Shown here one piece after another: positions 1 through 64,000 of a stretch of 64,000 bases of DNA (positions are counted from its first letter, which is position 1; each line of letters starts with the position of its first letter). The stretch is taken from assembly GCA_016861045.1 (NCBI GenBank), contig BOKP01000002.1, positions 248,001 through 312,000 of the forward strand. The letters are read 5' to 3'. A program made the position numbers and the translations under genes. The DNA comes from Actinomycetes bacterium (GTDB lineage Bacteria; Actinomycetota; Thermoleophilia; Solirubrobacterales; 70-9). Below the pieces are notes generated by a model, which was not told the origin of the DNA, did no database searches, and was given only the letters and a program-made list of their open reading frames with translations.

Positions 1-727
1 CGCTCGGCGCCCCCGAGCTGAACGCGTTCTCGAGCATCGTGCCCCACGAGATCCGGGTCGGGTCGCCGAGGCCGAGGAACGCGAGCGCCGCCTCCGAGAG
101 GATCGCGACGGCCACGATCAGGACCGTGTTGGCGAAGATCAGCGGCAGCGTGTTGGGGAGGATGTGGGTGCGGATGATGTAGGTGTCGCCGGCGCCGAGC
201 GCCCGCGCCCGCTCGACGAACGGCCGCTCGCGCAGGGTCAGCACCTGGGCGCGGACGATCCGCCCCGTCCCCGCCCACGACGTCAGGCCGATCACCGCGA
301 TCAGCACCGTCAGCGAGGGGCTGAGCACGCGGGCGAGGACGATCATCAGCGGCAGCGTCGGGATGACCAGGAACCAGTTCTCGAAGGCGTCGAGGATGCG
401 GTCGGTCCAGCCGCCGAAGTAGCCGCCCGCGAGCCCGACGATCGAGCCGACCACGGCCGAGATCAGCGCCGCCGCGAAGCCGACGACCACCGAGACGCGG
501 GTGCCGACGAGAAGCTGCGAGAAGACGTCGGAGCCGTTCTCGGTGGTGCCGAGGATGTGGCTCCAGCTCGGCGGCTCGAGGACGTCCGTGCTCGATGCGT
601 ACGGGTCGTAGGGCGCCAGCAGCCCGCCGAAGGCCGCGACGAAGACCGTCAGCGCGAGGACGGCGATCCCGAAGCGGCCACGCCAGGTGCCCAGCAGCAG
701 CTCGCGAACTCCCCGCTCGCCGCTCAT
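1..727 (-). CDS. Peptide ABC transporter permease, DppC-type (3' end cut by window edge)
   Basis: Inner-membrane permease of a family 5 (dipeptide/oligopeptide) ABC importer. I translated it from an ATG at 727. The protein begins MSGERGVRELLLGTWRGRFG, has a first membrane helix (IAVLALTVFVAAFGGLLAPY), and then the DppC/OppC hallmark GTTENGSDVFSQLLVGTRVS. The EAA loop reads ERARALGAGDTYIIRTHILPN, which docks the ATPase, and is followed by an AFLGLGDPTRISWGTML segment typical of the family. About 242 codons are visible; the family usually has about 290-300, so roughly 50 residues lie outside the window. Its start overlaps the stop of the DppB-type gene by 4 bases (ATGA), so the two are translationally coupled. 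No ATPase gene is visible; it may lie beyond base 1. Confidence 0.93.
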   Translation of the reverse strand, partial: MSGERGVRELLLGTWRGRFGIAVLALTVFVAAFGGLLAPYDPYASSTDVLEPPSWSHILGTTENGSDVFSQLLVGTRVSVVVGFAAALISAVVGSIVGLAGGYFGGWTDRILDAFENWFLVIPTLPLMIVLARVLSPSLTVLIAVIGLTSWAGTGRIVRAQVLTLRERPFVERARALGAGDTYIIRTHILPNTLPLIFANTVLIVAVAILSEAALAFLGLGDPTRISWGTMLENAFSSGAPS

Positions 728-1692
728 CGCGACTGCACCCGCGGGTCGAGGTAGAAGTAGAGGACGTCGGCGAGCAGGTTGGCGAAGATCACGCCGAAGC
801 TGAAGACGAGGAACGTCCCCTGCAGCATCGGGAAGTCCTTGTCGTTGATCGCGTTGAAGCTGAGCTCGCCGAGGCCGGGCCAGGAGAAGACGGTCTCGAT
901 CGTGATCGCGCCTCCGGCGACGGCGCCGAACTGGATCGCCGAGAGGGTCACGAGCGGCAGCAGGGCGTTCGGCACCGCGTGGCGGTTGATCACCCGCTCG
1001 CGCGAGAGCCCGGTCGCCCGCTTGACGGTGATGAAGTCCTCGGTGAGGACGTCGACCATCGAGGAGCGCATGATCAGGAAGTACTGGCCGAGCAGCATCA
1101 GCGTCATCGCGGTCATCGGCAGGATCAGGTGGTCGACGACGTCGAGCGCCTCGTCGAACCAGCTCGCGAACTCGACCCCCGGCGTCACCTGCTGTCCGGC
1201 CGGGAAGATCGGCCAGGCGACCGCGAAGACGAGGATAAGGATGATCCCGATCCAGTACTCGGGCGACGCGTAGGTGAAGAGGCTGAACCCGAGCAGGCCG
1301 TCGTCGGTCCTGGTCCCGCGATGCGTCGCGGCCTTCACCCCCATCCACGCTCCGATCAGGGTCGCGAGCAGCGTCCCCGTCCCGACCAGCAGCAGCGTCC
1401 ACGGCAGCGCAGCGACGATCTCGTCCCAGACCGGCTCGCGGGTCGTCTGGCTGATCCCGAGGTCGAGCGTCACGGTGTCGCCGACGTAGTCGGCGAACTG
1501 CCCGAGCAGCGGCTTGTCGAGGCCGTAGTCCTCGCGCAGCTGCTCGATCTGCTCGTCGGTGGCGCCGGGGAGGCGGGCGAGCTGCGAGGTCGGGTCGCCG
1601 ACCGCGCGGAACAGGAAGAAGTTGAAGACGAGGACGAAGACCAGGGTCAGGACCGCGGCCCCGACCTTGCCGGCCAGCCAGCGCCCGCTCAC
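724..1692 (-). CDS. Peptide ABC transporter permease, DppB-type
   Basis: Second permease of the importer, about 322 residues if it begins at the GTG at 1692 (VSGRWLAGKVGAAV). I prefer that start over the upstream in-frame ATG at 1758 because GGAGGT sits six bases before it and the extra N-terminal residues are Arg/Gly-rich and unlike the family. There is an N-terminal helix (VLTLVFVLVFNFFLF), a periplasmic segment, then about five helices. The EAA-like loop is GLSRERVINRHAVPNALLPL. The ending YLDPRVQ is common in DppB proteins. It lies 147 bases after the binding-protein gene and overlaps the DppC-type gene by 4 bases. Cargo cannot be read from the permease alone. Confidence 0.94.
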   Translation of the reverse strand: MSGRWLAGKVGAAVLTLVFVLVFNFFLFRAVGDPTSQLARLPGATDEQIEQLREDYGLDKPLLGQFADYVGDTVTLDLGISQTTREPVWDEIVAALPWTLLLVGTGTLLATLIGAWMGVKAATHRGTRTDDGLLGFSLFTYASPEYWIGIILILVFAVAWPIFPAGQQVTPGVEFASWFDEALDVVDHLILPMTAMTLMLLGQYFLIMRSSMVDVLTEDFITVKRATGLSRERVINRHAVPNALLPLVTLSAIQFGAVAGGAITIETVFSWPGLGELSFNAINDKDFPMLQGTFLVFSFGVIFANLLADVLYFYLDPRVQSR

Positions 1693-1839
1693 GGGAGCAC
1701 CTCCGGCGAAACGCTCCGCTCGAGGTCCGCATCCGCCGAACCGTCGGCCCTGGGCCACCCCGGCGGAACGCTGGGCTTCGCGTCCGCTTCCGCCGGACCG
1801 TTGGCTGGGGGGTGACGGGGGGTCATGGAGCGGGGTCGT

Positions 1840-3666
1840 CTACTCGGAGAGCTCCAGGGGCTCGTCGCGGCCCTGGGACCGCATCCGCGTGACGATGACG
1901 CCGCCGATGAAACCGACGACGAGGCCGATCAGCCCCGCGAGCCCGGCATTGCCCCCGCCCGTCTCCGACGAGGCGCCGGCGACCGGGCGCAGCGCCAGGA
2001 CGCCGTCGTAGGAGACCTGGTCGCAGAAGAGGTCGCCGGTCTCCTCCGGGCAGATCGGCTCGATCGTCTCGATCTCGTCGGTCCGGTACGCCTGCAGCTG
2101 CGGGTCCTCGGTCAGGACCAGGTAGGGCAGGTCGCGCTGGGTGATCTCGACCATCCGCTGGATCACCGCCTTGCGCTCCTCGGTGTCGAAGATCCCGGTC
2201 TGCTCCCGGTAGAGGCGGTCGTACTCGGCGTTCGAGTAGAACGCATCGGAGGAGCCGCCGATCTCGCCGGTGGTGAGGATGCTGAGCAGGAAGCTCGGGT
2301 CGTAGGGGTCGCCGCCCCAGCCCCAGATGAACGTGTCGAAGGCGGGCGCCGGCTTGCCGTCCTGGTATCTGACCGTGAGGTCGTAGAGCTTGTCGGTGCT
2401 GACGACCTGGACGTTGAACTCGACCCCGATCTCCCGGGTCATCTCCGCGATCAGCTTCGCCATCTGCACGGTGGACGGGGACTCCGAGCGCACGTAGAGG
2501 TCGAACGAGAGCGTCTCTCCGTCCTTCTCGCGGACGCCGTCGTCGTTCAGGGTCCAGCCCGCCTCGTCGAGCATCTGGTTGGCGAGGTCGGGATCGAACG
2601 GGTAGGTCTGCTCGGGCGTCTCGTAGAACGCCTTGTAGTAGGAGGGCAGGATCCCGTTGGCAACGAACGAGGTGCCCCGGGTCGCGATCTCGTTCAGCTT
2701 CTCGCGGTCGACCGCGTAAGCGATCGCCTGCCGGACGGTGCGGTCCTGCACGGCGGGGTTGAACTCGGCGTCGGGGCAGAGCCGTTCCGGGCAGAGGTTG
2801 AAGGCGAGCTGCGTGTAGGCGGGGGTGGCGCTGCGCCTCGTCGAGACGTCCTCCTGCTCGCCGAGCCGGGCGAAGCTCGAGGACTCGACCTCGCGGACGA
2901 GGTCGATCTCGCCGAGGTCGAGGGCCCGCTCGACCGCGTCCTGGTTGCCGTAGCGGATGAACTGCACCTGGTCGTAGGGGCCGGGCTCGCCACGCCAGTT
3001 CGGGTTCCGCTCCATCGTGATGATCTTGCGGCGCTCGTACTCGGTGACGACGTAGGGGCCGCTGCCGACCAGCGGGAGCTTCGGCTGGTACTGGCCCTTG
3101 AGCCGCGACAGCGGCACCTTGCCCCAGACGTGCTCGGGCAGGACGTAGACGAAGAGCCCGCCGACGATCCGCGCGTCCGGGCGCTTGGTGTGGATCACGA
3201 CCGTCTCCGGATCGGGCGTCTCGATCCGGGTGATGCCGGACGTGTAGCCCGCGAAGAGGATGCCGTGGCCGCCGAGCTGCTCCAACGACCACTTCACGTC
3301 CCTCGAGGTGATCGGCTTGCCGTCCGACCACTTCATGCCGGGATCGAGCGTGAGCGTCACGGTCTTGCGGTCCTCGGAGACCTCCCAGCTCTCGGCGATG
3401 CCGGGCGCCGGGCCGAGCGTCTTCGGGCTGAAGTTGATCGGCAGGTCCCAGTTGAGCGCCCAGACGGTGTACGCCTCCTCGTCCTGGCCGACGAACGGGT
3501 TCAGCGTGTTCGGGTCCTGCGCCCAGCCGATCCGCAGCACGTTCCCGGCGCCGCCCGGCGCCGCCGAAGTCGAGTCCTGGGCCGCCGCCGGCAGGGCGAC
3601 GAGCGCGAGAGCGAACGACGCCAGCGCGACGACGACGGTCACGGCAACCTTGATCCCCTTGCTCAC
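1840..3666 (-). CDS. Peptide/oligopeptide-binding protein of an ABC importer (SBP family 5)
   Basis: Extracytoplasmic solute-binding protein, 608 residues. It starts with a signal peptide (hydrophobic stretch VAVTVVVALASFALALVALP ending in AAAQD). The mature protein begins with the family pattern LRIGWAQDPNTLNPF and has the WSLEQLGG and AIAYAVDREKLNEI regions seen in DppA/OppA proteins. Unusually it ends with a Gly/Ala-rich membrane helix (GLAGLIGLVVGFIGGVIVTR) and a short charged tail, so it is probably held in the membrane by its C-terminus rather than by a lipid-modified Cys. The GTG start overlaps the S66 peptidase stop by 4 bases (GTGA). Context suggests that short peptides or amino-acid conjugates are imported and then cut by the peptidase. 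Confidence 0.93.
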   Translation of the reverse strand: MSKGIKVAVTVVVALASFALALVALPAAAQDSTSAAPGGAGNVLRIGWAQDPNTLNPFVGQDEEAYTVWALNWDLPINFSPKTLGPAPGIAESWEVSEDRKTVTLTLDPGMKWSDGKPITSRDVKWSLEQLGGHGILFAGYTSGITRIETPDPETVVIHTKRPDARIVGGLFVYVLPEHVWGKVPLSRLKGQYQPKLPLVGSGPYVVTEYERRKIITMERNPNWRGEPGPYDQVQFIRYGNQDAVERALDLGEIDLVREVESSSFARLGEQEDVSTRRSATPAYTQLAFNLCPERLCPDAEFNPAVQDRTVRQAIAYAVDREKLNEIATRGTSFVANGILPSYYKAFYETPEQTYPFDPDLANQMLDEAGWTLNDDGVREKDGETLSFDLYVRSESPSTVQMAKLIAEMTREIGVEFNVQVVSTDKLYDLTVRYQDGKPAPAFDTFIWGWGGDPYDPSFLLSILTTGEIGGSSDAFYSNAEYDRLYREQTGIFDTEERKAVIQRMVEITQRDLPYLVLTEDPQLQAYRTDEIETIEPICPEETGDLFCDQVSYDGVLALRPVAGASSETGGGNAGLAGLIGLVVGFIGGVIVTRMRSQGRDEPLELSE

Positions 3667-4628
3667 TTGCCCTCCTCCACGGCCGCTTCGACGATCTCGA
3701 GGCTCTTCGCGGCGCCGTTGATCCTAGCCTTTGCACCGAGCGGCATCGTCGCCATGTGCTTGCCGTGGCCGAACGGCACGTTCGCGATCGCCGGCACCCC
3801 GAGCGGCGCGATCAGCTCGTCGAGGATCTCCTCGATCGAGAGCATCGACTCGGGGCCCTCGGGCAACGTCTGATAGCCGAGGTTGACGCTGGTGCCGAAC
3901 GCGAAGCCGGCGATGTTGTCGAGCTTGCCGGCGAGCCGTAGGTGATTGAGGGCCGTGTCGATCAGGTACGCCTCCGTGTTCAGGTCCTCGACGATGAGGA
4001 TGCAGCCGTCGGTATCGACCTCGTAGGGGGTGCCGATGCTCGAGCAGAGCAGGGTCAGGCAGCCACCGACGAGCGGCGCCTCGGCGACGCCGTCGGCGAG
4101 CGTGAGCACGTAGGGGTCCTCGGGGTCCTCGAAGACCCGGCCGAGGGGCTCGGGCCGCAGCGCCCGGTGGAACCACTCCTCGGTCTCCCTCGTGAGCTCG
4201 TAGTCCCCCTTCGTCCGGGTGAAGCGGAGGAAGCTCGGGCCGTAGAGGCTGACCCAGCCGGCGTGGGCGGCGATGAACAGGTGCAGGGCGGTGAGGTCGC
4301 TGAAGCCGCAGACGATCCGCGGGTCGCCGATCGCGCCCCAGTCGATCAGCGGGTGCAGCCGGGCGGTCCCGTAGCCGCCCTCGAGCGCGTGGACCATGTC
4401 GATCCCGGGCTCGCTGAGCGCCCACTGCAGGTCGGCCGCTCGCTCCTCGTCGGTGCCGGCGAGATAGCCGTGGACGTTGCGGTGGTTGGGGCCGAAGACG
4501 ACCTCGTGGCCGCGGGACTCGAAGTAGGCGGTCGCCTGCTCGATGTCGGAGCGGGTCTGCGGCGGGCTCGCCGGAGCGACGACCGCGATCGTCGCCCGCT
4601 CGGGCAGGGCCGGCGGCTTGATCGCCAC
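3663..4628 (-). CDS. S66 family L,D-carboxypeptidase / MccF-like peptidase
   Basis: Cytoplasmic serine carboxypeptidase, 321 residues from the GTG at 4628 (VAIKPPALPERATIAVVAPASPP), preceded by GGAGGGG. Family S66 features are all visible: GGYGTARL, the nucleophile Ser in VCGFSDLTALH (near residue 110), the Glu in VEDLNTEAYLID, and the C-terminal His in PFGHGKHMATMPLGAKA. Together these give a Ser-Glu-His triad. S66 enzymes include LdcA, which trims D-Ala from recycled murein tetrapeptide, and MccF, which destroys imported peptide-nucleotide antibiotics. Being cotranscribed with a peptide importer fits either recycling or self-protection; the kdd/kce genes in the same operon favour a catabolic role. 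It sits 2 bases after the TetR gene. Confidence 0.92.
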   Translation of the reverse strand: MAIKPPALPERATIAVVAPASPPQTRSDIEQATAYFESRGHEVVFGPNHRNVHGYLAGTDEERAADLQWALSEPGIDMVHALEGGYGTARLHPLIDWGAIGDPRIVCGFSDLTALHLFIAAHAGWVSLYGPSFLRFTRTKGDYELTRETEEWFHRALRPEPLGRVFEDPEDPYVLTLADGVAEAPLVGGCLTLLCSSIGTPYEVDTDGCILIVEDLNTEAYLIDTALNHLRLAGKLDNIAGFAFGTSVNLGYQTLPEGPESMLSIEEILDELIAPLGVPAIANVPFGHGKHMATMPLGAKARINGAAKSLEIVEAAVEEGK

Positions 4629-4630
4629 CG

Positions 4631-5290
4631 TCAGCCCCTCCCCCCCGGCGCCGCCACCGCCGCCGCGATCAGCTTCCGGTCGGCCCCCAGGCCGCCGAGC
4701 ACGAGCTCGACGTGGACGGCGGCGACCTCGTCGAGGCCGAGCGGCCCGCTCGGGTCGAACCAGAGCGCCACCCCGGTGCACTGGAGGAGGATCGCGTAGG
4801 TGGCGACGTCGGGGTCGGAGGTCCGCAGCGAGCCGTCCGCGATCCCGGCCCGGACGAGCCCGCCGAACATCCGCTGGTACTCGTCGCGCTTCGCGATCAG
4901 CGCCCGCCGCGGCCGCTCGCGGAGGGCGCGGATCTCGCTGTCGGTGACGAACGCCTCGTCCGGGTGCTCGCCGTGGTAGGCGACGTGCTCACGGACGGCG
5001 GCGGCGAGCTTCAGCGCCGGCCGGTCCTGCTCCGCCATCGCCGCGACGACCCGCTCGGTCAGCTCGGCCATGAACTCGTCCTGGAGGTGGACCAGGATCG
5101 CCTCCTTGCCCGGGTACCAGTGATAGATCGCCGCCGGCTGGATCTCCGCCGCGGCGGCGAGCGCCCGCATCGAGGTCGCGTGGTAGCCGCGCTGGGCGAA
5201 CAGCTCGACGGCGGCGGCGTCGATCGCCGCCCGCGTCTCGCGGCCGCGCCTGGGCGCGACCGCGCGCTCCCGCTCCGGCGCCTCAACCAA
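4631..5290 (-). CDS. TetR family transcriptional regulator of the kdd-peptide operon
   Basis: Repressor-type protein of 219 residues. The N-terminal helix-turn-helix spans about residues 15-65: AAIDAAAVELFAQRGYHATSMRALAAAAEI followed by PAAIYHWYPGKEAIL, the standard TetR DNA-binding pattern. The C-terminal ligand-binding domain is helical and does not show its ligand. The start is a TTG at 5290 that overlaps the stop of the upstream cleavage-enzyme gene by 8 bases, with GGGAG about 12 bases upstream. No internal ATG or GTG leaves the domain intact. It lies inside the operon it probably controls. The perfect palindrome AACGATCGTT before kdd has the form of a TetR operator, so autoregulation is a reasonable inference. 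The inducer is unknown. Confidence 0.9.
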   Translation of the reverse strand: MVEAPERERAVAPRRGRETRAAIDAAAVELFAQRGYHATSMRALAAAAEIQPAAIYHWYPGKEAILVHLQDEFMAELTERVVAAMAEQDRPALKLAAAVREHVAYHGEHPDEAFVTDSEIRALRERPRRALIAKRDEYQRMFGGLVRAGIADGSLRTSDPDVATYAILLQCTGVALWFDPSGPLGLDEVAAVHVELVLGGLGADRKLIAAAVAAPGGRG

Positions 5291-6113
5291 GCGGCAGCAG
5301 CTCCCGGGTCTGGTCCTGGGTGGCGACCTCGCGGCCGAGCGTGCCGGCGAGGCCGACCGCCATCTCGACCAGGGCGGCGTTCGACGGCGCGTGGACGCCG
5401 CGACTGATGTAGGCGACGTCCTCGAGGCCGGTCCGGATCCCGGGCGCGCCCTCGAGCAGCGCCAGCGCCAGCATCCGCTGGTGATGGCGGCCGATGCAGG
5501 TGACCGTCCAGAAGGTCTCCGGCGGCAGCGGCCGCAGCATCGCGTCGAGCGCCTCCGGCGAGGCGTCGATGCCGCCGGGGACGCCGAAGACGAGGTTGAT
5601 CATCATCGGCGCCTCGATGACCCCCTGCTCGAGCCAGCGCACGGCGCTGACGACGTGGCCGACGTCGAAGACCTCGACCTCGAGCGCGATGCCGGCGTCC
5701 CGCGCCCGCTTGGCGATCCCGCGGCCCGCCGGGGGCGGCGTGATGAAGGTCTCGTCGCCGAAGTTCATCGAGCCCGACTCGACCCCGGAGATGTCGGGAC
5801 CGGCCTCGAGTCCGGTCGTCCGCTCCTCGATCGTCATGTCGTTCGACCCGCCGGTCGAGACCATCGTCAGGATCCCGCTGCCGGCGCGGATCCGGTCGAT
5901 CACGTCGACGAACAGCTCCGGGCGGCCGCTCGGCGTGCCGTCGTCCTCGCGAACGTGGAGGTGGGCGATCGTCGCTCCAGCCTCGGCCGCGCCGATCGCC
6001 GAGTCGGCGATCTCGGCCGTCGTGTAGGGGATGTTCGGGTTGTTCTCGCGGAACACGTCCGCGCCCGTGATCGCGCAGGTGACGACGACGGGCTGCTCGT
6101 TCCAGGTGCTCAT
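5283..6113 (-). CDS. kce: 3-keto-5-aminohexanoate cleavage enzyme family protein (BKACE/DUF849)
   Basis: Zinc-dependent beta-keto acid cleavage enzyme, 276 residues from the ATG at 6113 (MSTWNEQPVVVTCAITGADV). Family members condense a beta-keto acid with acetyl-CoA to give acetoacetate and a new acyl-CoA; the founding member Kce acts on 3-keto-5-aminohexanoate in lysine fermentation. The signature is clear: ENNPNIPYTTAEIADSA, then AGATIAHLHVREDDGTPS with the two metal-binding His of HLHVR, and later DFGDE-type and VEVFDVGHV segments. The adjoining kdd gene makes exactly the Kce substrate, which strongly supports this specific activity within a family of broad substrate range. The ATG overlaps the thioesterase stop by one base, indicating coupled translation. 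Confidence 0.88.
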   Translation of the reverse strand: MSTWNEQPVVVTCAITGADVFRENNPNIPYTTAEIADSAIGAAEAGATIAHLHVREDDGTPSGRPELFVDVIDRIRAGSGILTMVSTGGSNDMTIEERTTGLEAGPDISGVESGSMNFGDETFITPPPAGRGIAKRARDAGIALEVEVFDVGHVVSAVRWLEQGVIEAPMMINLVFGVPGGIDASPEALDAMLRPLPPETFWTVTCIGRHHQRMLALALLEGAPGIRTGLEDVAYISRGVHAPSNAALVEMAVGLAGTLGREVATQDQTRELLPLG

Positions 6114-6505
6114 CAGCCAACCTCCGATCCGCTCAGCGACGCCCGCTCGGCGTCGGTGATCGCTCTCGTCCCGCGTGCCTCGGGGTCCCAGAGCACGATC
6201 CCGAACTCGGCCTCGACGACGGTCTCGCCGCCGGGAGCGAGGATCCGCTCCACGGTGCGCACGCTCTTGTTGCCGAGCTCGAGGACGCCGCACTCGACCG
6301 TCACCGCCTCGTGCCCGGGCTCGATCTCGCCCCGGAACTCGACGGCGCAGCGACCGACCACGTACTCCTCGCGGCCGATCCCGTGCTCGCGCAGGAACGC
6401 GTCGCGCCCCTCCTCGAGGTAGGTGAAGACGGCGGCGTGGTTGACGTGGCCGAGCCCGTCGAGGTCCTGCCAGCGCGTCGCGACGCTGTAGGCCCCGGCG
6501 GCCAT
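6113..6505 (-). CDS. Hot-dog fold acyl-CoA thioesterase (YbgC/4HBT type)
   Basis: Small cytoplasmic thioesterase, 130 residues from the ATG at 6505 (MAAGAYSVATRWQDLDGLGH). The 4-hydroxybenzoyl-CoA thioesterase pattern is complete at the N-terminus: RWQDLDGLGHVNHAAVFTYL followed by EEGRDAFL. The central strands (VEFRGEIEPGHEAVTVECGV, NKSVRTVERIL) also fit. In classical lysine fermentation the acyl-CoA made by Kce is 3-aminobutyryl-CoA, deaminated by Kal, which is also a hot-dog protein. This protein resembles thioesterases rather than Kal, so I infer that the operon may release free 3-aminobutyrate. It overlaps kdd and kce by one base at each end, so its stoichiometry is probably tied to both. 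Confidence 0.85.
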   Translation of the reverse strand: MAAGAYSVATRWQDLDGLGHVNHAAVFTYLEEGRDAFLREHGIGREEYVVGRCAVEFRGEIEPGHEAVTVECGVLELGNKSVRTVERILAPGGETVVEAEFGIVLWDPEARGTRAITDAERASLSGSEVG

Positions 6506-7551
6506 CAGGCTCCCACCGTCCCCGCCACGTAGGCCTCGCGGAGCGCCGGGGTGCGTCGGTAGAGGTCGAGGGCGTAGCCGCCGGCGTCCGGCGCGTAGCC
6601 GTTGCCGACGATCATCGTCACGTCCGCCGACTGCCCGTCCGCGGTCAGCGCGGCCGTCTGGAAGCTCGTCGCCATCGAGTAGAAGAGCACCGATCCGCCC
6701 TGCGCCGTGAGCAGGACCGCGGCGGCCTCGCAGCCGGTGGCGCTGGCGACGACGACGGTCAGGTCGGCCGGGCCGGCGCCGGCGGACGTGACGGCCTCGA
6801 GGGCGCCGAGCGGATCGCGCAGGTCGGCGACCACGCCGACGTCGCAGAGGCCGAGCGAGGTGACCACGTCGACGGCGGCGGGATCGACGTCGACCGCGAC
6901 GACGGTGCCGCCCGCCATCGCGTCCCTGGCGGCGGCGAGCGCGAGCTTGCCGCCGTGGCCGGCGCCGAGGACGACGACCGTCCCCCGCTCCGGCGCGAGC
7001 GCGCGGGTGTGCGAGCCGGCGCCGTAGACGTCGTAGAGCTCGATCGCCGTGGCGATCGGGATGTCGTCGGGCAACAGCCCCCACGGCGCCCGCTGCGGCA
7101 CGTAGGCGGTTCCCTCGACGAGGACGTGGGCGCTCGCCGGATCGACGTCGACGACGGCGTCGAGGCGCAGCGGCGTCAGCGTCAGCGACGCCAGGTTGAC
7201 GACCCGGTCGCCGAGCTCCGGCGGGTCGCCGAAGCGGGGTCCGACCGCGGTCACGGTGCCGAGCAGGACACCGCCGGAGTCGGTGTGCGGGTTGTGCATC
7301 TTGCCGCGCTCGGCGACGATCGCCGAGATCCGCTCGCCGATCGCGACGGGGTCGCCTCCGGCCCGCTCGCGCAGGTCCCGGAACGACGTCGAGTCGAGGC
7401 ACAGCCGCTCGACCGCGAGCTCCAGCTCACGGTCGCGAACCGGCCCCGAGGCGTCGAGCCGCTCGGCCGGCTGCGGCAGCGCCCGCGGCGGCGCCAGCAC
7501 CCTCGTAGCGCCGAGCTCCTCGCCGATGTCGCTCGTGATCCCCGTGCTCAA
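6505..7551 (-). CDS. kdd: L-erythro-3,5-diaminohexanoate dehydrogenase
   Basis: NAD(P)-dependent oxidative deaminase of 348 residues. It resembles what I remember of the Fusobacterium enzyme along its whole length: GATRVLAPPRALPQPAERLD, SGGVLLGTVTAVGP, the Rossmann region VVVLGAGHGGKLAL with AVDVDPAAVDVVTSLGLCDV, and the very characteristic YSMATSFQTAALTADGQ plus MIVGNGYAPDAG near the end. Kdd converts 3,5-diaminohexanoate to 3-keto-5-aminohexanoate, the Kce substrate. The start is a TTG at 7551; there is no usable ATG or GTG before the conserved region. It is the first gene of the operon and starts only about a dozen bases after the predicted transcription start. The aminomutases (KamA, KamDE) that feed it are not in the window. 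Confidence 0.9.
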   Translation of the reverse strand: MSTGITSDIGEELGATRVLAPPRALPQPAERLDASGPVRDRELELAVERLCLDSTSFRDLRERAGGDPVAIGERISAIVAERGKMHNPHTDSGGVLLGTVTAVGPRFGDPPELGDRVVNLASLTLTPLRLDAVVDVDPASAHVLVEGTAYVPQRAPWGLLPDDIPIATAIELYDVYGAGSHTRALAPERGTVVVLGAGHGGKLALAAARDAMAGGTVVAVDVDPAAVDVVTSLGLCDVGVVADLRDPLGALEAVTSAGAGPADLTVVVASATGCEAAAVLLTAQGGSVLFYSMATSFQTAALTADGQSADVTMIVGNGYAPDAGGYALDLYRRTPALREAYVAGTVGA

Positions 7552-7565
7552 TGAACGATCGTTAG
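7552..7565. promoter_or_regulatory. Candidate TetR operator (AACGATCGTT palindrome)
   Basis: TGAACGATCGTTAG contains the perfect 10-base palindrome AACGATCGTT at 7554-7563. The form AACG-NN-CGTT is a known TetR-family operator type, for example PaaR-like regulators. It lies between the predicted -10 box and the kdd start codon, where bound repressor would block RNA polymerase. The likely ligand is the TetR protein encoded at 4631-5290 in the same operon. Confidence 0.6.
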
Positions 7566-7567
7566 GG

Positions 7568-7597
7568 AACCTATCCGGACCCCCTGACGCCCGTCAA
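7568..7597 (-). promoter_or_regulatory. Predicted promoter of the kdd operon
   Basis: Read on the minus strand: -35 TTGACG (7592-7597), 18-base spacer, -10 TAGGTT (7568-7573). Transcription would start inside the adjoining palindrome, leaving a 5' leader of only about 10-15 bases before the TTG start of kdd. The same -10 hexamer occurs in the promoter at 45810-45838. Confidence 0.55.
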
Positions 7598-7668
7598 CCC
7601 CAACCTGGGCGATCTGACCTGCGCGATAGACGGGCAGGATCACCCACCCCTCTGATACGACCCCCTTC

Positions 7669-8733
7669 GTGGCTCTCGGGATCCCGATCGTCTGCAGCGA
7701 TGCCCACCGGCTCCACGAGCCCGGCGGGGAGGTCTGGGTCGGGGTGCGGACGCCGGCGGTCGAGGTGCCGGCGCGAGCCGAGCGGATCCGGGCGGCGGTC
7801 GCGGCCGCGGGCGCCACGGCGGTCAACGCCGACACCCATCCCGACGAGGTCGCGCTGCGCTTCCACGACCCGGCGATGGTCGCCTGGCTCCGCGAGGCCT
7901 GGGAACGGTGGCAGCGGTCGGGCCTCACCGAGGACCCCGGGCAGGACCGCGTCGTGCCCTACCTGTCGCCCCATCCCGGGCTCCTCGGCCCCCTGCCGGC
8001 GCCGACCCCCGTGGCCCCGGCCGCCCTGGCGGGTCGCTGGTGCTTCGACACGATGACCCTGATCGGGCCCGGAAGCTGGGAGGCGGCGCGGGCCGCCGTC
8101 GACGCGGCGCTCACCGCCGGCGACCTCGTCGCCGCCGGCGAGCCGGCCGCCTACGCCCTCTGCCGTCCCCCCGGCCACCACGCGACCCGCGACGCCTACG
8201 GCGGCTCGTGCTATCTCAACAACGCCGCCGCGGCGGCCGGGCTCCTGCGCGATCGCCTCGACGATCCCGTGGCGCTGCTCGACATCGACGCCCACCACGG
8301 CAACGGCGCCCAGTCGATCTTCTGGACCGACCCGCACGTCGCGACCGGGTCGGTCCACGTCGATCCGGGCGCGGGATGGTTCCCGCACTTCCTCGGGTTC
8401 GCGGGCGAGGTCGGCGGCGGCGAGGCCGCGGGCTCGAACCTGAACCTGCCGCTGGCCCCCGGGTCGGATGACGGACCGTGGCTCGAGGCGGTCGCGGAGC
8501 TCTGCGACTTTGCGCGTGGGGCCGGTGCCCGCGGACTCGTCGTCGCGCTCGGCGTCGATGCGGCGACGGCCGACCCCGAGAGCCCGCTCGCGGTCACGGC
8601 CGCCGGCTACCGGGCGGCCGGCGAGCTGCTCGGCGCGCTCGGGCTGCCGACCGTCGTCGTCCAGGAGGGCGGCTACGACCTCGACGCGATCGGCGAGCTC
8701 GTCGTCGCGACGCTCGAAGGCATCGACCGCTGA
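7669..8733 (+). CDS. Histone deacetylase-like / acetylpolyamine amidohydrolase family protein
   Basis: Zinc-dependent deacylase of 354 residues. Family motifs appear in order: CRPPGHHATRDAYGGSCYLNNAAAAA (the tandem active-site His, near residues 165-190), DIDAHHGNGAQSIFW (zinc ligands Asp and His), HVDPGAGWFPHFLG, GSNLNLPLAPGSDD, the second zinc Asp in ALGVDAATADPES, and the closing QEGGYDLD. Bacterial members remove acetyl groups from polyamines or from protein lysines; which applies here cannot be told. The GTG at 7669 is used because nothing better lies upstream. No clear ribosome site is seen, so translation may be leaderless. It is divergent from the kdd operon and shares the 117-base region between them. 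A polyamine or acyl-lysine substrate would suit the lysine-related neighbour, but that is speculation. Confidence 0.87.
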   Translation: MALGIPIVCSDAHRLHEPGGEVWVGVRTPAVEVPARAERIRAAVAAAGATAVNADTHPDEVALRFHDPAMVAWLREAWERWQRSGLTEDPGQDRVVPYLSPHPGLLGPLPAPTPVAPAALAGRWCFDTMTLIGPGSWEAARAAVDAALTAGDLVAAGEPAAYALCRPPGHHATRDAYGGSCYLNNAAAAAGLLRDRLDDPVALLDIDAHHGNGAQSIFWTDPHVATGSVHVDPGAGWFPHFLGFAGEVGGGEAAGSNLNLPLAPGSDDGPWLEAVAELCDFARGAGARGLVVALGVDAATADPESPLAVTAAGYRAAGELLGALGLPTVVVQEGGYDLDAIGELVVATLEGIDR

Positions 8734-8745
8734 TACCGAGACCCT

Positions 8746-8772
8746 GGGCCGCCGACCCCGCAGGGGCGGCCC
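8746..8772. terminator. Hairpin between convergent genes, possible bidirectional terminator
   Basis: GGGCCGCC at 8746-8753 pairs perfectly with GGCGGCCC at 8765-8772 across an 11-base loop, 13 bases after the deacylase stop and before the M20 peptidase stop. A second self-complementary stretch, CCCGCCGGCGGG, follows at 8786-8797. There is no T-run, which is common for high-GC actinobacterial terminators. Confidence 0.4.
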
Positions 8773-8803
8773 CGGAGGCGACGTGCCCGCCGGCGGGAAA
8801 GGC

Positions 8804-10132
8804 TCAGGCGCCGAGCGAGCGGATCGCGCGCAGGCTGAGCGCCGTCATCTCGGCGAGGTCGGCGACGTCGATCGCCTCGTCGGCACCGTGCATCCCGCCG
8901 AGGTAGACGTCGAGCGGCGTCGAGAAGACCGGCGCGAAGCCGTAGGCGACCGTCCCATGCGCCGCGCGCACCCAGTGCGAGTCGGTGAAGCCGGGCGTGA
9001 CCACGGGCAGGAGCTCCGCCCCGGGCAGGCGCTCGCGGACGTGCTCCTCGCACACCCGGTAGAGCGGCGTGTCGATGGCCGAGGCTGTGCCGCCGGTGAG
9101 CGGCTCGAGCAGCTCGAGCTCGTGCTCGATCCCGTCGAGCGCGCGCTCGACGTGCTCGCAGACGTCGTCGAGCCCTTGGCCGGGCAGCGCCCGGCAGTCG
9201 CAGATCACGTCGGCGAACGGCGGGATCACGTTCGCCGGCTCGTGCGTCTTCAGGCCGGTCGGCGTGACCGTCAGGCGGGTCATCGCCGGGACCATGCCGG
9301 CGAGCACCGGGTGCTGGCCGGCGGCCCACTCGACCGCCGCCTCGGCCCCGGCGGCGACCGGCGCGCCGAGCCCCTCGAGGGCGGCGGCGATGGCCGGCGT
9401 CAGCCGCGCCGGCGCGTCGTGGGAGAGCAGCCGGCGCACCGCATCGGCGGCACGGGCGAGCACGTTGTCGGCGCCGGCCGGAACCGAGGCATGGCCGGCG
9501 CGGCCGTGGAAGCGGAGCCGCAGCGAGGCAACCTGCTTCTCGCCGATCGAGATCGTGACGACGCGGCGTCCGCCGGCGAGCTCGAGGAGGATCCCGCCCC
9601 CCTCGTTCAACGCGTAGTCGCAGCGGAGGTCGGCGCGCTCGCGCATCAGCCATGACATCCCGACGTCGTAGGTGTTGCGCTCCTCGTCGGACTCGGCGAG
9701 GAGGAGGACGTCGCCGGCCGGGGGATCCTCGCCGCGCGCGATCTCGGCGAAGGCGACGGCCCGGGCCGCGAGCTCGCCCTTCATGTCGGCGGCCCCGCGG
9801 CCAATGACGCGGCCGTCGCGAAGCTCGCCGGCGAACGGCGGCACCGTCCAGTCGGCATCCGGCGCCGGGACGACGTCGGTGTGCGCCATCAGCATCAGCG
9901 ACGGCCCCTCCCCCGTCCCGGCGACCCGCGCGATCAGGCTGAGGCGCTCGGGGTCGGGACCGGCCAGCTCGGCCTCGACCCCGGCCTCGGACAGGTAGCC
10001 GGCGAGGAACTCGGCGGCGACGGACTCCCGCCCCGGCGGGTTGGAGGTGTCGATTCTGATCAGCTCGCGCGTCAGCTCGCGGACCTCGTCCCGCAGCCGA
10101 TCGGGCGCGATCGCTTGCTCGGGCGCGGCCAC
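8804..10132 (-). CDS. M20 family metallopeptidase (ArgE/DapE/ACY1/CPG2-like)
   Basis: Two-zinc aminoacylase/peptidase, 442 residues from the GTG at 10132. Visible motifs: IDTSNPPGRE near the N-terminus, the first metal motif LMLMAHTDVVPA (His plus the catalytic Asp two residues on), IGRGAADMKGELAA with the bridging Asp, and LLAESDEERNT carrying the catalytic Glu pair. The dimerisation domain follows (VASLRLRFHGRAGHASVPAG), with a C-terminal metal His in the VTPGFTDSHW region. There is no signal peptide, so it is cytoplasmic. The family includes deacetylases of amino acids and dipeptidases; the specific substrate is not clear. It stands alone, convergent with the deacylase gene and separated from the efflux gene by 172 bases in which I see nothing distinctive. 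Confidence 0.9.
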   Translation of the reverse strand: MAAPEQAIAPDRLRDEVRELTRELIRIDTSNPPGRESVAAEFLAGYLSEAGVEAELAGPDPERLSLIARVAGTGEGPSLMLMAHTDVVPAPDADWTVPPFAGELRDGRVIGRGAADMKGELAARAVAFAEIARGEDPPAGDVLLLAESDEERNTYDVGMSWLMRERADLRCDYALNEGGGILLELAGGRRVVTISIGEKQVASLRLRFHGRAGHASVPAGADNVLARAADAVRRLLSHDAPARLTPAIAAALEGLGAPVAAGAEAAVEWAAGQHPVLAGMVPAMTRLTVTPTGLKTHEPANVIPPFADVICDCRALPGQGLDDVCEHVERALDGIEHELELLEPLTGGTASAIDTPLYRVCEEHVRERLPGAELLPVVTPGFTDSHWVRAAHGTVAYGFAPVFSTPLDVYLGGMHGADEAIDVADLAEMTALSLRAIRSLGA

Positions 10133-10304
10133 GGCGGCGAGTCTAGGCGACCGGCCCGACCCGGCGAGCCGGCGGCCGACTGGGTCACCGGACCGGGACC
10201 GGCGCGGGTCGGCGCGGGGTCGGCGGCTTCCAGCCCGATCCCGCTCGGCTTCCTCTCAGCGCTGCCGGAGTCGGGCAGGACGCGGTCGAGGTCGAACGGC
10301 GGCC

Positions 10305-11924
10305 TCAGTCATCGGCCGCCGCCGGAGGCGGGGCCCGCGCCGCCTCGATCTCCTCGAAGCGCTCGGACGGGAGGTTGCGGGTCCCGTAGAAGGAGGCGAG
10401 GACGAGCAGCGCCGCGAACAGGAACGCCGTCTTCAGCGCCGCGATCTGCGCGCTCTCGTAGCCCTCGACCAGGGCGTCGGCCGACGCCTCGTCGACGCCG
10501 GCCTCCGCCGCGGCCGCCTCGACGTGATCGGAGCTTACGAACGACCCGCCGGACGAGAGCCGCACCTCGACCTCGTCCTTGACCGGATCGGCGATCCGGT
10601 CGTCGGCGGCGACGTTGCTCGAGAACGCCGCGACGAGGCCGGTGATGACCACCGCGCCGAGCAGCGCCGTGCCCAGCGACGATCCGAGCTGGGCCGCCGT
10701 GTTCTGCAGGCCGCCGGCCTCGCTTCGGTCCGCATCCCCGACCGACGACTGGACGACGTTGCCGAGCTGGGAGACGACGAGGCCCATCCCGGTCCCGAGG
10801 ATGCCCATCGCGACCAGGAACGAGCCCGAGTCGAGCGCGGGGTCGATCGTGTCGAGCAGGAGCAGCGTCGCCACGAACGTGATCCCGAGGCCCGCCCGGA
10901 CGAGCAGCCTCGCCGGGTAGCGCTTGGCGAGGGCCGAGCCGGCGAGGGCGGCGACGAACAGGCCGGCCGACGCGGGCAGCATCCGGACGCCGGTCTCGAG
11001 CGCGTCGAGCCCCTGGACGACCTGGAGGAAGAGCGGGATCGTGAAGAAGATCCCCATCAGGATCAGGTTCTGGGCGAGCAGCATCGCGAGGCCGCCGCGC
11101 AGGGTCGGGACCCCGAACAGGCGGAAGTGGACGAGCGGCTCCCGCCCGAGCCGCTCGCGGCGGCGCTCCCAGGTGCGGAAGGAGCCGAGGACGAGCGCGC
11201 CGGCGGCGACGACGAACGGGGTCAGCGAGAAGCCGAACGGCTCGACCGGCGAGTCGCTCGGCCGCAGCCAACCCCAGTTGCTGGCCTCGAGCACGCCGAG
11301 CACGATCAGCGCGAGGCCGAGGGCCGACATGGCCGAGCCGACCCAGTCGAGGCCGGGGCGGGAGCGGTCCCGCTCCGGCTCGGAGATCAGCCGGGTCCCG
11401 AGCAGGATCGCGATCGCGACCACGACCTCGCCGGCGAACACGACCCGCCAGCTCAGCTCCGTCGTCGCCCAGCCGCCGAGGATCGGCCCAACCGCGATCC
11501 CGACGCCGGCGACCCCGCCGAGGACGCCGTAGGCGATCGCCCGGCCCTCGCCCCTGTACGTGCCTGCGGTCAGCGCGACGAGCGCGGGCAGGACGAGAGC
11601 GGCGCCGATCCCCTCGAGGACCGACCAGCCGAGGACGAGCGTCGGCACGCTCCAGGAGGCGGCGGTCAGCGCCGAGCCGCAGCCGTAGATCACGATCCCG
11701 ACGGTGAAGGCGCGGCGGCGGCCGATCAGGTCGCCGATCTTGCCGCCGGTCATCATCAGCGCCGCCATCACGAGCGCGTAGAGCGCGATCACGGCCTGGA
11801 TCGTCGTCACGGTCGTGTCGAAGTCCTCGACGAGCTGCGAGATCGCGACGTTCATCACCGCCTGGTCGAGGACCATCAGGAACTGGGCCGCGGCGAGGAC
11901 GGCGAGGGGCGTCCACCTGCTCAC
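10305..11924 (-). CDS. MFS drug:proton antiporter, DHA2 family (14 helices)
   Basis: Inner-membrane efflux pump of 539 residues. It starts MSRWTPLAVLAAAQFLMVLD, and MVLDQAVMNVAISQLVEDF is the motif D1 seen in EmrB/QacA-type exporters. Motif A appears as GGKIGDLIGRRRAFTVG, and motif C as GGVAGVGIAVGPILGGW, the antiporter motif. Length and hydrophobic pattern fit 14 membrane segments. A large soluble stretch near residues 455-510 (SSNVAADDRIADPVKDEVEV onward) corresponds to the long loop before the last helix in this family. Export of hydrophobic toxins is the family role; the substrate is unknown. It is divergent from the DegV gene with 85 bases between them and has no adjacent TetR or MarR regulator. 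Confidence 0.92.
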   Translation of the reverse strand: MSRWTPLAVLAAAQFLMVLDQAVMNVAISQLVEDFDTTVTTIQAVIALYALVMAALMMTGGKIGDLIGRRRAFTVGIVIYGCGSALTAASWSVPTLVLGWSVLEGIGAALVLPALVALTAGTYRGEGRAIAYGVLGGVAGVGIAVGPILGGWATTELSWRVVFAGEVVVAIAILLGTRLISEPERDRSRPGLDWVGSAMSALGLALIVLGVLEASNWGWLRPSDSPVEPFGFSLTPFVVAAGALVLGSFRTWERRRERLGREPLVHFRLFGVPTLRGGLAMLLAQNLILMGIFFTIPLFLQVVQGLDALETGVRMLPASAGLFVAALAGSALAKRYPARLLVRAGLGITFVATLLLLDTIDPALDSGSFLVAMGILGTGMGLVVSQLGNVVQSSVGDADRSEAGGLQNTAAQLGSSLGTALLGAVVITGLVAAFSSNVAADDRIADPVKDEVEVRLSSGGSFVSSDHVEAAAAEAGVDEASADALVEGYESAQIAALKTAFLFAALLVLASFYGTRNLPSERFEEIEAARAPPPAAADD

Positions 11925-12009
11925 GGCCGAGCTCCCGTCGTTCCTGGAAACGGCACTCCGGAAGCCCTCATCGCGCCCATCTTCGCCGATCCGCGTAGAT
12001 TTCCCGCCG

Positions 12010-12951
12010 GTGGCCGTCCCGGATCCCCGTCCCGCGAGCTCGACGACCGGCGAGCCGGCGCCGCCGGCCGGCCGGGCATCCGCCGCTGGTCAGGGCGTCA
12101 CGGTCGTCACCGACAGCACCACCTACGTACCCGCCGAGCTCTATGAGCGGCTCGGCGTCCGCCGCGTCAGCCTCTACGTCGGCTGGAACGGCGAGATGGA
12201 GCGCGAGGACGCCTGGAGCGACTTCGGCGGCTTCTACGCCCGGCTCCGCGAGTCGCCGGTGCTGCCGACGACCTCGCAGCCCTCGGTCGGCGACTTCGCC
12301 TCGGTCTACGAGCGCGAGCTGGCCGCCGGCCGCGACGTCGTCTCGATCCACATCGCCGGCGGCCTGTCGGGTACCTGCGACAGCGCGCGCGAGGCCGCGC
12401 GCTCGCTCACGCGCGACGGCGATGCCGCGCGGATCGCCGTCGTCGACGGCGAGACCGGCGCCGGCGGGCTCGGCTGCATGGTGCTCGAGGCGGCCGCCGC
12501 GGCCGCGGGCGGAGCCACCGTCGACGAGGTCGTCGAGGCGGCGCGCGGCGTCCGCGAGTCGCTGGCGATGTGGTTCTGCCTCGACACGCTCGAGTATCTC
12601 CACCGCGGAGGCCGGATCGGCGCCGCGCAGGCGCTGGTCGGCTCGGCGCTGAAGATCAAGCCGATCCTCACGTTCGGGACCGAGATCACGCCGGTCGGCA
12701 AGGTCCGGACGAGAAGGCGGGCGATGCAGCGGATGGAGTCCTACCTGACCGAGCTCCGCGACCGCCGCGCGACCGACTGGATCGTCCAGCACGCGCAGTC
12801 CCCCGGAGACGCGCGCCACCTCTCCGACCTCGGCACGGAGATCCTCGGCAAGCCGCCCCTGTTCTGCACCGAGGTCGGTCCCGTCCTCGGCGCCCACCTC
12901 GGCTCGGGGATGCTCGTCGGCGGGATCGGCGTCGCCCCGGCCGGCGACTGA
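12010..12951 (+). CDS. DegV family fatty-acid-binding protein
   Basis: Cytoplasmic DegV protein, about 313 residues from the GTG at 12010. Upstream in-frame codons would run into the divergent efflux gene, so that start is preferred although no ribosome site is visible. The conserved VTVVTDSTTYVPAELYERLG opens the fold. Next come LPTTSQPSVGDFASVYE (the TSQPS ligand-contact motif) and IHIAGGLSGTCDSAREAA (the SGT motif that binds the fatty-acid carboxylate), then YLHRGGRIGAAQALVGSALKIKPIL, a strongly conserved region. DegV/FakB proteins present a fatty acid to the kinase FakA in bacteria that take up exogenous fatty acids. No FakA-like gene is nearby. Confidence 0.9.
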   Translation: MAVPDPRPASSTTGEPAPPAGRASAAGQGVTVVTDSTTYVPAELYERLGVRRVSLYVGWNGEMEREDAWSDFGGFYARLRESPVLPTTSQPSVGDFASVYERELAAGRDVVSIHIAGGLSGTCDSAREAARSLTRDGDAARIAVVDGETGAGGLGCMVLEAAAAAAGGATVDEVVEAARGVRESLAMWFCLDTLEYLHRGGRIGAAQALVGSALKIKPILTFGTEITPVGKVRTRRRAMQRMESYLTELRDRRATDWIVQHAQSPGDARHLSDLGTEILGKPPLFCTEVGPVLGAHLGSGMLVGGIGVAPAGD

Positions 12952-12963
12952 CGCGACCCTTCG

Positions 12964-12982
12964 GGCCGGCTCAGCGCCGGCC
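12964..12982. terminator. Hairpin at a convergent gene junction
   Basis: GGCCGGC (12964-12970), 5-base loop, GCCGGCC (12976-12982): a perfect 7-base GC stem lying 12 bases after the DegV stop and straddling the MMPL stop codon. It could end transcription in both directions. No T-run follows. Confidence 0.45.
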
Positions 12983-15388
12983 GGGGCCGCCGTCGGCGAG
13001 CGGCGGCAGCTTCTCCTCCGTTTCGAGCCCGACGTTGGGGACGATCCGGTCGAGCCAGCCGGGCAGCCACCAGTTGGCGCGGCCGAGCAGCATCATCACC
13101 GAGGGGACCAGCAGGCAGCGGACGATCGTCGCGTCGATCGCGATCGCCGCCGCCATGCCGATCCCGAACTGCTTGACGGTCGGGTTGCCGTTGAGGATGA
13201 AGCTGGAGAAGACGAAGACCATGATCAGCGCCGCCGACGTGATCACGCGGGCGCTGGTCGCCAGCCCCTCGACGACCGCCTCGTGGTTGTCCCGCCCGCC
13301 CTCGAGGTAGCGCTCGCCGATCCGCGAGACCAGGAACACCTGGTAGTCCATCGAGAGGCCGAAGAGGATCGCGAACATGAGCAACGGCACGAAGCTGACG
13401 ATCGGGACCGGGTGGTCGAGGCCGATCAGCTCGATCCCCCAGCCCTCCTCGAACACAGCCGTCAGGACCCCGTACGCCGCCGCCACCGAGAGCAGGTTCA
13501 TCAGCGCCGAGGTGAGCGGCACCAAGATCGACCGGAAGGCGACCAGCAGCAGCACGAAGCTGAGCGCGATCACCGTGATGATCACCTGCGGCAGCTTGTC
13601 GCCGATCACGTCGGCGAGATCGTCGTAGGCGGCGGTGCTGCCGCCGACGTAGGCGGTCATCCCGGTTCCCCTGGTCGCGGGCGGGATCACCTCGTCGCGG
13701 AGCCGATGGACGAGCCCGGACGTCGCCTCCGCCGCGGGACCGGTCGTCGGGATCGCGCTGAAGACGGCGGCCCTGCCGGACTTGTCGACCTTCGCCTGCG
13801 AGACCGACTTCACGCCCTTCGCCTTGCCGATCCGGTGCTCGAGGTGGACGAGGTCGGGGTCGCTCGCGTCCGACTCCAGATACTTCTTCTGCCGGTCGTA
13901 CTCCTGCTCCTGCTTCTGCTGCTGCTCGGGGCTCGGCTGCACCTCGGCCTCGGCCTGCTGCTGAGCCTCGTCCGGCGGCACGCCCTCGGCGACGAGCTGC
14001 TCGGCGATCGCGTTCGCCTGCTCCTCGGCCTGCTGCTGTTGCTGCTGCTTCTGCGCCTCGAGCCGGTTCAGGTCGTGCTGGTCGTTGTGGGCGGGCGGGT
14101 CGAAGCGGACCGCGATCAGGAACGGGCCGTTGACGCCGGGGCCGAAGCCGCGCGCGAGGATGTCGTAGGACTGGCGCGCCTCGGTCGAGGTCGGGTACTG
14201 CGCGTAGTCCTGCTGGCCGAGCCGCATGTCGAGCGCCGGCAGGGCGATCGCGAGCAGGAGGACGATCGCGGCGATGCCCGACGACCACGGGTGGCGGCCG
14301 ACGAAGCGCGCCATCCGCTCGAAGAGCTCCGACCTGTGGTCGCGCTGCTCGGGCCTGTGCAGCGCCGGGATCGCCAGCGACTCGATCCGGTGACCGAGCA
14401 GCGAAAGCAGCGCCGGCAACAGCGTCAGCGCGCAGCAGACGGCGATCACGACGACCAGCGCGGCGCTGTAGCCGAGCGCGCTGACGATCGGGATGTCGGC
14501 CAGGGTCAGCGACAGCAGCGCGATCACGACCGTGCCGCCGGCGAAGGCGACGGCGCTGCCCGAGGTCGCGCACGCCCTCGCGATCGACTCGTCCGGCTCG
14601 ATCCCCTCGTGCAGGCCGCGCCGGTGCCGCGTGACGATGAACAGCGCGTAGTCGATCCCGACGCCGAGTCCGATCATCGTCCCCAGCGTCGGCGCCACCG
14701 AGGGGATCTCGACGGCGTGGCCGAACAGCGCGATCGCGCAGAGGCCGACGATGAGGCCGACGATCGCGGTGGTGATCGGCATCGCCATCGCCACCGCGGT
14801 CCCGAACGTGAGCAGGAGGATCACGATCGCCGCCGCGATTCCGACGGCCTCGCTCGAGTGGGTTTCCGGCTTCGAGACCTGCTGGCCGAGGTAGCCGCCC
14901 GCGGCGACGTCGATGCCGGCCCGCTCGGCCGGGTCGGCGACGTCGATGATCCGCCAGGCTCGCTCGGTCGTCAGGGTGTCGGGCCCGTCGCGGAGGGTCA
15001 GCGATATGTAGCCGATCCGCCCGTCCTTGGAGAGCGCGTCCTCGCCCCGGCTCGACAGCGGGCTGACGACGCCGATCACGCCGGGCTCGCGCTCGTAGGC
15101 CTTGACGACCCGGTCGATCGCGCTCTCGTTGCCGCGGTCGGTGAGCTTGCCGCTGGTCACCTCGAGCGCGATCGGGTTGGTCCCGTTGGCCTGATCGGGC
15201 AGGTAGCGGTCGAGCAGGTCGGTCGCCTCGGTCGATCCGGTCCCGGGCAGCGTCAGGTTGTCCGAGGTCCGCGCTCCGACCGTCGCGACCGCGGCGATCA
15301 TCGCGGCGATCAGCACCGCCCACGCCGCGAGGACGATCCGGCGGTGGCCGGTGCAGAGGTGGCTGAGGCGGTAGAGAAGAAGGCTCAC
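12971..15388 (-). CDS. MMPL family RND transporter with a Gln-rich periplasmic insert
   Basis: Inner-membrane exporter of 805 residues, in the size range of actinobacterial MMPL/YdfJ proteins. The layout is helix 1 (IVLAAWAVLIAAMIAAVATV), a first external domain, helices 2-6 from about residue 170 (AVGIAAAIVILLLTFGTAVA), helix 7 near 370 (WSSGIAAIVLLLAIALPALD), a second external domain, and helices 8-12 from about 595. The proton-relay region is present as MIGLGVGIDYALFIVTR and again as ILFGLSMDYQVFLVSR. Between residues about 440 and 505 the second external domain carries an unusual Gln/Glu-rich, probably coiled-coil stretch with six Gln in a row. Family members move lipids or hydrophobic drugs; the cargo here is unknown. 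It is divergent from the sulfatase. Confidence 0.92.
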   Translation of the reverse strand: MSLLLYRLSHLCTGHRRIVLAAWAVLIAAMIAAVATVGARTSDNLTLPGTGSTEATDLLDRYLPDQANGTNPIALEVTSGKLTDRGNESAIDRVVKAYEREPGVIGVVSPLSSRGEDALSKDGRIGYISLTLRDGPDTLTTERAWRIIDVADPAERAGIDVAAGGYLGQQVSKPETHSSEAVGIAAAIVILLLTFGTAVAMAMPITTAIVGLIVGLCAIALFGHAVEIPSVAPTLGTMIGLGVGIDYALFIVTRHRRGLHEGIEPDESIARACATSGSAVAFAGGTVVIALLSLTLADIPIVSALGYSAALVVVIAVCCALTLLPALLSLLGHRIESLAIPALHRPEQRDHRSELFERMARFVGRHPWSSGIAAIVLLLAIALPALDMRLGQQDYAQYPTSTEARQSYDILARGFGPGVNGPFLIAVRFDPPAHNDQHDLNRLEAQKQQQQQQAEEQANAIAEQLVAEGVPPDEAQQQAEAEVQPSPEQQQKQEQEYDRQKKYLESDASDPDLVHLEHRIGKAKGVKSVSQAKVDKSGRAAVFSAIPTTGPAAEATSGLVHRLRDEVIPPATRGTGMTAYVGGSTAAYDDLADVIGDKLPQVIITVIALSFVLLLVAFRSILVPLTSALMNLLSVAAAYGVLTAVFEEGWGIELIGLDHPVPIVSFVPLLMFAILFGLSMDYQVFLVSRIGERYLEGGRDNHEAVVEGLATSARVITSAALIMVFVFSSFILNGNPTVKQFGIGMAAAIAIDATIVRCLLVPSVMMLLGRANWWLPGWLDRIVPNVGLETEEKLPPLADGGPGRR

Positions 15389-15526
15389 CGCTGCGCTGAC
15401 CCCCGCCCGACGCTAGCCGTTGGCTGTCGTCGGTTCGGATTCAGGACCACGTGTTTATATCCCCTCAACAGGCGCCGCGCCGCGCACCGCGCACCGCGCC
15501 GTCGCGGTTGCGATCATCGGCCGTCG

Positions 15527-16909
15527 ATGCCAACGGCGAAGATCGGGCGGGCAGTCATCGGGATCGCCGTCCTTGCTGCCGTGCTGTCCGCGGCGCTGCC
15601 GGTGGACGGCCCGGGCGGCGCCTCCGCGGCGACGCCCGGCCCGCCGAGCTTCCTCCAGGTCCTCACCGACGACCAGACCGTCGACAGCCTCGCGACGATG
15701 CCGAAGACGAGACGGCTGCTCGTCCGCCGCGGCACCCGGTTCACCGACCACAACGCGGTCCAGCCGCTCTGCTGTCCCTCTCGGGCGAGCTTTCTCACCG
15801 GCCTCTACCCGCACAACCACGGCGTCCTCGGCAACCGGTTCCCCTACGGCTTCGCGGCGATGGACTTCAGCCGCACGATCTACACGGCGCTCGACGGCAC
15901 GGGCTACCGGACCGGCTGGATCGGCAAGGTGCTGAACGCAGAGGGCGGCGCCGGGGTCGCGCCCGAGCCCGGCTTCGACGAGTGGCTCGTGCCGCTGCAC
16001 GCCGAGGAGGGCTCGGACATGTTCGACTACGCGCTCAGCGACAACGGCGTCGCCCGCGAGCTCGAGGGCAGCTGGCAGAACGCCGTCTACGCCGACCGCG
16101 CCCGCTCGTTCCTCGCCGCGGCGGCCGACGCCGGGCAGCCGTTCCTGCTCACGCTCGCCGTCCACAGCCCGCACTGGAGCCCCTGCCCCGACGACATCCG
16201 CAGCCGCTGCCCGCCGCAGTCGCCCCCCCGCGACCGCGGCAGCTTCGCCGGGACGGGCTATCCCTTCGGCCCCGACTTCGAGGGCGGGCCGGCCGCGCGC
16301 CGGACCGCGAACCGCTACTGGCGCCGCGAGCTCGAGGCGTTGCGTTCGGTCGACCGGATCGTCGGTTCACTCGTCGCCGAGTTGCGACGAGCGGGCCGGC
16401 TCGACGACACCTACGTGATCTTCCAGTCCGACAACGGCATGCTCCACGGCGAGCACGGCGTCTTCGACAAGAACGTCCCCTGGGACCGCTCGGTCCGGGT
16501 GCCGCTGGTGATCCGTGGCCCCGGGTTCGGGCGCGGCGCCGTGCGCAGAGACCTGACCGCCAACGTCGACGTGCCGGCGACGATCCTCGACGCCGCCGGC
16601 GTCACGCCGACGCTGCCTCCCGACGGTCACTCGCTGCTCGGGCCGCACCGGCGACAGGTGCTGCTGCTCGAGCGTCTCGTCGGCTCGCCGCGGGCATCGG
16701 CCGGCCCCGCCGCCCACCCGTGGCTTCAGCTCAAGACCGCGACCGGCTGGGCCTACTGGCGCGACACCGTCACCGGGCGCGAGCACCTCTACGACCGCGC
16801 CCGCGATCCCTACGAGACCCGGAACCTCGCCCGCCGCCGGCCGGCGGTCGCGGCGCGGCTCGAGCGCCGGCTCGACCGGATCGCCGGCTGCGCCGCGCCC
16901 TGCCCGTAG
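15527..16909 (+). CDS. Secreted sulfatase (type I, formylglycine-dependent)
   Basis: Extracytoplasmic arylsulfatase-type hydrolase, 460 residues from the ATG at 15527. A signal peptide (AVIGIAVLAAVLSAALPVDG, ending near ASAATP) precedes the catalytic domain. Metal-binding LTDDQTVD comes first, then PLCCPSRASFLTGLYPHNHG, in which the first Cys of C-x-P-S-R would be converted to formylglycine. Further on are HSPHWSPCPDD and FQSDNGMLHGEHGVFDKN (the DNG metal motif), and near the end LYDRARDPYETRNLA, all typical. Such enzymes need a formylglycine-generating enzyme or anSME; none is in this window. The substrate, perhaps a sulfated polysaccharide, is not known. It is divergent from the MMPL gene across 138 bases that include an AT-rich patch (GTGTTTATATCCCC). 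Confidence 0.9.
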   Translation: MPTAKIGRAVIGIAVLAAVLSAALPVDGPGGASAATPGPPSFLQVLTDDQTVDSLATMPKTRRLLVRRGTRFTDHNAVQPLCCPSRASFLTGLYPHNHGVLGNRFPYGFAAMDFSRTIYTALDGTGYRTGWIGKVLNAEGGAGVAPEPGFDEWLVPLHAEEGSDMFDYALSDNGVARELEGSWQNAVYADRARSFLAAAADAGQPFLLTLAVHSPHWSPCPDDIRSRCPPQSPPRDRGSFAGTGYPFGPDFEGGPAARRTANRYWRRELEALRSVDRIVGSLVAELRRAGRLDDTYVIFQSDNGMLHGEHGVFDKNVPWDRSVRVPLVIRGPGFGRGAVRRDLTANVDVPATILDAAGVTPTLPPDGHSLLGPHRRQVLLLERLVGSPRASAGPAAHPWLQLKTATGWAYWRDTVTGREHLYDRARDPYETRNLARRRPAVAARLERRLDRIAGCAAPCP

Positions 16910-16940
16910 GCCGCACCGTCAACGCCGGGGAAGGTGCGCG

Positions 16941-17209
16941 GGATCGGCGGCAACGACGCCCGTGGTTCCGCGGCCAGACCCGCGGGATCCGCGGCAACGC
17001 CCAGAGGTCGGCGGCGAGACGCCGCAGGGCCCGCGGCGCCACCCGCGAGGTCGGCGGCAGCGCGGTTCGAGGTCGGTGGTGAGGCGCCGGAGCTCGCGGC
17101 AACGCCGCTGATGTCGACGGCACGAAGCCGGCGGCAACGACCGCGCGGTCGGCGGCGAGACCCGTGAGGTCGGCGGCGAGACGCCGCGGGGTTCGCGGCA
17201 ACGGGGTGA
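16941..17209. repeat. Degenerate tandem array of a 21-base repeat, about 12 units
   Basis: Successive units begin at about 16941, 16964, 16985, 17006, 17027, 17049, 17071, 17092, 17113, 17147, 17168 and 17190. The best-kept units (17006, 17147, 17168) read GGTCGGCGGCGAGACSCG; others vary but keep GGNTCGCGGCAACG-like spacing. Most steps are 21 or 22 bases; the step of 34 at 17113 looks like two units with a partial deletion. Each good unit contains a small GGCG...CGCC dyad. It lies after the sulfatase stop. No open frame across it has the codon use of a gene. Confidence 0.75.
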
Positions 17210-17219
17210 CCGTGACAAC

Positions 17220-17318
17220 AACGTGGATTTCGAGGCCGCGGAGCGAGCGAGTGTCACGAAGGGGGTCGATACCGCCCCGAACGTGGATCTCGGCAATCGT
17301 TCGCGATCGAGTGCCACG
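17220..17318. repeat. Imperfect 39-base direct repeat, period 60
   Basis: Copy 1 at 17220-17258 and copy 2 at 17280-17318 share AACGTGGAT-Y-TCG at one end and GAGTG-Y-CACG at the other, with a diverged middle. They follow the 21-base array directly, in the same non-coding gap. Confidence 0.55.
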
Positions 17319-17368
17319 TAACCGTCGGGTCGGTCGGGGCCCCGATCCGCGTCGTCATCTCGGGGGCG

Positions 17369-17476
17369 GGCGGGGCGGCGCGATCCCGCCGGAGCCCGGC
17401 GGCCGGCGCGATCGGTTCGGGCAGGCGGGGCGGGGAGATCCCGCCGGAGCCCGGCGGCCGGCGCGATCGGTTCGGG
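17369..17476. repeat. Near-perfect 53-base tandem duplication
   Basis: 17369-17421 and 17424-17476 match over 53 bases with two differences near the left end. The last 40 bases (17382-17421 and 17437-17476, starting GATCCCGCCGGAGCC and ending GATCGGTTCGGG) are identical. The period is 55. The close identity means this duplication is more recent than the 21-base array. Confidence 0.85.
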
Positions 17477-17537
17477 GCCGGGCGGGCGGCGGGAGACTCG
17501 GGCCGGCCGCGGCCGCTCGGAAGGAGACTCGATCCGC

Positions 17538-17598
17538 GGCCGCGCCGAGCGGCTGCTCGCCGGGGGCTCGGCGGCCGCGCGGAGCGGCTGCTCGGCGG
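17538..17598. repeat. 26-base direct repeat, period 35
   Basis: 17538-17563 and 17573-17598 both read GGCCGCGCSGAGCGGCTGCT then CGSCGG, differing at two positions only. The second copy ends three bases before the stop of the CocE-type gene. Together with the arrays before it, nearly the whole 690-base gap is accounted for by duplications. Confidence 0.75.
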
Positions 17599-17601
17599 CG
17601 C

Positions 17602-19842
17602 TCAGCGGCCGCTGAAGCGCTCGTTGGCGAGTGGCTGGTAGGTGCGGCACGGCTGCCCGCGCAGGGCCGGGCAGGCGGGCAGAGGCGTCGGCGCGTCGAC
17701 CCTCCCGACGACCGGGAGGACCAGGCGCGACGGGCTCTCGCGGTCATGCGCGATCGCCACCCAGGGCGTTCCCGGCGGATCGGCGCTCGTCTCGCCGAAC
17801 GCCCAGGTCGGCTGGTCGCCGCCGGGCGCGGAGACGATCACCCGCAGGCGCGAGCCCTCGCGGTAGACGTGCCCCTGGTAGTAGAGCGGGATCCGCACCT
17901 TCACCCAGCGGCCCTTCGGCAGCTTCTTCGCGTCGCGCTTGCGGAAGGTCGGATGCGGGTCGCCGAGCGAGCTCGCCGCGCGGTCGACCTTGCGCGCCTC
18001 GGTCCGCATCCAGCCGCCCTGCACGAACGTCTCCTTGCCGTCGGGACGGACCTCGGTGACCGTCGCCTGCAGGTCGACGTTCCGCGCCCGCGAGCGGACC
18101 ATGACCTGCAGCTCGCCGTTGCCGAGCACCGCGGTGTCGCGCCCGAGCGGCCTGCTCACGTAGGAGAGCGCTGTCCCCTCGGGGTTCTGGGTCCAGTCGT
18201 AGCTCGGATGGTCCGTCCAGAGGTCGCCGCTGCCGGTGTCGCCGGTGAAGTTCGTCGGCGGGCGGGCGTCGGCGTCCCAGGTGAACCGGTCGGCGCCGCC
18301 GCCGGGCTTGGCGGCGAGCCTGCCGCCGGCGGCCAGATACCACGACCGCTGCTCGGTGCCGGGGACCGGGAACCGCTTGAACCAGCCCTCGAACCCGGGC
18401 ACCGGCTTGACCGGAGCGCCGCCGGCGCCGTTGTCGAACAGGACCCTGACCGGCGGCTGCGCCTCGAAGGCCGCCCTCGCCGCCGCGAGGTCGGGCTCGT
18501 GCTGGATCGGGTCGTCGGGGAGCGTCACCCCCGGGACCCCCATCACCGTCTGGTAGAGGAACGGCGCCAGCCCGCCGACCCCGCCGGCGTTCGGCTCCGG
18601 CCTCTCCCTCGCGACGTAGATCTGCAGGAAGTCGTACCAGCGGTTGAAGGTGTCCGGGTCGAGCGCGTCGGTGTGGACGCCGTTGGTGAACGTGAACCAC
18701 TTCTTCCGCGTCCCGGTCATCGCGCCGGCGAGCGTCGGGCAGTGGCCGCCGGTCTGCTCGTCGGTCCACTGGCAGGCCATGAACACGGGCACCTCGATCG
18801 CGTCCACGAACTCGACCGGCGAGAGCGGATCGGCGATCTTCGGCCGGTAGTAGCTGTTGCGGCGGATCTTCTCGATCAGGTTCGCGGCCTCGGGATGGAG
18901 CTCCTGGTTGTCGGCGCAGACCTGGTCACCGTCCTGGATCCGCTGCCAGGCCCAGGGCTGGCCCGTGGTCGGGCTCGCCGGCTCGGCGTCGTCGACCCGG
19001 TCCTGGCCCCACTCGAGCGCGAAGCCGGTGTTGAGGATTCCGCCGGGATAGAGCGTCGTCATCGTGCTGTCGATCACCGACAGCGGCGTGATCGCGGCCA
19101 GGCTCGGGGGTCGCTTCGCGGCGACGAAGAGCTGGCTGATTCCGCCGTAGGAGACGCCGATCATCCCGACCTCGCCGTTCGCCGCCCAGGGCTGGCGGGC
19201 GATCGTCTCGATCACGTCGTAGCCGTCGAGCGCCTGCAGCGGCTCGAAGAAGTCGAAGGCGCCGCCGGAGCAGCCGGTCCCGCGCATGTTGACGTCGACG
19301 ACCGCGTAGCCGAGCAGGCCGGCGATCGGCTGGATCCCGCTCTGCGGGACGCCGGGCTGCGCGTAGGCGTAGCCCGAGTACTCGATCACCGTCGGGTAGG
19401 GGCCGTTCTCGGGCGGCCCCGGCAGGTGGACGTTGATCGCGAGCTCGGTCCCGTCCCGCGTCGTCAGGTAGCCGTAGCCGTCACCGATCGCCTGGTCGTA
19501 GACATCGGTGCTCGGCGGCTTGCCGCGGTTGCTGAAGACGCGGATCGGCCGCGTCTCCACCCCGTCCGTGCTGACGGTGTAGCCGCGACCGGGATCGACC
19601 TTCCTGAAGACGACCCCGCCGAGCTCGCCGCCCCGGCGGGTGGCGACGGTGGAGCCGTCGCGGCGCAGCTTCACCTTCGCGCCCGGGGTGGCACCCGTGA
19701 CCTGGACCTGCTCGGCGCTGCCGCGCGCCTCGAGCCCGGGCGCCGCCGCCGCGGCCTCCACCCCGACCAGCAGCGCCGTCGCAGCGATCAGCGCCGACGC
19801 CGCGGCCGCGCCGATCCCCGCCCTGGTCGACCTCGTCCCCAT
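17602..19842 (-). CDS. Secreted CocE/NonD family hydrolase (X-Pro dipeptidyl-peptidase S15-like)
   Basis: Exported alpha/beta hydrolase, 746 residues. The N-terminus is a signal peptide (AAAASALIAATALLVGVEAA, cleavage near AAAAPG), followed by a small beta domain (EQVQVTGATPGAKVKLRRDG). The catalytic domain starts near residue 120 (YLTTRDGTELAINVHLP) and has VDVNMRGTGCSGG (oxyanion region) and MIGVSYGGISQLF with the Ser nucleophile in G-x-S-Y-G-G near residue 235. The C-terminal jelly-roll from about residue 540 (ALSYVSRPLGRDTAVLGNGE) is the domain found in CocE and X-Pro peptidases. Family members hydrolyse esters, beta-lactam esters or Xaa-Pro peptides; the substrate here is unknown. The promoter side carries inverted GTCAC repeats at 19855-19890. 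Confidence 0.9.
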   Translation of the reverse strand: MGTRSTRAGIGAAAASALIAATALLVGVEAAAAAPGLEARGSAEQVQVTGATPGAKVKLRRDGSTVATRRGGELGGVVFRKVDPGRGYTVSTDGVETRPIRVFSNRGKPPSTDVYDQAIGDGYGYLTTRDGTELAINVHLPGPPENGPYPTVIEYSGYAYAQPGVPQSGIQPIAGLLGYAVVDVNMRGTGCSGGAFDFFEPLQALDGYDVIETIARQPWAANGEVGMIGVSYGGISQLFVAAKRPPSLAAITPLSVIDSTMTTLYPGGILNTGFALEWGQDRVDDAEPASPTTGQPWAWQRIQDGDQVCADNQELHPEAANLIEKIRRNSYYRPKIADPLSPVEFVDAIEVPVFMACQWTDEQTGGHCPTLAGAMTGTRKKWFTFTNGVHTDALDPDTFNRWYDFLQIYVARERPEPNAGGVGGLAPFLYQTVMGVPGVTLPDDPIQHEPDLAAARAAFEAQPPVRVLFDNGAGGAPVKPVPGFEGWFKRFPVPGTEQRSWYLAAGGRLAAKPGGGADRFTWDADARPPTNFTGDTGSGDLWTDHPSYDWTQNPEGTALSYVSRPLGRDTAVLGNGELQVMVRSRARNVDLQATVTEVRPDGKETFVQGGWMRTEARKVDRAASSLGDPHPTFRKRDAKKLPKGRWVKVRIPLYYQGHVYREGSRLRVIVSAPGGDQPTWAFGETSADPPGTPWVAIAHDRESPSRLVLPVVGRVDAPTPLPACPALRGQPCRTYQPLANERFSGR

Positions 19843-19854
19843 CGCACGGGACTA

Positions 19855-19890
19855 TGTCACACCGGTTGGCGACGGGTGACGGTTGTCACC
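19855..19890. promoter_or_regulatory. Clustered GTCAC/GTGAC inverted repeats upstream of the CocE-type gene
   Basis: GGTGAC (19875-19880), GGTT, GTCACC (19885-19890) form a perfect 6-base dyad. Another GTCAC lies at 19856-19860, in inverted relation to the central GTGAC. The group is 13-48 bases upstream of the minus-strand start at 19842, a position suiting a regulator site. It could instead be a hairpin after the Nod19-like gene. Confidence 0.35.
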
Positions 19891-19905
19891 GCACGCGCGA
19901 GCAAG

Positions 19906-19953
19906 AACCGCGCGCGAAGGGGCCGCGGCAACCGCGCGCGAAGGGCCCGCGGC
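19906..19953. repeat. 24-base tandem duplication
   Basis: 19906-19929 and 19930-19953 (AACCGCGCGCGAAGGG...) are adjacent copies with one difference. The pair sits just after the stop side of the Nod19-like gene (stop at 19961 on the minus strand), in the 118-base gap before the CocE-type gene. Confidence 0.75.
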
Positions 19954-19960
19954 GCGGGCG

Positions 19961-21691
19961 CTACTTGCGGACCCGGATCGAACCGCGCATCAGCGGGTGG
20001 ATCCGGCAGAAATACGTGTAGGTGGTGGTGTTCTTGGCCCGCCTGCTCTTGCGGTAGGGGAGCGGCGGCGTCGTGTAGACGTTCGAGCCGGTCGTCACCC
20101 CGGAGCTCAGAAACCGGCCGTAGCCGAGCTGGCCGGAGTCGAACTTGACCGGGCCGTTGGCGAGCGGATAGCCGATCCCCGAGTCCCTGTTGCAGGGCAG
20201 GCGGCAGGAGGTGATCGTGTGCCAGGCCTGCTCCTCGTTGGTCTGGCCGGGGAGCGCGTCGTAGTTGGTGAAGGTCACCGTCTCGCCGGAGTCGATGACC
20301 GGCGGCCGCATCAGGCTCGTCGGGAAGTCGCGCACCGCGGTGAAGCCGCCCTGCCCGTAGAGGAAGCTGCGGATGTCGATCCCCGACGGCGGCACCGTGC
20401 CCTTGCCCTTGAGCTTGCGCGGGTTCGGCAGGCCGAGATCCTTGCCCGCGTGCTTGTCGATGTTCTCCTCGAGGCGCCGGTGGGTGAGGGTGCCGCCCGC
20501 CTCGTACATCGCCCGCACCTCGGCCGCGTCGGTGAACGGGTCCCGGGCCGCGGGGTCGGGGTGGCCGACGGCGTAGCCGACGGGCAGGATCCCCATCGAC
20601 TCGTACCACGACGCCTTCTTGACGTCGTAGGTGACGTTGATGAACACCGTGTCGCCCTGCTCGAGGCTGATCCGCCACTCGCGCGGGGTCGCCCGCATCG
20701 CGACGTCCCAGCTCACGGCGCCGGCCGGCTCGTAGTACTTCGCGGTCGACTTGAAGAGGTCCTTGACCTCGGACGGGTCGTCGCCGTCGACGGTGCCGGC
20801 GTCGGGGCCGTCGCGGGCGACCATCATCTTCACGTTCTTCCCGCCGGGATGGAGGTGTCCGGCGCCGAAGACGAGCGTTGCGCCCTGCGGGTTCTGCACC
20901 GTCCACATCCGCGCGTTGCTGATGTTCTCGCGCTCCTCGTAGCCGGGCTCGGACGGATCGGTGGGGACCTCGTCGGGGAACACGTACTTGCCGTCGCCGT
21001 CGCGGTCGAAGCCCTTCTCGGCGTCGAAGACGGGGTAGGCCTGCGGCGCCCCGGCGACGTCCATCCAGCGGATGTTCGTGTCGATGATGTCGGTGCGTGC
21101 CGGCGTCGTCTCCGGGACCCAGTCGATCTCCCAGGTCAGGTAGACCTGGCGGTTGTCGGACTGGTTCAGGTTGTGGAGCATCTGGTTGACGCCCCAGTCG
21201 TCGGTGGCCATCACCCTGCCGCCGTAGCCCTGCGGCAGCATCATCTCGGTCTTCTCCTCGCCCGAGGCGTAGGTCGGCCCGGCGTCGGTGAGCCAGACGA
21301 CGTGGTGGAGGTGGAGGTCCCAGACCGACGGGGTCACGAGCTTGCCGCTCGGCTTGATCTCGAGCATGCTCGGCTTGAAGCGGGTGATGAAGCCCTCGTC
21401 GGTGGAGCCGGCCGCGAAGACGTCGGTGCTGCCGGGACCCTCCACGACCTCGGCGTGCGGACAGACCTTGGTCACCCGGTAGTCGTTGATGTTCTGGCCC
21501 GGATGGATGTCGATCGCGTCCGAGCGGCAGCTGTAGGTCGTCATCCCCGGGTAGCTCGCCGGGTGCAGGATCGGCTCGCCGGCGCTGGCCGGAGCGGCGC
21601 CGACCAGCGCCGCCAGGAAGCCGGCAGCGAGGATCGCCAGCCCTCCTCGAACGAGACTCTCCCGCGTCATCCGGGCGGGATTGTTGCGCAT
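19961..21691 (-). CDS. Secreted Nod19-like protein with C-terminal cupredoxin domain
   Basis: Exported protein of 576 residues; the ATG at 21691 or the one at 21670 may be used. A signal peptide (GGLAILAAGFLAALVGAAPA, then ASAGEP) leads into a domain I recognise as stress up-regulated Nod19 (SURNod19). It has WDLHLHHVVWLTDAG near residue 125, NDQxx-type strands with RQVYLTWEIDWVPET, and FGAGHLHPGGKNVKMMV. The paired His motifs resemble the copper-binding cores of PHM-type monooxygenases. The last about 110 residues form a cupredoxin: VTFTNYDALPGQ, AWHTITSC, and the copper loop YFCRIHPLMRGSIRV, giving His, Cys, His and Met ligands of a type 1 site. The function is unknown; a copper-dependent redox role at the cell surface is plausible. 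Confidence 0.78.
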   Translation of the reverse strand: MRNNPARMTRESLVRGGLAILAAGFLAALVGAAPASAGEPILHPASYPGMTTYSCRSDAIDIHPGQNINDYRVTKVCPHAEVVEGPGSTDVFAAGSTDEGFITRFKPSMLEIKPSGKLVTPSVWDLHLHHVVWLTDAGPTYASGEEKTEMMLPQGYGGRVMATDDWGVNQMLHNLNQSDNRQVYLTWEIDWVPETTPARTDIIDTNIRWMDVAGAPQAYPVFDAEKGFDRDGDGKYVFPDEVPTDPSEPGYEERENISNARMWTVQNPQGATLVFGAGHLHPGGKNVKMMVARDGPDAGTVDGDDPSEVKDLFKSTAKYYEPAGAVSWDVAMRATPREWRISLEQGDTVFINVTYDVKKASWYESMGILPVGYAVGHPDPAARDPFTDAAEVRAMYEAGGTLTHRRLEENIDKHAGKDLGLPNPRKLKGKGTVPPSGIDIRSFLYGQGGFTAVRDFPTSLMRPPVIDSGETVTFTNYDALPGQTNEEQAWHTITSCRLPCNRDSGIGYPLANGPVKFDSGQLGYGRFLSSGVTTGSNVYTTPPLPYRKSRRAKNTTTYTYFCRIHPLMRGSIRVRK

Positions 21692-21810
21692 CCGTCAACG
21701 GAATGCGCCGATGCCCGGCGGCGGCCGCCCGCCCCCGCGTCGCCTCCGGACGGGCCCGCGGTCGCGGCGGGCCGCCGCCGCGCCGGGCCGAAGGCCCGCC
21801 GGCCACGCGG

Positions 21811-23442
21811 TCAGATCTCCTCCGGAACCATCTGGATCGCCCCGCTCGGGCACTCGGCGACGCAGATCCCGCAGCCCTTGCAGTAGTCGTAGTCGATCTC
21901 GTAGCGCTCGCCCGGCCGGCCGAGCTTGACCACGGCGTTGTCGGGACAGACGCCGTAGCAGTTGTCGCAGGAGAAGCAGTTGCCGCACGACAGGCAGCGG
22001 CGCGCCTCGAACAGCGCCGTCGAGGCGTCGTGGCCCTGCACGACCTCCTCGAAGTTGCTCTGGCGGCGGACGGCGTCGAGGCGCGGCCGGCGCGTGCGCG
22101 GCGCGTCGGCGTAGTACCACGTGTTGAGGGTCTCGAAGCCGGCGAGCTCGCGCTCGGGCGTCGCCGGCGCAGCGGCGCCGCGCAGCCAGGCGTCGACGTT
22201 GTCGGCGGCGCGGCGTCCGTGCCCGATCGCGACCGTGACCGAGCGCTCGGCCGGGACCATGTCGCCGCCCGCGAAGATCCCGGCGTGGCCGGTCATCATG
22301 TTCGGCCCGACGCCGACGACGCCGTCGTCGACCTCGATCCCGGCGACCCCCTCGACCAGCGAGAGGTCGCACTCCTGCCCGAGCGCGAGCACCAGGGCGT
22401 CGGCCTCGAGCTCCTCGAGCTCGCCGGTCGGCTGCGGGAAGCCCGTCTCGTCGAGCTCCATCCGCTCGAGCACGAGCCTGCCCTCGTCGGCCCGCCTGAC
22501 CGTCGACAGCCAGCGCATCATCACGCCCTCCTCCTCGGCCTCCTCGAGCTCGACGTCGTGGGCGGGCATCTGCTCGCGGGTACGCCGGTAGACGACGACC
22601 GCGTCGGCGGCGCCGAGCCGCTTCGCCGTCCGCGCCGCGTCCATCGCCGTGTCGCCGCCGCCATAGACGGCGACGCGGCGCCCGAGCAGCGGCTCGTCGC
22701 CGGCCTCGAGGCCGCGCAGCATCGAGACCGCGTCGATCACGTGGGCGGCGGTGCCGGCGGGAACGTAGGCGCGCTTGCCGATCTGGGCGCCGACGGCGAG
22801 GAACGCGGCGTCGAAGCCCTCCCCCATCGCCGCCTCGACGTCGGTGACCTTGCGGTCGAGCTCGAGCTCGACCCCGAGGTCGAGGATTCGCGCGACCTCG
22901 GCCTCGAGGACCTCGCGCGGCAGCCGGTAGCGCGGGATCCCGAACCGCATCATCCCGCCGCTCATCGGCCCTGCCTCGCGGATCGTCACGGCGTGCCCGT
23001 GGCGACGCAGGAAGTAGGCCGCCGCCAGCCCCGACGGGCCCGCGCCGACGACGAGGACCCGCTTGCCGGTGTCCGCGGCCGCGGCCGGCAGCTCCCAGCC
23101 ATGCTCGATCGCGACGTCGCCGAGGAACCGCTCGACCGAGTTGATCCCGACCGCCTGATCGAGCTCGCCGCGGTTGCAGGCGGTCTCGCAGGGGTGGTAG
23201 CAGACCCTCCCCATCACCGCCGGGAACGGGTTGTCGGCGACGATCCGCCGCCAGGCGCGCTCGTAGCCCGCCCCGCCCTCCTCCGCTTCGTAGAGCCACC
23301 GCTGGACGTCCTCGCGGGCGGGACAGGCGTCGTTGCAGGGCGGCATCCGGTCGATGTAGACGGCGCGCTCGGTCCGCCAGGTGCCGGTCTTGTTGGCGAG
23401 GCTCGATCCGACCTCGAGCGTGATCGCGAACGGCCTCTCCAT
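21811..23442 (-). CDS. GltD-like NAD(P)/FAD oxidoreductase fused to a two-cluster ferredoxin (PorD-like)
   Basis: Cytoplasmic flavoprotein, 543 residues. The N-terminal region has the Cys set of glutamate synthase small subunits (MPPCNDACPAREDVQRWL, CYHPCETACNR). Next comes the FAD site VLVVGAGPSGLAAAYFLRRH (near residue 130) and the NAD(P) site VAVYGGGDTAMDAARTAKRL (near 265), closed by GIFAGGDMV. The last about 80 residues are a ferredoxin of the pyruvate oxidoreductase delta type, with CLSCGNCFSCDNCYGVCP and CKGCGICVAECP, enough for two 4Fe-4S clusters. It is the last gene of the por cluster and overlaps the beta-subunit gene by one base. I infer it moves electrons between the 2-oxoacid oxidoreductase and NAD(P)H in place of a separate delta subunit. 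Confidence 0.88.
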   Translation of the reverse strand: MERPFAITLEVGSSLANKTGTWRTERAVYIDRMPPCNDACPAREDVQRWLYEAEEGGAGYERAWRRIVADNPFPAVMGRVCYHPCETACNRGELDQAVGINSVERFLGDVAIEHGWELPAAAADTGKRVLVVGAGPSGLAAAYFLRRHGHAVTIREAGPMSGGMMRFGIPRYRLPREVLEAEVARILDLGVELELDRKVTDVEAAMGEGFDAAFLAVGAQIGKRAYVPAGTAAHVIDAVSMLRGLEAGDEPLLGRRVAVYGGGDTAMDAARTAKRLGAADAVVVYRRTREQMPAHDVELEEAEEEGVMMRWLSTVRRADEGRLVLERMELDETGFPQPTGELEELEADALVLALGQECDLSLVEGVAGIEVDDGVVGVGPNMMTGHAGIFAGGDMVPAERSVTVAIGHGRRAADNVDAWLRGAAAPATPERELAGFETLNTWYYADAPRTRRPRLDAVRRQSNFEEVVQGHDASTALFEARRCLSCGNCFSCDNCYGVCPDNAVVKLGRPGERYEIDYDYCKGCGICVAECPSGAIQMVPEEI

Positions 23443-24452
23443 CAGACGTCCCCCGACCCCTCCCCGTCGATCAGCCCGAACCGGGCGATGTTGCGGTCGG
23501 CGCCGGCCTGGATCCGGTCGATCACCTCGCGGTTCTCCTCCGGCCTGAACAGGTGGGCGAAGCGCCGCTGCGGCCTCAGGTATTCGACGACGGGCGTCCG
23601 CCGCCGGATCTTCGAGACCGCCGTGACCTCGCCGCCCTCGGCGGCGAAGACCGGGAACAGGCCCGTCTCCTTGGCGAGCCGGGCGAGCTTGATCGTGTCC
23701 TCCGAGGCCGACCCCCAGCCGAGCGGGCAGGGGACGAAAGCGTGGATGTAGCGGGCGCCGCGCAGCTCCATCGCCCGCTCGACCTTCGCCTCGAGGTCAC
23801 GGAGCTCGGCGACGGTGGCGGTCGCCACGTAGGGGATCTCGTGGGCCATCGCGATCAGCGGCACGCTCTTTCCCTGTCCGAAGGCGTTGCCGGGCTCGGA
23901 CCCGACCGGCTTGGTGTTGGCGGTCCGGGCCGCCGGCGGCGTCGCGCCCGAGCGCTGGACGCCGGTGTTCATGTAGCCCTCGTTGTCGTAGCAGATGAAG
24001 AGCACGTCGTCGTTGCGCTCGAACATCCCCGACAGGCACGCCAGCCCGATGTCGACGGTGCCGCCGTCGCCGGCTTGGCCGACGACGCGCACCTCCTCGC
24101 GCCCCTTCGCCTTCATCGCCGCCGCCATCCCGGCCGCGACGGCCGGCGCGTTGCCGAACAGGGAGTGGATCCAGGGGAGCTGCCAGGACGACTCAGGAAA
24201 CGGCGTCGAGAACACCTCGAGGCAGCCGGTCGCGTTCGCCGCGATCACGCTGCCGCCGGTGGCCCGCATCGCCGCGTCGAGCGCGTAGCGTGCGCCGAGG
24301 GCCTCGCCGCAGCCGCGGCACGCGCGGTGGCCCGAGGTCAGCGTGTTCGAGCGCTCCATCCGCGCCTGCACCGACCGCTGATCCGGATCGAGGAGGCGGT
24401 TGCCGATCACGAAGGTGCCGACCTGGTAGTGCTTGACCGGCTGCTCGGCCAT
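23442..24452 (-). CDS. porB: Pyruvate (2-oxoacid):ferredoxin oxidoreductase, beta subunit
   Basis: TPP-binding subunit of 336 residues. The cluster/TPP region appears as GHRACRGCGEALGARYALDA near residue 43 and ANATGCLEVFSTPFP; the diphosphate motif is VVGQAGDGGTVDIGLACL, followed by CYDNEGYMNTGVQRSG, the standard YDN-x-x-Y-M-N-T-G-x-Q signature of pyruvate and 2-ketoisovalerate oxidoreductases. The chain also has HAFVPCPLGWGSA and VEYLRPQRRFAHL near the C-terminus, as in PorB. It starts with the ATG at 24452, 15 bases after the alpha-subunit gene, and shares one base with the flavoprotein gene that follows. The oxygen sensitivity usual for this family is notable given the otherwise aerobic look of the window. 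Confidence 0.92.
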   Translation of the reverse strand: MAEQPVKHYQVGTFVIGNRLLDPDQRSVQARMERSNTLTSGHRACRGCGEALGARYALDAAMRATGGSVIAANATGCLEVFSTPFPESSWQLPWIHSLFGNAPAVAAGMAAAMKAKGREEVRVVGQAGDGGTVDIGLACLSGMFERNDDVLFICYDNEGYMNTGVQRSGATPPAARTANTKPVGSEPGNAFGQGKSVPLIAMAHEIPYVATATVAELRDLEAKVERAMELRGARYIHAFVPCPLGWGSASEDTIKLARLAKETGLFPVFAAEGGEVTAVSKIRRRTPVVEYLRPQRRFAHLFRPEENREVIDRIQAGADRNIARFGLIDGEGSGDV

Positions 24453-24467
24453 CCCGGATCGCGCTCC

Positions 24468-25724
24468 TCAGTGCGGCCGTGCCGCGACGATGCCGAGCTC
24501 GCGAACGATGTTCTCGGCGTGCGGCCCGGGCCGCCCGCCCCGGCGGAGCCGCTCGAGCTCGCGCTCGACGACATCGTGGTCGAGGTCGAGGAAGTGGAGC
24601 AGGCGCGGCTCGAGCCGGTCGGCGAGCACGTCCTCGAGCAGGGTCCGCAGCGACCGCCTGGTGATCGGCCTCCCGCCGAGCCCGCCGATCACGTCGTGGA
24701 TCCTCGCGCCGCCGCCGAGCGCGAGCCGGACGTTCTGGCCGACGATCCCGCCGGCCCCGACCGCGAACGCCTTCTCGAGCACGATCACCCTCCCGACGTC
24801 GGAGAGCGCGGCGCGGATCTCCTGGCTCGGCCAGGGACGGAAGCACTTGATCGCGAGCGCGCCGATCCTCACCCCCTGCTCGCGGAGCTCGTCGACGACC
24901 TCCTCGATCGTGCCGAGGACCGAGCCGAGTGCGATCACCACCGTCTCCGCGTCCTCGATCCGGTAGCCGCGCACGAGGCCGCCGGAGCGGCGGCCGAAGG
25001 CGGACTCGAACTCGCCCGCGATCGACGGGATCAGGTCGAGCGCCTCGAGCTGCTTGGCGTGCATCAGGTAGCGGACCTCGGTGAACGCCTCCGGGCCGAC
25101 CATCGCCCCGATCGTCACCGGCTCGTCCGGATCGAGCACCTGCCGCGGCTCGAACGGCGGCAGGTACGCGTCGACCCGCTCCGGCGACGGCACGTCGACC
25201 TCCTCGTAGGCGTGGGTGAGGATGAAGCCGTCCATGCAGACCATCACCGGCAGCGAGATCCGCTCGGCGAGGCGGAACGCCTGCACGTGCAGGTCCGCCG
25301 CCTCCTGGTTGGTCTCGGCGTAGAGCTGGATCCACCCGGAGTCGCGCTGCGACATCGCGTCGGAGTGGTCGTTCCAGATGTTGATCGGGGCGCCGATCGC
25401 GCGGTTTGCGAGCGTCATCACGATCGGCAGGCCGAGGCCGGACGCGTTGTAGAGCGCCTCGGCCATGTAGAGCAGGCCCTGGCTCGCGGTCGCGGTGTAG
25501 GCTCGGGCGCCCGCGGCGGAAGCGCCGATGCAGGCCGACATCGCGCCGAACTCGGACTCGACCATGAGGTACTCGCAGGGCGCGAGATCGCCGGCCCGGA
25601 CGAGGTCGGAGAGCCCTTCGACGATGTGGGTCTGGGGCGAGATCGGGTAGGCGGAGATGACCTCCGGCCGGCACGCCGCCACGGTCCGGGCGATCGCCTG
25701 CGAGCCCTCGAGCTGCTCAAGCAC
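24468..25724 (-). CDS. porA: Pyruvate (2-oxoacid):ferredoxin oxidoreductase, alpha subunit
   Basis: Catalytic alpha subunit, 418 residues from the GTG at 25724, which overlaps the end of the gamma-subunit gene by 8 bases. It opens with the family core VLEQLEGSQAIARTVAACRP and SAYPISPQTHIVEGLSDL. Then come VESEFGAMSACIGASAAGAR, TATASQGLLYMAEALYNASG and PINIWNDHSDAMSQRDSGW, the last including the substrate-handling loop. The C-terminal transketolase-type domain has VVIALGSVLGTIEEVVDELR and IKCFRPWPSQEIR. Together with PorB and PorG it should oxidise a 2-oxoacid to acyl-CoA and CO2, or run in reverse with reduced ferredoxin. Pyruvate is favoured by the adjoining PEP synthase, but a branched-chain 2-oxoacid cannot be excluded. 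Confidence 0.92.
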   Translation of the reverse strand: MLEQLEGSQAIARTVAACRPEVISAYPISPQTHIVEGLSDLVRAGDLAPCEYLMVESEFGAMSACIGASAAGARAYTATASQGLLYMAEALYNASGLGLPIVMTLANRAIGAPINIWNDHSDAMSQRDSGWIQLYAETNQEAADLHVQAFRLAERISLPVMVCMDGFILTHAYEEVDVPSPERVDAYLPPFEPRQVLDPDEPVTIGAMVGPEAFTEVRYLMHAKQLEALDLIPSIAGEFESAFGRRSGGLVRGYRIEDAETVVIALGSVLGTIEEVVDELREQGVRIGALAIKCFRPWPSQEIRAALSDVGRVIVLEKAFAVGAGGIVGQNVRLALGGGARIHDVIGGLGGRPITRRSLRTLLEDVLADRLEPRLLHFLDLDHDVVERELERLRRGGRPGPHAENIVRELGIVAARPH

Positions 25725-26298
25725 CGACCAGCCCCCCGACCTCCCCGCGCACGTACCCGCCCGCGGCCTCGGCGCCCGCGACGTTGGCCTCTCCGACCGG
25801 GCCCGGGAACCGCCCGCGGATCGCCGCCGCGACCGCATCGATGGAGACGACCCCGGCGAGCGCGGCGAAGCCGCCGAGCAGCACCGCGTTCGGCAGCGGC
25901 CGGCCGACGTGCTCGCGCGCGAGCGCGGTCGCCGGCACCGTCAGCAGGCGCTCGCGCCGGAACCGCCCCGACAGCTCCGCGAGCCCGAGCTCGGCGATGC
26001 CGCGGCTGCTGTTGATCAGCACGTAGGCGTTCGCGCCGAGGCCCGAGAACAGGTCGACCTGGTGCAGGAGCGTCGGGTCCTGGACGATCAGCGCATCGGG
26101 CTCGGCGATCGGCTCGCGGACCCGGATCGGCCGGTCGTCGATGCGGCAGAACGAGACGACGGGGGCGCCGGTCCGCTCGGAGCCGAACGTCGGGAACGCC
26201 TGCGCGTGTCGGCCCTCGTCGAACGCGGCCACCGAAAGCAGCTCGGCCGCGGTTACGACCCCTTGCCCGCCCCTGCCGTGGATCCGGACGCCGAACAC
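25717..26298 (-). CDS. porG: Pyruvate (2-oxoacid):ferredoxin oxidoreductase, gamma subunit
   Basis: Gamma subunit of 193 residues, the usual size, beginning at the GTG at 26298 (VFGVRIHGRGGQGVVTAAEL). The G-R-G-G-Q-G-V motif and the following QAFPTFGSERTGAPVVSFCR are diagnostic for this subunit, as are DALIVQDPTLL and VPATALAREHVGRPLPNAVLLGGFAAL. It starts 4 bases after the PEP synthase stop and runs 8 bases into porA, so the genes are certainly cotranscribed. The gene order gamma-alpha-beta differs from the gamma-delta-alpha-beta order common in archaea; the delta ferredoxin is missing here and replaced by a domain of the last gene. Confidence 0.92.
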   Translation of the reverse strand: MFGVRIHGRGGQGVVTAAELLSVAAFDEGRHAQAFPTFGSERTGAPVVSFCRIDDRPIRVREPIAEPDALIVQDPTLLHQVDLFSGLGANAYVLINSSRGIAELGLAELSGRFRRERLLTVPATALAREHVGRPLPNAVLLGGFAALAGVVSIDAVAAAIRGRFPGPVGEANVAGAEAAGGYVRGEVGGLVGA

Positions 26299-26302
26299 GG
26301 CA

Positions 26303-28636
26303 TCACTCGCGCGCGGCTTCGAGCAGGACCCGCCGCTCGGCCGCGGCGACGAGCCGCCGGGCGCGGTCGACGGCGTCGATGTTGACCGAGATCGCGTCGA
26401 TCCCGGCCCGGACCAGAAGCTCCGCGTAGGAGGGATGGACCGACGGCGCCTGACCGCAGATCGAGGTCCGCAGGCCGAGCTCGCGCGCCCGCGGGATCAG
26501 CAACCGCAGGTACTCGGCGACCGCCTCGTCGCGCTCGTCGAAGACGGCGGCGACGAGCTCGGAGTCGCGGTCGGCGCCGAGCATGAGCTGGGTCAGGTCG
26601 TTCGAGCCGATCGAGATGCCGGCGATCCCGAGCTCGGCGTAGCGCGGCAGGTGGAAGAGCGCCGACGGCACCTCGGCCATCACCCAGAGCTCGAAGTCGG
26701 GCTCGTCGAGAAGCCCCGCCGCGGCGACGGCCTCGCGAGCGGCGACGAGCTCGCGCGGGGTGCGCACGAACGGGATCATCACGTGGAAGTTCGTGTGCCC
26801 CTCGTCCCAGACGCGCCTGATCGCGGCGAGCTCGAGCCGGAACAGGTCGGGCTCGCGCATGTAGCGGAGCGCGCCCCGGTAGCCGATCATCGGGTTCGCC
26901 TCCTCGGGCTCGAAGCGGTCGCCGCCCTCGAGGCCGCGGAACTCGTTGCTGCGGAAGTCGATCGTCCGGTAGGTGATCGGCCGCGGGGCGAAGCCGGCGG
27001 CGAACCGGCTCAGCGCGGTGCCCATCCGATCGACGAACTCTGCTCCGCGGTCCTCCTCGAGCAGCGCGCGCGGGTGCCTGCCCGCGAGCGCCTCGATCAC
27101 CATCAGCTCCGCTCGCAGCAGGCCGACGCCATCGACCTCGAGCCCGGCGGCGCGATCGACCTGCGACGGCTCGGAGAGGTTGACGAGGAGCTTCGTCCCC
27201 GTCACCGGCGCCGCGGCGGGCGCCGCCGGCGCCGGCGGCGCCTCCCCCGGCTGCGTCGCGGCGGCGCCGGCGCGGACCACGCCCTCCTTCGCATCGACGG
27301 TGACCGTCTCGCCGTCGCGGAGCTTGTGGGTCGCGTCGGCCGTGCCGACGACACAGGGGATCCCGAGCTCGCGCGAGACGATCGCCGCGTGGCAGGTCAT
27401 GCCGCCGGAGTCGGTGACGATCGCCGCCGAGCGCCGCATCAGCGGCACCCAGTCGGGCGCGGTCATGCGGGTGACGAGGACGTCGCCCTCGCCGAGCCCG
27501 TCGGCGCCGGCGAGGTCGACGACGATGCGCACCCGGCCGACCCCGGTCCCGGGCGCCGCGCCGAGCCCGCGCAGCAGCACCTCGCCGTCCCGGTCGCCGC
27601 CGAGCTGTCGGCCGCCGGCCGATGTCACCGGCCGCGACTGCAGCATCCACGCCTTGCCGTCGGGGCCGTAGCACCACTCGGTGTCCTGGGGGGCGCCGTA
27701 GTGCTCCTCGATCCGCTTGCCTAGCGCCGCGATCTCGCGAACCTCGTCGTCGGAGAGGACGGGCGTCGCGGCCTCGTCGCGACCGAGCTCGCGGACGTCC
27801 GTGCCGCCGCCCTCCCGCGGCTCGATCACTAGCTCCTTGCGCCGGACCTCACGCGCGAGGATCGCCATGTCGTCCTTGCCGACGATGTAGCGGTCGGGCG
27901 AGACCGAGCCGGAGACGACGGCCTCGCCGAGCCCGAAGGAGCCTTCGATCACGAGCCGATCGGCGGCGCCGGAGGCGGGGTCGATCGTGAACATGACGCC
28001 GGCCCGTGTCGACAGCACCTGGCGCTGGACGACGACGGCGATGTCCATGTCGGCCTGCCCGAAGCCCCGCTTGGCGCGGTAGAAGACGGTGCGGGCGCCG
28101 AACAGCGACGACCAGCAGCGGCGCACGGCCTCGACGGCGGCATCGGCGCCGCGGACGTTGAGGAAGGTTTCGTTCATGCCGGCGAAGGACGCCGCCTCGG
28201 TGTCCTCGGCGGTCGCCGAGGAGCGGACGGCGACGGGCGCATCGGCATCGCCGGCCTCGGCGGCGACGCGCTCGTAGCCGGAGCGGATCGCCGCCTCCAC
28301 CGCATCGGGGATCGGCTCCGCCTCGATCATCTCGCGGACCCCGGCCGTCGCCGCGGCGAGCTCCTCGGTGTCGTCGACGTCGACGCTCCCGAGCCGCCCG
28401 GCGATCCGCTCGCGGAGCCCGCCGGAGTCGCAGAACTCCGCGTAGGCGGGGGCGCCGACGACGAAGCCGCCGGGAACCGGCAGGCCCGCCGCGGTCAGCT
28501 CACCGAGGTTGGCGCCCTTGCCGCCCGCGTAGAGCACGTCGGCGCGGGAGAGGGCCCCGAAGCTGCGGATCGGCTCGAGCCCGCCACTCCCCTCCGCGGC
28601 TTCCGCACCGGCCCGGATCGTCTTCGAGCCCTCCAT
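26303..28636 (-). CDS. ppsA: Phosphoenolpyruvate synthase
   Basis: Converts pyruvate, ATP and water to PEP, AMP and phosphate. The chain has 777 residues from the ATG at 28636. An in-frame ATG at 28672 exists, but the DNA between them is a strong inverted repeat better explained as leader. The ATP-grasp domain comes first (YAGGKGANLGELTAAGLPVP, VAVRSSATAEDTEAASFAGM, GLGEAVVSGSVSPDRYIVG). The swivelling domain carries the phosphorylated His in SGGMTCHAAIVSRELGIPC near residue 420. The C-terminal barrel has YRTIDFRSNEFRGLEGG and ends with GLRTSICGQAPSVHPSYAEL, containing the catalytic Cys. A Pro/Ala linker precedes the barrel. Heading an operon with a pyruvate oxidoreductase, it points to PEP formation from acetyl-CoA or pyruvate. 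Confidence 0.93.
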   Translation of the reverse strand: MEGSKTIRAGAEAAEGSGGLEPIRSFGALSRADVLYAGGKGANLGELTAAGLPVPGGFVVGAPAYAEFCDSGGLRERIAGRLGSVDVDDTEELAAATAGVREMIEAEPIPDAVEAAIRSGYERVAAEAGDADAPVAVRSSATAEDTEAASFAGMNETFLNVRGADAAVEAVRRCWSSLFGARTVFYRAKRGFGQADMDIAVVVQRQVLSTRAGVMFTIDPASGAADRLVIEGSFGLGEAVVSGSVSPDRYIVGKDDMAILAREVRRKELVIEPREGGGTDVRELGRDEAATPVLSDDEVREIAALGKRIEEHYGAPQDTEWCYGPDGKAWMLQSRPVTSAGGRQLGGDRDGEVLLRGLGAAPGTGVGRVRIVVDLAGADGLGEGDVLVTRMTAPDWVPLMRRSAAIVTDSGGMTCHAAIVSRELGIPCVVGTADATHKLRDGETVTVDAKEGVVRAGAAATQPGEAPPAPAAPAAAPVTGTKLLVNLSEPSQVDRAAGLEVDGVGLLRAELMVIEALAGRHPRALLEEDRGAEFVDRMGTALSRFAAGFAPRPITYRTIDFRSNEFRGLEGGDRFEPEEANPMIGYRGALRYMREPDLFRLELAAIRRVWDEGHTNFHVMIPFVRTPRELVAAREAVAAAGLLDEPDFELWVMAEVPSALFHLPRYAELGIAGISIGSNDLTQLMLGADRDSELVAAVFDERDEAVAEYLRLLIPRARELGLRTSICGQAPSVHPSYAELLVRAGIDAISVNIDAVDRARRLVAAAERRVLLEAARE

Positions 28637-28646
28637 TCCGAGCAAC

Positions 28647-28678
28647 CTACGGCCGGACGGCGCTCCGTCCATCCGTAG
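28647..28678. promoter_or_regulatory. Two-tier inverted repeat upstream of ppsA
   Basis: Outer arms CTACGG (28647-28652) and CCGTAG (28673-28678) enclose inner arms GGACGG (28655-28660) and CCGTCC (28665-28670), with two unpaired bases between tiers and a 4-base loop. The arms are perfect. The element ends 10 bases before the ppsA ATG at 28636 and lies 77 bases after the acylase stop, so it may be a leader hairpin or operator of ppsA, or a terminator of the acylase gene. Confidence 0.55.
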
Positions 28679-28754
28679 TCAGCACCACCCGGGGACTGCA
28701 GTGACTGCCGAGCCCGCCCGCGACGACTTGCGCCGCGCCGAAGCCCGCTCCGGC

Positions 28755-31181
28755 TCAGCGTCGGTGCCGGAGCTCGAGCACCTGCTGGTAGGTCGGCCGG
28801 TTCGTCGTCGGGAACCGGTTCGGCAGGATCCCCGGCACGAAGCCGGTCGTGCTCGCGGGCCCGCGCCAGCTCGCCGGGTCGTCGCTGCCGAAGTCGGCGG
28901 CGAGCTCGGCGGCGCTGGCGTCGATCGCCGCCCACAGCGATGCCCGGCAGGCGTCGATGTCGCCCGCGCCGCAGTAGCGGAGGTGGAATCGGCCCTTGAC
29001 CCGCTCGCCGAGCTGCGTCCGCAGGTCCTTGTCCACATAGGACTGGCCCGAGGCCCCGCCGAGGCCGCGGACGTCGTTTAGCTCGTCGAGCAGGTCGCCG
29101 AACCGCGGCTCCATCACCGCCTCGGCGATCGGCACCCAGACGTCGTTCATGATCGTCGGGCCCGCCTCGTCGTAGGTGCCGTCCCCGTTGACGTCGAGGC
29201 GCGGCGCGTCACGGCCGACCCAGTCGTCGAGCAGGTCGACGACCTGCTGGGCCCGTGCGTTCGGGGCGGCGGAGCCGGCGAGCATGCGGCTGACGACCTC
29301 CCAGGTCGGCGCGCGCACGTCCTCGGTCGCGGCCCGGTTCATGATCCCGACGTTGTCGGTGATCCGCGGGCGCCGCGGCCACTGGTCGAAAAGCTCAACC
29401 CGCTGCTCGGAGCCGTAGGGCTCGTCGTCGCCGTGCATGAAGCCCGGCGCCGACTGGTTGTTCCAGTTCAGCAGCAGGCCGTCGGGCCCGCCGACCGCGT
29501 GCGGGTGCTCGTTGCGGCTCAGGAAGCCCCGCCACTCGTACTTGCCGGTGCCGAGCGTCGGCAGCCGCCGGTCGAGCCCGCGCGCCCGCTCCGGCAGGCG
29601 GCCCGAGCTGAAATAGGCGGTCTTGTCGCGCGATGTGTAGGCCCAGTTGAAGGTGAAGCCGAACTGGTTCGCCGTCTTGTAGAACCGCTGCGGCGTCTTC
29701 GCCCTGCCCCCGGTCATGTCGTGCAGCGCCGCCAGGTTGAGGCCGTCGCGACCGAACGTGGAGCGTTGCAGCGCCAGCGCGTAAGGCTTGCCGTCGATCG
29801 TCGCGGTCGCGTAGACCGAGCCGTGCACGGAGCGGTCGTAGGTCAGCGGCGTGCCGTTCAGCTCGCCGGCGGTGAACGACTCGAGCGGGCGGCACTTGCC
29901 CTTGTACACGTAGTGGTCGGATTCGCGGGTCGGAGTCGCCCCGTCCGGCTCGCAGAGCTTCTCGGCGAAGGCGTCGCGGACGTCGTGGCCGGCCGAGGTG
30001 AGGCTCCAGGCGTAGTCCTTGGTCCGCCCGATCAGCAGGTACATCGCCAGGCCCGGAACCGCCGCGCCCTGCGCCTTGATCCCGGGGCCCTCGAGGTGGA
30101 TCTGCTGGACGATCTCCGGGTAGTAGTAGCCGAGCTGCGGGCCCATCACGCCGAGCGTGTTGCCCGTCGCCGAGCGCTGCCGCGATGAGAGCAGCCAGTT
30201 CGAGGCCTGCCGGCGCGCCGGCGCCAGGCCGGCGTCGCCGGCGGGAACCCTCGGGTCGACGCTCTCGATCGAGCCCGGATCGACGACGACCGAGCCCTTG
30301 ACCTTGCCGCCGGTCAGCGGCGGGTAGTCGAAGCGCCTGTCGATCGTCGTCGGCGCCTCCGGGTCCTCGGCGAGCATCACGTCCTCCCAGGCCCTGTAGC
30401 CCTGCCCCTGCCCGAGCTCCTGCTCGAGGTTGGCGAGCAGGTCGGCGTTGGCCGCCTCGGCGCCGCCGCCGGCCCCGAAGATCGAGCCGATGAACGCGGT
30501 CACCGCGATCACGTCGTTGACCGTGGCCGGCGGTTGGGCGATCCCCTTCGACTCGTTGTAGGCGTTGATGCCGTCGGCGTAGGCCTGGGCGTCGCGGATG
30601 ATCTCCCTGCCCTTCTTGCCGTACTCGCGGACGAGCAGCTTCCGCTGCGCGGTCACGAGTGCCTCGGCCTCGGCGCTGGGGACGAAGCTCTGACCGCTCG
30701 TGACCAGCGAGAACGCGTTGAGGTTGGGGACGTCGGCGACCGCCGCGCGGGCGGGGCCGCGGCCGAGCGCCAGCAGGAGCTGGCGGTCGCGGGCCGTCGT
30801 CCAGCCGGCGCCGAAGGCGACGTCGTAGCGGGTCTTGCCGTAGACGTGGGGGATCCCGTAGGCGTCGTAGATCAGCTTCAGCCCGGGCTCGCCGGTCTCC
30901 TCCTCGTGGGCGTCGCCGATCGGCGCGAAGTCCTGCGGCAGGAAGAGGTCGTTGATGTCCGCCTTCGTGACGTCGTCGCGAAGCGGGGTGAGGCCGCTGT
31001 AGAGGGGGAGCTGGTCGGTCGAGTTCTCGGTGAACGGGACGCCGCCGTAGTTGCCGGGCGGCAGGATGTAGCGGGCGAGGTCCTTCTGCCCGCCCTTCCC
31101 GCTCGCCGTGGCGGCCGACGGCAGGGTCGCGGCCGCCAACACCGCGATCGCAACGACAAGAACCGATCCCGCACGCCTCAT
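28755..31181 (-). CDS. Secreted penicillin acylase family protein (Ntn hydrolase)
   Basis: Exported, self-processing amidase, about 808 residues. I choose the second of two nearby ATGs (31181) because GGGAG lies six bases before it, too close to the first (31187). The signal peptide is AGSVLVVAIAVLAAATLPSA. The alpha part has IYDAYGIPHVYGKTRYDVAF and FGAGWTTARDRQLLL, as in this family. After a spacer, ARRQASNWLLSSRQRSATGN marks the autoprocessing point, where the Ser near residue 328 would become the beta-chain nucleophile, and MGPQLGYYYPEIVQQIHLEG follows as expected. Relatives cleave penicillins, acyl-homoserine lactones or aculeacin-type lipopeptides; which applies is unknown. It is on the same strand upstream of ppsA but 118 bases away. 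Confidence 0.9.
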   Translation of the reverse strand: MRRAGSVLVVAIAVLAAATLPSAATASGKGGQKDLARYILPPGNYGGVPFTENSTDQLPLYSGLTPLRDDVTKADINDLFLPQDFAPIGDAHEEETGEPGLKLIYDAYGIPHVYGKTRYDVAFGAGWTTARDRQLLLALGRGPARAAVADVPNLNAFSLVTSGQSFVPSAEAEALVTAQRKLLVREYGKKGREIIRDAQAYADGINAYNESKGIAQPPATVNDVIAVTAFIGSIFGAGGGAEAANADLLANLEQELGQGQGYRAWEDVMLAEDPEAPTTIDRRFDYPPLTGGKVKGSVVVDPGSIESVDPRVPAGDAGLAPARRQASNWLLSSRQRSATGNTLGVMGPQLGYYYPEIVQQIHLEGPGIKAQGAAVPGLAMYLLIGRTKDYAWSLTSAGHDVRDAFAEKLCEPDGATPTRESDHYVYKGKCRPLESFTAGELNGTPLTYDRSVHGSVYATATIDGKPYALALQRSTFGRDGLNLAALHDMTGGRAKTPQRFYKTANQFGFTFNWAYTSRDKTAYFSSGRLPERARGLDRRLPTLGTGKYEWRGFLSRNEHPHAVGGPDGLLLNWNNQSAPGFMHGDDEPYGSEQRVELFDQWPRRPRITDNVGIMNRAATEDVRAPTWEVVSRMLAGSAAPNARAQQVVDLLDDWVGRDAPRLDVNGDGTYDEAGPTIMNDVWVPIAEAVMEPRFGDLLDELNDVRGLGGASGQSYVDKDLRTQLGERVKGRFHLRYCGAGDIDACRASLWAAIDASAAELAADFGSDDPASWRGPASTTGFVPGILPNRFPTTNRPTYQQVLELRHRR

Positions 31182-31298
31182 CGACATCTCCCTCGCTGTC
31201 TCCCGTTCGCTGGTCTCGAGCCCCGCGACCCCCGGCGGAGTGAGCCGCAGTATGGCAAAACCCCCGCGAGACGCTCGCCGGTTGCCTCCCGGTCCCGC

Positions 31299-31664
31299 TC
31301 AGCCCAGGAGCACGAGCAGCGACATCGCCAGCCCGAGCACGACCCCGACCCCGGCGAGGACTGCGGCGGCCCCACCGCCGAGCTCCCTGTACCCCCCAGC
31401 CCCGACGGCCCGCTCGACCGACCCGAACCGGCGGCTGCCGAACGCGAACAGGACGATGCCGTAGAGGGCGAACAGGAACCCGAGGGCGGCGTACGGCCAC
31501 TCGGTCTCGGCGCCGCTGAGCTCGGGCACGATCCGGCCGACCCCGATCCCTACCGCGAGGGCGGCGAGGGCCGTCCGCCACCAGGCGAGCATCGTCCGCT
31601 CGGCGGCGAGGCGGGTGCGGCGGCTCGGGTCGTCCCCGCCGGTATCGGGCTCGCGTTCGGTCAC
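31299..31664 (-). CDS. DUF202 (YidH-like) small membrane protein
   Basis: Membrane protein of 121 residues from the GTG at 31664. The domain is clear: RTRLAAERTMLAWWRTALAA (the conserved L-A-x-x-R-T-x-L-A-W-x-R-T core), with three helices (ALAALAVGIGVGRIVPEL, YAALGFLFALYGIVLFAFGS, VLAGVGVVLGLAMSLLVLLG). The family has no proven function. It lies 118 bases upstream of the penicillin acylase gene on the same strand and is divergent from the hydroxyacyl-CoA dehydrogenase across 139 bases, in which I see no clear promoter. Confidence 0.85.
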   Translation of the reverse strand: MTEREPDTGGDDPSRRTRLAAERTMLAWWRTALAALAVGIGVGRIVPELSGAETEWPYAALGFLFALYGIVLFAFGSRRFGSVERAVGAGGYRELGGGAAAVLAGVGVVLGLAMSLLVLLG

Positions 31665-31803
31665 GCGAGCATCGTAGGCGGGCGCCGCCGTCGGGGCGCG
31701 CGACCGCTGCGCGGCCGGAGCCCTCGCGCTCGGCCCCCGGTCGCGGCGCCGCCGGCGACGCGGACGTGCCGGAGGACGCGGGGCGATAGGTTCCCGGTGG
31801 CGA

Positions 31804-32688
31804 ATGAGCGCGACTCGATCCCAGCCCGTCCCCTTGAGCCGGATCGGCGTCGTCGGCGGCGGCTTCATGGGCGCCGGCATCGCCGAGTCGGCGGCGGTGG
31901 CGGGGATCGGCGTCGACCTCGTCGACGTCGACGACTCGGCCCTCGCCCGCTCGCGCGAGCGGATCGAGGCATCGCTGGCGAAGGCGGTGGCGCGCGGCAA
32001 GCTCGACGACGCCGAGGCCGTCCTCGCCCGGATCGACTTCGCCGCCGGCCTCGACGGCCTCGGCCGCGCCGAGCTCGTGATCGAGGCCGTCCCCGAGGTG
32101 GCGGAGCTGAAGCGCGACGTCTTCGCGGCGATCTCGGCCCGGGTCGACGAGGAGGTGGTGATCGCCTCGAACACCTCCTCGATCCCGATCGCCGAGCTCG
32201 CCGGGGCGACGAGCAACCCCGACCGCGTCTGCGGCCTCCATTTCTTCAGCCCGGTCCCGGTGATGAAGCTGGTCGAGGTCGTCGTCGCGCTCGACACCTC
32301 GGAGGCGACCGAGGCGCAGGCGTACGCGCTCGCCGCGCAGATGGGAAAGCAGCCGATCCGGACCAAGGACCGCTCCGGCTTCGTCGTCAACATGCTGCTC
32401 ATCCCCTACCTGATGGCGGCGATCCGGATGCTCGAGGAGGGCTTCGCCAGCCGCGAGGACATCGACACCGGGATGCGGCTCGGATGCGGGCACCCGATGG
32501 GGCCGCTCACGCTCTGCGACATGATCGGCCTCGACGTCCTCTACGCCGTCGGGACCAGCCTCTTCGACGAGTTCAAGCGCGACGAGTACGCGCCGCCGCC
32601 GCTGTTGAAGCGGATGCTGGCGGCGAACCGGCTCGGGCGCAAGTCCGGGCGCGGGTTCTACGAGTACGAGCCGGCGCCGGCCGGCTGA
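31804..32688 (+). CDS. 3-hydroxyacyl-CoA (3-hydroxybutyryl-CoA) dehydrogenase
   Basis: NAD-dependent oxidoreductase of 294 residues that interconverts 3-hydroxyacyl-CoA and 3-ketoacyl-CoA. The Rossmann motif is IGVVGGGFMGAGIAESAAVAG near residue 14. The family signature follows: ASNTSSIPIAELAG, then HFFSPVPVMKLVEVV, with the catalytic His in L-H-F-F-S-P-V and the Glu in KLVEVV. The C-terminal dimerisation domain has DRSGFVVNMLLIPYL, MRLGCGHPMGPLTLCDMIGLD and GRKSGRGFYEYE. It is a stand-alone bacterial type (HbdA/FadB2-like), with no fused hydratase. It is followed 13 bases later by an ArsC-like gene on the same strand. A GTG/ATG choice is not an issue: the ATG at 31804 is the only sensible start. 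Confidence 0.93.
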   Translation: MSATRSQPVPLSRIGVVGGGFMGAGIAESAAVAGIGVDLVDVDDSALARSRERIEASLAKAVARGKLDDAEAVLARIDFAAGLDGLGRAELVIEAVPEVAELKRDVFAAISARVDEEVVIASNTSSIPIAELAGATSNPDRVCGLHFFSPVPVMKLVEVVVALDTSEATEAQAYALAAQMGKQPIRTKDRSGFVVNMLLIPYLMAAIRMLEEGFASREDIDTGMRLGCGHPMGPLTLCDMIGLDVLYAVGTSLFDEFKRDEYAPPPLLKRMLAANRLGRKSGRGFYEYEPAPAG

Positions 32689-32701
32689 CCGCGGCCGGCC
32701 G

Positions 32702-33094
32702 GTGGCGCTGACGATCTGGCACAACCCGCGCTGCTCGAAGTCGCGGGCGACGCTGGCGCTGATCGAGGCCGCCGGTGGCGAACCCGCGGTCCGCCGCTAC
32801 CTCGACGATCCGCCGAGCCCGGCCGAGCTCGAGGCCGCGCTCGTCGCGCTCGGCCTCGAGCCGTGGGAGCTGGCCCGCACGGGCGAGCCGCTCGCCGCCG
32901 AGCTCGGGCTCGCGGAGCTCCCGCGCGACGCGGGGGCCCGCGACCGGTGGATCGCGATCCTCAGCTCGAACCCGCGCCTGATCGAGCGGCCCGTCGTGAT
33001 CGCCGACGACGGCCGCGCGGTTCTCGGCCGCCCGCCGGAGAACGTGGCGGTGCTGCTCGGGAGCCGCCGCGACCCGGGCCGGGCCAAGACTTAG
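32702..33094 (+). CDS. ArsC/Spx family protein (arsenate reductase-like)
   Basis: Thioredoxin-fold protein of 130 residues starting at a GTG. The N-terminus LTIWHNPRCSKSRATLALIE holds the single active Cys of the glutaredoxin-linked ArsC type (H-N-P-R-C-S-K-S-R), and LIERPVVIADDGRAVLGRPP matches the conserved C-terminal part with the Arg of P-x-R-P-x-V-I. A short spacing of 13 bases links it to the hydroxyacyl-CoA dehydrogenase. Many chromosomal ArsC-like proteins of this length are not dedicated to arsenic, and no arsenite pump or ArsR is seen here, so a general thiol role is as likely as arsenate reduction. Confidence 0.87.
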   Translation: MALTIWHNPRCSKSRATLALIEAAGGEPAVRRYLDDPPSPAELEAALVALGLEPWELARTGEPLAAELGLAELPRDAGARDRWIAILSSNPRLIERPVVIADDGRAVLGRPPENVAVLLGSRRDPGRAKT

Positions 33095-33162
33095 CCACCG
33101 GTTAGCGGCGCTTGAGGGTCCGGTGCCACGGTCGCCGCAAGCGACGAACGGAAGGAGGGCGA

Positions 33163-33396
33163 ATGCCACAGATCATCATCACGACCGACGCGCCCGACGG
33201 CAGGGCGACCGAGGTCCATCGCGAGCGGATCAGCCCGGTCGATGTCGAGACCGAGGCCGCCAGCTTCCTGCTGGTCGAGCGGATCGGCTGGGCCCTGAGC
33301 GACGCCGACGACCTCGAGCACCCGGCCGCGACCGGGTCCGCGACTACGCCGGCTCGTGGAGGCAGGTCGGGTCGGCCGCGAGCGGGTCGCCGGTGA
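33163..33396 (+). CDS. Small protein of unknown function, 3' end overlapping the radical SAM gene
   Basis: A 77-codon frame with an excellent ribosome site (AAGGAGGG ending 3 bases before the ATG at 33163). It begins MPQIIITTDAPDGRATEVHR and continues ISPVDVETEAASFLLVERIG, with strongly G/C third positions for about 55 codons. After the DDLEHPAATG region codon use deteriorates and the frame becomes Arg/Gly-rich, running 53 bases into the 3' end of the convergent radical SAM gene. I think the first two thirds are real and that the tail reflects a lost or shifted end. No known domain is recognised, and there are no Cys residues or leader-core pattern to suggest a modified peptide. Confidence 0.6.
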   Translation: MPQIIITTDAPDGRATEVHRERISPVDVETEAASFLLVERIGWALSDADDLEHPAATGSATTPARGGRSGRPRAGRR

Positions 33397-34501
33397 GCGC
33401 GTAGGCGCGGGCGCGGCTGCCGCCGCAGACCTCGCGGAACTCGCAGCGGCCGCACTTGCCCTTGAGCTGCGCCGGGTCGCGCAGCTGCCGGAAGAGCGGC
33501 GAGTCGCGGTAGATCTCGACCGGGCTCCGGCGCCGCACGTTTCCGGCGACCAGCGGCAGGAAGCCGGAGGGCATGACGTCCCCGCGATGGGAGATGAACA
33601 TGAAGCCGCGGCCGTCGTTGACGCCCTTGGCCGGGCGGTTGAGGCCGTCGGCGAAGCGGTATCCGGCGCCGGCGAGCACATCCGGGCGGCCACCCTCGTC
33701 GGCGGCCGGGACGGCGCGGCGGGCGCGCTCGGCGACGATCCGCCGGTACTGCGGCGCGGCGGTGGCCTTGACGTCGAACGGGGCGGTGGCCGCCGTCTCC
33801 TGCAGCCAGCCGAGCACCCGCTCGTGGCCGGCGGCGTCGAGCATCGGCAGCGTCCGGCCGCGGCCGACCGGGACGAGAAAGAACACCGACCACTGGACGA
33901 CGCCCCACTCCTCGAGCAGCGGGACCATACGCTCGAGCTCGCCGTCGTTGAGCCGGCAGGCGGTCGTGTTGACCTGCAGCGCCAGCCCCTCCGCGGCCGC
34001 GTTCTCGATCCCGCGCAGGGTCCGCTCGAACGAGCCCTTGAAGCCGCGGAAGCGGTCGTGGACGCGCGGATCGGCGGCGTCGACGCTGAACGCGACCCGC
34101 CGGATCCCGGCCTCGCGCGCGGCGGCCATCCGCTTGCGGGTCGTGAGCGCCGTCGCCGTCGGCGTCAGCGAGACCCGCAGCCCACGCCGATCGGCGTGGG
34201 CGGCGAGCTCGAAGATGTCGCGCCGCATCAGCGGGTCGCCGCCGGTGAGGACGAGGATCGGCCTGGTGCCGAAGCCCGCGAGCTCGTCGATCAGCGCCTC
34301 GCCCTCGCTCGTCGACAGCTCGAGCGGGTCGCGGCGCGGCTGGGCGTCGGCGCGGCAGTGCAGGCAGGCGTAGGCGCAGGCGCGGGTCAGCTCCCAGGCG
34401 ATCGTGAACGGCGCCCGGTCGAAGTCGAGCCGCTTGACGGCGGCGTCGCGCTCGGCCCGGGCGGCCCTGGCCGCGGCGGCCTGCGCGACGGCCGCCTCCA
34501 T
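33344..34501 (-). CDS. Radical SAM/SPASM protein, AhbD-related (TIGR04053-like)
   Basis: Iron-sulfur enzyme of 385 residues from the ATG at 34501. The radical SAM cluster motif is AWELTRACAYACLHCRADAQ (C-x3-C-x2-C), with the SAM-binding VLTGGDPLMRRDIFEL and VAFSVDAADPRVHDRFRG. The SPASM domain at the C-terminus contains CGRCEFREVCGGSRARAYAL and a final Cys in AADPTC, giving auxiliary cluster ligands. Overall it resembles the AhbD group, which decarboxylates Fe-coproporphyrin III to heme, and the related family of unknown role first noted in Bacillus. Its start overlaps the stop of the NirJ1-like gene by one base, so the two are made together. Its exact reaction is uncertain. Confidence 0.82.
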   Translation of the reverse strand: MEAAVAQAAAARAARAERDAAVKRLDFDRAPFTIAWELTRACAYACLHCRADAQPRRDPLELSTSEGEALIDELAGFGTRPILVLTGGDPLMRRDIFELAAHADRRGLRVSLTPTATALTTRKRMAAAREAGIRRVAFSVDAADPRVHDRFRGFKGSFERTLRGIENAAAEGLALQVNTTACRLNDGELERMVPLLEEWGVVQWSVFFLVPVGRGRTLPMLDAAGHERVLGWLQETAATAPFDVKATAAPQYRRIVAERARRAVPAADEGGRPDVLAGAGYRFADGLNRPAKGVNDGRGFMFISHRGDVMPSGFLPLVAGNVRRRSPVEIYRDSPLFRQLRDPAQLKGKCGRCEFREVCGGSRARAYALTGDPLAADPTCLHEPA

Positions 34502-35691
34502 CAGACGGCCACCGCCTCGAGCACCTCGTCGTCGGTCAGGTAGCAGGCCGGATCCGATGCGGTGAAATCGCCGGTGGCGCTGACCGCCCGGACCCTGAGC
34601 CCGCCGTTGCAGAGGTCCTGGAACCTGCATTCGCCGCAGCGTCCGCGCAGCTCCCGCGGCCGCCGCCGGTAGGGCTCGAGCAGCGGGTTCGCGTCCGTCC
34701 AGATCTCGCCGAACGGCCGCTCGCGGACGTTGCCGACGGTGACGTCCCAGGAGAACTGGTCCGGATGGACCCGCCCCCGCGGGTCGATCGACGCGACCGC
34801 GATCCCGGACTGGTTGCCGCCGTTCCAGCGCAGCAGCCGCTCGACCTCGGCGGCGCGCTCGGGCTGGGTCCGCTCGATCCGCTTCAGCAGGAGGACGTTG
34901 TCGACCGGGTTGTCGACGGTCAGCACCTCGATGTCGACGCCGCGGCGCGCGAGGTCCTCGGCCCGGTCGAAGATCTCCTCGACGACCTCGCGGGTCTCGG
35001 CCGGCTCGAGGTCGTACTTGCTGATCTTCTCGCCGCGCCCGGCGTAGGCGAGGTGATAGACACAGAGCCGGTTGACCCCCTCGCGCTCGGCGAGCTCGAA
35101 GATCGAACCGAGCTCGGACCGGTTGAGGCCGTGGATCGTGTAGCGCACCCCGGTCCTCAGCCCCGCTGCCTGGGCCGCCCGGATCCCGCCCAGCGACGCC
35201 TCGAAGGCACCCTTCTTGCCGCGCAGCTTGTCGTGGCGGGCGCCGATCCCGTCGATGCTGATGCCGACGTAGGAGAAGCCGGCGGCGGCGACGTCACGAC
35301 CGGCGGCCTCGTCGAGCAGCGTGCCGTTGGTCGAGAGGACCGTGCGCATCCCGGCGTCCCGCGCCGCCGCGGCGAGCTCGAGCAGGTCGGGGCGCATCAG
35401 CGGCTCGCCGCCGGAGAAGAGCACGGTCGGGACCCCGAAGTCGGCGAGCTCGCCGATCAGGTGCCGGCCCTCGGCCGTGGTCAGCTCGCCCGGGTACTCG
35501 CGGTCCTTGGAGTCGGAGTAGCAGTGCGCGCAGTGCAGGTTGCAGCGCTGGGTCGCGTTCCAGACCACTACCGGCTTCTTGTCCTCGCTGAAGTGCAGCA
35601 GGTGGGCGGGGCTGCGGGCGGTCGATCGGCCGTAGCGGATCGCGTCCGCGGGCCCGACCGTTCCCGCGAGCAGACGGGTGACGCTCAGCAT
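34501..35691 (-). CDS. Radical SAM/SPASM protein, NirJ1/AhbC-like
   Basis: Iron-sulfur enzyme of 396 residues from the ATG at 35691 (MLSVTRLLAGTVGPADAIRY). The match to NirJ1-type proteins as I remember them is close along the chain: HLLHFSEDKKPVVVWNATQR, CNLHCAHCYSDSKDREYPGE (cluster motif), FGVPTVLFSGGEPLMRPDLL, GFSYVGISIDGIGARHDKLR, YHLAYAGRGEKISKYDLEP, VLTVDNPVDNVLLL, and the SPASM end CGECRFQDLCNGGLRVRA with DPACYLTDDEV. NirJ/AhbC enzymes remove propionate side chains from didecarboxysiroheme on the way to heme d1 or heme. The partner gene next to it is AhbD-like. AhbA/AhbB and siroheme genes are not in the window, so the pathway claim is inference. Confidence 0.85.
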   Translation of the reverse strand: MLSVTRLLAGTVGPADAIRYGRSTARSPAHLLHFSEDKKPVVVWNATQRCNLHCAHCYSDSKDREYPGELTTAEGRHLIGELADFGVPTVLFSGGEPLMRPDLLELAAAARDAGMRTVLSTNGTLLDEAAGRDVAAAGFSYVGISIDGIGARHDKLRGKKGAFEASLGGIRAAQAAGLRTGVRYTIHGLNRSELGSIFELAEREGVNRLCVYHLAYAGRGEKISKYDLEPAETREVVEEIFDRAEDLARRGVDIEVLTVDNPVDNVLLLKRIERTQPERAAEVERLLRWNGGNQSGIAVASIDPRGRVHPDQFSWDVTVGNVRERPFGEIWTDANPLLEPYRRRPRELRGRCGECRFQDLCNGGLRVRAVSATGDFTASDPACYLTDDEVLEAVAV

Positions 35692-35898
35692 TCCCCGGGT
35701 TGATAGCGGTCGCCGGGCGCGCGAGCATGAGCACGGGATACGCCCGCGGGTCCCGGCTCGCCACTGACGTCCATCCGTACTGATCACGGACCCGGTCGCC
35801 TCCGCCGGAGACGATGTCTCGAAGGCGAGGCCCGCCCGCGCGCGACCCGGGGCTGGCCCCGATCGACGTGATGGCGATCCCGGAGAACGACCGACGCA

Positions 35899-37887
35899 GT
35901 GTCAGCACTCCCGATGGCAGCCAAGCGCCCGCGCGGCGGGGGCCGGCGTGAGCGGTTGACCGCGCGCCTGGAGCGGCTCGTCGGCCGCACCTCCGGCCGG
36001 CTCGTGCTGCTGACCGGGTTCGCCGCAGCGCTCTGGGCGCTGACCGCGCTTGCCGCCGACCTGATCGACGCCTATCCGGGCTTCGGCGAGTCGCTCTGGT
36101 CGGGAGTCCGTCACATGCTCGATCCCGGGGCGCTCGGCGACGATGCGACCGGTGCGCAACGCGCCGTCGGGCTGATCCAGGTCCTGACCGGGATCGTGCT
36201 CGTCGTCGGCCTCGCGCTGACCGTCCTCTCCGACCTCGTCGACCGGATGCTGCACCGGCTTGCCGAGATCGACCCGCCGGTGACGGCGAAGGACCACCTG
36301 CTCGTGATCGGCTGCGGCGGTTCGCTGCCGGCGATCCTCGCCCGGTTCTCGGCGAGCGGTTGGCGCGCCCCGGTCGTCGTCCTCGTGCCGCCAGGCCCGG
36401 GCGAGGAGCGCCGGTCGCTGCGGCAGCGGCTCACCGAGGCGGCCCCGGCTCTCGAGGTGCGCGTCGTCAGCGGCGATGCCTTCCACCCGGCCGGGCTGGC
36501 ACGGGGATCGGCAGCCGCGGCGCGCTCGATCGTGATCCTCTCCCGGCCCGGCGAGGACGACGCCGCCGCCGATGTCCTGACCATCCAGATCGGTGCCGTG
36601 CTCGCAGCGAGCCTCGAAGCGGCGGATCGCGCTCCCCAGGTCGGGATCGAGATGCGGCGCGGCGAGAACGTCGACTCGATCTGGGAGCTGTTCCCTCCCA
36701 ACTTCGACGCGATCGTCCACGACCGCTCGGCCGGATCCGTGCTCGGCCTGGCGATGGCGAACCCGTCCTTCACCGCCGTGATCGACTCCGCGTCCTACGG
36801 CTCCGACGCGCCCCGGCCGTTCCTGGTCGGGGTGGGCGAGCGGGCGGGGAGCCGCTTCGCCGAGCTGGCCGGGTGCCTGCCCGCCGCGGTGCCGGTCGGG
36901 TTGATCTCCGGAGGCGGCGACGGGCGGGTCCGCCTCGTGCCCGGGCCTGACACCCGCTTGGAGGCAACCGACCGCGTGATCGTCCTCGCGAGATCCGAGG
37001 CCGATGCGCGGCGCCGGGGCCGCACGCCGGCGTCCGTGGCCGCTCCCAGCCCCGACATCTCCGATCCGCTGCCGCCGCCCCGCCCCCTGCTGGTCGGTTG
37101 GAGCACGACCAGCGCCGACTACGTCGGGGCGGTTGCCGGTGCCGATGGCGCTGGACGAGCGCGGACCGAGATCACCGTGCTCGCCTCCGCCGACCCCGGT
37201 CCCGGGCCGGAGGCGACCGAGCTCCGCTGGCGCCGAGGCGATCCGAGCGATCCGAGCACCCTGCGCGATACCCTCGCGGCGGTCGCTCCCGACGTCGTGC
37301 TGGTCGCCTCCGTGGGAGCGTCAGCCGACCCGCGCGTCACCGATGCGCGCGCCGCACTGGCCGCGCTCCATCTCTGCCGGGCCGCCGAAGACCGGCCACT
37401 GACGCTGCTGGTCGAGCAGCGCGGCGCCGGGAGGGCGGCTGCGCTGGAGCGGGCCGATCCACGCATCCGCGTCGTCTCGGCCGCGGCGATCGCTGCGCGC
37501 GCGATCGCGCTGGCCGCCGTCGATCCGGATGCGCTCGCCGCCCAGGAGGCGATGGCCGCCCCCGAGGTCCAGCTCGAGCGGCGGCTGCTGAGCGAGGCGG
37601 GTGCCGTGGCTGCGGAGCCCGACGGCGCCCTGCGACACCGCGCCGGCGGTCGCGGCGTGGCCTTCGCCGCCGTCTACCGGGCCCTGCTCGACGAGGGTGC
37701 GATCCCGATCGGGGTCGCCCGCGACGGCGTCCCGCTCGAGTCCCTCGGGGCCGGCGCGCCGGCGCTCGAGCCCGGCGACGAGCTGCTGGTCCTGCGCCGG
37801 GCCGGACACCGCTCGGTGCGCTCGGTCCAGGAGCGCCGGCTCCGGGACCCGGCGCTCGACCCGGCCCGCGCGATCGCCCGACGCTGA
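35899..37887 (+). CDS. CASTOR/POLLUX-like ion channel protein with RCK-type domains
   Basis: Membrane protein of 662 residues. After a basic N-terminus there is one helix (LVLLTGFAAALWALTALAAD), a pore-like segment (SLWSGVRHMLDPGALGDD, where the D-P-G form matches bacterial CASTOR/POLLUX homologues), and a second helix (LIQVLTGIVLVVGLALTVLS). Two cytoplasmic Rossmann-type RCK regions follow: DHLLVIGCGGSLPAILARFS near residue 130 and PRPLLVGWSTTSADYVGAVA near 393. The end (GDELLVLRRAGH) resembles a TrkA-C strand. Plant relatives are calcium-permeable nuclear channels and bacterial ones are poorly studied. The GTG at 35899 is used; an ATG at 35914 is possible. It is divergent from the radical SAM pair and convergent with the carboxylase genes. 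Confidence 0.82.
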   Translation: MSALPMAAKRPRGGGRRERLTARLERLVGRTSGRLVLLTGFAAALWALTALAADLIDAYPGFGESLWSGVRHMLDPGALGDDATGAQRAVGLIQVLTGIVLVVGLALTVLSDLVDRMLHRLAEIDPPVTAKDHLLVIGCGGSLPAILARFSASGWRAPVVVLVPPGPGEERRSLRQRLTEAAPALEVRVVSGDAFHPAGLARGSAAAARSIVILSRPGEDDAAADVLTIQIGAVLAASLEAADRAPQVGIEMRRGENVDSIWELFPPNFDAIVHDRSAGSVLGLAMANPSFTAVIDSASYGSDAPRPFLVGVGERAGSRFAELAGCLPAAVPVGLISGGGDGRVRLVPGPDTRLEATDRVIVLARSEADARRRGRTPASVAAPSPDISDPLPPPRPLLVGWSTTSADYVGAVAGADGAGRARTEITVLASADPGPGPEATELRWRRGDPSDPSTLRDTLAAVAPDVVLVASVGASADPRVTDARAALAALHLCRAAEDRPLTLLVEQRGAGRAAALERADPRIRVVSAAAIAARAIALAAVDPDALAAQEAMAAPEVQLERRLLSEAGAVAAEPDGALRHRAGGRGVAFAAVYRALLDEGAIPIGVARDGVPLESLGAGAPALEPGDELLVLRRAGHRSVRSVQERRLRDPALDPARAIARR

Positions 37888-37970
37888 GCACCGGCTCCGG
37901 GAGCGCACCGGCTGCCGCGGGCCGGGCACGACCGCGCGCAAGCGGCGTTCGGCGCGCTCCCCTGCCCCGC

Positions 37971-40802
37971 TCAGGGCGCCTCGCGGCCGAGCCAGCCCCG
38001 GTAGAAGCCCTCGATGTCGGGCAGGAAGTCGTGGGTGACGGGATAGCCGGGCGTGGTCGCGTCGCACTCGAGCAGCCGCGCGCATTCGGGGCAGTAGAAC
38101 TCGCGAACCTCGACCCATTCGGGGTCGCCGCCGGCGAACTTCGGGAAGACCTCGCCCATCTTCTCCTCGTCGTCGCGGACGAAGACGGCGGCCTCCATCT
38201 TCCAGTTGCGGTCGTGGCGGCAGAACCGGTGGCCGCAGTCGCAGCGGATCACCAGCTCGCCCGCCGCCCGGACGACGTTCAGCCCCTCCCCGAGCGGGAG
38301 CACGATCGGCTCGTCGTAGGCGACCCGCTCCTGCAGGATCGAGAGCCACTTGTCGAAGCGGTCGGGGTCCTTGTAGCCGGACTGGATATCGCGGACCTGG
38401 CGCCGCGAGAGCCTCTCGTCGAGCAGCGCCTCGAGGGTGTCCCGCTCGAACGGCTTGCCGGCGGCCCGCGGCCGCTCGACGCGATCGACCCGGGAGGCGG
38501 CGAGGAACTCGTCCGCGGACTGCTCCGGCGTGACCTTGCCGGCGGCCGCGCGCTCGACCGCGACGGTCGGGGTCGGCGCCTCGACCTCGAAGTCGGGCTC
38601 GAGGTCCCAGAAGCCTCGGAACTCGGCCGCCCAGCGCGGCGACAGCTTCATCGACTCCGCGAGCGCGATCCGGACGGGCTCGATCATCTCCCCGGCGACG
38701 ACCCGCTCGCGCTGGGTCGCCCACCACTCGCGGACGGGCACCGCCCGGCGCAGCCGCTCGGCCCGGAACCTCTCGCGGCGGCTCGCGCTCGCCGCCTCGT
38801 CGGCGTTGCCGTCGGCGTCGAGCACGACGCCGTAGGTCGAGTCGGCGAAGCGCGGCAGGAGGTGTCCCTCGGCGACGTCGCGGGCGACCGCGGCGGGCGG
38901 GCGGAGCAGCGCGTCGCCGAGGCCCGGGGCGCCCTTCATCACCGACAGGTAGAGGTCGCCGTCGGCGAACGGCTCGAGGGTGGTCATGTTGTCCTGCTTG
39001 TAGGTGCGCTCGCCCTCGATCGCCATCAGCGCCGGCTCCTCGAAGCTGCCGTCGGCGACCGGGTAGGCCTCGCCGCGCCGCGCCCGCTCGCGCAGGTCGT
39101 TGCCCTTGATGTTGTGGATGTAGCCGGCCGAGCCCGGGTATCCGCCGAAGATCCCGGCGGTCAGCATCCGCGTGCAGCCGAGGTTCTGAAGCTCCCAGAA
39201 CGGCGTCTTGGAGAGCATCAGCAGCGACTCGAAGCTGGAGCCGCCGCGGTGGCGCCCGGCGCCGCCCGAGTTCGCCTTGATCCGTCGCGACAGGTAGATC
39301 ATCGGGCTGATCAGCTCCCACATCTCGACGTCGCCGGCGTCGCCCTCGGGGTTGAACATCGCCGCGCAGGTGTCGGTGCCGTCGAGGACGTACTTGGCCC
39401 CCATCCCCTGCGCCGCGATCTCGAAGTTCATGATCGCCGAGGAGCTGCCGTACTGGTCGATGCCGCCGCCCTGGATGACGTTGCCGCTGACCGAGTACGG
39501 CGCCATCACCTCCTCGATGAAGCCGCGCGCCTGCAGGCCGCGGGCGAGCGTTCGCGCGAACCCGAGGAAGGCCGGCTGCAGGAACGCCCAGGCGATCCCG
39601 GTCGAGCCGTCGGCGTCGCCGAGGTTCGCGATCGTCCCCTCCGGGAAGTTCGTCTCGATCGCGAGGTAGGCGCCGTCGTTGACCTTGTCGTTGCAGATCA
39701 GGGTCTGCGTGAACATCACCCAGATCGCGCCCTGCATCCCCGACGGCGTGCAGTTCATCGAGTGCCAGCCCCAGGCCGAGGAGCCGTCGAGATCGAGCGA
39801 GTACTCGCCGTCGCCGCCGATCCGGACCTCGAACGGGGCGTGCATCACGAAGTCGCGGCGGGCCCGCGCCGGCAGCGTCTCCTTGTCGGCGAAGGTGATG
39901 TCGAAGTTCGACGCCGAGCGGTAGCGCCCGGGCACGGTCATCTCCGCGATCCGCGACTTGAACGAGCGCCTGCCGTCCTCGATCACCTCGCGGCTGAACC
40001 GCTTGAAGCGGTCGACGCCCTCCTCGAGGACGACGCGCTCGACCGCGTCGCGGATCATGTGGCAGCCGGCGAGCCGGGTGCGCTCGTCGAGCAGGTAGTA
40101 CATCGGCGCCCGCGTCTGCTTCGCGCAGCGGGTCAGGTGCCACCGGGCGAGCTCGTCGCCCTCGCCGATCTTCATGCACGGCAGGTCGAGGCCGTCGTCG
40201 AGCCGGTTGGTCGGCCCGACCGGCACCCCGCCGGGGGTCGAGGCGCCGATGTCGAGGACGTGGGTGACGCCGCCCGCCCAGGCGATCAGCTCGGGCCGCT
40301 CGCGGTCGGTGTGGTCGAAGATCGGCACGAACGTCTGCACGTCGGCGTTGTGGACGTCGCCGATCGTCGGATCGTTGTTCGCGAAGATGTCGCCCGGTGC
40401 GATCCCCGGGTTCGACTCGTAGCCGGAGCGGACCATGTGCTTGATCGCGTCCGACATCGTGTGGACGTGGACGATGATCCCGGTCGAGAGGGCGATCGAG
40501 TCGCCCTCGGGGGTGTAGAGGGCGAAGCAGAGCTCGCCGAGCTCGCGGACGATCGGCGAGGCGGAGATGTTGAGCGCGGTCTCGCGGGCCGAGACGAGGC
40601 CGCCGCGGAGGCGCGCGAACAGCTTCTCGTAGCCGATCGGGTCGCGCTCCTTGAGCTCGAGCTCGCCGGCGAGGCCGGCGTAGGCGCCGGTCTCGGCGAA
40701 CAGCCGCTCGGAGTCGGCGAGCATCTGCGCGAGGCTGCGCCCGTCCCAGCCGATCGGCGGGCGGTCGGGCTCGAGCTCCCTGGTCGCCTCGACGATCGCC
40801 AT
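37971..40802 (-). CDS. Acetone carboxylase alpha-gamma fusion protein
   Basis: A 943-residue chain from the ATG at 40802. Residues 1 to about 765 are the HyuB-type alpha subunit of acetone carboxylase: SARETALNISASPIVRELGE, HVHTMSDAIKHMVRSGYESN, GDIFANNDPTIGDVHNADVQ, GAIWVMFTQTLICNDKVNDG and GGSSFESLLMLSKTPFWELQ. Residues from about 788 to the end match the separate gamma subunit: DIQSGYKDPDRFDKWLSILQ, IRCDCGHRFCRHDRNWKMEA and EFYCPECARLLECDA, with Cys near 854, 856, 861, 904 and 907 for a zinc site, then PVTHDFLPDIEGFYRGWLG. The total equals alpha (about 770) plus gamma (about 168). The enzyme would carboxylate acetone or a related ketone to acetoacetate using ATP. It starts 2 bases after the beta gene. 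Confidence 0.88.
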   Translation of the reverse strand: MAIVEATRELEPDRPPIGWDGRSLAQMLADSERLFAETGAYAGLAGELELKERDPIGYEKLFARLRGGLVSARETALNISASPIVRELGELCFALYTPEGDSIALSTGIIVHVHTMSDAIKHMVRSGYESNPGIAPGDIFANNDPTIGDVHNADVQTFVPIFDHTDRERPELIAWAGGVTHVLDIGASTPGGVPVGPTNRLDDGLDLPCMKIGEGDELARWHLTRCAKQTRAPMYYLLDERTRLAGCHMIRDAVERVVLEEGVDRFKRFSREVIEDGRRSFKSRIAEMTVPGRYRSASNFDITFADKETLPARARRDFVMHAPFEVRIGGDGEYSLDLDGSSAWGWHSMNCTPSGMQGAIWVMFTQTLICNDKVNDGAYLAIETNFPEGTIANLGDADGSTGIAWAFLQPAFLGFARTLARGLQARGFIEEVMAPYSVSGNVIQGGGIDQYGSSSAIMNFEIAAQGMGAKYVLDGTDTCAAMFNPEGDAGDVEMWELISPMIYLSRRIKANSGGAGRHRGGSSFESLLMLSKTPFWELQNLGCTRMLTAGIFGGYPGSAGYIHNIKGNDLRERARRGEAYPVADGSFEEPALMAIEGERTYKQDNMTTLEPFADGDLYLSVMKGAPGLGDALLRPPAAVARDVAEGHLLPRFADSTYGVVLDADGNADEAASASRRERFRAERLRRAVPVREWWATQRERVVAGEMIEPVRIALAESMKLSPRWAAEFRGFWDLEPDFEVEAPTPTVAVERAAAGKVTPEQSADEFLAASRVDRVERPRAAGKPFERDTLEALLDERLSRRQVRDIQSGYKDPDRFDKWLSILQERVAYDEPIVLPLGEGLNVVRAAGELVIRCDCGHRFCRHDRNWKMEAAVFVRDDEEKMGEVFPKFAGGDPEWVEVREFYCPECARLLECDATTPGYPVTHDFLPDIEGFYRGWLGREAP

Positions 40803-40804
40803 CC

Positions 40805-42961
40805 TCAGGTGCCCTCCCCGCTGATCGACATGTGGAAGATCTGGTGGCGATCGAGCCGGGCGGTCCGGCCCGGCGGGATCGCCAGGGTCGTCGCCACCGA
40901 CTCGACGATCGCCGGGCCCCCGATCACGTGCCCCGGGCGGACCTCGGCGAGCTCGTGGATCGGCGTCGCGACGAAGCCGTCGCCCCAGTGGACCGGTCGG
41001 CGGTCCTTCTCCGGCGGCGTCCCCTCGACCGGCTCGGCGTCGGGCAGCGCCGGCGTCTCGACCGGGACCGAGCCGGTGACGATCGCGTGCGTGACCAGGT
41101 AGCCGAGCTCGGGCGAGCGGGCTGAGCGCGCGTAGACCTTGCCGTAGGCGTCCTCGAACGTGGCGATCAGGGCGTCGAGGTGACCGGCCTCGGTCAGCTC
41201 GGCGTGCGGGGAGGCGATCTCGATGTCGTTGAGCTGGCCGTAGTACTGCATCCGGACCGCGTGCTGGAACTCGATCCGCCCGCGATCGATGCCGGACTTG
41301 GCGAACTCGGCCGCGACCTTCTCCTCGAGGCCGCGCCAGGCGCCGCTGACCATCATCCCGATCCCCGCCTTGGTGCCGTCGTCGGCGGCGAGCCCGGCGG
41401 CGCCGACCGGCAGGTCGATCGTCCGGTCGTAGCGGTACTCGAACGGGGCGCAGGCACACCCGTAGGCGGAGAACCCGGCCGCCCAGGCCGGGATCAGGAC
41501 GTCGCGGTAGGGGACCTCGTCGGTGTACCCGGCGACGTGCAGCGGCCCGCCGCCGCCGTAGCAGAGCAGCGCGTAGTCGGCGGGCGAGTAGCCCTTGCCG
41601 AGGATCCGCCCGACCGCCTCGTTGCGCAGCGTCTGCTCGAACAGCGAGACGACGCCGGCCGCGGCGTCGGCGACCGGCAGGCCGAGCGGCTCCGCGACCT
41701 GGCGCTCGACCTCGGCCCGGGCGCGCTCGGGGTCGAGCTCGATGTCGCCGCCGAGGAAGTAGTCGGGGTTGATCCGGCCGAGCACGAGGTCGAGGTCGGT
41801 GATCGACACCGTCTCGAGGCCTCCCTCCGGCCAGCAGACGCCGATCCGCGAGCCGGCCGAGTCGGGCCCCAGCTCGGGCCGGTTCGAGTTCGGGTTGACG
41901 CGCACGAACGAGCCCGTGCCGGCGCCGACCGAGTCGATCTTGACGAGCGGCATCGCGAGGACGAAGCGGGCGATGTCGGGCGTCTGCGTGATCTCGGTGC
42001 GGCCGTCGGTGAGCAGGGCGATGTCGAAGGAGGTGCCGCCGATGTCGGTGCAGAGCACGTTCGGGAGGCCGAGGCGCTCGGCGAGCGCGCGCCCGCCGAC
42101 GACGCCCCCGATCGGGCCGGACACGAGCGTCCGCGCCAGCTCCTTGGCCTCGATCGAGATCGTGCCCCCGTGCGAGGCCATCACCCGCAGCTCGAAGCCG
42201 GCATCGTGGTCCTTGGTCTTCGCGCGGACGGCGCGCAGCGTCTTCCGGCTCGGCTCGGCCGCGTACGCCTCGATCAGGGTGGAGTTCAGCCGCGGCAGGT
42301 CGCGCCGCATCGGATACAGCTCGGAGGAGAGGAAGACCGGGACCTCGCCGTCGACGCCGCGCTCGGCCTTCACCTCCTCGACGATCCGTCCGACCCTGAT
42401 CTCGTGCTCGGGGTTGCGGTAGCTGAACAGGAGCGAGACGCAGATCCCCTCCACCCCGGCGTCGAGCAGCGCCGCCGCGGCCTCGCGGGCGTCCTGCTCC
42501 CGCAGCGGCAGGATCTCCTCGCCGAAGACGTCGACCCGGCCGCGCACGCCGAGCACGCGCTCGCGCGGGACGAGCGGCGGGTTGTGATGGTGGGTGGCGA
42601 GATGCAGCCGGTCGGAGTACGAGTAGCCGAGGTAGGTCTGGATCCCGCGCTCGATCCGCAGGTAGTCCTCCTGGCCGGCGCTGACGATCGCGCCGATCTC
42701 GAGCCCCTGGCGCGAGAGCAGGCGGTTCAGCATCGCCGTGCCGCTGAAGATCCCTGAGACGAGGAGGGGGAACGCCCGCTCCGCCGTGCTCCCCCACTGC
42801 TCGAGGGCGTCCCCGGCCGAGCCCATGAAGCCCCGCGACTCGTCCTCGGGCGTCGTCTGCGCCTTGCCGACCACGAAGGAGCCGGCGTCGTCGACGATGA
42901 TCGTGTCGGTCATCGTCCCGCCCGCGTCGATCGCGAGAACGCGCGGGTTGTGCTCAGCCAC
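40805..42961 (-). CDS. Acetone carboxylase beta subunit (HyuA family)
   Basis: ATP-handling subunit of 718 residues from the GTG at 42961, with GGAG about 10 bases upstream. The N-terminus AIDAGGTMTDTIIVDDAGSF and FVVGKAQTTPEDESRGFMGS match acetone carboxylase beta subunits specifically rather than plain hydantoinases. Central motifs include VLCTDIGGTSFDIALLTDGR and KIDSVGAGTGSFVRVNPNSN, and near the end GHVIGGPAIVESVATTLAIP, as in the HyuA/oxoprolinase fold. It phosphorylates the ketone (as enol) and bicarbonate for the alpha subunit. It precedes the fused alpha-gamma gene by 2 bases, and a PucR-type regulator lies 135 bases upstream on the same strand. Acetophenone or another ketone is possible as substrate, but the gamma domain favours acetone or butanone. 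Confidence 0.9.
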   Translation of the reverse strand: MAEHNPRVLAIDAGGTMTDTIIVDDAGSFVVGKAQTTPEDESRGFMGSAGDALEQWGSTAERAFPLLVSGIFSGTAMLNRLLSRQGLEIGAIVSAGQEDYLRIERGIQTYLGYSYSDRLHLATHHHNPPLVPRERVLGVRGRVDVFGEEILPLREQDAREAAAALLDAGVEGICVSLLFSYRNPEHEIRVGRIVEEVKAERGVDGEVPVFLSSELYPMRRDLPRLNSTLIEAYAAEPSRKTLRAVRAKTKDHDAGFELRVMASHGGTISIEAKELARTLVSGPIGGVVGGRALAERLGLPNVLCTDIGGTSFDIALLTDGRTEITQTPDIARFVLAMPLVKIDSVGAGTGSFVRVNPNSNRPELGPDSAGSRIGVCWPEGGLETVSITDLDLVLGRINPDYFLGGDIELDPERARAEVERQVAEPLGLPVADAAAGVVSLFEQTLRNEAVGRILGKGYSPADYALLCYGGGGPLHVAGYTDEVPYRDVLIPAWAAGFSAYGCACAPFEYRYDRTIDLPVGAAGLAADDGTKAGIGMMVSGAWRGLEEKVAAEFAKSGIDRGRIEFQHAVRMQYYGQLNDIEIASPHAELTEAGHLDALIATFEDAYGKVYARSARSPELGYLVTHAIVTGSVPVETPALPDAEPVEGTPPEKDRRPVHWGDGFVATPIHELAEVRPGHVIGGPAIVESVATTLAIPPGRTARLDRHQIFHMSISGEGT

Positions 42962-43014
42962 TGCGCATCATCTCCGCCGCGGCCAAGCTAGCGGGACGGC
43001 ACCGGGGCGAATTG

Positions 43015-43032
43015 GGTCGCTTGCGAGCAACC
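43015..43032. promoter_or_regulatory. Imperfect 18-base inverted repeat upstream of the carboxylase operon
   Basis: GGTCGCT (43015-43021), TGCG, AGCAACC (43026-43032): arms pair with one mismatch. It lies about 55 bases upstream of the beta-subunit start and after the regulator stop, so it may be an operator for the PucR-type protein encoded next door. Confidence 0.35.
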
Positions 43033-43096
43033 GCGTCCGCCGGTTTGTGCGAATCCCCCAAGACGGGCCACGGGGCGGGGCCGGATCGCCGGGACG

Positions 43097-44278
43097 TCAC
43101 CTCAGCTCGAACAGCCGCAGCGCCGTCTCGAGCTCGGCGCGGCGGGTCGTGACCGGGCGCCCGAGCGCCTCCTCGATCGTCCGCAGCCGGTAGGCGACGG
43201 TGTGCTCGTGGACGCCGAGCACGGCCGCCGCCGACGAGGCGTTCTGGCCGGCCGCGAAGTACGCGCGCAGCGTCGCGCGCAGCCGCCGCGAGCGGGCGTC
43301 GTCGCCGTCGATCCCGCGCAGCTCGCGGGCGACGAACACGCCCGCCCGGGCGTCGTCGCCGCCGACGAGGCTCTCCAGCGCCACGTCCTCGTAGCGGACC
43401 GGCTGCCCGCGGGCGCCGGCGCGGAGCGCGACCCGGTGGGCGTCGCGCGCCTGCCGGTGCGAGGCCCGGAACCCCTCGACGCCGGCGGCCGGCTCGCCGA
43501 ACGAGATCCGCGCGTCCTCGACGGCGGGCAGGCGCTCCGGCAGGTCGAACTCGCGAGTGCGGCCGATCCAGCCCCAGGCGATGTCCCCGGTGAGCACGAC
43601 CACGAGCCGGTGCGGCGCGTCGAGGCCCTTGGCGAGCGCACGGACGACCGCCTCGGGGTCGGCGGCGGAGGCGACCAGCGCCAGGTGGTTGAGGCGGAGG
43701 TCGTAGTCGAGCGTTCCCGTCGCCCCGGCCGGATCGGGGTCGGCGCCCTCGAGGACGTCGCGGACGAGCTGCGTGCGCCGCTGCTCGCGCGAGCGCAGGA
43801 AGCGGTCGCGCTCGGCCGTGTACTCGTCGGTGACCATCGCCGAGACCCGGTCGACGTGGTCGAACAGGTAGGCGGAAGCGGCCGCGATCGCCTCGCGTCG
43901 CGCCGGAGCGCCGATCGGCTCGGCCTCGAGCAGCTCGAACATCCGCTCCCAGACGATCGCGTGCCCGATCCGGTAGGTGCGAAGGAGGGCCCCGAGCGGG
44001 AGCCCGAGCCGGGCCGTGATCAACGCCAGCTCGCGGGCGTCGCCGGGGACCATCTCCGGCACCCGCCGGTCGCCCGCGATCGCCTCGAGCCCGGTCTCGA
44101 GGTTGGCGAGGCACGAGTCGCGCACGGTCTCCCAGAGCTCGGGCCCGCCGAACTCCGCGTACTCGGGAACGCGGTCGTGGATCGCGCCGACGAGCTCGTC
44201 GGCGAGCTCGTCGCGGCCGGCGAGCAGCTCCCCCGACACCCGCCCGAGGCTCGCTTGCGGCGACCGCTGCCGTGGCAT
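43097..44278 (-). CDS. PucR/CdaR-type transcriptional regulator
   Basis: DNA-binding regulator of 393 residues from the ATG at 44278 (MPRQRSPQASLGRVSGELLA). The N-terminal half is an all-helical sensor domain of the RsbRD/PucR-associated type (RVPEYAEFGGPELWETVRDS, LGALLRTYRIGHAIVWERMF). A middle GGDEF-like domain follows (ARISFGEPAAGVEGFRASHR). The C-terminal helix-turn-helix is typical of PucR: LRATLRAYFAAGQNASSAAA then LGVHEHTVAYRLRTIEEALG. Known acetone carboxylase operons are often driven by a sigma54 activator; here a PucR-type protein sits upstream on the same strand, so it is the likely local regulator. The effector is unknown. Confidence 0.87.
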   Translation of the reverse strand: MPRQRSPQASLGRVSGELLAGRDELADELVGAIHDRVPEYAEFGGPELWETVRDSCLANLETGLEAIAGDRRVPEMVPGDARELALITARLGLPLGALLRTYRIGHAIVWERMFELLEAEPIGAPARREAIAAASAYLFDHVDRVSAMVTDEYTAERDRFLRSREQRRTQLVRDVLEGADPDPAGATGTLDYDLRLNHLALVASAADPEAVVRALAKGLDAPHRLVVVLTGDIAWGWIGRTREFDLPERLPAVEDARISFGEPAAGVEGFRASHRQARDAHRVALRAGARGQPVRYEDVALESLVGGDDARAGVFVARELRGIDGDDARSRRLRATLRAYFAAGQNASSAAAVLGVHEHTVAYRLRTIEEALGRPVTTRRAELETALRLFELR

Positions 44279-44502
44279 CGGCCCGATCCTACGCTCCCGG
44301 CCGCGCGCGGGAGACCGGGCTCCGGCGAGGGGCCCGGCTCCCGGGAGGCCCCCGCATCCCCGCAAGCCACGCTCCCGCCCGCCGGCGACGACGAGCCGCT
44401 CCGCCGGGGGCCGCGTCCCGCCGCTCGGGCCGGCGATCAGTTTCGACGCGGGCGGGGGTCTCAATCGATGAACGGACACCGCACCCGAACCGAGGAGCAG
44501 CC

Positions 44503-44901
44503 ATGAGCAACGCCGAGACCACCCGGGCCTTGTCCCGGATCGCCAACGTGATCGTTCCCGTCGCCGACCAGGAGCTCGAGCTCCGTTTCTACACCGAGAC
44601 GCTCGGGCTCGAGAAGCGCGCCGACGTCCCGTTCGGCAACGGCGACCGCTGGATCGAGGTCGCGCCGGCCGGCGCCGAGACCGCGATCGCGCTCTGCCCT
44701 CCCGGCCCCGGCGGCGAGGCCGGCGGCAAGCACACCGGAATCACCCTGCAGACCGGCGACATCGAGGCCTGCCACGCGGAGCTCGGCGAGCGCGGCGCCG
44801 ACGTCGACGCGGAGATCAGCCGCATGGGCGATCCGGTGCCGCCCCTGTTCTGGCTCCGCGACCCCGAGGGCAACTCCCTGATTGTCGTCGAGGTCCGATA
44901 G
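44503..44901 (+). CDS. VOC superfamily (glyoxalase/bleomycin resistance-like) protein
   Basis: Small metalloprotein-fold domain of 132 residues, with GAGGAG eight bases before its ATG. The beta-alpha-beta-beta-beta units are visible: IANVIVPVADQELELRFYTE followed by TLGLEKRADVPF, then TGITLQTGDIEACHAELGER and the closing FWLRDPEGNSLIVVEVR, where the D-P-E-G-N pattern marks the second unit. Such proteins serve as lyases, dioxygenases or resistance proteins; the ligand set is too general to choose. It is convergent with the SDR gene, only 6 bases apart, and divergent from the PucR-type gene. Confidence 0.85.
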   Translation: MSNAETTRALSRIANVIVPVADQELELRFYTETLGLEKRADVPFGNGDRWIEVAPAGAETAIALCPPGPGGEAGGKHTGITLQTGDIEACHAELGERGADVDAEISRMGDPVPPLFWLRDPEGNSLIVVEVR

Positions 44902-44907
44902 GGGCGA

Positions 44908-45717
44908 TCAGCCGCCCAGCATCACCTTCCTGCCGATCCACTCGAAGGCGCGGGCCGGCAGGAAGCGCCGCAGCAGGACCGTCGAGCGCTCGCCGGCGCT
45001 GCCCGACGTCACCCGGCGCGGCGGGCGCCGGGCGGCGACGACGCCGGCGATCGTCCGGGCGACGACCTCGGGGCCGACCGCGTCGCGCTCGTCGGCGACC
45101 ATGATCTCGATCGCCCGGCCGTACGCCAACGCGTAGGGCTCGCGAACGGCGCCGCCGGCCTCGCGGCGCCCGTCGGTGAATCCGCTCCTGACGTTGCCGG
45201 GCTCGACGAGCGTGACGTGGACCCCGAACGGGGCGACCTCGTAGGCGAGCGCCTCGCTCCAGCCCTCGAGCGCGAACTTGCTCGCCGTGTAGTACGCCTG
45301 AAAGGGGATCGCGAAGACCCCGGCGAGCGAGCTCACGTTGACGACGAGCCCGTTCCCCGAGGCCCGCAGCGCCGGGAGCGCCTCACGCGTGACCCGCACG
45401 GTCCCCCAGAAGTTCGTCTCGAGCTGGCCCCGCGCATCGTCAAGCGAGGTGGTCTCGACCGGACCCGAGAGCCCGAAGCCGGCGGCGTTGACGACGACGT
45501 CGAGCCGTCCGTGCGCGGCCAGGACCCGGGCGATGCCGGCCCGCACCGAGGCGTCGTCATCGACGTCCATCGGGGCGGCATGGACGCCGGCCGGCGCCTC
45601 GCCCCGCCGGCTCACGCCGACGACCGCGTGGCCCCGCCCGGCCAGCAGGCGCGCGGCCGCCGCCCCGATCCCCGACGAGGCACCGGTGACGAGCGCGACC
45701 GAGCGCCGGTTGGGCAT
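44908..45717 (-). CDS. Short-chain dehydrogenase/reductase (SDR)
   Basis: Cytoplasmic NAD(P)-dependent oxidoreductase, 269 residues. Classical SDR features are complete: VALVTGASSGIGAAAARLLA (cofactor loop T-G-x3-G-x-G), DVVVNAAGFGLSGPVE (the N-A-A-G motif), the Ser in VVNVSSLAGVFAIPFQ, and the catalytic AYYTASKFALEGWSEAL (Y-x3-K). The C-terminal tail of about 60 residues with RRFLPARAFEWIGRK is common in short reductases of unknown substrate. It is divergent from the M28 peptidase gene, sharing a 176-base region that contains the peptidase promoter. Confidence 0.92.
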   Translation of the reverse strand: MPNRRSVALVTGASSGIGAAAARLLAGRGHAVVGVSRRGEAPAGVHAAPMDVDDDASVRAGIARVLAAHGRLDVVVNAAGFGLSGPVETTSLDDARGQLETNFWGTVRVTREALPALRASGNGLVVNVSSLAGVFAIPFQAYYTASKFALEGWSEALAYEVAPFGVHVTLVEPGNVRSGFTDGRREAGGAVREPYALAYGRAIEIMVADERDAVGPEVVARTIAGVVAARRPPRRVTSGSAGERSTVLLRRFLPARAFEWIGRKVMLGG

Positions 45718-45809
45718 CCGGGCAGCATTACCGACGCGGCAGACATGGCTTCGGCGGTCCCGCCGCCCGGGTTCGTCCGGGCATCATGTCACCGCCGATG
45801 TCATCACCC

Positions 45810-45838
45810 TTGACACAGCCGCGTCCCGGTTGTAGGTT
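45810..45838 (+). promoter_or_regulatory. Near-consensus promoter of the M28 peptidase gene
   Basis: -35 TTGACA (45810-45815), 17-base spacer, -10 TAGGTT (45833-45838), 55 bases before the ATG at 45894. This is the best housekeeping-type promoter I find in the window. Confidence 0.7.
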
Positions 45839-45893
45839 GCGCCCGACCGCGGCCCGTCCCCCGCGGCACCCGAACAGGGAGGAAGCCGATCCG

Positions 45894-47921
45894 ATGAGAA
45901 AGACCACCTACGGGACCGTCGTCGTCACCGCGCTGCTCGCGGCGATCGCGCTGTCGCCGGTCGCGAAGTCGAAAGCCGCGGTGAGCCCGGTCGACGCCCT
46001 CGACATGGGCTACGTGGAGAGGGTGACCGCGGATCTGACCGAGATCGGCTCGACGCCGGCGGGATTTCGGGTGTTCGGCACGCCGCAGGACAGGCAGACC
46101 GCGCGATACCTGTCGGCGCGGATGGAGGCGCTCGGCCTCGACGATGTCGGCGTCGAGCGGATGCGGGGTGACGGGTGGCTGTTCAAGGGAGCCTCGGTCG
46201 ACATCCACGGAGGAGGCGGGAACGCCGAGTTCGACGCAGCGTCGCTCGGCGGCGTGCCGGGAACGCCGAAGCACGGGGTGAGCGGCAAGGTCGTCGACGT
46301 GGGCTACGGCACCGCGCCCGAGTACCGCGGGCTGAACGTCCGCGGCAAGGTCGTCTATGCCCGCTGGGACTTCGACAACCGCGGCATCTGGCCGAACCTG
46401 ATCGCCGAGGAGGCGAAGCTGCACGGGGCGAAGGCCGCGATCATCGCCTCCGGGCCCGATCAGGCCTGGTACTCCGCCGGCGGCGGACGGGCGCTCGGTT
46501 CCAACGATGGCGAGTGCAGTCTGAAGGCGTGCGCGCCGATGGTCACGATCAGCAAGCGCGACGCCGGCAAGCTCGAAGCGGCGATCGATCGCGATGCGGT
46601 CCAAGCGAAGGTCCGGCTCGACGCCGAGAACCGCCTCGGCGCGACCGGGTACCAGGCGATCGGCTCGATCCGCGGGTCCGGGGACCCGGACCGGGTGATC
46701 GTCTTCACTGCCCACCACGACGCCTGGTTCGAGTCGGCGGGTGACGACTCGGTCGGCGTCGCGATGATGCTCGCGATGGCGAAGGCCGTCAAGGACAGCG
46801 GCTACTCCCCCTACTACACGTGGGTGTTCGCTCCCGTCACCGGTGAGGAGTACGGGCTCGCCAACGCTTATGCGGACTGGCTCCAGGGGGCCTATCACCG
46901 GGTGACCGACTCGCACCGCGAGTGGCGCCGGAAGGCGGTCGCCGCCGTCAACTGGGAGGTCCATTCGCCTCCCTACTGGCTCGGCGCCGGCGTCAGCTAC
47001 GAGATCCGCGACACCGTGACCGGCGCCCTCGACGACGCCCAGGCGTCGGGCCAGATCCCCGCCTACGGCGCCGACGACGTCTATTCCTGGAACGACGGGT
47101 TCGTCTACCAGGCGGCGGGGATCCCGAGCGTCACCTTCGCGGCGACCGGAGACGATTACTGGACCCGCTACCACACCGATCACGACTCGCTCGACTCGCT
47201 CGACTTCCCGTCGCTCGAGCCGGTGCTCGCGGCCGAGGCGGGCGCAGCGCTCGCCCTCGATCGCCCGCAGATCCCCTACGGCTTCGACGGGCGACTCGCG
47301 AGCCTCGCGGCGAGCCTCGACCCGGCCACGATCGAGCGGTTCGGGGGCGATGCCGACGCCGCCGAGGCCGCATACGGACGGCTGGCGGCCGCGTGGGAGG
47401 AGGCGAGGTCGGCCCCCTACTCGACCTGCTCGATGCGGACGATCCGCTCCGCCGTCGGCACCGGCGAGAACCGCCTCACCGCGCTCTATCTCGGTGAGGG
47501 GACCTCGTATCCGCACCAGCAGGCCGAGGTCGACATCACCGGCCTCTCCGACGCGATCGACGCGCTCGGCCGGGGTCGGTGGCGGGACGCGCTCGCGGCG
47601 CTGTCCGGCGTCAGCCTGAACTCGCAGGCGTTCGACTCGAGCCGGCCGGCCTACAGGCGCCAGCTCCGGGTCCGCTCGCCGGGCTACCCGAAGCTCTCGT
47701 GGGCGGTCGAGGGGCAGTACCCGCTTCTGCTCGACCTCTACGACGTCACGCACCAGATCCGCGACCGCGGGCGCGCCGGCGCGCCGGGCTTCAAGCCGCA
47801 GATCGCCGATCTGCGTAAGCAGCTCCGGGCGCAGACGCGCGTCTACCGCAACCGGATCGACGAGCTGGCCGCGGCGATGGACGCGATCGCCGACGAGCTC
47901 GAAGCGGCGTCGGCATGCTGA
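45894..47921 (+). CDS. Secreted M28 family metallopeptidase (glutamate carboxypeptidase II-like)
   Basis: Exported two-zinc peptidase of 675 residues. GGGAGG lies upstream of the ATG. The signal peptide is GTVVVTALLAAIALSPVAKS. A PA-type inserted domain spans about residues 95-230 (NVRGKVVYARWDFDN, AIIASGPDQAWYSAG). The catalytic core follows: VIVFTAHHDAWFESAGDDSV with metal His and bridging Asp, VFAPVTGEEYGLANAY with the catalytic Glu pair, VNWEVHSPPY, and RYHTDHDSLDSLDF with the last metal His. The C-terminal part resembles the helical dimerisation domain of GCPII/transferrin-receptor proteins. It would trim peptides outside the membrane. It has its own strong promoter and precedes a TetR gene by 59 bases. 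Confidence 0.9.
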   Translation: MRKTTYGTVVVTALLAAIALSPVAKSKAAVSPVDALDMGYVERVTADLTEIGSTPAGFRVFGTPQDRQTARYLSARMEALGLDDVGVERMRGDGWLFKGASVDIHGGGGNAEFDAASLGGVPGTPKHGVSGKVVDVGYGTAPEYRGLNVRGKVVYARWDFDNRGIWPNLIAEEAKLHGAKAAIIASGPDQAWYSAGGGRALGSNDGECSLKACAPMVTISKRDAGKLEAAIDRDAVQAKVRLDAENRLGATGYQAIGSIRGSGDPDRVIVFTAHHDAWFESAGDDSVGVAMMLAMAKAVKDSGYSPYYTWVFAPVTGEEYGLANAYADWLQGAYHRVTDSHREWRRKAVAAVNWEVHSPPYWLGAGVSYEIRDTVTGALDDAQASGQIPAYGADDVYSWNDGFVYQAAGIPSVTFAATGDDYWTRYHTDHDSLDSLDFPSLEPVLAAEAGAALALDRPQIPYGFDGRLASLAASLDPATIERFGGDADAAEAAYGRLAAAWEEARSAPYSTCSMRTIRSAVGTGENRLTALYLGEGTSYPHQQAEVDITGLSDAIDALGRGRWRDALAALSGVSLNSQAFDSSRPAYRRQLRVRSPGYPKLSWAVEGQYPLLLDLYDVTHQIRDRGRAGAPGFKPQIADLRKQLRAQTRVYRNRIDELAAAMDAIADELEAASAC

Positions 47922-47980
47922 ACCGCCGGGCCCGCGGCATCGTTCGCGGGCTCGGCCGCAGCCGGGCGTAGGATCGGCCC

Positions 47981-48661
47981 ATGGCCGGATCGACCAGCGC
48001 GCGACGGGCGGGTGGCAGGACTCGACTCTCGCGCGAGTCGATCCTCGACCGCTACATCGAGCTCGCCGACCGAAGCGGCGGCACGGAGGTCTCGCTGCGG
48101 GCCCTCGGCGAGTCGATGGGGGTCGACCCGACCGCGGTCTACCGGCACTTCCGCAGCAAGGACGAGTTGCTCACGGCGGTCACCGACAGGCTCCTCGCGG
48201 GCGTCGTAGATGCCTTCGAGCCAACCGGCGACTGGCGCCTGGACCTGCGCGCGCTCGCGCTGCTGACCCGCGGCGTCTACCTGTCCCACCCCCGGCTCGC
48301 GCGCCTTCTCGCCCACTCACCCTCGTCGCATCCGAGCAACGCGAGCCTGATCGAGGCCTGTCTCGCCGCCCTGCGATCGGCAGGGCTCGGCGACGCCGAT
48401 GCAGCGGCCGCGGTCGAGCTGATGGAGAACTACGTAGCCGGCGTGTCGAGCCTCAACGCGGAGATGGGCGACGCCGAGGACGGTGCCTGGCGCCGCGAGC
48501 TTGCCGCGCTCCCGCCGGTCCGCTACCCGCACGTGACCGCGGTCGCCGACCGCCTCTACCGCGGTGACGACCGGAACTTCGAGTTCGGCCTCGACCTCAT
48601 CCTCGATGGGCTCGAGGCCCGGGCGGGCCTGATCTCGAGCCTGCCGGCGCGCGGGCCCTGA
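47981..48661 (+). CDS. TetR/AcrR family transcriptional regulator
   Basis: DNA-binding protein of 226 residues. The helix-turn-helix is at about residues 17-65: LSRESILDRYIELADRSGG, VSLRALGESMGVDPTAVYRH and FRSKDELLTAVTDRLLAGVV, the last matching the TetR recognition helix and linker. The C-terminal domain (LALLTRGVYLSHPRLARLLA onward) is like TetR_C_33-type tails and does not reveal its ligand. It lies 59 bases after the M28 peptidase on the same strand and may be cotranscribed. No palindrome strong enough to call an operator was found beside it. Confidence 0.9.
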   Translation: MAGSTSARRAGGRTRLSRESILDRYIELADRSGGTEVSLRALGESMGVDPTAVYRHFRSKDELLTAVTDRLLAGVVDAFEPTGDWRLDLRALALLTRGVYLSHPRLARLLAHSPSSHPSNASLIEACLAALRSAGLGDADAAAAVELMENYVAGVSSLNAEMGDAEDGAWRRELAALPPVRYPHVTAVADRLYRGDDRNFEFGLDLILDGLEARAGLISSLPARGP

Positions 48662-48798
48662 GCCCTCCGCGAGCGGGGAGGGACTGCGCGGCCGCTGCCC
48701 GCAGCTCGCGACGAGCCGTCCCCGATCCGTGTCCCCGGCATCGGGCACGGGCCGGGGTCCCGCGCCTCGTCGGCATTCGACGGCGTAAGGTGCCGAGG

Positions 48799-49293
48799 AT
48801 GCGGAAGGTGGTCAAGATGGGACCCACGACGCTGGGCGCGGCGCTGGAGCGCGAGCACCACGAGATCGACGAGTGGATCGAGGGGTTCGACTCCGACCGG
48901 CTCGACGACCGCGAGCGCGTGGAATCGCTGCGGCGGGCGATCGGCGCGCTGCGCCGCCACATCTACCTCGAGGAGGAGTTCCTGTTCCCGCCGATGGAGG
49001 CGGATCTCGCGATCCCGACGATGGTGATGCTGCGCGAGCACGGGGAGATCTGGCGCCGGCTCGACGCGATCGAGGCGACGCTGGACGGGGACGGCTCCGA
49101 GGACTCGTTGACGCCCGCGTGCCGCGAGTTGCTCGTCCTGCTCGCGGCCCACAACGGCAAGGAGGAGCCGATCTTCTACGGCGCCGCCGACGCGACGCTG
49201 AGCGCCGCCGAGAACGCCGAGCTGAAGGAGCTGATCGACTCCGGCCGGATGCCCGAGGGCTGGGTCTGCCGGCAGGCGGGCGTGGGCTGCTGA
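48799..49293 (+). CDS. Hemerythrin HHE domain protein with C-terminal Cys pair
   Basis: Four-helix di-iron type protein, 164 residues from the ATG at 48799; an ATG at 48817 (MGPTTLGAALEREHHEIDEW) is an equal candidate. Iron-ligand positions are visible in each helix: EREHHEIDEWIEGF, LRRHIYLEEEFLFPPME, MLREHGEIWRRLDAI and LAAHNGKEEPIFYGAAD, giving the H, H-x3-E, H-x3-E and H-x3-E pattern of HHE domains. The end, GWVCRQAGVGC, carries two Cys six residues apart, which is not part of the standard domain and might bind metal or form a disulfide. Roles in oxygen, nitric oxide or iron handling are known for the family. Confidence 0.85.
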   Translation: MRKVVKMGPTTLGAALEREHHEIDEWIEGFDSDRLDDRERVESLRRAIGALRRHIYLEEEFLFPPMEADLAIPTMVMLREHGEIWRRLDAIEATLDGDGSEDSLTPACRELLVLLAAHNGKEEPIFYGAADATLSAAENAELKELIDSGRMPEGWVCRQAGVGC

Positions 49294-49320
49294 GGAGATC
49301 GCCGCGGGCGCGCCGGCGGC

Positions 49321-50844
49321 CTACCCGCCGCGGACGCTGAACCGGGCGCTGCCGGCCGACTCGTACTGATCGGCCAGCAGGTAGTGGACGACGTAGTCGC
49401 CGGGCGGAAGCGGCCACGGCGCCCCCTGGCTCCCGGGCCCGAGCACGGCCGATCCTTCCGTCGCCGGCGGCAGCGTGCCCGCCGCGTGGCCGCCGGTGTA
49501 GCCCCAGATCAGGTAGTCGTCGCTCTCGGGGTCGGAGGCGCCGGCCCTGAAGACCCCGAGCCAGTCCCAGCGGTTGGCGGGCGCCCCGGCCCACGAGACC
49601 TCGACCGGCTCGCCGCGCTCGTAGACCCGCCCGTCGGTTCTCAGCGCGAGCTCGGCGCCGGGGTCGCGCAGGTGGAAGGGGACGCGGGCGGCCTCGTCGC
49701 CGTCGCCACCGATCAGGACCGCCTCGTAGGAGCCCGCGCCCCAGCCGGTCGTGTCGAGGCCCGCGGTGCCGCTCGGACCGGGCGCCTCGAGGGTCTCGAG
49801 CGGCGCGGCGGCGTCGCCGGCGGGCGCGATCACGATCTCGCTCCCGCCCTGCCCGGGATCGTTCCAGGTGACGGTGACCTCGTCGCCGACGTCGGCGAGG
49901 CGGGCGTCGACGGCGATCAGCGTCGGCATCGCCACCGGCGTCACCTCGAAGCTCGACAGCACGGCGCGGTGGTCGGAGGTCCACGGCGACGCCCCGATCT
50001 CGACGTCCTCGCCGCCGGGCTCGCCGACGAGCCTGCTGTCGAGGGTCGTTGACGGGCCGGCCGCGTAGACGTAGTCGATCCGCTCGTCGGACGTGTGGGT
50101 GAAGCCAGGGTCGGCGACCGGGTCGGGGTGGGCCTCCCGGTAGCTGTCGCGGAACCCGAGGTCGAGCAGCTCCTCGCTGACCGGCCACGGCACGGGCTCG
50201 TCGATTCCCTCCCGGGTGCCGACGGTGTCGGCGCCGTAGTCGAGGCTCGAGGGCTGGTTGAAGTCGCCGGTCAGCAGCACCGGGTTGCCCGCGTCGAGAA
50301 GCCCCGCCATCGCCGCCAGCGGACGCTCTAGGGCCGCCGTCCGCACCTCGTTCTCGGTGGCGATCACCGAATCGACCGACGCGCCGCCGGCCAGCGCGCG
50401 CGGCCCCCACTCGACGTAGTCGAGGTGGACGTTGAAGAACGGGACCACGTAGCCGGGCTCGACCTCGAGCAGCGCGTAGAGGCCGTCGCCGCCCGAGGGC
50501 TCGAGGATCGGGTACTTCGAGAGGAGCTGCAGTGACGTGTTCCAGTACCGATAGCCGGTCCGCTCCGCCATCTCCGGCAGCCGCTCATACGACTCGAGCA
50601 CCCCGACGACGTCGGCGTCGAGGCGCCGGATCACCGCGTCGGTCGCGGGCCCGCCCCCGTACTCGACGTTGTACACGAGCACGTCGAGCTCGACCTGCTC
50701 GCGCCCGAGAAGCGACGAGTCCGGAAGCGGCTCGCCGTCGCCGTCGAGGTCGCAGCCGGCGAAGGCGAGGAGGCAGAGGACCAGCGCCGCCGCGAGGCCA
50801 CGCCGGAGATGCGCGGCCTTCTCGAGCTCGCCCCTCGCTCCCAC
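49321..50844 (-). CDS. Lipoprotein of the endonuclease/exonuclease/phosphatase fold with C-terminal beta domains
   Basis: Surface lipoprotein of about 507 residues from the GTG at 50844. The N-terminus has a lipobox: RRGLAAALVLCLLAFAGCDL, with Cys as the lipidated residue. The catalytic fold runs to about residue 300: DVLVYNVEYGGG, VVGVLESYERLPEMA (metal Glu), FFNVHLDYVEWG, LLTGDFNQPSSLDYG (the G-D-F-N motif), DERIDYVYAAG and TSDHRAVLSSFEV (catalytic His). Two beta-sandwich regions follow, each with phrases such as VTVTWNDPGQGGSEIVIAP and VEVSWAGAPANRWDWLGVF, like bacterial SKICH/Ig-type domains. It may cleave DNA, sphingomyelin or inositol phosphates at the cell surface. It is convergent with the hemerythrin gene. 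Confidence 0.82.
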   Translation of the reverse strand: MGARGELEKAAHLRRGLAAALVLCLLAFAGCDLDGDGEPLPDSSLLGREQVELDVLVYNVEYGGGPATDAVIRRLDADVVGVLESYERLPEMAERTGYRYWNTSLQLLSKYPILEPSGGDGLYALLEVEPGYVVPFFNVHLDYVEWGPRALAGGASVDSVIATENEVRTAALERPLAAMAGLLDAGNPVLLTGDFNQPSSLDYGADTVGTREGIDEPVPWPVSEELLDLGFRDSYREAHPDPVADPGFTHTSDERIDYVYAAGPSTTLDSRLVGEPGGEDVEIGASPWTSDHRAVLSSFEVTPVAMPTLIAVDARLADVGDEVTVTWNDPGQGGSEIVIAPAGDAAAPLETLEAPGPSGTAGLDTTGWGAGSYEAVLIGGDGDEAARVPFHLRDPGAELALRTDGRVYERGEPVEVSWAGAPANRWDWLGVFRAGASDPESDDYLIWGYTGGHAAGTLPPATEGSAVLGPGSQGAPWPLPPGDYVVHYLLADQYESAGSARFSVRGG

Positions 50845-50966
50845 TGGCCGGTAGTCAATCAGACGACCGCGCGGCCGCTGCCGGTCCGGCCGGCGGCCCA
50901 GCCGTTGCGGGCAGCGACCGCCGATACGGCATCGTCGACGCCGGTCATCGACGATGTGACCTCCCG

Positions 50967-51812
50967 ATGACCGTTCCCCTGCTCCTCGCGCTGGCCAGCT
51001 CGATCGCCTACGGCGCCGCCGACTTCCTCGGCGGCGTGGCCGCCCGCGGCGCCCACGTTGTGCGCGTCGTCGCCATCGCCGCACCCGCGAGCCTGCTCGT
51101 CGAGATGCTGCTCTGGCCCCTGGCCGGCGCACGGTTCGACACCGGCGCGGTCACCTGGGGCGCGGCATCGGGCGTCGCGTCGGCGGCGGCCTTCGCGCTG
51201 CTGTACCGGACCCTCGCCATCGGGCCGATGAGCGTGCTCTCCCCGGTGACCGCGCTCGTTTCGGCGGCGCTTCCGGTCGCCGTCGGCCTGGCCGGGGGCG
51301 AGCGGCTGAGCGCGATCGCCGCGGGCGGCATGACGCTCGCGCTCGTCGCCGTCGTCCTGGTCAGTGGCGGCACCGACGGGCGTGAGCGCGGCCGCAGCGC
51401 CAGCCGGGGGGCGCTCGCCCTCGCCTTCGCAGCCGGCGCCGCGATCGCGCTCCAGCTCGTCTGCCTCGACCAGGCGCCCGACGACAGCGGCGTTGCGCCG
51501 CTGCTGGTCGGGCGCGCGGTGTCCTGGGCGGTCATCCTCGGCGCCGCCCTGCTGCTGCGGGGGCGCCTCGGAGAGGCCCGGCCGAACCTGCCGGCCTCGG
51601 CGGCCGCCGGCGCCCTCGACGCGCTCGCCAACTTCGCCTTCCTCTTCGCCGTCCGCGACGGCGACCTCGCCGTCGTCGCCGTGATCACGGCGCTCTACCC
51701 GGCCGCCACCGTCCTCCTCGCCCGGGTGCTCCTGGCCGAGCGCATCGGACCGATGCAGCTCGCCGGCCTCGGGATCGCCGCCGTCGCGGTCAGCCTGCTG
51801 GCCGTCGGATGA
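50967..51812 (+). CDS. EamA/DMT family membrane transporter
   Basis: Inner-membrane protein of 281 residues from the ATG at 50967, with about ten hydrophobic helices arranged as two EamA repeats. The first repeat opens with LLALASSIAYGAADFLGGVA and includes LLYRTLAIGPMSVLSPVTAL, and the second repeat has FAFLFAVRDGDLAVVAVITA followed by LYPAATVLLARVLLAERIGP, the typical closing motif. Members export amino acids, nucleosides or metabolites. The last 23 bases overlap, tail to tail, the 3' end of the pabB-pabC fusion gene. It is divergent from the lipoprotein gene across 122 bases. Confidence 0.9.
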   Translation: MTVPLLLALASSIAYGAADFLGGVAARGAHVVRVVAIAAPASLLVEMLLWPLAGARFDTGAVTWGAASGVASAAAFALLYRTLAIGPMSVLSPVTALVSAALPVAVGLAGGERLSAIAAGGMTLALVAVVLVSGGTDGRERGRSASRGALALAFAAGAAIALQLVCLDQAPDDSGVAPLLVGRAVSWAVILGAALLLRGRLGEARPNLPASAAAGALDALANFAFLFAVRDGDLAVVAVITALYPAATVLLARVLLAERIGPMQLAGLGIAAVAVSLLAVG

Positions 51813-53889
51813 CCGCCGCGCCCGCCGCCCGGGCGGGCGAAGCCCGCCGGCGCCCGGCGCCAGGCGGGCGGCCGTCGACCGCCTCGACGCGCTCGACCCC
51901 GCGGAGGGCGCCCGTGATCACCACCGAGGCGGCCGCGCGGAGCTCCGCGAGCGCGAGCGGCCGCTCGGCCACCGGCTCGCTCGCGGCCCGCTCGGCGATG
52001 AAGGTCGCGCGCCCGGTCCCGGGCAGGATCCGCCCGTCGAGCGGCGGCGTGACCCAGCGGCCGCCGATCCGGGCGAAGACGTTGGCCCGGGACGCCTCGA
52101 GGACGAGGCCGTCGAGATCGACCGCCAGCGCCAGCTCCCCGTCCAGCCCGGCAGCGACCGCATCCCACCAGGAGCGGTCGACGAGCTTGTGCGCGCCGAG
52201 CCCGCCGGGGATGACGACGCTGCGCAGCCGCACCGCCGCGGGGGGCGGAAGCCCCGAGCGGGCGATCGCGATCGTCCAGCCGGCCGGCTCGAGCTCGGCG
52301 CGGAGCCGGCCCGGACGCGGGCCGGCCGCCGCCGCATCGCGGATCAGATCCGCGGCGTTCGCCGGCAGGTCCCGTCCGTAGAGCTCACGGGCGCCGGCGC
52401 TCATCCGCCGCAGGTGCGGGACCAGCGCCGGAACCGCGCCGGCCCGATCGACCCGGATCGTCTCGAAGATGCCGCGGGACGGCTCGGGGCGGCGGAGCGG
52501 GCGCGGGCCGTGCCGCCTCGGCCCCGGCGCGATCTCGGAGCTGGTGGCACCGCGCGCGACGTCAGCGCCGATCGCGGCCATCAGCGCCCGCTCCTTCGCC
52601 TCCGCCTCGGCCGCCTCGGCCGCCCCGGAGGAGTCGGCGACGACGGCGCCCCCGAGGCCGAGCCAGATCCGCGAGCCGCGTCGCTCGAAGGTCCGGATCG
52701 CGACGCTGAGGTCGAGGCCCGCGAGCGGCGATCGCAGGCCGATCGCCCCCGTGTAGGCGCTGCGTGCGGTGCTCTCGAGCTCGTTGATCGCCTCCAGAGC
52801 GGCGACCTTGGGCGCGCCCGTGACCGAGCCGGGCGGGAACGTCGCGCGCAGGAGCGCGCCGTCCCCGACCTCCTCCCGCAGGGTCCCGCGCACCCTCGAG
52901 CTCAGATGCCAGACGCCGGGGCCGGCGGTGAGCGCGGCCATCTCCGCCACGCCGATCGATCCCGGGGCGCAGACCCGGCCGAGGTCGTTTCGGACGAGGT
53001 CGACGATCATCACGTGCTCGGCCCGGTCCTTCCCGGATCGGAGCAGGGCCTCGCGCGCGGCGGCGTCCGCGGCGGCGTCGCCGGCGCGTGGACGGGTGCC
53101 CTTGATCGGGACCGACTCGACCGCCCTCCCCTCGCGACGGAGGAAGGTCTCCGGCGAGAGGCTCGCCAGCGACCCCCAGGGCCCCTCGATCCAGGCGGCC
53201 TTCGGCGGCCCCAGCTCGCGCCCGGCCGCCGCCCACAGGTCGACCGTCGCGCCCTCCACCCGCCCCTCGCTGCGCACGCAGAGGTTCGCCTGGAACAGGT
53301 CGCCGAACCGGATCCGCTTCACCAGGGCATCGACCGCCCGGCCGTGCCCCTGGGCGCTCGGCGCCCACCGCCAGTCGCGCGTGCGCGCCGGCCCGGGAGG
53401 AGCGGGCCGCCGCGCGGCCTCGCGCAGCCGCCGGAACCAGTCGTCGATCCGCTCGCCCGCGTCGTCGTCGCAGAGCGCCTCCAGCCACCAGTCGCCGTGA
53501 CGGTCGCAGACGAGGACGTGGTCGTAGCGCGCCAGCGCGAACGCGGGCAATGCGGTCGGGGCGGGCGGCGGCGGGCCGACGGGCTCGACCCGGCGGCCGA
53601 GCTGGAAGCCGAGGTAGCCGACGATCGCCTCTCCGATGACCCCGGGGGCGGGCTCGCCCACGTCCCCGTCCAGCGCCTCGAACGGATCGCGGTCGGCGAG
53701 CACCTCGACGGGCTCGGACCCGATCACGGCCCGCGCCGAGCACCAGCTCCCGATCAGCGCGAACGGCCGCTCGTGGTCGCGGACGAGCCGGGCGGCCACC
53801 CACGGGTCGAGCCTGGTCCCGAGCGGCTCCCGACGGAGCAGCCGCCCGCCGCGGGACGTCCGCGAGGCCGCCGTGATGCGCTGAGCCAC
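51790..53889 (-). CDS. pabBC: Aminodeoxychorismate synthase component I fused to aminodeoxychorismate lyase (PabB-PabC)
   Basis: Bifunctional folate-pathway enzyme, about 699 residues; a GTG at 53889 with GAGG eight bases upstream is preferred, and a GTG at 53895 is possible. The PabB part (to about residue 455) has IRFGDLFQANLCVRSEG, SLSPETFLRREGRAVESVPI then KGTRPRAGD, HVMIVDLVRNDLGRVC, FPPGSVTGAPKVAALEAINE and YTGAIGLRSPLAGLDLSVAI, the chorismate-binding core. The PabC part (about 480-690) has SRGIFETIRVDRAG, LGAHKLVDRSWWDAVAAG with the PLP Lys, LEASRANVFARIGGRW and PLDGRILPGTGRATF. Together they make 4-aminobenzoate and pyruvate. No glutamine amidotransferase (PabA) is nearby; one shared with tryptophan synthesis is likely elsewhere. 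Confidence 0.9.
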   Translation of the reverse strand: MAQRITAASRTSRGGRLLRREPLGTRLDPWVAARLVRDHERPFALIGSWCSARAVIGSEPVEVLADRDPFEALDGDVGEPAPGVIGEAIVGYLGFQLGRRVEPVGPPPPAPTALPAFALARYDHVLVCDRHGDWWLEALCDDDAGERIDDWFRRLREAARRPAPPGPARTRDWRWAPSAQGHGRAVDALVKRIRFGDLFQANLCVRSEGRVEGATVDLWAAAGRELGPPKAAWIEGPWGSLASLSPETFLRREGRAVESVPIKGTRPRAGDAAADAAAREALLRSGKDRAEHVMIVDLVRNDLGRVCAPGSIGVAEMAALTAGPGVWHLSSRVRGTLREEVGDGALLRATFPPGSVTGAPKVAALEAINELESTARSAYTGAIGLRSPLAGLDLSVAIRTFERRGSRIWLGLGGAVVADSSGAAEAAEAEAKERALMAAIGADVARGATSSEIAPGPRRHGPRPLRRPEPSRGIFETIRVDRAGAVPALVPHLRRMSAGARELYGRDLPANAADLIRDAAAAGPRPGRLRAELEPAGWTIAIARSGLPPPAAVRLRSVVIPGGLGAHKLVDRSWWDAVAAGLDGELALAVDLDGLVLEASRANVFARIGGRWVTPPLDGRILPGTGRATFIAERAASEPVAERPLALAELRAAASVVITGALRGVERVEAVDGRPPGAGRRRASPARAAGAAVIRRPAG

Positions 53890-53979
53890 CTTCACGTCCT
53901 CGATGGCGGGCGGGCGGCTCGCCGGCCTCCGGTTGCTCGTGCCGGGCGGGTCGCCCCCCCGGGGCACCCGCGCAGGGGG

Positions 53980-54080
53980 CCTGGGTCCGCCTCGTCGCGG
54001 CTGGGCATGACCAGGGCCGAGGAGTACGCACAGGCGCTCAGGCTCCGGCGCAGCTCCGCGACGCCGACCCGCTCGCTCAT
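53980..54080 (-). pseudogene. Probable relic of a Phd/YefM antitoxin and PIN toxin pair
   Basis: From an ATG at 54080 the minus strand reads MSERVGVAELRRSLSAC, which is the usual opening of Phd/YefM-type antitoxins (S-E-R-V-G-V-x-E-L-R-x-x-L-S). The homology stops at once and is followed by AYSSALVMPSRDEADPG, close to the opening of a PIN (VapC) toxin (A-Y-x-D-S-S-A-L-V-K-L). The frame then degrades to low-complexity sequence and stops at 53892. I read this as an internal deletion joining the start of the antitoxin to the start of the toxin. With only about 30 informative residues the call is tentative. It lies between the SnoaL-like gene and pabBC. Confidence 0.4.
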
Positions 54081-54106
54081 GGAGACGAAGGTACAGAAGC
54101 GCGAGG

Positions 54107-54520
54107 CTACGGCGCGGCCTCGTCGGGGGCCGCCAGCGAGGCCAGCGCGACCCGGTCGTAGTAGACCTCGTTGCGCTTGACGCGGTCGCCCTCGATCAGC
54201 ACGAGGTCCATCCCGTCGATCTCCGCCGTCCTGCCCGTCGCACGGGCGGTGAGCGACGCGCGCCAGAGCGCCGCGCTGCCATCGCGGTCGGCCAGCGGGT
54301 GGATCCGCTTCACCGTCCAGCGCATCTGCCAGCGGTCGAACAGCCTCGTCAGGTAGCGGCGCAGCGCCGCCGCGCCCTCCACCGGCCCGCGCGTGTTCGG
54401 ATCGATGTAGACGAGATCGTCCGTGTAGCGGGCGACCACCGCCTCGACGTCCTGCGCGTTCCACGCGTCCACCAGGGGGCCCTCGATCCGCTTCAGCTCC
54501 GCCAGGTCCATGCCGGACAC
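54107..54520 (-). CDS. SnoaL/NTF2-like protein
   Basis: Small cone-fold protein of 137 residues starting at the GTG at 54520 (an ATG at 54511 is also in frame). The pattern LVDAWNAQDVEAVVARYTDD then LVYIDPNTRGPVEGAAALRR, with a final GDRVKRNEVYYDRVALA, is typical of SnoaL-like polyketide-cyclase/ester-metabolism proteins of unknown substrate. It starts one base after the alpha/beta hydrolase stop on the same strand, so the two form an operon, suggesting it works on the same compound. Confidence 0.82.
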   Translation of the reverse strand: MSGMDLAELKRIEGPLVDAWNAQDVEAVVARYTDDLVYIDPNTRGPVEGAAALRRYLTRLFDRWQMRWTVKRIHPLADRDGSAALWRASLTARATGRTAEIDGMDLVLIEGDRVKRNEVYYDRVALASLAAPDEAAP

Positions 54521-54521
54521 C

Positions 54522-55496
54522 TCACCCGACCGCCGCGAGCCCGCGGCGGTCTCCGGTCGCGCCCCGATCGCGCGGGGCGGCCGCGACGAGCTCGCGGATC
54601 AGCCGCGCGGTCTCGGCGGGGGCCTCGAGGAAGGGGTGGTGGCCGACGCCGGTCATCGCGGCGAACCGCGCGCCCGCGATCCGGGCGGTCTCGCGCCGGC
54701 CCGCCTCGATCGGCGCCATGTCGCGCTCGCCCCAGAGGACCAGCGTCGGGGCCGCGATCCCGCCCAGCTCCTCGCCGAGGTACATGCCCGGCCTGATGCC
54801 GCGCAACCCGGCGACCCGGCGCAGCAGCACGGCCCAGGTGTCCTGGGTGGCCGGGATCGAGACCCCGGCGACGCGCGAGGCGAGGTAGGGCTCGGGGATC
54901 GCGTCGGGGTCCATGCCGAACATCTGCCGGTACTGGGCCCGCTGCGCCTTCACCGTTCCCCGCGTCCGCATGAACCGGCGCGAGAGGCCGGGCACGCCGC
55001 CGATGACCCGCAGCGGCAGCGGCGCGCTGTTCGACATTCCGACGGGCATCCCGACGAGCGCCAGCCGCCTGACCCGCGCCGGATGGTCGAGCGCGGCCAC
55101 GAGGGCGAAGTACCCGCCCATCGAGCAGGCCACCAGCGTCGCCGACTCGAGCCCGAGGGCGTCGAGCACCGAGGTGACGTAGTCGCCGGCGTGCCGGCGC
55201 AGGTCGGTGCGCCGGTAGTCGAACGGGTCGCTGAGCCCGCAGCCCGGCCGGTCAAGCGCGTGGAGGTGGAAGTCCCCCGCCAGCTCCGCCATCAGCGGCG
55301 CCCAGAGCGCCGCCTCGCCGTCGCCGCCGTGGATCAGGACCAGCGGCTCGCCGGCGCCGGCCTCGAGCAGGTGAACCCGCATCGGTGGCGACTCGATCCC
55401 GACGTAGCGGGAGCGCGCCGGCACGTCGTAGAAGCGCAGCAGCTCCCGCTGGCGCTCGGCGAATGCCTTACGGGCGGTGTCGTCGTCTCTTGTCAT
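54522..55496 (-). CDS. Alpha/beta hydrolase
   Basis: Cytoplasmic hydrolase of 324 residues from the ATG at 55496, which follows a strong AAAGGAG. The fold is clear: EPLVLIHGGDGEAALWAPLM (oxyanion HGG), LDRPGCGLSDPFDY, the nucleophile in ATLVACSMGGYFALVAALDH (C-S-M-G-G), the acid in APTLVLWGERDMAPIEAG, and the catalytic His in MTGVGHHPFLEAPAETAR. Many relatives are haloperoxidase-like or meta-cleavage product hydrolases; none can be chosen from sequence alone. It is divergent from the LysR gene and cotranscribed with a SnoaL-like protein; control by that LysR protein is expected from the layout. Confidence 0.9.
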   Translation of the reverse strand: MTRDDDTARKAFAERQRELLRFYDVPARSRYVGIESPPMRVHLLEAGAGEPLVLIHGGDGEAALWAPLMAELAGDFHLHALDRPGCGLSDPFDYRRTDLRRHAGDYVTSVLDALGLESATLVACSMGGYFALVAALDHPARVRRLALVGMPVGMSNSAPLPLRVIGGVPGLSRRFMRTRGTVKAQRAQYRQMFGMDPDAIPEPYLASRVAGVSIPATQDTWAVLLRRVAGLRGIRPGMYLGEELGGIAAPTLVLWGERDMAPIEAGRRETARIAGARFAAMTGVGHHPFLEAPAETARLIRELVAAAPRDRGATGDRRGLAAVG

Positions 55497-55573
55497 CGTG
55501 AGGCTCCTTTGATCGTTGAAGGCCGTGCTCCGATCATCCGCGGCGACGGCGAAGAAGGGAAACGGAGACCTGC

Positions 55574-55585
55574 TGTGGGGCCACA
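55574..55585. promoter_or_regulatory. Candidate LysR operator TGTGG-N2-CCACA
   Basis: A perfect dyad, TGTGG (55574-55578), GG, CCACA (55581-55585), lies in the 122-base divergent region between the hydrolase and the LysR gene, about 35 bases before the LysR start. LysR proteins often bind such a site to control both themselves and the divergent gene. Confidence 0.4.
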
Positions 55586-55618
55586 ACCGGCGCTTGTGAC
55601 CGCGGATAAGCTCTGGGG

Positions 55619-56536
55619 GTGGACGTTGAGTTGCGCCACATGCGCGCTCTGATCGCGGTTGCCGAGGAGCTCAACTTCACGCGCGCGGCCGAGCGGCTGC
55701 ATCTGACCCAGCAGGCGCTGAGCGGGCAGATCCGCCAGCTCGAGCAGCGGGTCGGCACCCGGCTCGTCGAGCGCGACACCCACCACGTCGAGTTGACGCC
55801 GAGCGGCGTCGTCCTCCACGAGCGCTGCCGGTCGCTGCTCACCGGCGCCGAGCAGGCCGTCGCCGCAGCGCGGGCGACCGGCGAGGAGCCGGCGCGCCTG
55901 ACGATCGGGTATCCGGCACCGCTCACGCACCGGATCGCGGCCCCCGCGATCGAGCTGTTCACCACGCGCCATCCCGAGGTCGAGATCACGATCCACTTCG
56001 GCGAGCTGCTCGACCCCCAGGGCGGGCTGCGCGGCAGCGCCGCCGACGTGGCGATCGTCTACGGCGCCCTCGAGCACGAAGGGCTCGACCTGCATCCACT
56101 GTTCAGCGAGCCGCGCGGCGTGGCGCTGGCAGCCGGCCACCCGCTCGCGGAGAAGGAGTCGGTCACGATCGCCGAGCTGATCGAAGAGCCGATCATCGAC
56201 GTGCCGTCGGCCGACCCGGCCTCCCGGGACTTCTGGATCGCGGCGAAGCACCGCGCCGGCAAGCCGCCGCGCGTCGGTGCCACCGTGCAGACGGTCGACG
56301 GGATCGTCGAGGCGATCGGTGCCGGCCTCGGCGTGGCCACGGCCGTCCCCGCCGTCGTCGAGGCGATGGGCGCCGCAGCGGGCGTCGTCTACCGCCCCGT
56401 CGTCGACCTCGAGCCGGTCCAGTTCTGGGTCGCCCGGCGTGCCGGCGACGATCGCCGGCCGGTGCTCGACTTCATCGCCGCCGCGGTCGATGCCGGGCAC
56501 GATCGCGATTCCCCGGCCCCGGGCGCGGTCGGCTAG
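55619..56536 (+). CDS. LysR family transcriptional regulator
   Basis: DNA-binding regulator of 305 residues starting with a GTG. The winged helix-turn-helix is standard: VELRHMRALIAVAEELNFTR, AAERLHLTQQALSGQIRQLE and QRVGTRLVERDTHHVELTPS, up to about residue 60. The effector domain begins near 90 (RLTIGYPAPLTHRIAAPAIE) and has the two-lobed periplasmic-binding fold. The small-molecule effector is unknown. It diverges from the alpha/beta hydrolase-SnoaL pair, which is the usual arrangement for a LysR target. Its stop is 10 bases from the end of a possible convergent 31-codon gene. Confidence 0.92.
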   Translation: MDVELRHMRALIAVAEELNFTRAAERLHLTQQALSGQIRQLEQRVGTRLVERDTHHVELTPSGVVLHERCRSLLTGAEQAVAAARATGEEPARLTIGYPAPLTHRIAAPAIELFTTRHPEVEITIHFGELLDPQGGLRGSAADVAIVYGALEHEGLDLHPLFSEPRGVALAAGHPLAEKESVTIAELIEEPIIDVPSADPASRDFWIAAKHRAGKPPRVGATVQTVDGIVEAIGAGLGVATAVPAVVEAMGAAAGVVYRPVVDLEPVQFWVARRAGDDRRPVLDFIAAAVDAGHDRDSPAPGAVG

Positions 56537-56546
56537 GGCCGGTCGT

Positions 56547-56642
56547 CTAGCGCGTCCGGCGGTGCTCGGCGCGAACGCGGACCAGCTCCGGGTCCTGGCG
56601 GACCATGTAGGCGACGAAATGGGCGGTGACGGGCGAGAGCAT
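56547..56642 (-). CDS. Possible 31-residue peptide
   Basis: A very short frame, MLSPVTAHFVAYMVRQDPEL then VRVRAEHRRTR, from an ATG at 56642 with AAAGGT eight bases upstream. Nearly all third positions are G or C, as in the real genes around it. The sequence is amphipathic with a basic end and no signal peptide. It sits between LysR (convergent) and the LAL regulator (divergent). I do not know a function; a family of similar short proteins in related bacteria would confirm it. Confidence 0.4.
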   Translation of the reverse strand: MLSPVTAHFVAYMVRQDPELVRVRAEHRRTR

Positions 56643-56825
56643 GCTTGCGACCTTTCTGTTGGTGGTTGCCGCTGTCTTGGTGGCAGGATCGCGGCGGCGG
56701 CGCCCGCTCGCATCACCGAGATCGCCGGTCACACCGCCGGTCGGCGGCGGGCTCCGGCGGCGGCTCCGGCGCCGCGTCCCGACGCGAAGGCCGGATACGA
56801 TCCGGCCGGAAAAGGAGCTGACGGG

Positions 56826-59567
56826 GTGGGCCGAGCCTCGACTGCACTGATCGGACGCGAGCGCGAGGGCGCGGAGATCGAGCGGCTGCTCGAGAGCGCC
56901 GTGGAGGGCTCGAGCGGCACGCTCGTCGTTCGCGGCGAGGCGGGGATCGGCAAGAGCGCGCTGCTCGAACATGCCGCAGAGCACGCCGCGGAGATGCTCG
57001 TCTTGCGGGCGATCGGTGTCGAGGCTGAGTCGGATCTGGCGTTCGCCGGCTGCCACGGGCTCGTCCGCCCGATCCTCGGGTCCCTGCCCGAGCTGCCCGA
57101 GCCCCAATCGGAGGCGCTGCAGGGAGCGCTCGGGCTCGGACCCTCCACCGGCGCCGATCGGTTCCTGATCGCGGCCGCGCTGCTCAGCCTCCTCGCCGCG
57201 GCCGCCGAGGAGCGCCCCGTCCTCTGTCTCGTCGATGACGCGCAGTGGCTCGACGCGCCATCGGCGGAGGCGCTCGTCTTCGTCGCGCGCCGGCTCCGCG
57301 CCGAGCCGGTCGCGATCCTGTTCGCCGCCCGCGACGGCGAGCCGCGGCGCTTCGAGGCTGCCGGGCTCCCGGAGCTCGTCGTGACCGGTCTCGACGACGA
57401 ATCCGCGGCCGCGCTCCTCGCCGATCGCGCGACCGAGGCCGCCGCGGCGATCCGGGCGCGGCTGCTCGCCGAGGCCGAGGGCAACCCACTGGCGCTGCTC
57501 GAGCTGCCGGCGGCCCTGTCCGGGGAGCAGCTCGCCGGCCGGGCGCCGCTGCCGGAGGCGATGCCGCTGACACCGCGCCTGCGATCGCTGTTTCGCGAGC
57601 GGATCGGGAGGCTCCCGGAGCCGACCCGCGCCGCGCTGCAGATCGCCGCCGCCGACAGCGGCGGCGATCTGCCCACGGTCCTTCGCGCTGCCGCCGAGAT
57701 CGGCCTGCCCGGCGATGCGCTCGACGCGGCCGAGCGCGAGGGCCTGGTCCGGACCGCCGGAGGGGCGATCGCATTTCGCCACCCGCTCGTGCGCTCCGCC
57801 GTCCACGTCGACGCGACCGTCGGCCAGCGTCAACGGGTGCACGCGGCGCTTGCGAGCGTGCTGGCGGGCGAGGAGAACACCGACCGCCGGGTCTGGCACC
57901 AGGCGATGGCGACGGTGTCCGGTGACGAGGAGGTGGCCGCCTCGCTCGAGGCATCGGCCCGCCGGGCGCAGCTGCGGGCCGGTCACGCATCCGCGGCGAC
58001 CGCGCTCGAGCGGGCCGCTGAGCTCACCGTCGATGAGGCGCGGCGCAGCGCGCGCCTCGCCGCCGCCGCTCAAGCCGGGTGGGATGCCGGTCAACCCGAT
58101 CGGGCGTTGATGCTGATCGCACGCGTGCTGCCGTCCGCCGACCGGGACCTGCGCTCCAAGCTCCTGCACCTGCGCGGGGTGATCGAGCTGCGCTGCGGCA
58201 ACAAGCGCGACGCGATCACGACCCTGCTCGAGGGCGCCGAGCTGAGCTCCGACCCGGCGCTTACGCTCGAGATGCTGCACGAGGCCGCCGAGGCCGCGAC
58301 CCACACCGGCGATCTGCCGGCGGCGGGCGGGTTCAACGACAGCGTGGCCGGACTGCCCACGCCGACCAGGCGCGCGCGCTTCAACCAGCTGACGATGGCG
58401 GGGTTCGGGAAGCTCTTCTGCGGCGACGACCGGTCGGCGCGGATCGCTTTCGAGAGCGCCCTGGATCTGGCCGGCGAGCTCGACGACGACCCGCGGGCGC
58501 AGCTTTGGGCGTCCAACATCGCGATGGGCGGGTTCGATCCGGGCGTCGGCCTGCCCTACTCGACCCGCGCGGTGGCGCTCGCCCGCTCGCAGGGCCTTTT
58601 GAGCGTGCTGCCGGTGGCGCTCGAGCGGCACGCTCTCAACCTCTTCTGGAGCGGCCAGCTCGACCTCGCCTACGCCGCGGCCGAGGAGGGATACCAGCTC
58701 GCGGCCGGTGCCGGCCACGGCGGCTGGCACCTGGCGACGATGGCGAGCGTCGAGGCGGTCAGGGGACGGGAGGCCGACGCTCGCGAGCACGCCGCGCAGG
58801 TGCTCGCCCTCGCCCACGCCAGCGGCGAGGCCGTCCTCGCTTCGCTCGGCCACTCGGCGCTCGGGCTGCTCGAGCTGACCATCGGTAGGCCCGAGCGGGC
58901 CGCCGATCAGCTGCTCGAGCTCGTCGCCGACAGCCGACCGGGATCGAATCCGATCGTCGCGGTCATCAACGTCCCGGAGGCCGTCGAGGCGGTCGTCAGG
59001 GCCGGCCGGCCCGTCGAGCTGATCGCCGCGCCGCTCGATCGCTACCGGACGTTGGTCCTCGATGCGCCCACCGACGCGCGCCGCTCGCTGCTCGCCCGCT
59101 GCGAGGCGCTCGCCGGGCCAGGCCCGCCGGAGGAGGCGTTCAGCGACGCCGCCGCATCCGCGGGCTCGCTTCCACCGTTCCAGCGGGCGCGCGGCGAGCT
59201 CCTCCACGGCGAGTGGCTGCGCCGCGAGCGGCGGCGTCAGGAGGCCCGCGGCCACCTCCGCGCGGCTCTCGAGCTGTTCCGGCAGGTGGGGGCGGCGCCG
59301 TGGGAGGAGCGGGCCGAGGCCGAGCTGCGCGCGACCGGCGAGACGGCGCGCAAGCGCGATCCCTCGACGCTCGACGAGCTCACCCCGCAGGAGCTGCAGA
59401 TCGCCGGGCTGGTCTCCCAGGGGATGACCAACCGCGAGGTCGCCGCTCAGCTCTTCCTCAGCCCGCGCACGATCGACTACCACCTCCGCAAGGTGTTCAG
59501 CAAGCTCGGGATCGCCTCGCGGACGGAGCTCGCGCGCGAGGACCTGCTGCAGCGGAACGCCGCCTGA
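56826..59567 (+). CDS. LAL-type LuxR family regulator (AAA/AfsR-like ATPase with C-terminal HTH)
   Basis: Large ATP-binding regulator, 913 residues from the GTG at 56826, which follows AAGGAG. The ATPase is N-terminal: LIGREREGAEIERLLESAVE, Walker A VVRGEAGIGKSALLEHAAEH near residue 35, Walker B RPVLCLVDDAQWLDAPSAEA near 132. A long alpha-helical repeat region (about residues 350-830) resembles TPR bundles, and the DNA-binding domain is at the end: LTPQELQIAGLVSQGMTNRE, VAAQLFLSPRTIDYHLRKVF and SKLGIASRTELAR, the GerE/LuxR pattern. LAL proteins such as MalT respond to small molecules or proteins and ATP. The target genes are not obvious; neighbours on either side run away from or toward it. 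Confidence 0.92.
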   Translation: MGRASTALIGREREGAEIERLLESAVEGSSGTLVVRGEAGIGKSALLEHAAEHAAEMLVLRAIGVEAESDLAFAGCHGLVRPILGSLPELPEPQSEALQGALGLGPSTGADRFLIAAALLSLLAAAAEERPVLCLVDDAQWLDAPSAEALVFVARRLRAEPVAILFAARDGEPRRFEAAGLPELVVTGLDDESAAALLADRATEAAAAIRARLLAEAEGNPLALLELPAALSGEQLAGRAPLPEAMPLTPRLRSLFRERIGRLPEPTRAALQIAAADSGGDLPTVLRAAAEIGLPGDALDAAEREGLVRTAGGAIAFRHPLVRSAVHVDATVGQRQRVHAALASVLAGEENTDRRVWHQAMATVSGDEEVAASLEASARRAQLRAGHASAATALERAAELTVDEARRSARLAAAAQAGWDAGQPDRALMLIARVLPSADRDLRSKLLHLRGVIELRCGNKRDAITTLLEGAELSSDPALTLEMLHEAAEAATHTGDLPAAGGFNDSVAGLPTPTRRARFNQLTMAGFGKLFCGDDRSARIAFESALDLAGELDDDPRAQLWASNIAMGGFDPGVGLPYSTRAVALARSQGLLSVLPVALERHALNLFWSGQLDLAYAAAEEGYQLAAGAGHGGWHLATMASVEAVRGREADAREHAAQVLALAHASGEAVLASLGHSALGLLELTIGRPERAADQLLELVADSRPGSNPIVAVINVPEAVEAVVRAGRPVELIAAPLDRYRTLVLDAPTDARRSLLARCEALAGPGPPEEAFSDAAASAGSLPPFQRARGELLHGEWLRRERRRQEARGHLRAALELFRQVGAAPWEERAEAELRATGETARKRDPSTLDELTPQELQIAGLVSQGMTNREVAAQLFLSPRTIDYHLRKVFSKLGIASRTELAREDLLQRNAA

Positions 59568-59644
59568 CCGGCGGGCCGGCGCCTTCGGGCGCTCGGCGGC
59601 CGGTGCTCCGCGGAACACCGGCCCGGCATCGGGGAGTCGACCGG

Positions 59645-61534
59645 CTAGGGATCCAGCCCGCCCTGCACGACCCTGCCCTCGAACAGCACCGCATCCGGTT
59701 CGACGTTCTCGATCTCGTCATCGGGGACCTTGAACGGATCCTCGTCGAGGATCGACAGGTTGGCCAGCTTGCCGACCTCGATCGAGCCCATCGTGTCGGC
59801 GAGCCGCAGCTCGATCGCCCCGTTCCGGGTGTAGCCCTCGAGGAGGTCGCCCACAGGCAGCCGTGCGGACCGCGGCTTTCGGATCTCGGTGCCGGGAACG
59901 GTGCCGGGTCCCGGCTGCATCGGGTACTCGGGGTCGATCCGCGTGTGCCCCACCTGCATCCCGAAGAACGGATCGGCCCGGGCGGCCTCGTATTGCGTGA
60001 CGACGTCGCTTCCGTAGTTGACGATGCCCCCGCTGTCGATGACCGGGTTGAACTGGTACATCCGGTTGAACCGCTCCCAGCCCAACCAGTCGGCGGCCGC
60101 CTCACCGAAGTAGCCGCCCGACCAATGCGGTGTCCAGTTGAGGATGACCCCGAGCTTGGCGACCCTCGGCATGTCGGCGGGGTCGATGAGCTCGTCGTGG
60201 GTGAGCGTGACCTGCATGCGCCAAGCGCTGCCGAGCTGCTTCTGGGCACGCCTCACAGCGTTCAGGGCGGTTCGGAAGGCCCGGTCGCCCACGAGGTGGA
60301 TGTGGAGGTCGAGGTTCGCCGCGTTGAGTCGGAGCATGGCGGCCATCAGGTCGTCCTCGCTCATGCGCAGCTCGCCGTAGTCGTTCTCGCCGATCGCGAA
60401 CGGCTCGAGGACGGCGCTGGTGCCGATCTCGTTGGTGCCGTCGAGGAACAGCTTCAACGTGCGGATCTTCACGTGCTTGCCGCCGTACTTCCGCTGCCAG
60501 GCACGCAGCTGGGCGATGCTCTCCGGCAGGTCGGCGAGGCCGTTGAACATGGTCGCGGCGTGGTAGTTCACGTGCAGCCTGCCCTGCTCGTCGAGTGCCG
60601 CCGCCGCGGCGAGGGTGGCTTCGTCGGTGATCGCGTCGAGCACCGCCACGACGCCCTTCTCCGACAGCGAGCTCGTGAAGTTGTGCAGGAGCTCGGGCGT
60701 GACCTCGCTCGGGGCCGACCAGCCGATCGCCTCGTACATGTTCGCGGCGAAGTACCTCCAGGCGCCTTCGAGGACCCAGCCGGTGGGCGTGACCCCGTCC
60801 GCTCCCCGTACGAACTGGGGGCCAGGATCCTCGGGGTCGATCTGCAGTGGCGTGTCGGCGTCGACGCCCATGAGCTCCAGCATCCTGGAGTTCACGACGC
60901 TTGCGTGATCCGAGAAGTCCTGCAGCAGGACCGGGCGATCGGAGACGTAGGCATCGATCGCGGCAGCGGTCGGCCCGTCCGGCCCCCAGTCCATATCGGA
61001 CGGGTAGTACTCGGCGTAGATGAAGGGAACCTCGGACGGGGGATGCTCCGCCGCGTACTGCCGCACGAAGGAGAGGATGGTCTCGAGGTCGTCCGTCTTC
61101 GGCAACGCGATGTGCCAGGAGCTCAAGGCGACCGCCGACGGATGCGTGTGGCTGTCGACCATCCCGGGGATGATCGGCCGCCCCCGCACGTTCACGAGCT
61201 CCGTCCTCGGTCCGATGAACCTGCGCCAAGCCCTGCTCTTGCCGCGGCTCACGTGGACGATCCGCTTGCCGCTGATGGCGACGACGTCAGCTCTCGGCCG
61301 CGCCTCGTCGATGGTGTAGATGCGCGCGTTCTTCAGGATCGTGTCGGCCGGGCGTACGTGCCCCCCTCGCGTGGCGGCGGGGCGCGCCTGAGCGCGATCG
61401 TCCTCGGCGGCGGATGCGCCCGCGCCGGCGTCGGCCGTGAGTCCGAGCGCCGCGACGGCCGTCGCCGCCGAGATCGCCGCGGCCACCCTGGCCCGCATCG
61501 CTGCCTGCCTGCCCCCGCGAACCCTGTCCGACAC
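59645..61534 (-). CDS. Exported amidohydrolase, family 3 (YtcJ-like)
   Basis: Metal-dependent hydrolase of 629 residues with an N-terminal export signal (MRARVAAAISAATAVAALGL, then a GAGASA cleavage region; an ATG at codon 13 may be the real start). The TIM-barrel metal sites are clear: PIIPGMVDSHTHPSAVALSS (H-x-H), KIRTLKLFLDGTNEIGTSAV (carboxylated Lys position), ANLDLHIHLVGDRAFRTALN, QVTLTHDELIDPADMPRVA, and IVNYGSDVVTQYEA, with the closing small domain NGAIELRLADTMGSIEVGKL followed by ANLSILDEDPF. Relatives act on amides and carbamates of many kinds. Location outside the membrane is less common for this group. It is convergent with the LAL regulator. Confidence 0.88.
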   Translation of the reverse strand: MSDRVRGGRQAAMRARVAAAISAATAVAALGLTADAGAGASAAEDDRAQARPAATRGGHVRPADTILKNARIYTIDEARPRADVVAISGKRIVHVSRGKSRAWRRFIGPRTELVNVRGRPIIPGMVDSHTHPSAVALSSWHIALPKTDDLETILSFVRQYAAEHPPSEVPFIYAEYYPSDMDWGPDGPTAAAIDAYVSDRPVLLQDFSDHASVVNSRMLELMGVDADTPLQIDPEDPGPQFVRGADGVTPTGWVLEGAWRYFAANMYEAIGWSAPSEVTPELLHNFTSSLSEKGVVAVLDAITDEATLAAAAALDEQGRLHVNYHAATMFNGLADLPESIAQLRAWQRKYGGKHVKIRTLKLFLDGTNEIGTSAVLEPFAIGENDYGELRMSEDDLMAAMLRLNAANLDLHIHLVGDRAFRTALNAVRRAQKQLGSAWRMQVTLTHDELIDPADMPRVAKLGVILNWTPHWSGGYFGEAAADWLGWERFNRMYQFNPVIDSGGIVNYGSDVVTQYEAARADPFFGMQVGHTRIDPEYPMQPGPGTVPGTEIRKPRSARLPVGDLLEGYTRNGAIELRLADTMGSIEVGKLANLSILDEDPFKVPDDEIENVEPDAVLFEGRVVQGGLDP

Positions 61535-61743
61535 GAATCCTCCCTCTGGTCAACCGTCCGAACGAATCTTCGAGCGCGACAATGCCATCAGGGATCAGGG
61601 CTGTCCATGCGCGGAATATCCAAGCGGCCGGCGGGCGGTCGGCCACCGCGGCAAGGCCGAGCGGGATCCGCTGACGGCGCGGTGGCGGGTGGAGGACGTA
61701 CCCGGGCCCGTCGCCGCGCGGAAGCCGTCCCGCGCCGGGGCTC

Positions 61744-62523
61744 CTACGGCTTCGACCCGGCGCCGCGCACCCGCTCCAGGTAGGCGGCCGCCGCGGCCCG
61801 CGCCTCGGGGTCGGCGAGCGCGGCGAGCAGGCCGTCGGCGTCCGACCACGACCGCTCCGGCCCGCTCATCCCGGCCGCGACCGCGTTGACGTGGCGCTTC
61901 GTCGCCCCGACCGCGCCGCGGGGCTTTGCCGCGATCGCGGCGGCGAGCTCCTCGACGGCCCGGTCGAGCTCGTCGGCGGCGACGACCCGGTTGAGCAGGC
62001 CGAGCCGCAGCGCCTCCTCCGCCCCGAACCGCCGGCAGGTGATCACGAGGTCCTTGGTCGCGGCGGGGCCGATCTCCCGTACGAGCCGCGGGATACCGCC
62101 CCAGGCGAGCGGGATTCCGAGGTCGACCTCGGGGATCGAGAAGCGGGCATCGGCGGCGGCGACCCGCAGGTCGCAGGCGGCGGCGAGCACGAGCCCGCCG
62201 CCCACGCACCAGCCGTGGACCTTGGCGATCGCGATCGCCGCCATCGCCTCGAGCGCCTCCGCCATCAACCGGCCCGCGTCGGCGTCCTCGCGCGCGACCC
62301 CCCCGGCCCCGGCGAAGGCGGCCAGGTCGGCGCCGGCGCTGAAGGCGGCGCCGCGGCCGGAGACGACGACGACGCGGACCTCGGGATGGTCGGAGTCGAA
62401 GCGCCGGGCCGCGGCGGCGATCGCCCGCAGCGTCGCCGGGCTCAGCGGGTTCAGCTGCTCGGGCCGGTCGAGGGTGATCGCACCCCTTGCGCCCTCGACC
62501 TCGACCTCGATCCCCGCGGTCAT
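61744..62523 (-). CDS. Enoyl-CoA hydratase/isomerase family protein
   Basis: Crotonase-fold enzyme, 259 residues from the ATG at 62523. It has AITLDRPEQLNPLSPATLRA, the oxyanion-hole segment VVVSGRGAAFSAGADLAAFA, and the second oxyanion site AIAKVHGWCVGGGLVLAAAC followed by DLRVAAADARFSIPEVDLGI and PLAWGGIPRLVREIG. At the second catalytic position the usual Glu of classical hydratases falls in the FSIPEVDLGI region, so hydratase activity is plausible, but isomerase or hydrolase activity cannot be excluded. It stands alone, 209 bases downstream of the amidohydrolase start, and 157 bases from the MFS gene stop; I see no other feature in those gaps. Confidence 0.88.
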   Translation of the reverse strand: MTAGIEVEVEGARGAITLDRPEQLNPLSPATLRAIAAAARRFDSDHPEVRVVVVSGRGAAFSAGADLAAFAGAGGVAREDADAGRLMAEALEAMAAIAIAKVHGWCVGGGLVLAAACDLRVAAADARFSIPEVDLGIPLAWGGIPRLVREIGPAATKDLVITCRRFGAEEALRLGLLNRVVAADELDRAVEELAAAIAAKPRGAVGATKRHVNAVAAGMSGPERSWSDADGLLAALADPEARAAAAAYLERVRGAGSKP

Positions 62524-62680
62524 GACGGGCACTCTACGTGCGCCGACCGCCGGGCGGGACCGGGATCGGCCGTCAGCCGGGGCGGGTGTTCCGCCGAGCA
62601 CCGGGAGCGGGCCGGCGGGGATTCGGGCGACGCTCGGAAGAGGAGCGCCTCGCCTCCCGGCCCCAGCCCCGGGGGCCCGC

Positions 62681-63946
62681 CTACGGTGATCGGTCGTCGG
62701 GAACCCGGCCTGATCGCCGCCTGCGACGCGGCCTTCCCCAGATCAGGGCCGGGATCAGAAGCAGCGCGAGGACTCCGCCGCCGAGCGAGAGCGTCGCGTA
62801 GCCGGCCGAGGACACGACGACGCCGGATACCGCCCCGCCGCCGGCGCCGGCCAGCGCGATGAGGGTGTCGACGGCGCCTTGGGTGCGCGCCCGGTTCTCG
62901 GGCACGGTCGCATCGACCACGAGCGCGGTGCCGGCGATCAAGCCGAAGTTCCAGCCGAGCCCGAGCAGCGCCAGGGCTACGATCAGCAACCCGAGTGAGT
63001 CTCCCGGCGCGAGCGCGGCGGCAACCCCGGCGAGCAGCAGCGTCACGCCGGAGGCGACGGCCATCGGGAGGCGGCCGACCCTGTCCACCAGCACGCCGGT
63101 GAGAAGCGACGGCAGATACATCGCTCCGATGTGGATGCCGATCACCAAGCCGACGTCGCCGAGATCGTGGTGGTGGGCGCGCATGTGCACCGGCGTCATC
63201 GTCATGATCGCGACCATCGCGGCCTGCGTGAGCACCATCACCGTGGCTCCCACGTATGCACCGCGCCCGGGCCCGGGCACGGCCACCGGCCCGCCGGACC
63301 CCGAGGGGCGCGGTGGCTCGGGGGCGAGCCGCCGGGCGAGCAGCAGGGGGTCGGGACGCAGGAGCCCGAACAGCGCCGCGCCGGCGGCCAGGTAGGCCAC
63401 CGCGGCGAGCAGGAACGGGCCGGCAAGCGCCGGGACGCCGATCCCGGTCGCCAGGTGGCCGAGCGGGTCGACGAGGTTGGGCCCGGCAACCGCCCCCAGC
63501 GTCGTCGAGACCATCGCGATGCTGATCGCGGTTCCGCGCCGGGCCGGCGGCGCGAGGTCGGTGCCCGCATATCGCGCCTGGAGGTTGGTCGCCGTCGCCG
63601 CCCCATAGACGAAGAGCGAGACGAACAGCAGCGGCACGCTGTCGCCGACCGCGGCGAGCACGACGCCGACCGCGCCGACCGCACCGGCTGTGAACCCGGC
63701 CCCGAGGCCGACCCGACGCCCCCACCGCTGGGTGAGCCGCCCGACCAGGAACGCGGCAAGCGCCGAGCCCAGCGTGAACAGGGCCGTCGGCGCGCCGGCG
63801 AGCTCGTCGCTGCCGAGCATGTCCTGCGCGAGCAGCGCGCCGACGGTGATCCCGGCGGCCAGGCCGGCCCCGCCGAGCACCTGGCTGAACACGACGACGG
63901 CGAGCGTGCGTCGCTGCACCCGGCGGCGATCGACCTCGCCCAGCAC
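62681..63946 (-). CDS. MFS transporter (12 helices)
   Basis: Inner-membrane carrier of about 421 residues if the GTG at 63946 (VLGEVDRRRVQRRTLAVVVF) is the start; a TTG at 63988 would add 14 residues. The first helix reads VVVFSQVLGGAGLAAGITVG. Motif A is FLVGRLTQRWGRRVGLGAGF after helix 2, and the second half repeats it weakly as TGVLVDRVGRLPMAVASG. A loop rich in Pro and Gly separates the halves (SGSGGPVAVPGPGRG), and the C-terminus is basic (WGRPRRRRRSGR). The family moves sugars, drugs or organic acids; no substrate can be assigned. The upstream region leaves the window 54 bases later. Confidence 0.88.
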   Translation of the reverse strand: MLGEVDRRRVQRRTLAVVVFSQVLGGAGLAAGITVGALLAQDMLGSDELAGAPTALFTLGSALAAFLVGRLTQRWGRRVGLGAGFTAGAVGAVGVVLAAVGDSVPLLFVSLFVYGAATATNLQARYAGTDLAPPARRGTAISIAMVSTTLGAVAGPNLVDPLGHLATGIGVPALAGPFLLAAVAYLAAGAALFGLLRPDPLLLARRLAPEPPRPSGSGGPVAVPGPGRGAYVGATVMVLTQAAMVAIMTMTPVHMRAHHHDLGDVGLVIGIHIGAMYLPSLLTGVLVDRVGRLPMAVASGVTLLLAGVAAALAPGDSLGLLIVALALLGLGWNFGLIAGTALVVDATVPENRARTQGAVDTLIALAGAGGGAVSGVVVSSAGYATLSLGGGVLALLLIPALIWGRPRRRRRSGRVPDDRSP

Positions 63947-64000
63947 GGCCGGGCGATCCGCCGGCCGCCAACTGCTACGCGACCTCAAGATCGACCGTCT

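What the first reader, a model, noticed from the sequence alone, without database searches (positions are those of the whole stretch)
37971..42961. Acetone carboxylase with alpha and gamma subunits fused in one polypeptide
The 943-residue protein has the full HyuB-type alpha chain and, after a short linker near residues 765-787, an almost complete gamma subunit with its Cys-rich zinc site. Known acetone carboxylases are (alpha-beta-gamma)2 with three separate chains. The junction shows no stop, frameshift or loss, and total length equals the sum of the two. The beta gene is 2 bases upstream.
Basis: partly seen in the sequence, partly recalled or inferred. Interest (0 to 1): 0.72.

Follow-up and report, generated by a model that had tools for sequence, protein, structure and literature searches.

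The report
Acetone carboxylase with fused alpha-gamma chain
A bacterium of the order Solirubrobacterales encodes an acetone-carboxylase-type enzyme in two proteins instead of the usual three, because the small zinc-site subunit is joined to the metal-site subunit; the same joined protein occurs in at least 31 other genomes of the order, so it is a real, apparently undescribed variant of a known enzyme rather than a new kind of enzyme.

Summary
Confirmed. Window 37971-40802 (-) encodes one 943-aa chain: residues 37-738 match the Xanthobacter acetone carboxylase (XaAC) alpha subunit and 786-943 nearly all of gamma (E 6e-193 and 2e-43). Beta lies 2 bases upstream. The genome has no other gamma gene. 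It is no artefact: 37 complete alpha-gamma frames occur in 32 genomes of the order (Solirubrobacterales); elsewhere in the sampled genomes alpha and gamma are separate genes. The Mn-binding residues and the four gamma cysteines are kept here, and the modelled gamma part superposes on XaAC gamma at 1.2 A. Likeliest reading: an ordinary ATP-dependent ketone (acetone) carboxylase built as (alpha-gamma)2 beta2, gamma tethered by a partly helical linker of about 47 residues. The substrate is inferred; acetoacetyl-CoA synthetase is in the genome, but also in most of the order. Alpha trees reject a single fused clade, beta does not, so there were two fusions, or one fusion with or without a later split. 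The zinc cysteines are lost in 22 of 36 fused proteins, but also in some unfused ones. No held paper describes the fusion. New variant of a known kind; moderate interest.

The parts
37971..40802 (-). Fused alpha-gamma chain, 943 aa (ATG at 40802, TGA at 37973-37971)
38589..40802 (-). Alpha part, residues 1-738 (HyuB-type; matches XaAC alpha 37-742). Mn ligands E90, H151, D154, H181; H112 equals XaAC His111
38448..38588 (-). Linker, residues 739-785; predicted helix 759-769 with high confidence; weaker stretch about 771-810 (pLDDT 63-77 per block of ten)
37974..38447 (-). Gamma part, residues 786-943, with Cys854, Cys856, Cys904, Cys907 (XaAC gamma Cys74, 76, 124, 127)
40805..42961 (-). Beta subunit (HyuA-type, nucleotide-binding), 718 aa, GTG start
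43097..44479 (-). PucR-type transcriptional regulator, same strand, 135 bases before beta; candidate regulator (homologues flank the fused locus in 10 of 36 relatives examined)

Best explanation
This is an ATP-dependent ketone carboxylase of the acetone carboxylase (Acx) branch whose gamma subunit has become the C-terminal domain of alpha. The beta chain phosphorylates the enol(ate) of acetone and then bicarbonate with ATP; the intermediates pass through an internal channel to the metal in the alpha part (E90, H151, D154, H181), where acetoacetate forms; the gamma domain packs on alpha as the separate gamma does in XaAC, now at a fixed 1:1 ratio. The complex would be (alpha-gamma)2 beta2. Acetoacetate would be activated by the acetoacetyl-CoA synthetase found elsewhere in the genome. 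Shown here: the fusion, its recurrence, the kept catalytic residues, the predicted folds of the two parts. Inferred from XaAC (PMC5543143): the complex, the mechanism and the substrate.
For: One uninterrupted frame with full alpha and gamma matches; no second gamma gene; 37 complete fused frames in 32 genomes of the order, linker 34-56 residues, beta adjacent in most; Mn ligands and His111 invariant in 36 of 36 fused proteins, beta Phe405 in 36 of 36; alpha 46.7% identical to XaAC over 696 residues; the tree places all fused proteins inside the Acx set with SH-aLRT 100; AlphaFold model pTM 0.78, alpha part Z 35.4 over 650 residues to 5SVC_A and gamma part 1.2 A over 162 columns to 5SVB_F; acetoacetyl-CoA synthetase at 765 bits against a cut-off of 521 in the same genome.
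Against: No activity data. Acetoacetyl-CoA synthetase is in 177 of 232 genomes of the order and so is weak support. No CoA-transferase or zinc alcohol dehydrogenase gene adjoins the operon as in some proteobacterial acx clusters (against 39, 41). The aromatic patch near the metal differs from XaAC (Trp408, 438, 479 are Phe, Val, Phe), so metal or substrate preference may differ. Two same-genus genomes lack it, so it is an accessory trait.
Confidence: 0.78

Rival explanations
1. Same architecture and chemistry, but the physiological substrate is another ketone (butanone or a larger one) rather than acetone.
For: Alpha is only about 44-47% and beta 50-52% identical to the proteobacterial type; the aromatic patch around the metal is changed, with Trp479 to Phe in 30 of 36 fused and 1 of 34 unfused proteins; a separate fused clade sits in a different operon with glutamine-synthetase-like, CoA-transferase III and ABC transporter genes.
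Against: Catalytic and nucleotide-site residues are conserved; the fused clade is not set apart by unusually long branches; the window's operon carries no extra pathway genes that would name another ketone.
Confidence: 0.3
2. An acetophenone-carboxylase-like or hydantoinase/oxoprolinase-type enzyme with a gamma-like tail.
For: Same superfamily; NCBIfam's only hits are to Apc and caprolactamase models. HyuB proteins with a short gamma-like tail do exist in the order.
Against: Those NCBIfam hits reach only about 7-36% of their curated cut-offs; XaAC outscores Apc and caprolactamase at least twofold in bits for every part; gamma is the long Acx form; the Apc-like loci of the order look different and have a second HyuA-type subunit.
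Confidence: 0.03
3. Assembly or sequencing artefact that removed a stop codon between two genes.
For: None found beyond the fact that most relatives are metagenome bins.
Against: Same fusion in 36 other open frames from 31 other genomes of different projects, with conserved linker motifs; GC3 is 0.98 through the linker.
Confidence: 0.005
4. The chain is cut after translation, or gamma is also started inside, so that the working enzyme is the ordinary three-chain hexamer.
For: Part of the linker region is modelled with lower confidence (about residues 771-810).
Against: No in-frame start codon in the linker of the window gene, and no consistent start with a ribosome-binding site across relatives.
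Confidence: 0.05

Closest known systems
Acetone carboxylase of Xanthobacter autotrophicus Py2 (AcxABC; PDB 5M45, 5SVB, 5SVC)
   Same: All three modules over nearly full length; Mn ligands Glu89, His150, Asp153, His175 and gamma's four Zn cysteines conserved; beta-alpha-gamma order kept.
   Different: Gamma is a domain of the alpha chain, not a separate chain; alpha's C-terminal tail is replaced by a linker; XaAC Glu85 is Arg (as in many unfused relatives); the aromatic patch is altered.
Unfused Acx of the same order (L063, L103, L104; alpha about 60% identical)
   Same: Close relatives, same gene order, four cysteines kept.
   Different: Alpha and gamma are separate genes in different frames, overlapping by 4 bases or 14-35 bases apart.
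Acetophenone carboxylase (Apc; PDB 5L9W)
   Same: Same superfamily: HyuA- and HyuB-type subunits and a small subunit with four cysteines.
   Different: Two HyuA-type subunits, a shorter gamma and an extra subunit; much weaker sequence match.
5-oxoprolinase / N-methylhydantoinase single chains (PDB 9H03)
   Same: A precedent for subunit fusion in this superfamily (PMC8453981).
   Different: There the HyuA and HyuB parts are joined and gamma is absent; the reaction is lactam hydrolysis.

Membership tests
Acetone carboxylase (Acx) | HyuB-type alpha, HyuA-type beta and gamma modules all present, closer to Acx than to Apc or hydantoinases | tested here: met
Acetone carboxylase (Acx) | Third, separate gene for gamma (acxC) downstream of acxB (criterion of PMC5214803) | tested here: not met
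   Gamma is the C-terminal domain of the same reading frame; no separate gamma gene in the genome. Hence described as a variant on the Acx branch, not as a standard AcxABC.
Acetone carboxylase (Acx) | Module lengths: alpha about 720-776 aa, beta about 715, gamma about 160-170 with the longer N-terminal region | tested here: met
   738 and 158 aa modules, beta 718 aa
Acetone carboxylase (Acx) | Falls in the Acx branch of the family tree | tested here: met
   Fused proteins lie in a supported clade nested among three-gene Acx sets from Proteobacteria, Bacillota, haloarchaea and other bacteria; no Apc or hydantoinase rows were in the tree, so this rests on pairwise scores as well
Acetone carboxylase (Acx) | Mn/Fe site Glu89, His150, Asp153, His175 in alpha | tested here: met
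   E90, H151, D154, H181; invariant in 36 of 36 fused proteins
Acetone carboxylase (Acx) | Four zinc cysteines in gamma | tested here: met
   Cys854, 856, 904, 907 in the window; not universal in the family
[quoted passage not shown]
   needs purified enzyme
Acetophenone carboxylase (Apc) | Second HyuA-type subunit (alpha') and short gamma | tested here: not met
   Only one HyuA-type gene adjoins the fusion in the window; gamma is the long form
Hydantoinase / 5-oxoprolinase | No gamma subunit; shorter HyuB of about 570 aa | tested here: not met
   Full gamma domain and long alpha; the genome has another, separate HyuB-type gene

The most novel reading that the evidence does not exclude
Tethering gamma to alpha relaxed the need for gamma's zinc site: in the fused lineages the cysteines were lost in steps (CCCC, then TACS/SACS, then SSDx), giving a natural series that shows what the zinc and gamma are for, and one fused subgroup has moved to a different ketone in an operon with gamma-glutamyl-type genes.
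Probability: 0.2. Interest if true: 0.55.

Novelty: new variant of a known kind. Interest (0 to 1): 0.4.

Why it matters
The structural papers read here describe acetone carboxylase as three separate chains and leave gamma's role open. A natural alpha-gamma fusion, the usual form in one bacterial order, fixes gamma to alpha at 1:1, offers a two-gene version that may be easier to express and engineer, and shows that gamma's N-terminus lies within reach of alpha's C-terminus. The series of relatives with and without the four cysteines makes the open question of what the gamma zinc does directly testable.

Tried and rejected
Artefact at the junction: rejected. A separate gamma elsewhere in the genome: none. 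Fusion as the cause of zinc loss: not supported, since unfused Paracoccus, Amaricoccus, a Bradyrhizobiaceae and a Salinisphaeraceae genome also lost the cysteines, and only two independent contrasts exist on the tree. XaAC Glu85 to Arg/Lys as a mark of the fusion: rejected, as 21 of 34 unfused proteins also have Lys or Arg there. Acetoacetyl-CoA synthetase as proof of acetone use: weak, since it is in 177 of 232 genomes of the order; it lies within about 10 kb of a fused locus in two relatives (G427:C79, G396:C3; coordinates). CoA transferase (PF01144): none in the genome. A single fused clade: rejected by alpha and by the joined alignment (AU p 0.006 and 0.004) but not by beta (p 0.51), so the number of events is open. 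Papers: searches for a fused acetone carboxylase, and for acetone carboxylase with Solirubrobacter or Thermoleophilia, found no description; only open-licence papers are held, and domain-architecture databases could not be consulted. An NCBIfam search of the second fusion class failed on a wrong coordinate and was not repeated.

Full report
What is there. On the minus strand, 42961-40805 encodes a 718-aa HyuA-type protein and, 2 bases on, 40802-37971 encodes a 943-aa protein. Pfam reads the latter as Hydantoinase_B (54-630) plus the entire Acetone_carb_G profile (827-938). Against solved structures, 37-738 aligns with XaAC alpha 37-742, 786-943 with XaAC gamma 4-163, and the upstream protein with XaAC beta, each far better than with acetophenone carboxylase or caprolactamase. 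The linker (739-785) keeps coding composition (GC3 0.98) and has no in-frame start codon at the gamma boundary. So the observation and coordinates are right.

Is it real and how common. The genome (2.70 Mb, 97% complete) has one gamma-type domain, this one. PF08882 was searched in 232 genomes of the order, 399 of the class and 396 of the phylum. Sixty surrounding regions were fetched and every open frame compared with the window's alpha, beta and gamma: 37 complete frames, including the window's, hold alpha and gamma together, in 32 genomes. A scan of 84,980 named species genomes with an alignment of the fused proteins returned 76 loci; every fused one bears a title of Solirubrobacterales, Solirubrobacteraceae, Thermoleophilia, or an unclassified actinobacterial or bacterial bin, whereas Aneurinibacillus, Alicyclobacillus, haloarchaea, Deltaproteobacteria, Dehalococcoidia and others have alpha and gamma apart. 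Plasmid-borne acx of Paracoccus, Ancylobacter, Methylorubrum, Cupriavidus, Halococcus, Natronorubrum and Acidibrevibacterium are all annotated as three genes. The host order is thus inferred as Solirubrobacterales; no tool names the window's own organism.

How the fusion arose. Three loci of the order keep separate genes: alpha ends soon after a conserved 'ATPE' motif that the fused chains share as 'TPTV', and gamma starts 4 bases before to 35 bases after, in another frame. A joined alpha, beta and gamma tree puts the fused proteins and these three together with full support inside the Acx set. Within it there are two fused clades with different linker motifs (about 'PGKxTPEESAxxFLA' in the larger one, to which the window belongs; 'RQPRTEV' in most of the other), and the unfused trio is sister to the smaller. 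Holding all fused proteins together is rejected by the joined alignment (AU p 0.004) and by alpha alone (0.006) but not by beta alone (0.51). Two fusions, or one fusion and one later split, are both open.

Does it look functional. The Mn-site residues are invariant in all fused proteins, as are His111 of alpha and Phe405 of beta in XaAC numbering. Glu89 of XaAC, essential for acetoacetate formation (PMC12250083), is E90 here. AlphaFold on 32 fused proteins gives pTM 0.78 and mean pLDDT 72.5; the poorest parts are 182-238 and 438-543 in the alpha module, while the linker has a confident helix (759-769) and a weaker stretch after it (771-810). Foldseek matches the gamma part to XaAC gamma at 1.2 A over 162 columns, and VIA-align gives Z 35.4, 3.4 A over 650 residues for the alpha part against 5SVC_A. 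The model cannot show the two-chain complex.

Zinc site. Counting the equivalents of XaAC gamma's four cysteines, 14 of 36 fused proteins keep CCCC; the rest read TACS, SACS, TGCS, SSCT or SSDx. Of 34 unfused proteins 29 keep CCCC. Because unfused lineages also lost it, and the fused ones are related, fusion cannot be blamed; the tree needs at least 7 changes. This agrees with the view that the zinc is structural rather than catalytic (PMC5543143, PMC10865871). The window protein keeps all four.

Context. Upstream lies a PucR-type regulator (43097-44479, minus); homologues flank the fused locus in 10 of 36 relatives. Acetoacetyl-CoA synthetase is present elsewhere in the genome and a PF01144 CoA transferase is not; but the synthetase is common in the order. 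The smaller fused clade sits in a recurrent cluster of ABC transporter, GntR regulator, beta, alpha-gamma, glutamine-synthetase-like, CoA-transferase III and peptidase C26 genes, in varying subsets, which hints at another substrate for that clade.

Known or new. The papers read here define acetone carboxylase as (alpha beta gamma)2 from three genes (PMC5543143, PMC5214803, PMC10865871). Fusion of the other two modules is known in 5-oxoprolinases (PMC8453981). No held paper describes an alpha-gamma fusion. I class it as a new variant of a known kind. It is neat and testable but changes the architecture and not, as far as shown, the chemistry; hence interest 0.4.

Noticed in passing
L021:1-1773(+), L022:1489-3279(-), L027:1492-3309(-); many weak PF08882 hits: A second, different class: HyuB-type proteins with a short gamma-like tail (weak PF08882 match, about 21-47 bits) in frames of about 730 aa and more, spread through the phylum and up to 12 hits per genome (G450). 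Not acetone carboxylase by score; hydantoinases are described as lacking gamma.
   Followed up: partly
L066, L067, L084, L089, L090, L091, L093, L096: The smaller fused clade sits in a recurrent cluster with ABC transporter, GntR, glutamine-synthetase-like, CoA-transferase III and peptidase C26 genes, and has lost most or all gamma cysteines except in L067; possibly a different ketone, from amine breakdown.
   Followed up: partly
fused proteins; L123, L179, L180, L202: Repeated loss of the four gamma zinc cysteines in fused and in some unfused acetone carboxylases.
   Followed up: partly
window residue F483 of the fused chain (XaAC alpha Trp479): Trp to Phe in the aromatic patch proposed as a metal filter, throughout the window's fused clade; most of the smaller fused clade and nearly all unfused proteins keep Trp.
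   Followed up: partly
L077 and L080; L072 and L074: Beta is transcribed away from alpha-gamma in two relatives, and lies about 1.5 kb before it in two others.
   Followed up: no
window 33344-34630 (-): Radical SAM/SPASM protein above the cut-off of TIGR04053 and similar to heme b synthase AhbD.
   Followed up: no
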